Virus record (IMG/VR): IMGVR_UViG_3300048928_000238
Location: 1 to 23,009 of that record
DNA: 23,009 nt
Reading direction: 5' to 3' (one strand)
Source of the DNA: a virus
The notes under the pieces were generated by a model. It did no database searches and was not told where the DNA came from. It worked only from the letters and a program-made list of their open reading frames with translations. The translations under genes were made by a program, and so were the position numbers. Positions 1-23,009 of the stretch are shown here, in pieces; position 1 is the stretch's first letter, and the number at the start of each line of letters is the position of its first letter.

Positions 1-2
1 AA

Positions 3-158
3 AATACATATATACTAAAAGGCCACGCTATTTCATTTAGCGTTCAAAAACAAACGACTCAAGGTGAGGTATTAATTGAAGTTCTAAAAAATAACAAGGT
101 AATCAAAAGCGAAAGGACTTCTGCTCCTTATGGAATTGCAATGATTACAACTGATTAA
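3..158 (+). CDS. C-terminal end of a plus-strand gene, possible small secreted/lipoprotein cargo
   Basis: An open frame enters from the left edge and ends at a TAA at 156-158, giving the last 51 residues of a plus-strand protein. The visible part ends with K-S-x-R-T-S-A-P-Y-G-I-A. It resembles from memory the C-terminus of small secreted or membrane-anchored beta-sandwich proteins (pattern: G-x-V-x-I-E-V-x-K-N-N-K-V-x-K-S, then a small-residue/Tyr-Gly-Ile-Ala end). It converges on, and overlaps by 14 bases, the end of the frameshifted tail chaperone frame. A plus-strand gene inside the minus-strand tail module would be typical of a 'moron' (lysogenic-conversion cargo). Start, signal peptide and true length lie outside the window. 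Function is not established. Confidence 0.5.
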   Translation, partial: NTYILKGHAISFSVQKQTTQGEVLIEVLKNNKVIKSERTSAPYGIAMITTD

Positions 159-683
159 ATTCACTTATATCATCATACTCAGTCTTAGCACCATTCATCT
201 CAGCATAACCAATACTGAGAGCAATCAGCTCTCGCTCAGTAGCTTCCATATACTCATCCTTACTTAATTTGCATGTTATTCTATAAAAGGCGTATTCCCC
301 TGTATAGTCTCGGGGTCCGCTTTTTTTTTTGCGTTTAAAGACAATACCTCAAGCTTATCTAACTGCTCTTGATTTACTACAGATTGCGTGTATGCTGCAA
401 GAATCGCATCGGCGTAGGCGGTAAAATCTTTCGGCTCTATAGCATCAATCAGTGAATCTTTATCCTTAAATGCTTTTGTATTCAATAAGCCAGCGAAGAG
501 TAAGTTAATTAAATCAGATGCCTTTACTCCAGTTAATAGGGTTTGCAATACATTTTTCACTTCATCGGGTGTAGGATAATCATTTTCGACTTGTAAAACC
601 GCCCTAGTTCCAAACTTTACTTCATATTCTACTCCATCTATCACCACTTTTGGCATATCGGGAAATAACTCTGATAGTTTCAT
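145..683 (-). CDS. Tail assembly chaperone, long form made by -1 frameshift (gpGT-like)
   Basis: Ten consecutive A's on the minus strand (321-330) lie in the frame GCA AAA AAA AAA GCG near the end of the short chaperone. Slipping back one base continues translation as K-S-G-P-R-D-Y-T-G-E-Y and so on, for about 58 further residues to a TAA at 145-147. The extension contains R-I-T-C-K-L-S-K-D-E-Y and a D-D-I-S-E-F end, and looks like real coding sequence. A -1 shift between two ORFs here is a conserved feature of dsDNA phage tail modules. The site fits X-XXY-YYZ with all A's. Efficiency cannot be read from sequence, and a 10-A run may also slip during transcription. Confidence 0.7.
276..683 (-). 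CDS. Tail assembly chaperone, short form (gpG-like)
   Basis: This 135-residue acidic protein starts at the ATG of M-K-L-S-E-L, 7 bases after a GGAGG. An upstream in-frame extension to 728 exists, but it lies in the attenuator hairpin and has no ribosome site. It sits directly downstream of the major tail protein and before where the tape measure gene should be, the fixed place of the lambda gpG/gpGT pair in siphoviruses. The lengths and the A-run near the 3' end fit a chaperone that binds tape-measure protein during tail assembly. No enzymatic motif is visible. The assignment rests on gene order, size and the frameshift site. Confidence 0.75.
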   Translation of the reverse strand: MKLSELFPDMPKVVIDGVEYEVKFGTRAVLQVENDYPTPDEVKNVLQTLLTGVKASDLINLLFAGLLNTKAFKDKDSLIDAIEPKDFTAYADAILAAYTQSVVNQEQLDKLEVLSLNAKKKADPETIQGNTPFIE

Positions 684-700
684 ATAATCCTCCTTATATA

Positions 701-726
701 TAAGAAAAGGCAGGTATACCCTGCCC
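701..726 (-). terminator. Attenuator hairpin downstream of the major tail protein
   Basis: On the minus strand GGCAGG, loop GTATA, CCTGCC is followed by TTTTCTTA. It lies 7 bases beyond the major tail protein stop and before the chaperone ribosome site. It probably reduces transcription into the chaperone and tape-measure genes, matching the lower dose needed. Confidence 0.7.
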
Positions 727-731
727 ATCCA

Positions 732-1643
732 TTAATTCGGCACTTGTCCAGCAGTCGTATCTGTTGAAGTTGGCGCGGCAGTTAATCCAGCGCAAGTTCC
801 ATTAGCAATCGCGATATTCATCGTGGCATCGTTTGCAATAGGAGTCTTAGCGGTAAGAGTAACTAATACGCCAGTTCCACTAACGGTAAACATAGCCGTA
901 ACAGCAGCATCAAGTTGCAGTCCTTCGCGAATCTTCTGAGCAACAACAGCAGCGGAATCATTCAAGGCTACTGGCACCGAAATAGCTTTAGGCGATCCAC
1001 TTAATCCAGCAGCTGTAACCGTAACAGTCGCATTACCAGCAGTTGTAACCGTACCTGCTACCGTTGCAGTTTCAACTTGCATTGCTCCGCCTAGAGTATA
1101 TTGATAGTTAGCCTGTGCAAGTGCAAATCTACGAGGTTTGCCATTATAAACATTACCTGTTGTATGGATAGCATCACCTTTAAATGACGGGCCGTTAAAT
1201 TCACTACCCTTTAGGCCATCGGGGAACAATCTACCTTTTACTTTCCAAATGATGAACTTTTTCTTACGATCTTTCGTTAATGCTTCTACCCTGAAATATT
1301 CTCCCGTGTCGTCGGGACCAGGGCCGTGATAAATTGCAGCTTCCGTATCTGAAGTCGTGTCTACCTCACCACTGTTGATCATTGCCATAGCATCCATAGG
1401 GCAGTATAGACAATTGAATCCAACGTCTGATTTATCATCCTTATATTCAACTTCCATGATTCGCTCGTCGCCCTTACCCTCTACTGTGCTAGAACCATTA
1501 CCCATGCTAAGAGCAGTAGCCCCAGGGATATCAATGCCCACCTCATCATATGTAGGTGCAGCTCCTTTAATATCTGATAGCATTTTATAAACTCTTAAAT
1601 CAACAATGCCATATAAACTAGGCGTTTTATTGGGAGTTGTCAT
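732..1643 (-). CDS. Major tail (tube) protein with C-terminal Ig-like domain
   Basis: This 303-residue protein lies between the DUF3168-like tail-completion gene and the tail chaperone, the standard tail-tube position. Residues 1 to about 185 form the tube-type domain. From about 191 to 300 a Thr/Ala/Val-rich segment (T-V-T-A-A-G-L-S-G-S-P-K, later A-N-D-A-T-M-N-I-A-I-A-N-G-T) looks like an appended Ig-like/adhesin-type domain seen on phage tail and capsid proteins. Such a domain would decorate the tail surface and may bind carbohydrate weakly. The gene starts at ATG 1643 after AGAGGATGATATAT, a moderate ribosome site. A hairpin with a U-tract follows the gene. The tail-tube call is positional; the C-terminal domain call is by sequence style. 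Confidence 0.8.
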   Translation of the reverse strand: MTTPNKTPSLYGIVDLRVYKMLSDIKGAAPTYDEVGIDIPGATALSMGNGSSTVEGKGDERIMEVEYKDDKSDVGFNCLYCPMDAMAMINSGEVDTTSDTEAAIYHGPGPDDTGEYFRVEALTKDRKKKFIIWKVKGRLFPDGLKGSEFNGPSFKGDAIHTTGNVYNGKPRRFALAQANYQYTLGGAMQVETATVAGTVTTAGNATVTVTAAGLSGSPKAISVPVALNDSAAVVAQKIREGLQLDAAVTAMFTVSGTGVLVTLTAKTPIANDATMNIAIANGTCAGLTAAPTSTDTTAGQVPN

Positions 1644-1663
1644 TTATATATCATCCTCTTTCT

Positions 1664-2044
1664 TTAAAATATTGTACCTTCGTTATCGACAACGAACTCA
1701 TAAGCCATTGCTTTACATTGTCTTGGAGCATCTTGGTCGTCATCAGGTGCATCAATTCTTGTGCCTCCCAATTTGACCATGATGCGATCAACTGCCATGG
1801 CTATTTCAGATGTGCTAGCTTTTGACCAAACATCAATCTGGAAAGTTATCTTAGCAACTATTTCAATCTCATCGCCAAATACCATTGGCTTATTACTAGT
1901 TTCACTGTAAACAATCAAGCTATGGCTATCAAAGTTAACTGATTCTGCAGGGAATTGACGATAAACATGCTGACCGTTTAGCAACACAGTTAAAGCCGCA
2001 TCGTTTTTCAATGCGGCTAAAATGACAGGTTTTATATTAATCAT
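1664..2044 (-). CDS. Tail completion/terminator protein, HK97 gp11-like (DUF3168 type)
   Basis: This 126-residue protein begins M-I-N-I-K-P-V-I-L-A-A-L-K-N-D and carries A-L-T-V-L-L-N-G-Q-H-V-Y, then I-T-F-Q-I-D-V-W-S-K, typical of the DUF3168/minor tail family. That family caps the tail tube and joins it to the head connector. Its start overlaps the end of the gp10-like gene by four bases (2041-2044), so the two are translationally coupled. Order in the cluster (gp6, closure, gp10, gp11, tail tube) matches HK97-like siphoviruses. Confidence 0.75.
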   Translation of the reverse strand: MINIKPVILAALKNDAALTVLLNGQHVYRQFPAESVNFDSHSLIVYSETSNKPMVFGDEIEIVAKITFQIDVWSKASTSEIAMAVDRIMVKLGGTRIDAPDDDQDAPRQCKAMAYEFVVDNEGTIF

Positions 2045-2598
2045 CCACCGCCCTCCCTTGCACCTTCCATTGACGTAGTTATAACCGCATCACCAATTAT
2101 TTGTTTAATCTCTTGGGCTTTTGTTTGATATGATGGCACTAAAAACGGATTTTTCTTCATGCCAGGATGATGCACAATTGTAATAAAACTTCTACTTGAG
2201 TCCGCATCAAGAGAATGTTGGCCATCTTTAGTAATATAGTACTTTGCAACTGTTTTCTTTCCCGCAAACTCTGCAGTTCCTCCAACTCTAAGCCAAGATA
2301 ATACTTTACCGTTTTTCGGTTTAATATCATGTTTCTTGGCTCCAGACTCTTGGAACTTTCCATACCAACCTTTTGCACTTTTTGAAAAACCAGTATTCGA
2401 TTCAGGTGTTCCATCTGTATTTTTACCGATTACCTTAATCGCGTTAGCAATCTTCCTACTAGGAGCGCGGCTAGCTGCTTCGGTTTTCACCATACCGCCA
2501 CATTTCATAACGGCTTTGAACATGTTGCTTGGTATCCTCTGCTTAATACTAGGTACAACCGCGTTTATGTTATTTCTAATGTCAGTTTTTATGTTCAT
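2041..2598 (-). CDS. HK97 gp10-like head-tail/tail protein
   Basis: This 185-residue basic protein begins M-N-I-K-T-D-I-R-N-N-I and contains the segment M-V-K-T-E-A-A-S-R-A-P-S typical of the HK97 gp10 family, followed by a Lys/Gly-rich middle and H-H-P-G-M-K-K-N-P-F-L-V-P near residue 145. The H-P-G-x-K-x-N-P-F motif is a family hallmark. It overlaps both neighbours by four bases (2595-2598 and 2041-2044), showing a tightly coupled operon. The family helps complete the head-tail joint in siphoviruses. Confidence 0.85.
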   Translation of the reverse strand: MNIKTDIRNNINAVVPSIKQRIPSNMFKAVMKCGGMVKTEAASRAPSRKIANAIKVIGKNTDGTPESNTGFSKSAKGWYGKFQESGAKKHDIKPKNGKVLSWLRVGGTAEFAGKKTVAKYYITKDGQHSLDADSSRSFITIVHHPGMKKNPFLVPSYQTKAQEIKQIIGDAVITTSMEGAREGGG

Positions 2599-2909
2599 GT
2601 CGACTTACCTTCTCCGCTAGTGTCCAACAATACATCTTGGGCCTTTCCATAGTCGGCAACGTAAACGATTGGCAGCAATAAGTCTTGATACTTAAAGCGA
2701 TTGCCCTTTATCAGCTCAGCAGGTCTTTTCCCCTTATGGAAAAATCGAAATTTGACATCTTCTTTATAGCCATACTCTTTTAATGCAAGTTCATTACCAT
2801 AAGGGAGAATTATACCTTTTAAAGTGGCTGCATCAATCCAAGACTGACCAACAATTCCTTCTTCATCAGAAGCGTTAACAGGCGTTTGTATTGTTCCTTT
2901 TACTTTCAT
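2595..2909 (-). CDS. Head closure protein (SPP1 gp16-like adaptor)
   Basis: This 104-residue protein contains E-E-G-I-V-G-Q-S-W-I-D-A, then R-F-F-H-K-G-K-R-P-A-E-L, then Y-Q-D-L-L-L-P-I-V-Y-V-A-D-Y-G-K-A-Q-D-V, the usual pattern of small phage head-tail adaptor proteins that seal the connector after packaging. It overlaps the gp6-like gene by four bases upstream and the gp10-like gene by four bases downstream. The call is from size, position and partial motif. Confidence 0.75.
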   Translation of the reverse strand: MKVKGTIQTPVNASDEEGIVGQSWIDAATLKGIILPYGNELALKEYGYKEDVKFRFFHKGKRPAELIKGNRFKYQDLLLPIVYVADYGKAQDVLLDTSGEGKST

Positions 2910-3394
2910 ATGGCAATCTTCCGATACTTCTCTAATATGTCAGGGACATTTGTAGCAAAATCATTTCTAAGAGGGCCAATAACCTCTGTTTTAAGATGTT
3001 CGCTGCCTCTACGCTCTAAAGCCATGCTAACCATTACCATACAAGCCTTTTCTAAGTCTGCAGGGATAGTAGCGTATCCAGCGGTAAAACTGATAGTGTA
3101 CTTAGTTGTTGCGGACCATATAGAGCCACTTTGCAAGATACCAGCCTTTTTATTTATAACAAAATCGGTATAGTCGGCAACCGTTGCCGTCTTAATCGGG
3201 TATTCATTTAATACCAATTCATTCGTGCCGCTACCATACATGACGACTTCATAATCAGTCTCATCAAAAGTACGATTGCAGGTAGTTTCGATTTCAGCAC
3301 TTACTTGCTCAATCTCCATAGTAATCTGATTATCTAGTGCATTGTCGGTAATTTCATATTTGCTTTTATACCTCTCCAAAGTTGTAAGTAACAT
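2906..3394 (-). CDS. Head-tail connector protein (HK97 gp6-like)
   Basis: This 162-residue protein starts M-L-L-T-T-L-E-R-Y-K-S-K-Y-E-I and contains Q-V-S-A-E-I-E-T-T-C-N-R-T-F near residues 30-43 and C-M-V-M-V-S-M-A-L-E-R-R-G near 123-136. Both are usual in the gp6/phage DNA-packaging connector family that stacks under the portal. It follows the capsid gene after a hairpin with a U-tract and is the first gene of the four-base-overlap string reaching to the tail-completion gene. Confidence 0.8.
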   Translation of the reverse strand: MLLTTLERYKSKYEITDNALDNQITMEIEQVSAEIETTCNRTFDETDYEVVMYGSGTNELVLNEYPIKTATVADYTDFVINKKAGILQSGSIWSATTKYTISFTAGYATIPADLEKACMVMVSMALERRGSEHLKTEVIGPLRNDFATNVPDILEKYRKIAI

Positions 3395-3404
3395 ATATAT
3401 CCCC

Positions 3405-3427
3405 CTAAAAGGGAGGGCATAGCCCTC
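3405..3427 (-). terminator. Attenuator hairpin downstream of the major capsid gene
   Basis: Minus strand: GAGGGC, loop TAT, GCCCTC, then CCTTTTAGG. The stem begins at the capsid stop codon. It probably lets the capsid mRNA accumulate over the downstream connector genes. Confidence 0.7.
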
Positions 3428-4596
3428 TATTTCAGTGTTAATTTTGCCATTGCACCAGTTATTGTCAGCAATGCATCTAAGCGACGGCTTGCCCTAAATC
3501 CTACTTGACCGCTGGCAGCATATAATTCATTTAAACGTTGCATTGCGGTTTGTCCTCGATCAGCAATCCAAATTTTCTTAAAATCACCATACACCATGGC
3601 GGCTTTAGTTGTTGCAAAATCAAATTGCTCCGTAATGTTTACTGCCTTACCAAAAATCATATCAGGTGCTCCAACTTGCGTAGAATTCTGCCAAATGTAC
3701 TGGCCTTGTGCATCTTTAAGCTTCCTGATATTCTTAACAGCTAAGTCAGTAGTGAGAAATTGGGCTCCACTACGATAAGGCACTTTTACTGTGTGCATTA
3801 AATCAATAATGTCATCAAAAGCAATTGCACCCACTGCAGCACTTGTTGTATTTGTAAACTTAGTCAACAAGGTATCCGGTGCCTTTGTTGCATTAACGCG
3901 TGCAGCTGCCAACAACGCAATATCCTCAGCTAATCCAAAAGCCTCACCTAGATCAGTGGATAAAAACCCTTCAATGTCAATTGAGCTATCATCTAAAATT
4001 TCATCAGAAACCTTTACGATTGCGTTAACTTTATATGCCCCAATAGAAGTCTTCCCGAAAGTTGCATCGGTTTCAGTATATGCATCGTTCTCGGCCCCCC
4101 ATGTAGCTACCGTATGCCCTGTCAGTGTCGGAATTTCAACAGTGCTATTAAGAGGTCTGACTGTGCATAACTGGCGCATGATGGACTGTAATCGTATTTC
4201 TGCAAGCAATTGAGCCTCAAAGCTAACAGGTACTAAGTTTGCGCCTTTTGTGGCATCACCTACAGCAAGAGCACGTTTGTCATATTCACGACCACACATT
4301 TTGTTTAAAAAGTTTGTACGGTATTCTTCAGATGCAAAAGGATTCTCTTTTTTACCTTTGGATTCGTCTGCTAACTTCGCGGTATCACCTGCAAGGCGTC
4401 TTTCCATACTTAATTGGGTTTCTAATGCCCTAATTTGCGCATCTTGCTCGGCAATATCCGTTTCAATTCTTGCAATTTGTTCCACTTCTGCCCCATTTAA
4501 ATCTCGCTTCTCAGTCGTGATTAAATCGTGCACGGCTCTCATTTCAGCCACCAAATTAGCTCTTTGTTGCTTTAAACCTTGAATTTTTTGAAACAT
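3427..4596 (-). CDS. Major capsid protein, HK97 fold, with N-terminal delta domain
   Basis: This 389-residue protein has a charged, helical N-terminus (residues 1 to about 75, with Q-Q-R-A-N-L-V-A-E-M-R and I-A-E-Q-D-A-Q-I-R-A-L-E), a predicted coiled-coil scaffolding or delta domain. The mature shell domain follows, with N-L-V-P-V-S-F-E-A-Q-L-L, then T-L-T-G-H-T-V-A-T-W and a C-terminal V-G-F-R-A-S-R-R-L-D-A-L-L. The protease encoded just upstream is expected to remove the delta domain in the prohead. The start ATG overlaps the protease stop as TAATG. A GGAGG lies 10 bases upstream and an attenuator hairpin follows the stop. Confidence 0.92.
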   Translation of the reverse strand: MFQKIQGLKQQRANLVAEMRAVHDLITTEKRDLNGAEVEQIARIETDIAEQDAQIRALETQLSMERRLAGDTAKLADESKGKKENPFASEEYRTNFLNKMCGREYDKRALAVGDATKGANLVPVSFEAQLLAEIRLQSIMRQLCTVRPLNSTVEIPTLTGHTVATWGAENDAYTETDATFGKTSIGAYKVNAIVKVSDEILDDSSIDIEGFLSTDLGEAFGLAEDIALLAAARVNATKAPDTLLTKFTNTTSAAVGAIAFDDIIDLMHTVKVPYRSGAQFLTTDLAVKNIRKLKDAQGQYIWQNSTQVGAPDMIFGKAVNITEQFDFATTKAAMVYGDFKKIWIADRGQTAMQRLNELYAASGQVGFRASRRLDALLTITGAMAKLTLK

Positions 4597-5201
4597 TATA
4601 TACCTACCTCCAATATTTTAATTTTTAGATCTAAAGCCGACCTAATAGCTTTTCCATGATCTTCTTTTTCTGGCTTTTCAAGTCTAATATCGTCTAGCGA
4701 TCTCGTATCTGCAGTAGCTGTCGGATATGCAGGGTAAGTAACAGGAGATACATCATAAATTAAATCAAATTTGACAATATTTCTTATGTCGGTTTCAATT
4801 CCATTCTCTGTTACCGTCTCCCACCTTGTTTCCGATGGAGTAAAGGCAAAACTACTACCATCAATATCACCGCGCTCAATTGATATAATTAATTCATCTG
4901 CTGTTCTCGTTTCTGGTGGATCAATCTCATAAAATAACCCTCGCTCATCTACTGTCAAAGCAAGGGTTCCCGATTTATTACGCCCTAGGACAATGTTACT
5001 GTCATGGTTGAAAAGAGCACGAACGTCTGACCTTTCAATTACACCATCAAATGCCCCGGGTAAAATTCTTTCTTTAAACCATCCACCCAGTAATTCCGAT
5101 AGTTCATTAAACCTAGCAGCATAACCAACAATTTTCTTTTTACCATCATCAGTGGCGCGAATTTCAACTTTGTGTTGTATCGTACGAATTTCTTTCTTTA
5201 T
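4596..5201 (-). CDS. Prohead maturation protease (HK97 family)
   Basis: Typical order of the HK97 prohead protease: K-K-I-V-G-Y-A-A-R-F-N, then E-R-I-L-P-G-A-F-D, the catalytic-His segment V-R-A-L-F-N-H-D, and the Ser segment D-I-D-G-S-S-F-A-F. It cuts the capsid delta domain and itself during head assembly. The start is unusual. The ribosome site GGAGGTGA (5214-5207) is 8 bases from an ATA at 5199-5201, which would give the family-like N-terminus M-K-K-E-I-R-T. The only standard start, GTG at 5208-5210, lies inside the ribosome site. If GTG is used the protein is 204 residues and begins M-R-K-I-K-K-E. Product call is firm; the start is not. Confidence 0.88.
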   Translation of the reverse strand: MKKEIRTIQHKVEIRATDDGKKKIVGYAARFNELSELLGGWFKERILPGAFDGVIERSDVRALFNHDSNIVLGRNKSGTLALTVDERGLFYEIDPPETRTADELIISIERGDIDGSSFAFTPSETRWETVTENGIETDIRNIVKFDLIYDVSPVTYPAYPTATADTRSLDDIRLEKPEKEDHGKAIRSALDLKIKILEVGI

Positions 5202-5228
5202 TTTCCTCACCTCCCTTCAATTAGGTAT

Positions 5229-5251
5229 AAAAAATACACTCATAAGAGTGT
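5229..5251 (-). terminator. Hairpin with U-tract between portal and protease
   Basis: Minus strand: ACACTC, loop TTAT, GAGTGT, then ATTTTTTAT, 10 bases after the portal stop. The stem is only 6 bp, so partial attenuation or mRNA processing is more likely than full termination. Confidence 0.45.
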
Positions 5252-5260
5252 TGTTATCGT

Positions 5261-6508
5261 TTATTTCTTTGGTGGATCGGCAATTGGTGTAGTTTGAGCA
5301 TTTTTACTCGCCCAAAAATCATTGACCAATGAGTTAGGTATCATATTTGCAGGAACATAAAATTCATCGCCACCAGGAACAGGATTTTCGTTTTCCTTGG
5401 CAAGTATCATATTTGTGGTCAAGAATCCGTTGTTTTTACCTACTGCATACGCCTCATACCTGCTTTTTAGATCGCCACGCAATAATGATTCCACTAAAAA
5501 CTCGCTATGATATATTTCGCGCTCTTTATCAATAAAAAGTTTAGTATTTATTTCCTGCTCCCATTTAACCAGCCAAGGAGTTAGGGTATAAATTACAAAC
5601 TCTAAGGATTGATGCTCGATATTATTGTTTGTACTTCGGCTCAAATCACCTACTAAATGAGGCGGAACCCGATAAGCTGCCGCTATTTCCTCACGTTGAA
5701 ATTTCCTAGACTCTAAAAATTGAGCCTTATCATTCGCCATTGTAGACTCTTGATATTTTATATCAGATTCCAAGATCTTTATCGCACCAGCTCTATTTTT
5801 GCTCTTGGTATTCCACGCTTCTTTAAGTCGTTGATAAGCAGGATCGCTTAACTGCTTGTCATATAAAAGCACCGCGCCTGGTTTAGCACCACCAGCGAAG
5901 AAATCAATACCATGGTCTTCTGTTGCCATGCTCAAAGTAATTGCATTTTTAGCTAAATCAATAATTGATTCACTAACAAGTCCATCAAGGCTCGGACTTG
6001 GAATATATAGCACTTCATCAGCATGCAGGGCGTATTGCACACCATCGATAACTGTCAAATACCACAACTTGCCATTGTCATCAAAAGCTGGCTGAGTGGC
6101 CCCTGCTTTTAATGGCATAATCTCAGTCACCTTACCATCATTATCGTAACGAATAACAGCATAAGCCCCTTTATATAACAATGCTTGATACATCATACAT
6201 TCTCTAAACTGGTATGCTGTCATAAATTGATTTGTTTTTGTATGTAGGATGTAATATAAGTTATGACTTGTGGCTCTCTCTTTGCCTCTTGGTTTAAGGT
6301 TTTTGTATGTTATGAGTGATAGACTTGCAATTGACTCTGCAAGCACTCTACAACATGCCAAGACTGTAATAACCTTAATCGCTGATTTAGGGTTTACTGA
6401 TATACCATCAATTTTAGTTATTTCACCAGTACGCAAGGGATTGTCACTGCTTGTATCCGCTAAAGTCCACGCCCTATATGCTAATTTTGCTCTATCTAAT
6501 AAATTCGT
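5261..6508 (-). CDS. Portal protein (HK97 gp3-like)
   Basis: Contains V-L-A-C-C-R-V-L-A-E-S-I-A-S-L, then L-L-Y-K-G-A-Y-A-V-I-R-Y-D, the loop G-A-V-L-L-Y-D-K and, near the end, F-Q-R-E-E-I-A-A-A-Y-R-V-P-P-H-L-V-G-D, all hallmarks of the HK97 portal family. It forms the dodecameric DNA gate and connector base. The standard TTG at 6434-6436 would truncate the protein and has no ribosome site. The frame stays open upstream to an AAAGGAGGTGG at 6523-6513; 7 bases after its GGAGG sits ACG at 6506-6508, followed by N-L-L-D-R-A-K-L-A-Y-R-A-W, a normal portal N-terminus. I place the start at ACG, giving 415 residues. That start is an inference. Confidence 0.9.
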   Translation of the reverse strand, partial: TNLLDRAKLAYRAWTLADTSSDNPLRTGEITKIDGISVNPKSAIKVITVLACCRVLAESIASLSLITYKNLKPRGKERATSHNLYYILHTKTNQFMTAYQFRECMMYQALLYKGAYAVIRYDNDGKVTEIMPLKAGATQPAFDDNGKLWYLTVIDGVQYALHADEVLYIPSPSLDGLVSESIIDLAKNAITLSMATEDHGIDFFAGGAKPGAVLLYDKQLSDPAYQRLKEAWNTKSKNRAGAIKILESDIKYQESTMANDKAQFLESRKFQREEIAAAYRVPPHLVGDLSRSTNNNIEHQSLEFVIYTLTPWLVKWEQEINTKLFIDKEREIYHSEFLVESLLRGDLKSRYEAYAVGKNNGFLTTNMILAKENENPVPGGDEFYVPANMIPNSLVNDFWASKNAQTTPIADPPKK

Positions 6509-6588
6509 AAAACCACCTCCTTTCAGGCATAAAAAATAAGACCTCCTAGTCTCATTGAGGATGTTTTACCATCCTAACCACCACCTTA

Positions 6589-8328
6589 TTAAATTTCTCT
6601 TACATCGTAATTGTCATAAGCACTGCCTGTATCTTCTGCTTTTACTATTGCTCTTGTATGAGCGTTTATTAGGCTGGCAATTGGATCTATACGCTCAATA
6701 GATTTAGCCTTATCAAGCTGTATATTTTCTTTATCATCTTGCCTAGTCACTGCATTACTTACTGCCCAACCCAATACTGGGTTACCATCATGTAGCACAT
6801 TCCTTTGATATACCGATTCCCTGAAGCTTTTCGTCGGTTCAGATAGAGTTTTCATCCCTTGTATAACCTCAATACATTCATAACCATCATCCATCATATC
6901 ATTAGCGATGGCCTGCGCACTCCAAGGATCAAAACAAGCTTCTTTTGGTATTAGACCTCGCCTTTTTAGTTCTTCTTTAATATATTTATGTACAAATCTA
7001 TAATCGACAACAGAACCAGGGATAACAGTAATCCACCTTTTCTCAATCCACAAATCATATGGGACTTTATCTGTATTTCTTTTTGCTGCTACTGTATCAG
7101 CTGGCATAAATGAATGAGATAGCACAATAAACTTACCATCGTCTATCGGAATATCAAATGATACGGATGTTAAGTCTATTTTTGACGACATGTCAATACC
7201 AATATAACATTCTTTGCCCGTTAGATCAGGGATTTCATCACCTTTACAAGCTGCCCATTTGTCCATATTCATGTAACCATTAGGGCGTTGATTAATCCAC
7301 ACATTCATGTTTTTTGTGAGGAAATCACGCATTTTTTCAGGTGCTTCTAACGCTAGTTGCAATCTCTCCCTAATATATTTAATACCCTCAGGATAAGAGC
7401 AACTAATTGGATTTGCTTTTAACCAAGCCCTTTCATCGCTAATATCGTCAATCATATTACCTTCATCATCTGTGTCCATCTCATTAATCATTACAAAATA
7501 ATTATCAGCATTAAATTCAATAGAAGGGTTTAATATTTTACTGACCATAATATATTCAACCCTATAGCATGGATGGGCCAAATTAAATCCTGCTGTAGTT
7601 ATAACTCCAATCAATGGTTGCGTCCTAGCACCCATACCAGAATCTATAATGTCATACATTTCGCTTGTTTCATGTGCATGATATTCGTCAATAATTCCAC
7701 ATTGAGGATTAAGACCATCCCCGCCCTTTTTATCTTCTTTACTTAGGGCTTTCATAAATGATCCGCTCTTAGGATGGATTATCCTACCATATGCGGTTTT
7801 AAACTTCCCTGCAAGGTCAGCGCAATTATTGAGCATGGCCTCTGTTTCTTCCCAAACTATTTTAGCTTGTTCAGTTTTAGTAGCTGCGCAATATACTTCA
7901 CTTGCTCCTTCACCCATAGCCATTAATTCATAGCTACCAACAGTTCCAAGACTTTGGGACTTTGCATTTTTACGTCCAACTTGCCAGTAGAATTTTGTAA
8001 ATCTACGATATCCGGTATCACGGTGTATCCATCCGTAGATATTCCCGAATATGAACTTCTGTATTATATGAGGGTCAATATGTTGTCCCCGCAGCACACC
8101 TTTGCGATGTTTGAATAACCTCATCCAATCCAAAAAACGCTCAGCAGGTTGGAATTCACTATCATCGACAACTAATACTGGATTAAAAATATATGGAAAT
8201 TCATCTGTATTCTCATGTTCTAAGTCGCGCAAGAATCGCATGCAGGCCCATTTATTTTTTAAACAGGCGACAATCTTTCCAGCAATAACGTCCTTGCTAT
8301 ATTTTATAAGTTCCTCTCTTAACGTCAT
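6589..8328 (-). CDS. terL: Terminase large subunit
   Basis: This 579-residue packaging motor is complete. The ATPase half has a Walker A variant G-R-K-N-A-K-S-Q (about 118-125), Walker B G-I-I-D-E-Y-H (about 211-217) and coupling motif I-T-T-A-G (about 243-247). The nuclease half has Y-I-G-I-D-M-S-S (Asp about 379) and A-C-F-D-P-W-S (Asp about 466), candidate metal ligands. It pumps DNA into proheads and cuts concatemers. The start overlaps the small-subunit stop as ATGA. Between its stop and the portal ribosome site lie short hairpins (GGATG/CATCC and AGAC/GTCT) ahead of a T-run, which may attenuate. Confidence 0.95.
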   Translation of the reverse strand: MTLREELIKYSKDVIAGKIVACLKNKWACMRFLRDLEHENTDEFPYIFNPVLVVDDSEFQPAERFLDWMRLFKHRKGVLRGQHIDPHIIQKFIFGNIYGWIHRDTGYRRFTKFYWQVGRKNAKSQSLGTVGSYELMAMGEGASEVYCAATKTEQAKIVWEETEAMLNNCADLAGKFKTAYGRIIHPKSGSFMKALSKEDKKGGDGLNPQCGIIDEYHAHETSEMYDIIDSGMGARTQPLIGVITTAGFNLAHPCYRVEYIMVSKILNPSIEFNADNYFVMINEMDTDDEGNMIDDISDERAWLKANPISCSYPEGIKYIRERLQLALEAPEKMRDFLTKNMNVWINQRPNGYMNMDKWAACKGDEIPDLTGKECYIGIDMSSKIDLTSVSFDIPIDDGKFIVLSHSFMPADTVAAKRNTDKVPYDLWIEKRWITVIPGSVVDYRFVHKYIKEELKRRGLIPKEACFDPWSAQAIANDMMDDGYECIEVIQGMKTLSEPTKSFRESVYQRNVLHDGNPVLGWAVSNAVTRQDDKENIQLDKAKSIERIDPIASLINAHTRAIVKAEDTGSAYDNYDVREI

Positions 8329-8870
8329 ACATTACCAAACCCCTTCTTTTTCAAGGGATTTTCAGGTTCTTTTTCTTTTTTGGGTACGTTTTTAATTTTC
8401 GAGAGTGGATTTAAAAAGAGTCTATCTTCCATTTTGATAAGCATATCCATTTTTTTATTAATAGCAGAATCTATTTGCATAGCGGGATTAAATTTTACAA
8501 TGCAATCCAATGCCTTAACTAATTCTTCGTCAAGAGTAGACTCTATTTCATCATATCTCACCTCAAAATTATTAATCTTTTGCTTTTGTTCCAGTAATGA
8601 AATATACTCACTAAATGTCATACAGTACCTTGCCAATAATCCAATATCACCACTAGAAACAAAGTCAATATCTTTATAAATCTTAGTAATTTCTTTCCAT
8701 TTCGCGTATGAATTTATATCTTTTTTTATAAACTCTGGACACTTTAATTTTGTTTCACCTATTTTTATTTCAGCTTTTTTTCTGCGCTCAATCTCAGCTT
8801 TTGTAAGGCGATTCGGGTTCCCTTGGGCAATTTGCAATGTTATTGGTTTTCCATTTCTACCTCCCATCAT
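8325..8870 (-). CDS. terS: Terminase small subunit (P27 family type)
   Basis: This 181-residue protein begins M-M-G-G-R-N-G-K-P-I-T-L, then G-N-P-N-R-L-T-K-A-E-I-E-R-R, and has L-K-C-P-E-F-I-K-K-D-I-N-S-Y-A-K-W-K-E-I, the layout of the P27-type small terminase. It recognises the packaging start site and feeds DNA to TerL, which overlaps its stop by four bases. Two adjacent ATGs (8870, 8867) follow GAGGTGAG; the second has the better spacing. A GC-rich palindrome lies about 90 bases upstream. Confidence 0.85.
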   Translation of the reverse strand: MMGGRNGKPITLQIAQGNPNRLTKAEIERRKKAEIKIGETKLKCPEFIKKDINSYAKWKEITKIYKDIDFVSSGDIGLLARYCMTFSEYISLLEQKQKINNFEVRYDEIESTLDEELVKALDCIVKFNPAMQIDSAINKKMDMLIKMEDRLFLNPLSKIKNVPKKEKEPENPLKKKGFGNV

Positions 8871-8962
8871 CTCACCTCAGTCCTAAAAGTTTCAAAAAAC
8901 GAATTTTGTATAAGCTAAGCTAGGCCACGCTAGTATATAGCGGGAATCTGTAGAGATTACAT

Positions 8963-8975
8963 ACCCCCTGGGGGT
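8963..8975. other. GC-rich palindrome, candidate cos/packaging site
   Basis: A 13-bp dyad, ACCCCC, T, GGGGGT, stands out in a very AT-rich intergenic stretch (8871-8975) just upstream of terS. Cohesive-end sites of HNH-associated HK97-like phages usually lie here, next to terS and the packaging HNH gene. It is also 1 base beyond the stop of the homing-type HNH gene, so it might be a terminator fragment, but no U-tract follows on the minus strand. The assignment is positional. Confidence 0.35.
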
Positions 8976-9500
8976 CTATTTATTAACACCCCACAAATGT
9001 TTCCATGTTATTTCATTCTTTATATCACTAACATGCCTTTGATCTATCCCATATCTTGTTGCTATAGACGATTGTTTTTCCCCACTTATAATATCTTTTT
9101 TTATCTTTAACACTTGGATTTCAGTAAGTTTTGAACATGGATGTTTTTCGCCTTTTCTTAAAAACACCGCAGTTCCATGTTTTATTTGATCCTGCGTATT
9201 TTCTAGTTTTGTTCCCCACTTTAAATTATCAGGTGTATTGTTAAGAGCATTACCATCCAGGTGCCTACACTCATAATTATCTAGTTTTTTAGGCCCGTGA
9301 AACGCTAACAAAATAAGGTTATGGACCGGCACTTTTACTTGTGTCGAACGTCCATAACCTTTCTTTACATTCACATGCAGATACCCTTTATGCATACTAG
9401 CCTTTAACGTCTTTGGTATTCTTTCCCTTATTGATATAATATCTCCATTATCTGATGCTAAATATTGAGGGAACCCAGGTATTGGTTCTAATATTATCAT
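8976..9500 (-). CDS. NUMOD4/HNH homing-type endonuclease
   Basis: This 174-residue protein begins with a NUMOD4-like segment (I-P-G-F-P-Q-Y-L-A-S-D-N-G-D-I-I-S). The HNH core carries V-H-N-L-I-L-L-A-F-H-G, then C-R-H-L-D-G-N-A-L-N-N-T-P-D-N-L-K-W-G-T (about 98-117). The C-terminal helical part L-K-I-K-K-D-I-I-S-G and Q-S-S-I-A-T-R-Y-G-I looks like an HTH DNA-binding module. It is a free-standing mobile endonuclease of the phage HNH type. It sits between the packaging HNH gene and the small terminase, which are usually adjacent, so it is probably an insertion. The start follows a good GGAGG. Confidence 0.85.
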   Translation of the reverse strand: MIILEPIPGFPQYLASDNGDIISIRERIPKTLKASMHKGYLHVNVKKGYGRSTQVKVPVHNLILLAFHGPKKLDNYECRHLDGNALNNTPDNLKWGTKLENTQDQIKHGTAVFLRKGEKHPCSKLTEIQVLKIKKDIISGEKQSSIATRYGIDQRHVSDIKNEITWKHLWGVNK

Positions 9501-9521
9501 CTTATAACCTCCATCATTACC

Positions 9522-9857
9522 TTATCTTGGATGTTCCTTTGCCTGGCATGATCGGCAAACCGCTTCGAAATTACTACTAGCAAGCCGAGCACCACCATCC
9601 TTGATATGTTTAATATGATGTACCAACTCACTAGGACGCTCACCGCATCTCTGACATTTAGGATGCTTACGCCTATGCTCTAGGCTGGCCTGCCTCCATG
9701 CATTGCTACCATAGAAACGTTGCTCCTTAATATCAGTTCTCGACTTACGATAATCAATATGGACCTGTTGCTTATGTTTATCGCAATATCCTGACTTATC
9801 ATTCGTTAACTGATTGCATCCACGATACCGACATTGACGTTTAAGTTTCATTGGCAT
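9522..9857 (-). CDS. HNH endonuclease of the packaging module
   Basis: This 111-residue protein starts M-P-M-K-L-K-R-Q-C-R-Y-R-G-C. It has the HNH core C-Q-R-C-G-E-R-P-S-E-L-V-H-H-I-K-H-I (about 72-89), then L-A-S-S-N-F-E-A-V-C-R-S-C-Q-A-K-E-H (about 91-108), including two zinc-binding CxxC pairs. Small HNH proteins next to the terminase genes are needed with TerL for specific cos cleavage in HK97-type phages. A homing endonuclease now lies between this gene and terS. Confidence 0.85.
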   Translation of the reverse strand: MPMKLKRQCRYRGCNQLTNDKSGYCDKHKQQVHIDYRKSRTDIKEQRFYGSNAWRQASLEHRRKHPKCQRCGERPSELVHHIKHIKDGGARLASSNFEAVCRSCQAKEHPR

Positions 9858-9991
9858 TAATCTTCACCCACTTCTTTTATTCACTCTCTCATCATCTATC
9901 ACATTATTCTCAAATTACAACAACCAAGCCTAATTATGACATTATCTGCACAATTTATGTTGTATAACGGAAAATGAAAGGAGGTGGTATT

Positions 9992-10330
9992 ATGTCAAAA
10001 ACACTTTGGACTATTAGTTTTAAATCCAATAATCAGGACTTTGGTTCAGGAGTTATAACTCTTGACGGTGACCAAATTTATGGTGGCGATGTAGGGTATT
10101 ATTATCTTGGTAAATTCGTTACCACAGGAAATTCAATTAGTGCATCGGCTACCATAACTAAACACAATCCTTCTGTAGTATCAATCTTTGGGAATTTCAC
10201 TTCATTTAAACTAGCCTTAACTGGTAATGGCAGTATAAGTGACGGTCATTTTTCATTATCTGGTCATGTTGAGGAGTATCCACAAATGACAATGACAGCC
10301 ACTATGCGTAAGCTTGTAAATTTAGCATGA
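9992..10330 (+). CDS. GrlR-like regulatory/cargo protein
   Basis: Translation from the ATG at 9992, 7 bases after AAGGAGG, gives 112 residues; an earlier ATG at 9974 lies upstream of the ribosome site. It has L-W-T-I-S-F-K-S-N, then G-S-G-V-I-T-L-D-G-D-Q-I-Y-G-G-D-V-G-Y-Y-Y-L-G-K-F, and ends L-T-G-N-G-S-I-S-D-G-H-F-S-L-S-G-H-V. This matches from memory the GrlR-like beta-barrel family, first known as a negative regulator of type III secretion genes but widespread as small stand-alone proteins. It is monocistronic on the strand opposite to all neighbours and has its own terminator, so it is probably cargo expressed from the prophage. The in vivo target is unknown. Confidence 0.65.
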   Translation: MSKTLWTISFKSNNQDFGSGVITLDGDQIYGGDVGYYYLGKFVTTGNSISASATITKHNPSVVSIFGNFTSFKLALTGNGSISDGHFSLSGHVEEYPQMTMTATMRKLVNLA

Positions 10331-10336
10331 TTCCTT

Positions 10337-10359
10337 AAAACCGCCTCGATGGCGGTTTT
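10337..10359. terminator. Bidirectional terminator between convergent genes
   Basis: AAAACCGCC, loop TCGAT, GGCGGTTTT. The stem is flanked by A and T runs on both sides, so it can stop the GrlR-like gene on the plus strand and the gene at 10397-10780 on the minus strand. If it stops minus transcription, the packaging genes need a separate promoter in 9858-9991 or antitermination. Confidence 0.85.
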
Positions 10360-10396
10360 CCTTTTGCCTCTTTTCGCATGTACTTCTTTTCACCCT

Positions 10397-10780
10397 TTAA
10401 TAACTTACCTGTTCACTCTTAACCATAGCTTTTAGCGTATCCCTTTGACCTTGAAGTTGAGTAAGCCGATCAATTGCTTTTAATTCTACTGCCTTTGCAT
10501 CAAGCCAAAGTTGCTTTAATCGCTTGACCTCACTATCTGCATTAGCTATTGCATTGATCATTGTTTGGTGGTTTGGTTTAATACCCACACTTCGCATGGC
10601 AAGTATCTTTGCACTTGATAGTGCATCATCAAATTTAGATCTAGCATTACCTCTGTCTATTTTATATTGCGTAACCTTAGGAGCAGCCTTAGTAATTTCA
10701 TTCTCTACCATAGATAACAACCGCCTGTAATCTTGCAGTCCCGCTTTCTCTGGTATGAGTATTTCTTTTTCCTCAGACAT
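10397..10780 (-). CDS. Phage hypothetical protein, coiled-coil, acidic N-terminus
   Basis: I do not recognise this protein by name. Translation from the ATG of M-S-E-E-K-E-I gives 127 residues; in-frame starts at 10789 (GTG) and 10786 (ATG) are also possible. The body is Ala/Lys/Asp-rich and helical (S-K-F-D-D-A-L-S-S-A-K, later A-D-S-E-V-K-R-L-K-Q-L-W-L-D-A-K-A-V-E-L-K-A), suggesting a long helical hairpin. It overlaps the end of the upstream HNH-like gene by 8 bases, so the two are co-translated. Position between late control genes and packaging suggests a role in DNA packaging or nucleoid handling, which is not proved. Confidence 0.6.
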   Translation of the reverse strand: MSEEKEILIPEKAGLQDYRRLLSMVENEITKAAPKVTQYKIDRGNARSKFDDALSSAKILAMRSVGIKPNHQTMINAIANADSEVKRLKQLWLDAKAVELKAIDRLTQLQGQRDTLKAMVKSEQVSY

Positions 10781-11126
10781 TAACATCACCCGCCCGATAT
10801 TCTCTAAATCTCCATGCCTTATGAACTATCTCTTGAATAACCTCTAATGGTTTATCCTCGCGCCTTGCTATAATTTCGAATAATTCATCGTCAGTAATCT
10901 CACCCCTATGATCCGCTCCATGACATCCCCTACTCATAGACGCAGGTCCACATAACTTTAAACAATTTTCCTTAATATCTGGACCTTTACATCCTTTCCC
11001 CTTTACGTGAGCTACTTCTAAAATATAAAAGCCATTATACCGTCTGCCGCATTTTTCGCAGTGGTTAATGGCTTTTACTTTCTTCATACCTTTTGGGTCT
11101 ACTACTCTTTTCTTTTTTTCTAGCAT
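10773..11126 (-). CDS. HNH-like zinc nuclease (early/late boundary)
   Basis: This 117-residue protein has N-H-C-E-K-C-G-R-R-Y-N-G (about 21-32), then E-V-A-H-V-K-G-K-G-C-K-G-P-D-I-K-E-N-C-L-K-L-C-G (about 37-60) and S-R-G-C-H-G-A-D-H-R. The order Cys-Cys, His, Asn, Cys, His-x3-His is that of an HNH nuclease with structural zinc. Related phage proteins process recombination or replication intermediates or assist packaging. It is the second small HNH protein upstream of the terminase. The 8-base overlap with the next gene supports an operon. Confidence 0.65.
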   Translation of the reverse strand: MLEKKKRVVDPKGMKKVKAINHCEKCGRRYNGFYILEVAHVKGKGCKGPDIKENCLKLCGPASMSRGCHGADHRGEITDDELFEIIARREDKPLEVIQEIVHKAWRFREYRAGDVNV

Positions 11127-11243
11127 ATTTGGGCACCGTCCTATCTCTACACTTTGCAGACTTTGTATGTAAGGTTGCTCTTATGCAATCATTATTTATA
11201 TTACAGGCGCATCTTGTATAACAATTCAATTTATCACCTCATT

Positions 11244-11276
11244 TTTGCAAAAGAAAACCACCCTATTCGGGCGGTT
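11244..11276 (-). terminator. Terminator after the C1q-like gene; rest of 11127-11283 is empty
   Basis: Minus strand: AACCGCCC, loop GAATA, GGGTGGTT (one G-U pair), then TTCTTTTGC. It lies 7 bases beyond the stop of the C1q-like gene. The remaining intergenic DNA to 11127 shows no ORF with a ribosome site. Confidence 0.8.
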
Positions 11277-11283
11277 ATGAACA

Positions 11284-11769
11284 CTAATCACCAACTTTTG
11301 CTATAGATATGTATGGATGCCATGTATCTCCAAATCCAAATGTCATTTCCGTTTCACCTTGAATAAATATACCTGGTTGAATATAATCACCAGCATTCAA
11401 ATAAACCAACGCTGATACATTGCCATCCCATGATGGTTGCATATCTCCAATAACTATATTTCCATTTTTCATGATAAGTACATTTACGGAAAATGCAGTA
11501 TTTATTGCATATTTGGGATCTATCGAACCATATTTATCCAAGTTAGAAAACATATATTCTTGATGAACGATTAAATACAATCCTGGCGTATTTATTTGAA
11601 ACTTTGTGGCATCACTAGTATGAATATTGTCAGTATCATATTCAATAGCACTCATAGGAATTAACTTTAAAGCACCACCAGCTGGAACTGTAACAGTTTC
11701 AGTCATATATGCTCTACAACGTGGAGTTACCTTACTATCGTTAGAAGATTTCTTTTTATACCAAGACAT
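11284..11769 (-). CDS. C1q/TNF-like jelly-roll protein, probable virion decoration or cargo
   Basis: The start at 11769 overlaps the upstream stop as TAATG, giving 161 residues. The sequence has F-Q-I-N-T-P-G-L-Y-L-I-V-H-Q-E-Y, then S-V-N-V-L-I-M-K-N-G-N, then L-V-Y-L-N-A-G-D-Y-I-Q-P-G and a final F-G-F-G-D-T-W-H-P-Y-I-S-I-A-K-V. The alternating strands, G-x-Y tract, K-N-G turn and L-x-A-G-D motif match C1q/TNF-like trimeric beta domains found at the tips of bacterial and phage fibres. It sits between the late activator and packaging genes rather than with the tail fibres, so it may decorate the head or tail, or act as cargo. No collagen-like repeats are present. Confidence 0.55.
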   Translation of the reverse strand: MSWYKKKSSNDSKVTPRCRAYMTETVTVPAGGALKLIPMSAIEYDTDNIHTSDATKFQINTPGLYLIVHQEYMFSNLDKYGSIDPKYAINTAFSVNVLIMKNGNIVIGDMQPSWDGNVSALVYLNAGDYIQPGIFIQGETEMTFGFGDTWHPYISIAKVGD

Positions 11770-12026
11770 TAGCACTCACCCCTTACAAGGCAACGATAAT
11801 TGTCCGTCGCACTAATTGTAAAAACTCTCTGCTGTACGATATTATCATCGAATACTTCATCAGGTTTTACCGTGATTTTACAATACCCTAGATCAATCTC
11901 GACATCAGCTTTGCCATCATTGGCAATGGCAAGACTTTTAACAATTTCAGGATATTGTTTTGTTACCGTGGAGTTCCCACTAAAGCTATCCATAATAACT
12001 CCATCCATTACGTTAAACTTTTGCAC
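11769..12026 (-). CDS. Small virion-like protein paired with the C1q-like protein
   Basis: This 85-residue protein starts at GTG 12026 after AGGAGG (spacing 8). It begins M-Q-K-F-N-V-M-D-G-V-I-M-D-S-F-S-G-N and has S-L-A-I-A-N-D-G-K-A-D-V-E-I-D-L, then I-S-A-T-D-N-Y-R-C-L-V-R-G, an all-beta pattern. Small beta proteins of this form occur beside fibre or decoration genes in Gram-positive phages. It is coupled to the C1q-like gene by a one-base stop/start overlap, so the two products probably work together. No specific function can be assigned. Confidence 0.55.
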   Translation of the reverse strand: MQKFNVMDGVIMDSFSGNSTVTKQYPEIVKSLAIANDGKADVEIDLGYCKITVKPDEVFDDNIVQQRVFTISATDNYRCLVRGEC

Positions 12027-12171
12027 ATTAATTCCTCCTAAATTTTCGTTTATTTAGCGTTTTCTGGCACCTAGAAATGCAATATTATTCGTTCGTTGTA
12101 TATCGCCTTTCACTGATATACATTCTTGTGATAAATATATTTAAACTAGAAAGATATAATTATTTTGAGCA

Positions 12172-12196
12172 TAAGAAAAAGCACCCCGAAGGATGC
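12172..12196 (-). terminator. Terminator with UUCG tetraloop
   Basis: Minus strand: GCATCC, TTCG, GGGTGC (one U-G pair), then TTTTTCTT. It is a strong stop for minus-strand RNA arriving from the ArpU-like side. It would separate the activator from the C1q-like operon, which must then start its own transcription between 12172 and 12033. Confidence 0.8.
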
Positions 12197-12243
12197 CTCA
12201 TTTCAATCTTTTTTAACTTACTATCATTTTAGCACAGCTAAAG

Positions 12244-12276
12244 TCAAAAAACTGTCGCCAATTTGTCGCCTTCATA
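12244..12276 (-). pseudogene. Possible scar of an integrase 3' end
   Basis: On the minus strand a short frame reads Y-E-G-D-K-L-A-T-V-F then TGA, and a TAG precedes it. G-D-K-L-A-T is a familiar C-terminus of tyrosine integrases from Gram-positive phages and mobile elements. It is followed within 70 bases by the UUCG terminator, the arrangement usual after such genes. Eight residues are too few for a firm call; it may be chance. Confidence 0.25.
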
Positions 12277-12324
12277 CTAGAAACCTCTCATAATAATTCT
12301 TTTTCTAAATACTATTAAATAAGA

Positions 12325-12365
12325 GAAAGAACTTCTTGGTAGTGGGCCTACTAAGAAGTTCTTTC
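12325..12365. repeat. 18-bp-arm hairpin upstream of the tiny membrane ORF
   Basis: GAAAGAACTTCTTGGTAG, loop TGGGC, then the complementary arm ending GTTCTTTC; 17 Watson-Crick pairs and one G-U. There is no clear U-tract on the plus strand. It lies 15 bases before the ribosome site of the 31-residue ORF, so it could form the 5' end of its RNA and stabilise it or control ribosome access. Confidence 0.8.
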
Positions 12366-12393
12366 CCTCAAACTGAATACTGGAGGTGATTAC

Positions 12394-12489
12394 ATGCTCT
12401 ACATTAAGACTTCTAACTTTGAAGCTTTAGTCTCAAGTAGATTTATCATTATGTTAGCCATAATGATATACTACATGCATATCACTTAA
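12394..12489 (+). CDS. 31-residue membrane peptide, type I toxin-like
   Basis: An ATG 6 bases after GGAGG (TGGAGGTGAT) opens a 31-residue frame. The C-terminal half (R-F-I-I-M-L-A-I-M-I-Y-Y-M) is a hydrophobic, Met/Ile-rich segment long enough to insert in a membrane. A long hairpin lies upstream and a terminator begins 15 bases after the stop, so the unit is a stand-alone RNA of about 200 bases on the strand opposite to its neighbours. This layout matches type I toxin genes (for example the Fst/BsrG class), but the sequence is not recognisably one of those families. An antisense antitoxin RNA is not evident. It may instead be a small holin-like or regulatory peptide. Confidence 0.5.
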   Translation: MLYIKTSNFEALVSSRFIIMLAIMIYYMHIT

Positions 12490-12503
12490 CTCCAGATTAT
12501 ATT

Positions 12504-12538
12504 AAAAGGTGCCTGTTTATACAGGGACCTTTTAATTT
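12504..12538 (+). terminator. Terminator of the tiny membrane ORF
   Basis: AAAAGGTGCCTG, loop TTTATA, CAGGGACCTTTT, then AATTTT; 11 of 12 pairs. The A-run and T-run on both sides mean it can also act on the minus strand. Confidence 0.75.
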
Positions 12539-12559
12539 TGATTTCTACGTTTTCAATTA

Positions 12560-12581
12560 GTGCTAGTGTTATTACTAGTAC
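12560..12581. repeat. 8-bp inverted repeat next to the hexamer array
   Basis: GTGCTAGT, loop GTTATT, ACTAGTAC; one G-U, otherwise perfect. It abuts the hexamer array and may be part of the same site. Confidence 0.55.
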
Positions 12582-12586
12582 CTATA

Positions 12587-12670
12587 TTTGCACTTACATT
12601 TACATTTACATTTACGTTTACGTTTTTATTTACGTTTATATTTACGTTTATATCTATATCTATGTAAGTA
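12587..12670. repeat. Degenerate hexamer array (TTTACR)
   Basis: About 14 consecutive 6-base units: TTTGCA, CTTACA, TTTACA twice, TTTACG twice, TTTTTA, TTTACG, TTTATA, TTTACG, TTTATA, TCTATA, TCTATG, TAAGTA. The register stays exact while the units drift. It lies in the gene-free region 12027-12776 beyond the late activator and the parAB operon. Possible roles are an iteron-like origin, a centromere made of short contiguous repeats, or a slippage-born microsatellite. There is no ORF on either strand here with a ribosome site. Confidence 0.8.
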
Positions 12671-12776
12671 TTCATTGTTTAATTCTGTTTAGTATTCCTT
12701 AATTCTAATATAGATTTGTTTAATACATTTTAATCTTTATCTAATTAGTTAGAGATCGACACTCCCGTTCTTAATA

Positions 12777-13232
12777 CTATATTGCCACCAATGCAACGAC
12801 CCCAAACAATGCGACCGCAAACTTTTTAATAGCCTTGCTTCTTATCTCATATACCGATTGTCTATGGCTATATCCTATTTCATCCGCTATTTCTTCTTTC
12901 GCTTTCTTCTTAACATACCACATATATAGAATATCTTTATACCTCTCGCACCCTGGATCTTTACTAATCGAAACGAGAACGTTATCAACCTTCTCAATCT
13001 CCACTAGTGTTCTATTCTTCATTTCTTGCCACATTTGTAATTGATACATTTGGTTTAATGTATTGCACGGCTTACCCGCCCTTACTCCTGTTACGTCCAT
13101 AGATACAGCCGATACTTCCTTTGGTGCTGTTTGGTTTACTAACTTGCTAATCATATAATCTGCGTGTTCTATACTTTGGTGTAACTCCCTGTAGTATCTT
13201 AAATAGTTCTCTGCCTCTCTTATACAGTTCAT
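12777..13232 (-). CDS. ArpU/RinA-like late transcription regulator
   Basis: Translation from the ATG at 13232 gives 151 residues (a GTG two codons earlier is also possible). The N-terminal half is helical (Y-L-R-Y-Y-R-E-L-H-Q-S-I-E-H-A). The C-terminal half, Y-K-D-I-L-Y-M-W-Y-V-K-K-K-A-K-E-E-I-A-D-E-I-G-Y-S-H-R-Q-S, is a sigma-region-4-like HTH as in the ArpU/RinA family that turns on late operons in Gram-positive phages. It is the last early gene before the late block, the family's usual place. The protein ends in a hydrophobic tail, F-A-V-A-L-F-G-V-V-A-L-V-A-I. Confidence 0.7.
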   Translation of the reverse strand: MNCIREAENYLRYYRELHQSIEHADYMISKLVNQTAPKEVSAVSMDVTGVRAGKPCNTLNQMYQLQMWQEMKNRTLVEIEKVDNVLVSISKDPGCERYKDILYMWYVKKKAKEEIADEIGYSHRQSVYEIRSKAIKKFAVALFGVVALVAI

Positions 13233-13299
13233 TCCCACACCCCCACTAAATTACTTCACTTTATTACATTCCAGCGATTGCATTTATTAAATGCTAATA

Positions 13300-13325
13300 G
13301 GGAGGTCATAGCCTCCCTTTATAAA
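13300..13325 (-). terminator. Hairpin at the end of parB
   Basis: GGGAGG, loop TCATAG on the plus strand, CCTCCC. It lies 8 bases past the parB stop. T-rich stretches follow on both strands, but neither is a pure T-run, so strength is uncertain. Confidence 0.55.
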
Positions 13326-14324
13326 TTATTTGTTTTTAAAGATATCTTCACCCATAACCTTAAATACTTCTTTATCTACTACCTTTACCAATACCGATAA
13401 GATCCTCATATACTCCGTGAGTTCAGTTTTCTCGGTTTCATTCTTACTATCGTGCTTTGCAATGCTTAATCTTTGTTCGAGAATGCCTTTAATTTTTTTG
13501 GCAGCATTGACTGTTAATTGTGCCGTTTCTGTGTTGTACTTATTTTCTTTACTGTTTACCTTTGCTACATCCTTTAAGCTTGTAGATCCTTTTTCTTTGT
13601 GCTGCTCATAGACCGCCTTTTGGTCTTCTTTCGTCAACTTTGATAACTCAACAGCGGTGGAGAACTTTATATTGTCTTGCTTTAATTCTTCCTTGAACTC
13701 GGTAGTTAAATTATCGTTTATACTTTCTATCCTGCCGACCTGAGTAGTAGATACATTTAATGCTTCTGCTAATAACTCACGCACCCGCCCAGGTAGCTCA
13801 TGTTCCTTCTTATACTCTTTTAGCAATCCCTTAAGCTGTGACAATTGCTCAACCTTTTCCCAATCGCTTAATTGCCTTGTTGTAGAGTTAGTGTATATTA
13901 GCAAGATTCGCTCTCGTATTTCATCTAGGCTTGTTTCAATACGGCATGGCACTAATTCAAATTGCTTTTTGCCTTCTTCGACTAGTTGTAGGCTTGCAAG
14001 TCTACGACGATGGCCTGCAATGACTTTGTATTTATCAGTATTTGGTATCCTTTTAACTGTAAGGTTCTGATGAATCCCCATAATTTCTATAGAGTCCTTT
14101 AAGTTAGCAACGTCTTCTACTGAATAAAAGTTATCTTGTGATGGTTCTAATTGATAGACACTGATTAGGTCTACCTTAAAATCATTACCCGCCCTTGTTG
14201 TTTCTGCTGAATCAGTATTCAGTGCTTCAGGCCCTTTTGATTTTGAGTTTAATAGACTGGTTAGATTAAACTTACCTTTTGCCACCACTCCACCCCCTTT
14301 TACAAATGTGTCCGATTTGGACAC
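13326..14324 (-). CDS. parB: ParB-family partition protein
   Basis: This 332-residue DNA-binding CTPase-type protein loads on a centromere and is moved by ParA. The N-terminal domain has L-I-S-V-Y-Q-L-E-P-S-Q-D-N-F, then D-L-K-x-S-I-E-I-M-G-I-H-Q-N-L-T-V, and the ParB box V-I-A-G-H-R-R-R-L-A-S (about 103-113). The HTH follows with L-A-E-A-L-N-V-S-T-T-Q-V-G-R-I near 186-200. The C-terminal part is Lys/Glu-rich for dimerisation. It starts at GTG 14324, 7 bases after the parA stop; AGGAG overlaps the parA stop. The first codons lie inside a perfect 25-bp dyad. Residues 1-50 are a low-complexity linker usual for plasmid ParB. Confidence 0.9.
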   Translation of the reverse strand: MSKSDTFVKGGGVVAKGKFNLTSLLNSKSKGPEALNTDSAETTRAGNDFKVDLISVYQLEPSQDNFYSVEDVANLKDSIEIMGIHQNLTVKRIPNTDKYKVIAGHRRRLASLQLVEEGKKQFELVPCRIETSLDEIRERILLIYTNSTTRQLSDWEKVEQLSQLKGLLKEYKKEHELPGRVRELLAEALNVSTTQVGRIESINDNLTTEFKEELKQDNIKFSTAVELSKLTKEDQKAVYEQHKEKGSTSLKDVAKVNSKENKYNTETAQLTVNAAKKIKGILEQRLSIAKHDSKNETEKTELTEYMRILSVLVKVVDKEVFKVMGEDIFKNK

Positions 14325-14328
14325 ATTT
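14304..14328. promoter_or_regulatory. Perfect 25-bp dyad over the parB start (candidate parS/operator)
   Basis: Arms AAATGTGTCC and GGACACATTT with a 5-base centre (GATTT). It covers the parB GTG and first codons and ends 2 bases before the parA stop. It may be the ParB-binding centromere or operator, or an mRNA hairpin that hides the parB start and couples it to parA translation. No second full copy was seen in the window; one arm (TGTGTCC) recurs near 7468. Confidence 0.6.
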
Positions 14329-14330
14329 TT

Positions 14331-15089
14331 CTATTCTCCTAAGTACTCTTTTACAAAGTTCATATAATCTATTGCCGCTCCGCAACGCCTTGAGTATTCA
14401 ATGATTGGCTGACTTGTAAAGGTGCTTTCATCTATTTTCTCTGTTCTTCTGATATGAGTTGCAAAAATAGGATAGTTTCCTTGATTGTTTAAATGGTCTT
14501 CCCCTTGTACATTTACATCGTTCTTAGTAAATTGAGTAACTAGGCATCCCTTGAAGTTTAATGTTGGGTTAAATTCTCGGATTGCTTCAAACTGCTCTGT
14601 TAGCTCTTTTAGTCCGTCAAACGAAAACTGATCTATTTTTATTGGCACTATTACTTCATTGGCAGCAACTAGACTATTTATTACACTGATATTGATATCT
14701 GGTGCATTGTCTATAATGCAGTAATCATATTCTGATTCGATTTGTTGTAAAGCTTTTTTTAAGATGGTTTGCTGTTGCCTTGAAACGTCCATGATAATTT
14801 GTAAGTTAGCATTTAGAAGGTTCATATTTGCACTGATTAAATCTAGGTTGGCGTATTGTGTGTGATGAATAACCTTATGCGTATCATATTTCTTTTCAAT
14901 AAGGAGATCCGCTATACTTGGCATTTCATAACTATGTAGCTTTAAAAATTTGGACGTGTTCCCTTGCTTGTCGTTATCTATGAGCACTACCCGCTTATTA
15001 TAGGTAGTGGCTAATATGTGAGCCATGTTGATGGAGGTTATGGTTTTTGCCACGCCTCCCTTTAAGTTGATTAAGGCTATGATCTTCAT
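14331..15089 (-). CDS. parA: ParA-family partition ATPase
   Basis: This 252-residue Walker-type ATPase drives plasmid or episome segregation. It has the deviant Walker A K-G-G-V-A-K-T (residues 10-16), the A' motif V-V-L-I-D-N-D-K-Q-G-N-T, and Walker B Y-C-I-I-D-N-A-P-D. There is no N-terminal HTH domain, so it belongs to the short class where ParB does the DNA binding and autoregulation. ParB follows immediately. Tailed phages that carry such a pair usually keep their prophage as a plasmid. Confidence 0.93.
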   Translation of the reverse strand: MKIIALINLKGGVAKTITSINMAHILATTYNKRVVLIDNDKQGNTSKFLKLHSYEMPSIADLLIEKKYDTHKVIHHTQYANLDLISANMNLLNANLQIIMDVSRQQQTILKKALQQIESEYDYCIIDNAPDINISVINSLVAANEVIVPIKIDQFSFDGLKELTEQFEAIREFNPTLNFKGCLVTQFTKNDVNVQGEDHLNNQGNYPIFATHIRRTEKIDESTFTSQPIIEYSRRCGAAIDYMNFVKEYLGE

Positions 15090-15102
15090 GTGACACCATC
15101 CT

Positions 15103-15249
15103 TTATGAGTTAACTATCCACGTCTTGTTTTCATTACGTATCAAGCAAGTTTTTTTATATTTACAATCCCCGCATTTATCTTTTATGCCTTTTACCGATT
15201 CTTCTACCCGCCCACGTCTCTCTGTTAGTTCTTCTTTAGCCAGTGCCAT
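15103..15249 (-). CDS. 48-residue Cys-containing protein upstream of parA
   Basis: An ATG after GGGAGG (spacing 10) opens a 48-codon frame beginning M-A-L-A-K-E-E-L-T-E-R-R-G-R-V. Near the C-terminus it has K-C-G-D-C-K-Y-K-K-T-C-L, a compact three-Cys knuckle. The stop is 13 bases before the parA ATG, so it is probably the first gene of the parAB operon. Size and charge suggest a DNA-binding or metal-binding accessory protein. It is not recognised by family. Confidence 0.55.
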   Translation of the reverse strand: MALAKEELTERRGRVEESVKGIKDKCGDCKYKKTCLIRNENKTWIVNS

Positions 15250-15390
15250 TATGTTTTTACCTCCCAAGCTCCGTCAATATATGCGAAAATACAATTCATG
15301 TCTTTACTAAAAACTATCTCCGTTGATTGGTGAACGCTCGTTATGTACTGACTTAGGGTTTTATCACTCTCCCCCCCTCAATCTCAACAT
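15249..15390 (-). pseudogene. Short frame broken at a run of seven G's
   Basis: An ATG at 15390 opens M-L-R-L-R-G-G-E-*. In the next frame, after the G7 run (15371-15377), codons stay open for 38 triplets (K-T-L-S-Q-Y-I-T-S-V-H-Q-S-T, ending W-E-V-K-T) and stop as TAATG on the start of the following gene. Removing one G would join the two into a 47-residue peptide. It may be a frameshifted gene, a slippage-controlled gene, a sequencing error, or no gene: the G-rich run also looks like a ribosome site with no start codon behind it. Confidence 0.3.
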
Positions 15391-15478
15391 TTAAACATTT
15401 ATTTACATTATCAATTAAAATGTGGGAGGAAAAATTTTCTTAATATTAGAATATAGCTATAAAAAGGAGTGTGTTTTT

Positions 15479-15772
15479 ATGGATTCATCTGATAGCGTTG
15501 CTTATTTAGAGGGTATTGAACAGGCTTTAGAAAAATCCGCAGAAAAATTTAGCAATACAACCTATTCTATTGACTTTAGTCATGTTGATCATCACTTGCT
15601 AGAGGATAAAACAATTTCTGCTTTTACGTCAAGAATCATTGTAGATGGTTATGAATATGGTGCTGGCATACCAGTAAATATTGCTACAAAGGTTACTTTT
15701 GATGAAATTGCAGCTTATTTAATCGGACGCGGCGTGGAACAGTATTTATGTCAAATGTCAAATGATAGATAA
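15479..15772 (+). CDS. Isolated plus-strand hypothetical protein
   Basis: The ATG at 15479, 8 bases after AAGGAG, gives 97 residues; the longer open frame from 15422 lacks a better site. It is acidic and begins M-D-S-S-D-S-V-A-Y-L-E-G-I-E-Q-A-L. It later has F-S-H-V-D-H-H-L-L-E-D-K-T-I-S-A-F and T-F-D-E-I-A-A-Y-L-I-G-R-G-V-E-Q-Y. I do not recognise it. It stands alone on the strand opposite to its neighbours with its own terminator, so it is probably prophage-expressed cargo. The acidic character would suit a DNA-mimic or inhibitor, which is a guess. Confidence 0.6.
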   Translation: MDSSDSVAYLEGIEQALEKSAEKFSNTTYSIDFSHVDHHLLEDKTISAFTSRIIVDGYEYGAGIPVNIATKVTFDEIAAYLIGRGVEQYLCQMSNDR

Positions 15773-15786
15773 ATTGTGTTTTTTAT

Positions 15787-15815
15787 TAGCTCTCCTCTAG
15801 AGGGCTATTTTTTTA
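15787..15815 (+). terminator. Terminator of the plus-strand cargo gene
   Basis: TAGCTCTC, loop CTCTA, GAGGGCTA (one T-G pair), then TTTTTTT. A near-copy occurs at 17933-17957. Confidence 0.85.
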
Positions 15816-15850
15816 TCCCGCCCTCCCCAATATAACCTCTCTCCTACCAA

Positions 15851-16756
15851 TTAACCTGATACTGGCCACCCATGTGACTTATAATCTTCAAACTTGCAAA
15901 ACTTCCTAAGCGGTGGCACTGAATTTGACCATCTTTGTAATGCTCTAATCTTTATAGGAGCATTATATTTGTCATAAATCATGACATATGGATTAACGCC
16001 TAAGTCAGTCAAGATTTTAATTCGTTTCATATCTTGTTCAAAAGTTGTGTTATAGTTAGTGAGTATAAAAAACGTTAGCCGATCGGGATGAATGCCAGCA
16101 GCACAAAGTAGATTAATGCCCTTTACTACCTTTTTTGTAATGCCTAAATTGTCATAAGCGAAATGAAGTCGTTTTTCATGTCTCATAGCTGCCAGCAATT
16201 CTGCGTTTTGCTTGTTGACTAGACGAATATCATTTCCTTGAGTAAAATCCACCTTGATTCTCATATCTATGATCTGATTGGCAACCTGCTCCCATATCAG
16301 GGATGCCATTGCATTGTTATCCAGCAGTGTGAGCCTATCACTTAAAGGGTTTAATAAATCCGCTGGCATGGCTACATGATGGATAAATCCTTCTTTTTCA
16401 GGTACTACGCAGAATTTACAATTCCGTATGCAACCTCTGCTAGTAAATCCCATTCCGTAATCAATGCCATAAAGTGTATAATCAGGCTTCATATTTTCAA
16501 TGATTGGTGGCAATCTCTTTTTCAGCTCCCATCCAGTGCCGCCAACCTCCGCGCCCAGGCTTGCATAATATTCAGCTTGCTTACGATTCTCTGTAAATAC
16601 CACTGCAACATATACCTTGTCCACTGGACCAATAAACATATCTTGATAGTCATATGGGAATATAACTTCATGCCCTAATGACTTGTGATATGCAGATATT
16701 TTCATTAAGGCCAAATTAGGTAGCTTCCCATCAATTTGAATTAATCCGATTCTCAA
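15851..16756 (-). CDS. Radical SAM protein coupled to the DNA methyltransferase
   Basis: This 301-residue protein has the radical-SAM signature R-G-C-I-R-N-C-K-F-C (Cys 109, 113, 116), which binds a [4Fe-4S] cluster and cleaves S-adenosylmethionine. Residues 1-90 resemble the N-terminal cobalamin-binding-like domain of B12-type radical SAM proteins (M-R-I-G-L-I-Q-I-D-G, L-A-L-M-K-I-S-A-Y-H), without a clear D-x-H-x-x-G. It starts at TTG 16756 overlapping the methyltransferase TGA, so one ribosome can make both. The substrate is unknown; coupling suggests the methylated cytosine or another base, but a tRNA or protein substrate remains possible. Confidence 0.75.
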   Translation of the reverse strand: MRIGLIQIDGKLPNLALMKISAYHKSLGHEVIFPYDYQDMFIGPVDKVYVAVVFTENRKQAEYYASLGAEVGGTGWELKKRLPPIIENMKPDYTLYGIDYGMGFTSRGCIRNCKFCVVPEKEGFIHHVAMPADLLNPLSDRLTLLDNNAMASLIWEQVANQIIDMRIKVDFTQGNDIRLVNKQNAELLAAMRHEKRLHFAYDNLGITKKVVKGINLLCAAGIHPDRLTFFILTNYNTTFEQDMKRIKILTDLGVNPYVMIYDKYNAPIKIRALQRWSNSVPPLRKFCKFEDYKSHGWPVSG

Positions 16757-17823
16757 CTTATCACCCGCCCATATTCAATTTCAGCTATTGCTTTAAATAT
16801 TGGTAATGGTTGAAGCGTATACACGGCATTACCTAACGCCTTTAACCTTTTAGCCCGATTCTTTATTCCAGTTGCAACCCTTGGAGGTTCATAATCATAT
16901 TGAGGCTGTCCCATAAATGCAGGATTTCCAGGCCAAGGTATAGGGTTATCACATTCTATATCTGTCCACCCTATAGGAAACCCCATAAGGCACTCTACCC
17001 AATCAGGATTTAATTGACCGCCAACCATTTTTGCATATTCGGCTGGAGTTATTGCATCGCGAATGTATTTATCGCTTCTAATCGCTCCACTTGCAGTATG
17101 AGTACCCCACAAATTTCCTGTACGCATTACTGCACCAACTACACTATCCCTATCTTGTTGACTTGGTGGTAATGTACTGTTTTTACCGTCCTGTGCTGTA
17201 GGTGTAGGCCACATTACCCCACATGTCTCACCTGGTCTACTAGATTTATTGCCGACTGCCCAGTTATCAGGCATTTCTCGTATAGTTCCTTTGACCTCGG
17301 CCCCCGCTCTCCGTCGCTCGCTTGCGGAGTGCGCCAGTATAAAGACTCTTTCTCTTTTATGTGAGGCTCCAACATCACAAGCTCCGTAGCAACTCCATCC
17401 AACACCATGCCCCATTTCGGCCAAGTCCCTAAGAACGTCTCCGAACAATTCTCCTCCGTCCACAGAGAGAATTCCTCGAACATTTTCACCGACCATCCAC
17501 CTGGCATTAATTTCGCATGTGATCCTTGCCATTTCAGGCCACAAGTACCGTTCATCAGCTTTTCCTTTACGTTTTCCGGCCATGCTGTTACCCTGACAAG
17601 GGAATCCACCAGCGCAGCCATCGATCTTTCCAATTCCGTCTTTTCTAAGCCTCTCTGCTGTAACTTCTCGTATGTCTTCATATATTGGCACCCCTTGAAA
17701 TCTTTTATTTAATATGGATTGGCAGTATGGATTTTGCTCAACAAAGGCTACTGTTTCAAACCCAACCATGTGAGCCGCTAAGTCTAGACCACCTATCCCT
17801 GAGAATAAGCTAATCCACTTCAA
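16753..17823 (-). CDS. C5-cytosine DNA methyltransferase (Dcm-like)
   Basis: This 356-residue enzyme adds a methyl to C5 of cytosine in DNA. Visible motifs: I, F-S-G-I-G-G-L-D-L-A (7-16); IV, G-G-F-P-C-Q-G-N-S with catalytic Cys 76; VI, E-N-V-R-G-I-L (113-119); VIII, S-H-K-R-E-R-V-F-I-L-A (154-164); X, L-K-A-L-G-N-A-V near the C-terminus. Before motif X lies M-W-P-T-P-T-A-Q-D-G and E-C-L-M-G-F-P-I-G-W, as in many phage methylases. Start is TTG 17823 after GGGAGGGGTGAG. No restriction enzyme gene is nearby, so it probably protects phage DNA. A second long frame overlaps its 5' half. Confidence 0.9.
   Translation of the reverse strand: MKWISLFSGIGGLDLAAHMVGFETVAFVEQNPYCQSILNKRFQGVPIYEDIREVTAERLRKDGIGKIDGCAGGFPCQGNSMAGKRKGKADERYLWPEMARITCEINARWMVGENVRGILSVDGGELFGDVLRDLAEMGHGVGWSCYGACDVGASHKRERVFILAHSASERRRAGAEVKGTIREMPDNWAVGNKSSRPGETCGVMWPTPTAQDGKNSTLPPSQQDRDSVVGAVMRTGNLWGTHTASGAIRSDKYIRDAITPAEYAKMVGGQLNPDWVECLMGFPIGWTDIECDNPIPWPGNPAFMGQPQYDYEPPRVATGIKNRAKRLKALGNAVYTLQPLPIFKAIAEIEYGRVIS
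17214..17681 (-). CDS. Overlapping +1-frame ORF inside the methyltransferase, methylase-associated-like
   Basis: A 155-codon frame with ATG 17681, about 9 bases after AAGGGG, lies wholly inside the methyltransferase gene. It reads S-L-W-T-E-E-N, then G-T-W-P-K-W-G-M-V-L-D-G-V, then L-Y-W-R-T-P-Q-A-S-D-G-E-R-G-P. These resemble from memory the W-P-R-x-G-M-x-x-D-G and T-P-x-A-S-D-G-E pattern in the C-terminal part of phage methylases and their partner proteins. The main frame has its own equivalent further on, so this is not simply a frameshifted tail. It may be a genuine overprinted gene or a chance open frame in GC-richer DNA. Confidence 0.35.
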   Translation of the reverse strand: MKTYEKLQQRGLEKTELERSMAALVDSLVRVTAWPENVKEKLMNGTCGLKWQGSHAKLMPGGWSVKMFEEFSLWTEENCSETFLGTWPKWGMVLDGVATELVMLEPHIKEKESLYWRTPQASDGERGPRSKELYEKCLITGQSAINLVDQVRHVG

Positions 17824-17932
17824 ATACTCACCCCTCCCTCACACTCTAATGTATATAACCCCTACTTATTGGGGATAATTATGTTGACGCATACTCACGC
17901 GTTACATAACTCAACTCTCCCATTCTTGGTAT

Positions 17933-17958
17933 TAGCTCTCTTTTAGAGGGCCCTTTTT
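17933..17958 (+). terminator. Plus-strand terminator without an evident gene
   Basis: AGCTCTC, loop TTTTA, GAGGGC (one T-G pair), then CCTTTTTTA. It closely matches the terminator at 15787. The stretch 17824-17971 has only a doubtful 21-codon plus-strand frame (17881-17946) that ends inside the stem. It may be a small RNA terminator or a relic of a lost cargo gene. Confidence 0.55.
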
Positions 17959-17971
17959 TATGTCTTGAATA

Positions 17972-18043
17972 TTAAGGCATTCCCCGCCCCCGCTGCATGA
18001 GTTTTTCTGCCTTTTTACTACTCCGCTGCCGAGGCTTCTTCAA
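17972..18043 (-). CDS. 23-residue basic peptide after ssb
   Basis: A TTG at 18043 overlaps the ssb TGA (TTGA), the same coupling seen between the methyltransferase and radical-SAM genes. The peptide begins K-K-P-R-Q-R-S-S-K-K-A-E-K and ends R-G-R-G-M-P. It has a net charge of about +9, so nucleic-acid binding is plausible. It may be too short to be real; GAGGAAG lies at a usable distance. Confidence 0.35.
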   Translation of the reverse strand: MKKPRQRSSKKAEKLMQRGRGMP

Positions 18044-18435
18044 AAAGGGATTTCTTCCTCAGGATGTATTTCATATCCAAACCCATCCATTGGACTTTGC
18101 TTACTAGTTGCGGCAGTGTTACTGGATGGATTTTTAGTATCTAAAAATTCTATGTTCTGGGCTACTACGTCGGCAGCTCTCCGTTTTTGACCGTCTTTTT
18201 CATAATCACGAATTTGTAAACGTCCTTCCACTAGTACACGACGGCCTTTTGTAAGGTTGTTTCCACAAACCTCAGCTAACTTGTCCCATACTACGACAGG
18301 AATAAAATCAGCGCGTTTGTTCTCACCGTATCCTGTATCTACTGCCACACTAAAACTTGCAACGGCCTTCCCTGTTTGCGTGTATCTGACATCTGGGTCT
18401 CTAGTTAAACGCCCCACTATGATCACTTTGTTCAA
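18040..18435 (-). CDS. ssb: Single-stranded DNA-binding protein
   Basis: This 131-residue protein begins N-K-V-I-I-V-G-R-L-T-R-D-P-D-V-R-Y-T (OB-fold strands 1-2). It continues with V-A-S-F-S-V-A-V-D, F-I-P-V-V-V-W-D-K-L-A-E and G-R-R-V-L-V-E-G-R-L-Q-I-R, and ends in the acidic tip E-E-E-I-P-F that recruits replication partners. It starts at TTG 18435 after GGAAGGGGG. It lies between rep and the methyltransferase, so it probably coats single strands made by rolling-circle replication. A 34-bp dyad lies just upstream. Confidence 0.95.
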   Translation of the reverse strand: MNKVIIVGRLTRDPDVRYTQTGKAVASFSVAVDTGYGENKRADFIPVVVWDKLAEVCGNNLTKGRRVLVEGRLQIRDYEKDGQKRRAADVVAQNIEFLDTKNPSSNTAATSKQSPMDGFGYEIHPEEEIPF

Positions 18436-18462
18436 ATTATTTCCCCCTTCCTTTTGCCGTTA

Positions 18463-18496
18463 TTTTGTCGGAATTTCTATAAACTATCTGACAAAA
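18463..18496. promoter_or_regulatory. 34-bp dyad, copy 1 (before ssb)
   Basis: TTTTGTC and GACAAAA arms separated by 20 bases; the inner part ends AACTATCT. Copy 2 at 20738-20771 has the same spacing and the shared blocks TTTTGTCGGA and AACTATCTGACA. Being upstream of two separate minus-strand genes fits an operator for an early regulator; a Rep-binding or nick site is also possible. Confidence 0.65.
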
Positions 18497-18514
18497 ATAT
18501 CTGATACTATGTAA

Positions 18515-19273
18515 TTAAGAAACATCCTCATTACTGTGTATTTTTACTAAAATATAATGCTGATATTGGTGTCCATCGTCGTTATAGCCTTCATATGTAT
18601 ATTGCTTATCTATGTAGTAACCTTTTGGGGCTTTGGGTGCTCGCCATTTTTTTGCACTGACTTTTTTTACTTTTATTTTTGGTTTTTTTAGATTACTGCT
18701 TTTGCAAAATCGTTGAGCATAAATGCGACGGTTTTCATCATAAAAGCTTTCAAGAGTATTTTTTATGATATAGGAGGCAAGATTACCGTGATTTTGGCGG
18801 CTATCCATCGGTGTAAATTCTATTCTTGGGTACGGTGTTTCTTCTGTTCCTGCAATTCGTCTCCAAATGTCTGCTATTTTTTGTGCCTCAATATAATTCA
18901 TAACAAGGTGAAAATGAACTGCTCCACGTTTCCCTAGTCCCGCACTCATGATGTATTTTAGTTCTTTATTTGATTTTCGGTATACTTTTCGCACATCTCG
19001 GAAAAACTTAGCTATGTCTGCTTTTGCTTTTTCTTTTGTCGGTCTTACGTTTGCGGGGTAAGTTAGATAAATCCACCAATCTCCAGCTTTAAAATTTGTG
19101 TTAATAAGCCAACGGCATTTATTCTCGGCATTTTTATCATTTTGTCGTTTTTGCTTATCTGATGTTTTATTTGATTTTGGAGCAATTATAATTTTTAAAT
19201 TTTTCCTACCAGATTTATATTTTGTAATTTCAATTGTGTCTCCAGCTTTAACTTCCTTTTCCCAATATCCCAT
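18515..19273 (-). CDS. HUH-type rolling-circle replication initiator
   Basis: This 252-residue protein has the three motifs of HUH endonucleases in order: motif I W-I-Y-L-T-Y-P (67-73), motif II G-A-V-H-F-H-L-V (117-124; metal-binding His 120 and 122), and motif III A-S-Y-I-I-K-N (166-172; nicking Tyr 168). It would nick one strand at an origin and stay attached to the 5' end. The C-terminal part is Lys/Tyr-rich with no helicase motifs, so a host helicase is needed. It starts at ATG 19273; the upstream 290 bases form a leader that contains a divergent small RNA gene. ssb follows. Tailed phages using such Reps are uncommon. Confidence 0.82.
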   Translation of the reverse strand: MGYWEKEVKAGDTIEITKYKSGRKNLKIIIAPKSNKTSDKQKRQNDKNAENKCRWLINTNFKAGDWWIYLTYPANVRPTKEKAKADIAKFFRDVRKVYRKSNKELKYIMSAGLGKRGAVHFHLVMNYIEAQKIADIWRRIAGTEETPYPRIEFTPMDSRQNHGNLASYIIKNTLESFYDENRRIYAQRFCKSSNLKKPKIKVKKVSAKKWRAPKAPKGYYIDKQYTYEGYNDDGHQYQHYILVKIHSNEDVS

Positions 19274-19385
19274 ATCGTCAACCTCTTGATTTATATTTCT
19301 ACTAAGTATTGATTTAACTGTACTTTATTGATAACGTGTGTCGTTAAATTAATACTTTTATCAAGGTATTTAAGCTCTTTTTCGG

Positions 19386-19414
19386 CTGACTTTTTACGCA
19401 TAATGTGCTATAAT
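19386..19414 (+). promoter_or_regulatory. Plus-strand promoter in the rep leader
   Basis: CTGACT, 17-base spacer, TATAAT, with an extended TG before the -10. It is a near-consensus sigma-A promoter reading away from rep, so its RNA is antisense to the rep leader. Confidence 0.75.
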
Positions 19415-19420
19415 AAATTA

Positions 19421-19520
19421 CGTAAAACGTGCATGTCAACCTTAAATTTATTCTTCTACTAGGTCTTTCTAGTAAACCCTTACAAGCTATTTGCAGTAGC
19501 GTGTAAGGGTTTTAGTTTGT
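19421..19520 (+). ncRNA. Candidate antisense RNA over the rep leader (ctRNA-like)
   Basis: A roughly 100-base transcript runs from the promoter at 19386-19414 to a terminator. A small hairpin (TACTAG/CTAGTA, 19457-19476) precedes a long one: AAACCCTTACA (19474-19484) pairs with TGTAAGGGTTT (19502-19512), with inner GCTA/TAGC, then TTTTAGTTTGT. The two hairpins share 3 bases at 19474-19476, so they are partly alternative. There is no ORF with a ribosome site. In rolling-circle plasmids a counter-transcribed RNA in the rep leader sets copy number; position, direction and size fit that role. The long hairpin could instead be part of the replication origin. Confidence 0.55.
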
Positions 19521-19564
19521 CCTCCTCCAATTTAGAATGTGTTCTCTGATATTTGCCCAAGTAG

Positions 19565-19765
19565 TCACCCTACTCTGTCTAGTTTTTTCGCAACAATAAA
19601 GTTATTACAACCTTTTTGACTTTCAGTAACTTGAACTGCTTCTTTCTCATTGTTAGCATTACGCTGTATCTCATAACATACTTTCTTGCCTGCACCACGG
19701 TAGGCATCATGATTAATATAACGACACTCACCACATCGGTGCGGCTGAGTTTTTTTACATGCCAT
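19565..19765 (-). CDS. 66-residue Cys-rich protein
   Basis: It starts M-A-C-K-K-T-Q-P-H-R-C-G-E-C-R-Y-I-N-H, with C-x2-C at 11-14, a Cys near 30 and another near 53, a likely zinc knuckle. It begins after GGGGGTG. It is the last ORF before the rep leader. Small proteins of this kind are common in early phage operons, but the function is not known. A +2-frame ORF over the same stretch is a shadow. Confidence 0.6.
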   Translation of the reverse strand: MACKKTQPHRCGECRYINHDAYRGAGKKVCYEIQRNANNEKEAVQVTESQKGCNNFIVAKKLDRVG

Positions 19766-19780
19766 TGAAACACCCCCTTT

Positions 19781-20014
19781 CTAAACTGCATGACTATGTT
19801 TTTTCACCAGTCGTTTTTCATAACACTTTATACACGGGCTATTACTTATATATTTATTAGGCTTTCCGCATTCTGGACATGTACCTGATCGGGAATACCA
19901 CCGTTCTTTACATTTAGAGCAACACATACATAAATCTCTTTGATTATGCATTGATGAAACAATTCCAGCAGCTCCGCAATAAGGGCAATTTTTACTAATA
20001 ATACGCTTAACCAT
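19781..20014 (-). CDS. Zinc-ribbon protein
   Basis: From the ATG at 20014 (M-V-K-R-I-I-S-K) it has 77 residues; an ATG at 20023 adds three more. It has C-P-Y-C-G (about 10-14), C-x2-C-x2-C (C-M-C-C-S-K-C), C-P-E-C-G-K and C-I-K-C-Y: four Cys pairs, or two zinc ribbons in tandem. The start overlaps the stop of the 38-residue gene upstream by eight bases. Tandem ribbons of this type bind nucleic acid or act as adaptors; no specific role is evident. Confidence 0.65.
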   Translation of the reverse strand: MVKRIISKNCPYCGAAGIVSSMHNQRDLCMCCSKCKERWYSRSGTCPECGKPNKYISNSPCIKCYEKRLVKKHSHAV

Positions 20015-20123
20015 TTTTAGCATCCATATTATTACGCTCTACTTCTTTGCCAATTTCAAACCAGAGAATCATCCAATACTTATTCTTTAATGGATAGCGG
20101 TTGAAATATTTACGATTATGCAT
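20007..20123 (-). CDS. 38-residue small protein between CII-like and zinc-ribbon genes
   Basis: The ATG at 20123 lies 5 bases after GGAGG. The peptide begins M-H-N-R-K-Y-F-N-R-Y-P-L-K-N-K-Y-W-M-I-L-W-F-E and ends M-D-A-K-N-G. It is basic with an aromatic helix. The stop overlaps the next gene's start (ATGGTTAA), evidence that it is translated. Family not recognised. Confidence 0.55.
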   Translation of the reverse strand: MHNRKYFNRYPLKNKYWMILWFEIGKEVERNNMDAKNG

Positions 20124-20135
20124 TTTTGCCTCCAA

Positions 20136-20165
20136 TTGACCTCTACCATATCGGCATGATATAAT
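20136..20165 (+). promoter_or_regulatory. Strong plus-strand promoter after the CII-like gene
   Basis: TTGACC, 18-base spacer, TATAAT, preceded by TG. It reads into the 3' end of the minus-strand CII-like gene. Confidence 0.75.
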
Positions 20166-20171
20166 AGTGGT

Positions 20172-20227
20172 AACGAAAATTTTTAACTACTTAATCGTCT
20201 GTGCGCCAACACAGGCGATTTTTCTTT
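20172..20227 (+). ncRNA. Candidate short antisense RNA at the 3' end of the CII-like gene
   Basis: From the promoter at 20136-20165 a transcript of about 56 bases would end at AATCGTCTGTG, loop CGCCAA, CACAGGCGATT (one U-G pair), then TTTTTCTTT. It contains no ORF and overlaps the last 45 bases of the CII-like gene on the other strand. Comparable in plan to the OOP RNA that opposes cII in lambda, though the sequences are unrelated. Confidence 0.55.
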
Positions 20228-20722
20228 GCCCTGCATGTACTGTGTAACACCTAATCCATACTTATATTCCAGTTCCATGATTAGATTAATAGTCGAATTT
20301 GCACGATCTACTAGCCTATGTGCTGTTAGTTCTAAATCATTCAATTCATTTTCGGATAAGTCTTTACGATCGTTTTTGTCTAGTAAGATAGTTGGCAGAT
20401 CTTCAAGCAATACAAAGACCTCTTTGTCCTGTCTTTTTAGACGTAGGATCATGCTTTGGACATGCCTATCAACCTTTTGGTATCCGAATAGTTTCATGAA
20501 CCCAGTAGCTTCTAATGCAACTGCTGAAGCGGCAATACTATTCATTTGTGATAACTTCTGTCTAGCTTTGTTGGGTATCGCTCTCGCATTTTTACAGGCT
20601 GAGTAAATAGAATCTACTGAATACCCTATATCTGCTGCTAGTGCTTTCGGTGGTCGATCACAACACATAATTGCTAATTCAAGCATGTCACCAATACTAT
20701 CCATCATCGGTACATCTATCAT
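20183..20722 (-). CDS. CII-like phage regulatory protein (Phage_CP76 type)
   Basis: This 179-residue protein starts M-I-D-V-P-M-M-D-S-I-G-D-M-L-E and has K-A-L-A-A-D-I-G-Y-S-V-D-S-I-Y-S-A-C-K-N (about 27-46), an HTH of the type in CII-like regulators. It continues with I-P-N-K-A-R-Q-K-L-S, then a long helical region. The last 15 residues are basic. It follows a 34-bp dyad and a GGAAG ribosome site. It probably controls early or lysogenic promoters. The family resemblance is by motif and size. Confidence 0.6.
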   Translation of the reverse strand: MIDVPMMDSIGDMLELAIMCCDRPPKALAADIGYSVDSIYSACKNARAIPNKARQKLSQMNSIAASAVALEATGFMKLFGYQKVDRHVQSMILRLKRQDKEVFVLLEDLPTILLDKNDRKDLSENELNDLELTAHRLVDRANSTINLIMELEYKYGLGVTQYMQGKEKSPVLAHRRLSS

Positions 20723-20737
20723 TTATTTGTCACTTCC

Positions 20738-20771
20738 TTTTGTCGGATTATCACTTAACTATCTGACAGAA
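20738..20771. promoter_or_regulatory. 34-bp dyad, copy 2 (before the CII-like gene)
   Basis: TTTTGTC, 20 bases, GACAGAA, matching copy 1 at 18463-18496 in arms and spacing. The right arm overlaps the -35 of a plus-strand promoter, so binding here would control both strands. Confidence 0.65.
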
Positions 20772-20791
20772 TGATTTGCTATACTTATATC
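20763..20791 (+). promoter_or_regulatory. Plus-strand promoter overlapping dyad copy 2
   Basis: CTGACA, 17-base spacer, TATATC. The -35 is part of the dyad. Confidence 0.45.
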
Positions 20792-20797
20792 AGAGGA

Positions 20798-20852
20798 CAA
20801 CTTCTTACGTTCTCACCCCCACTTGCCTGTCCGTTGGACGGGCTCTCTTTTT
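20798..20852 (+). ncRNA. Candidate short RNA ending at an 8-bp terminator
   Basis: From the promoter at 20763-20791 about 55 bases lead to GCCTGTCC (20825-20832), loop GTT, GGACGGGC (20836-20843; one T-G pair), then CTCTCTTTTTA. There is no ORF. It is antisense to RNA entering the CII-like gene from the right. The terminator is clear; the promoter is weaker. Confidence 0.45.
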
Positions 20853-20920
20853 ACTCATTTCCCGGTACGAAGAAAAGTACCAACAGAAACATGATAAACA
20901 GTACTACATTTTGCAAGGTT

Positions 20921-21250
20921 TCAGCTTGACAACAAGTGCTGTTGATTAGCTTCATATGGAGCCCCCACCCCCTTTGAACGTTTTTTCGCCCATGAAATCA
21001 ATTCATCTGTAATAAATCGTTTACTAGCTCCTAAGGGGAACCAAGGGAGTCCATCCTTTTTAATAAGAGAATACATATGGCACTTTGAAACGCCTAAAAA
21101 CTCGGCTGCTTGATTCAACGTCATGATTGGCGGGAATTGTTTTATCTCTTGGACCTTTGGCTCTTCTTTTGGAACAGGATTTCCGCACTCAGGACAAAAT
21201 TTATTTGCTGCGGATAACTTGGCATTACATTCTTTGCAGGATTTGTTCAT
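20921..21250 (-). CDS. Zinc-ribbon plus excisionase-type HTH protein
   Basis: The first 30 residues form a zinc ribbon (K-S-C-K-E-C-N at 4-10 and F-C-P-E-C-G-N at 18-24). After a linker comes an HTH_17/excisionase-type domain: I-M-T-L-N-Q-A-A-E-F-L-G-V-S-K-C-H-M-Y-S-L (about 42-62), then P-W-F-P-L-G-A-S-K-R-F-I. It is a DNA-binding protein, perhaps an early regulator; with no integrase seen, an excisionase role is not supported. The fusion of ribbon and HTH is notable. It starts at ATG 21250. Confidence 0.7.
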   Translation of the reverse strand: MNKSCKECNAKLSAANKFCPECGNPVPKEEPKVQEIKQFPPIMTLNQAAEFLGVSKCHMYSLIKKDGLPWFPLGASKRFITDELISWAKKRSKGVGAPYEANQQHLLSS

Positions 21251-21327
21251 GTTTTCACCACACTTTCAATAATAGCAATCGACAATAACTGGTATTTTGC
21301 AGATTGTATGTATCACCGTGTATCCCA

Positions 21328-21367
21328 ATGTAAACTGCTGTTTTACAGGGTTTAAAAAAGTTTACAT
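21328..21367. repeat. 9-bp inverted repeat in the gene-poor stretch 21251-21662
   Basis: ATGTAAACT and AGTTTACAT, perfect, 22 bases apart; an inner GTAAAC/GTTTTAC pair lies between. It is 80-120 bases upstream of the zinc-ribbon/HTH gene and could be its operator or an attenuator. The rest of this stretch is AT-rich; only the tiny ORF at 21527-21598 is plausible. Confidence 0.45.
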
Positions 21368-21526
21368 AAACTTAAAGCCTCTAAAAAACGAAGAAATTAG
21401 TGGTTTATGCAGCTATTACTTTAAATATCTTTTATTATCTTAAAGATAGTAACTATTTTAATTTCTTTAGATTTTTTTAGGATACGGAGCACGCATTAAA
21501 TATCCTGGCTATTGTCCATCACCTCC

Positions 21527-21598
21527 TTAACTAGATTTACATAGAACTAATACAATTGCTAAATAACCTAACATTTGTACTATTAGAACAGGTTCCAA
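21527..21598 (-). CDS. 23-residue membrane peptide
   Basis: A TTG start 5 bases after GTGAGGTGG opens M-E-P-V-L-I-V-Q-M-L-G-Y-L-A-I-V-L-V-L-C-K-S-S. About 18 residues form a hydrophobic helix. The stop overlaps another perfect ribosome site (AAGGAGGTGAT, 21518-21528). It lies just downstream of the cro-like gene, in the place of small early membrane peptides. It may be chance in AT-rich DNA. Confidence 0.35.
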   Translation of the reverse strand: MEPVLIVQMLGYLAIVLVLCKSS

Positions 21599-21662
21599 TT
21601 AACCACCTCACTTTGATAATCTACAAGCTTAAAAAGTATTTTCTCCCCTCCTGAAAACTTGA

Positions 21663-21899
21663 TTAACTAGCTTTTGGGTTTGGAGAGTTTAACAAATTTA
21701 ATTTGTTAAACACATCAAAAAAAAGCACTTCCATTGAAATTTTAGAGTCTATTTCTATTTGTTTCATTACCATTAAACTAGGAATCGCTCCTCCCAGCTC
21801 CCATTTACTCCATGTTTGCTGTGTAACTCCATACATCTCCGCCATTTTCTTCTGAGATCGATTTCCTCTAAATTCAATAAGCTTGTTTCTTATGAGCAT
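21663..21899 (-). CDS. Cro-like XRE-family repressor
   Basis: From the ATG at 21899 (after AAGGGGG) it has 78 residues. The HTH is N-R-S-Q-K-K-M-A-E-M-Y-G-V-T-Q-Q-T-W-S-K-W-E-L-G (about 12-35), with recognition helix T-Q-Q-T-W-S-K-W. It is transcribed leftward from the operator region, the position of Cro, and would repress the opposite repressor promoter to allow lytic growth. Near its 3' end the DNA itself is a 25-bp operator-like palindrome that encodes F-N-K-L-N-L-L-N. Confidence 0.8.
   Translation of the reverse strand: MLIRNKLIEFRGNRSQKKMAEMYGVTQQTWSKWELGGAIPSLMVMKQIEIDSKISMEVLFFDVFNKLNLLNSPNPKAS
21687..21711. promoter_or_regulatory. 25-bp perfect operator-like palindrome inside the cro-like gene
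   Basis: Arms GTTTAACAAATT and AATTTGTTAAAC around a central T. It contains ACAAATTTAATTTGT, identical to the operator at 21917-21931, and lies about 240 bases from the main operators, suitable for DNA looping or a downstream roadblock. Confidence 0.75.
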
Positions 21900-21916
21900 C
21901 TTATAACCCCCTTGCG

Positions 21917-22018
21917 ACAAATTTAATTTGTTAACTTGCTTTTATAATATACAAATTTAAATTGTATGTCAATAGTTTTACAAATTAAATTTGTTTTAGT
22001 TTCACAAATATAAATTGT
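21917..22018. promoter_or_regulatory. Four lysogeny-switch operators
   Basis: Consensus ACAAATTTAAATTGT-like 15-bp dyads at 21917-21931, 21951-21965, 21980-21994 and 22004-22018. The second sits in the spacer of the leftward promoter and the fourth in the spacer of the rightward promoter, so repressor and Cro-like protein can compete for them as in other temperate phages. Confidence 0.85.
21944..21972 (-). promoter_or_regulatory. Leftward early promoter (PR-like)
   Basis: Minus strand: TTGACA, 17-base spacer, TATTAT. The spacer contains an operator. It drives the cro-like gene and probably the whole early operon. Confidence 0.85.
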
Positions 22019-22023
22019 ATAAT
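21995..22023 (+). promoter_or_regulatory. Rightward repressor promoter (PRM-like)
   Basis: TTTAGT, 17 bases, TATAAT. The -35 is poor, so it may need activation by the repressor bound next to it. The operator at 22004-22018 lies in the spacer. Confidence 0.6.
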
Positions 22024-22043
22024 GTTTTTAGGGAGTTGATACT

Positions 22044-22379
22044 ATGCTTCACGAGCGAATTAAAGCAGAAAGAAACAAAAAAGGACTTTCGCAAAGAGAG
22101 TTAAGTGATTATTTCAACGTAACACAACAAGCTGTTGGCACTTGGGAAACTGGTAAAGCGTCGCCAGACGCAATTACTTTATCTAAATTAGCCGACTTCT
22201 TTGGCGTTACGACAGATTATCTTCTAGGTCGCAGTGATTATCAAAAAAGCGAAAAAAACTTTGAAACGGTTGCAGCTCATCGTACTGACGACCCATCAAA
22301 CGATCTACCAGAAGAAGCTCGTAAATCGTTAGAAGACTTTAAGAAATTCTTATATGAAAAACACGGGCTGAAATACTAA
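22044..22379 (+). CDS. Lysogeny repressor, XRE family (CI-like)
   Basis: This 111-residue protein has a single N-terminal HTH: K-G-L-S-Q-R-E-L-S-D-Y-F-N-V-T-Q-Q-A-V-G-T-W-E-T-G (about 13-37), then L-A-D-F-F-G-V-T-T-D-Y-L-L-G, as in Gram-positive phage repressors. The C-terminal 40 residues are short and charged. There is no LexA-type peptidase domain, so induction must work through the ImmA-like protein downstream. It is translated from ATG 22044 after AGGGAG, with four operators upstream. Confidence 0.88.
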   Translation: MLHERIKAERNKKGLSQRELSDYFNVTQQAVGTWETGKASPDAITLSKLADFFGVTTDYLLGRSDYQKSEKNFETVAAHRTDDPSNDLPEEARKSLEDFKKFLYEKHGLKY

Positions 22380-22410
22380 TCTTAAAAATAGATAAGGCAG
22401 GAGACGTTAT

Positions 22411-22866
22411 ATGGAACAAATGCTAACGTTAGCCATGCAAGAAGGCATTCTTACTGTTGATTATCCTTTGGTTTATCCCTTACTGGGAATTTATTTATGC
22501 AATCAAAGTAACTCCCCAGTTATTGGCCTAAGTACATGTATAGATTCAACTGCAGAGAAAAGATGCATTATGGCAGAGGAGCTAGGCCACCATTTCACCA
22601 CTGTCGGTGTATGTATTAACAATAAAGAGTTCTACCATCGCAGTAATTTGAACTCTGTTTCAAAGATAGAGTTTAAAGCTATGCGCTGGGCAGTTAATTA
22701 CCTTATGCCTGAGAACGACTTATTAGATGTAATCGGGAGTGGATTGTACGAACCATGGGAACTAGCAGAGCACTTCAATGTTACTGAAGAGTTTGCTAAA
22801 TTTAGATTGCGATTATTTGGAGCAAAGGAAATAAAAAGCACAGTATCATTCAATTACAAAATGTGA
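22411..22866 (+). CDS. ImmA-like metallopeptidase (IrrE/DUF955 family)
   Basis: This 151-residue protein is predicted to cleave the repressor on DNA damage, so allowing prophage induction. It has R-C-I-M-A-E-E-L-G-H-H-F-T (about 51-63), where the H-E-x-x-H zinc motif of the family is E-E-L-G-H-H: the first His is Glu, a form found in some phage ImmA proteins. It follows the repressor by 31 bases with GGAG, so it is in the same operon. A second zinc ligand probably lies in the helical C-terminal half. Catalytic competence is uncertain because of the changed His. Confidence 0.75.
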   Translation: MEQMLTLAMQEGILTVDYPLVYPLLGIYLCNQSNSPVIGLSTCIDSTAEKRCIMAEELGHHFTTVGVCINNKEFYHRSNLNSVSKIEFKAMRWAVNYLMPENDLLDVIGSGLYEPWELAEHFNVTEEFAKFRLRLFGAKEIKSTVSFNYKM

Positions 22867-23009
22867 ATGTACTGTGATTATTTTGTAGCAAGTGACCGAA
22901 CGTAAGTTCTTTAACTTGGAATAGTTCGTTAATCAAAAGACATAACACTATCATGGACATGCTGTGTCTTTATACAAAGTCCTAGAATAATCATCTAATA
23001 GGTGCTATT
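22867..23009. other. Non-coding end of the window
   Basis: There is no supported gene in these 143 bases. A weak hairpin pairs AAGACA with TGTCTT (about 22938-22974) and may end the repressor operon. The next gene lies outside the window. Confidence 0.4.

Follow-up and report, generated by a model that had tools for sequence, protein, structure and literature searches.

A predicted replication and partition module with an HUH initiator, SSB and ParAB in a temperate siphovirus-like phage that probably integrates

The stretch of DNA analysed here, referred to as the window (G000), is a linear IMG/VR virus record of 23,009 bp. Packaging and head genes were found on the minus strand and encode an HK97-type major head protein (3427..4596), a head maturation protease (4596..5210), the portal protein (5261..6436), the large (6589..8328) and the small terminase subunit (8325..8870) and an HNH endonuclease of the packaging module (9522..9857). 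Together with the head and packaging genes a gene for the major tail protein was identified, and everything from the tape measure onward lies outside the window. On the plus strand an HTH_3 repressor (22044..22379) is followed by an ImmA/IrrE-like metallopeptidase (PF06114; 22411..22866). A small HTH-like protein, which is Cro-like by its position, is encoded divergently from the repressor on the minus strand (21663..21920). The record ends 143 bp past the ImmA-like gene. All the features named in an initial annotation of this DNA were present where it had placed them; its HK97-type structural genes were confirmed for packaging and head, and so was the repressor part of its repressor/Cro switch. 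Searches with PF00589 and PF00239 detected no tyrosine or serine recombinase within the window. Direct terminal repeats were found neither in the window nor in ten related contigs, no Rfam family matched within the window, and its right end had no exact match and no overlapping contig among the viral contigs. The window is probably a fragment of a temperate siphovirus-like Bacillota phage, with the tail, lysis and integration ends missing.

The gene at 18515..19273 (minus strand) encodes a protein of 252 amino acids, termed Rep. In the HMM search that the initial annotation had proposed, Rep matched the Pfam family PF23343 (REP_ORF2-G2P) with E=1.5e-13 and 51.3 bits, above the curated cut-off of 27.8, and phrog_3584 ('replication initiation protein') with 1.1e-49. 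Three HUH motifs had been read in the protein. When 40 sequences were aligned, residues H120, H122, Y168 and K171 were invariant and motifs 2 (HxH) and 3 (Y-x-x-K) are therefore regarded as genuine, whereas motif 1 (LTYP) was conserved only loosely. The AF2 model of Rep had a pLDDT of 92. Its best matches among the PDB folds were all weak (E 0.005-0.1, none below 0.001) and included the HUH nucleases parvovirus NS1, Helitron, pMV158 RepB, AAV Rep and circovirus Rep, as well as other ferredoxin-like folds. A sequence search of the PDB yielded no useful relative. On the grounds of its sequence, Rep is assigned to the HUH (Y1) family of rolling-circle replication initiators. The adjoining ssb gene of the initial annotation was confirmed at 18040..18435 on the minus strand (PF00436, 5.9e-33), and its product is 87% identical to the SSB of the prophage in G053.

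The genes of ParA and ParB, also noted before in the vicinity of rep, were confirmed by Pfam and PHROG profiles. ParA (14331..15089, minus strand) is a partition ATPase with a KGGVAKT Walker-type motif (PF13614, 4.4e-45; phrog_164), and ParB (13326..14324, minus strand) is a centromere-binding protein (ParB_N, 5.7e-6; phrog_4715, 3.3e-69) whose true start is probably located about 14 codons downstream of the called GTG. The two genes are adjacent on the same strand and form one operon. At their junction lies a palindrome, AAATGTGTCC-N5-GGACACATTT (14304..14328), which reads TGTGTCC-N5-GGACACA and is a candidate parS. It was unique within the window at up to three mismatches, and the chromosomal-type parS TGTTTCACGTGAAACA was absent from the window. 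A corresponding palindrome was present at the equivalent site in 10 relatives, degenerate or imperfect in G002. Three positions carried paired substitutions (T-A to C-G, G-C to A-T and C-G to T-A). Out of 300 mononucleotide shuffles, no more than 2 matched the local palindrome at each of 10 of the 11 sites, and 128 did so in G002. The conservation of the palindrome at the parA-parB junction makes it a candidate binding site of ParB. ParA, ParB and the palindromic site are kept together from Negativicutes-related to clostridial members, which suggests that partition is under selection, or if not partition then at least the binding of ParB to its site.

Upstream of rep, at a distance of 200-239 nt, the hairpin AAACCCTTACACGCTA-CTGCAAA-TAGCTTGTAAGGGTTT (19474..19512, minus strand) is a candidate double-strand origin for rolling-circle replication. 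Folded as DNA, it gave a z of -6.8. The hairpin AAAC(C/G)CTTAC...GTAAG(G/C)GTTT, or a near match, was found upstream of rep in all seven close members (the window and six relatives), and RNAalifold showed compensatory changes in the stem. The loop was CTGCAAA or CGGCAAA in four close members; G002 has it in reversed form, and G005 and G346 have other loops. In the larger set, an inverted repeat was present upstream of rep in 30 of 42 records versus 24% of the control segments, and a C[TG]GnAA-type loop in 11 of the 42 versus 0.7% of the controls. As the loop consensus was picked post hoc from the same data and the 42 records are related to one another, the enrichment is taken as support, not proof. 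With a strict hairpin scan, no hairpin was found upstream of rep in 12 of the 42 records, among them G004 and G005. In several relatives the hairpin comes after the stop codon of the gene ahead of it, and it may in part serve as the transcription terminator of that gene. That it is nothing but a terminator is unlikely, because only about three T stand behind the stem, the stem sequence is kept across genomes with widely differing Rep proteins (about 30-40% identity to that of the window) and, across the family, hairpins with a loop of the C[TG]GnAA type are overrepresented upstream of rep. The candidate origin hairpin and the candidate parS palindrome are newly described here. Both are short, defined sites, which makes the role of partition in an integrating phage directly testable.

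Scanning the viral contigs with the single Rep sequence returned nothing, and with an alignment of five sequences 46 loci were obtained. Searches with ParB and Rep gave several dozen related records. The order Rep-SSB-ParA-ParB was common to G001, G002, G004, G005 (the same as G347), G053 and G346, and as judged from sequence comparison these genes form a conserved module of tailed phages. Some of the relatives that bear the module have genes of the contractile-tail type, as seen by eye in their ORF lists, and the module thus appears to be common to different virion types. A contig of Pelosinus propionicus carried ParAB, SSB and neighbouring genes that were up to 88% identical to those of the window. 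The Rep profile did not match in this contig, and near the equivalent place a protein of the DnaB_2 type was encoded. That ParAB depends on an HUH Rep was therefore ruled out, and ParAB is not tied to rolling-circle replication. By eye the ends of the Pelosinus contig resemble insertion-sequence edges; one end was tested and had no Pfam match. With such ends the contig is uninformative on circularity. The nearest integrated relatives were found in genomes around Pelosinus (Negativicutes).

Where the relatives extend beyond the repressor/ImmA end, an integrase gene is usually next, and in most of those examined it follows ImmA within about 0-2 kb. In G001, G002 and G053 Pfam searches identified the gene past the repressor end as a large serine recombinase, in G346 as a tyrosine integrase. 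Tyrosine integrase matches (PF00589) were also obtained in G004, G005, G021, G022, G024 and G031, and serine recombinase matches (PF00239) in G007, G008, G021 and G022, so that G021 and G022 have both kinds; in G044 and G045 the integrase was identified through similarity only. ParB was matched in G021, G022, G024 and G031. Several gene names in the relatives rest on inspection. About 14 records combine Rep and ParB with an integrase of the tyrosine or large serine type, which rules out that ParAB and an integrase are mutually exclusive. A search with the ImmA of the window led to four neighbourhoods, and a tyrosine integrase was located downstream in three of them (L148, L149 and L151). In the fourth (L150), where ImmA is degenerate, none was recognised by similarity in the stretch read. 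Neither PF00589 nor PF00239 matched in G025, a record of 34.5 kb with Rep and ParAB, and its reverse-strand ORF at the position of the integrase of the Butyrivibrio phage Arawn had no Pfam match. Integrase-free members may therefore exist.

Three of the relatives were located in chromosomal DNA. G346 is flanked by an exact 45-bp repeat that overlaps tRNA-Lys, and G347 by an exact 52-bp repeat that overlaps tRNA-Arg. The G347 stretch is close to the end of a contig of 5.2 Mb, and the G005 proteins that were compared are identical to its own. G053 is within a contig of 5,115,410 bp. It is bordered by sigG at one boundary and by sigE, spoIIGA and ftsZ at the opposite one (host genes named from their sequences), and its integrase abuts sigE. 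No repeat of at least 12 bp was found at the G053 boundaries tested, where shorter matches are uninformative. In G001 the recombinase adjoins a GidA-like gene that is truncated where the contig ends. An integrase with attL and attR, which the initial annotation had set against a phage-plasmid, was thus found in close relatives (the tRNA repeats of G346 and G347). The lack of a complete integrase in the window, which it had also recorded, holds for the window itself, but the linear record stops 143 bp after ImmA and an absence from the phage does not follow. The step from a missing integrase and ParAB to a phage-plasmid was not upheld, because the window ends where the relatives carry their integrase and three of these are chromosomal. 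Since the relatives carry the gene past the repressor/ImmA end, the simplest conclusion is that the phage of the window most likely has an integrase as well and that the record stops before reaching it.

Taken together, we favour an integrating temperate phage of siphovirus-like type, whose excised circle is copied by the HUH Rep and partitioned by ParABS, at a probability of roughly 0.75. The lysogen would be integrated by a site-specific recombinase, most likely encoded just past the right end of the window. After excision or upon infection Rep would nick the hairpin origin, located some 200 bp upstream of its gene, and start rolling-circle copying, with SSB covering the displaced strand. 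HNH, TerS and TerL would package the circles or concatemers produced in this way. Through the single parS palindrome at the junction of their genes, ParA and ParB would prevent the loss of the unintegrated circle at cell division, similar to partition in SXT/R391. The protection of the excised circle is our preferred reading of the use of ParABS in an integrating phage.

Integration is shared by an alternative that differs only in the role of ParAB, namely that Rep serves lytic DNA synthesis only, in the style of P2 gpA, and that ParAB has a regulatory role or is a remnant that does not function in partition. In keeping with this alternative, ParB gave no match in many integrase-bearing phages that share this Rep, and in the Pelosinus contig ParAB is accompanied by a replication protein of the DnaB_2 type. 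The joint retention of ParA, ParB and the palindromic site from Negativicutes-related to clostridial members argues against it, and we regard this alternative as possible at lower odds. More tentative still is a wider proposal, that such phages are widespread integrating Bacillota phages with a facultative plasmid life, which switch between the chromosome and a rolling-circle, ParABS-partitioned episome, with G025-like members as integrase-less phage-plasmids.

The window does have a replication initiator and partition genes in one phage genome, a trait of phage-plasmids. A true phage-plasmid without any integrase, which in the lysogen would be a circular episome with copying by the HUH Rep and partition by ParABS, would agree with the whole plasmid-type kit of Rep, SSB, ParA, ParB, candidate parS and candidate origin, with the lack of an integrase in the window, with G025 and with the part of the cluster A mycobacteriophages in which parABS substitutes for the integrase (PMC7157519), yet it is improbable given the end of the record at the integrase position of the relatives, the integrase in about 14 records with Rep and ParB, the three chromosomal relatives and a search of 72,556 PLSDB plasmid records, in which by protein similarity Rep matched 1 and ParB 23 with no record shared. 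Partition genes are commonly taken as the mark of a plasmid prophage. With the HUH Rep, ParAB and an integrase co-occurring in about 14 records, ParAB alone is unfit for calling phage-plasmids in Bacillota.

Parts of the favoured integrating life cycle have counterparts in known systems. In P2-type phages the HUH Rep gpA, which belongs to another family than the Rep of the window, drives the rolling-circle replication of a tailed phage, and ParABS is not known to be part of P2. P1-type phage-plasmids are temperate phages with partition genes whose lysogens are plasmids without integration, unlike the relatives of the window, which integrate. Experimental precedent comes from the SXT/R391 ICEs, which are integrated and whose excised circle replicates via a relaxase and is kept by active partition (PMC4489591). 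SXT/R391 is a conjugative element and not a phage, and it uses the relaxase TraI and SrpMRC. Among the cluster A mycobacteriophages, RedRock is an example of a temperate genome with parABS and prophage replication functions (PMC7157519). In contrast to the parABS phages of this cluster, the relatives of the window have parAB and an integrase together. The parS loci of RedRock consist of eight direct repeats of an 8-bp motif, whereas the candidate parS of the window is one palindrome. In a limited literature collection, nothing relevant was found on HUH endonucleases together with rolling circles in siphovirus prophages, nor on ParABS with a rolling circle in integrated prophages.

The Butyrivibrio phages Arawn and Idris (Arawnvirus) and Closwp03 are tailed and have a Rep of the same family with 36-37% identity. 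Arawn and Closwp03 carry SSB genes like the window, and Arawn, unlike the window, had no ParB match. The Arawn protein gp26, annotated as 'hypothetical', is a PF00589 integrase (1.5e-19).

Among the records compared here, the best candidate for a real phage-plasmid is G025 (34,471 bp; L110, L111), which resembles Butyrivibrio phage Arawn and carries the HUH Rep together with ParAB. Profile searches with PF00589 and PF00239 detected no integrase in it. In Arawn (NC_048848.1), gp26 (L002:19853-20908) is on record as a 'hypothetical protein', and its profile match to PF00589 (1.5e-19) identifies it as a tyrosine integrase. This is relevant to the lysogeny of Arawn, which has already been doubted in print (PMC7372960). 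The chromosomal relative G053 is a prophage at about 7.4-54.5 kb of an 80-kb stretch (L120-L123). Read by eye, the genes flanking it are those for the sporulation sigma factors, sigG on one side and sigE on the other, with the serine integrase of the prophage abutting sigE, and a ParM/StbA-like gene lies at 9916-10743.

The related phage on the Pelosinus propionicus contig G003:C66 (L088:588-1628) has ParAB, SSB and a DnaB_2-domain protein, and the HUH Rep profile had no match in it. Apparently, the partition module was kept constant and the replication module was exchanged beneath it. The 10-base motif GGGCGGGATA was present in all ParAB regions compared (8/8, window and relatives), with up to five copies in that of the Pelosinus contig.

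Most relatives have two more inverted repeats between rep and the origin-like hairpin (window 19274-19473; alignment A6), possibly a structured leader or an operator controlling Rep. Between ssb and parA, the window encodes a cytosine-5 DNA methyltransferase (16753-17823) and a radical-SAM-type phage protein (phrog_9298; 15851-16756). Proteins resembling these were found in G045 and G047.
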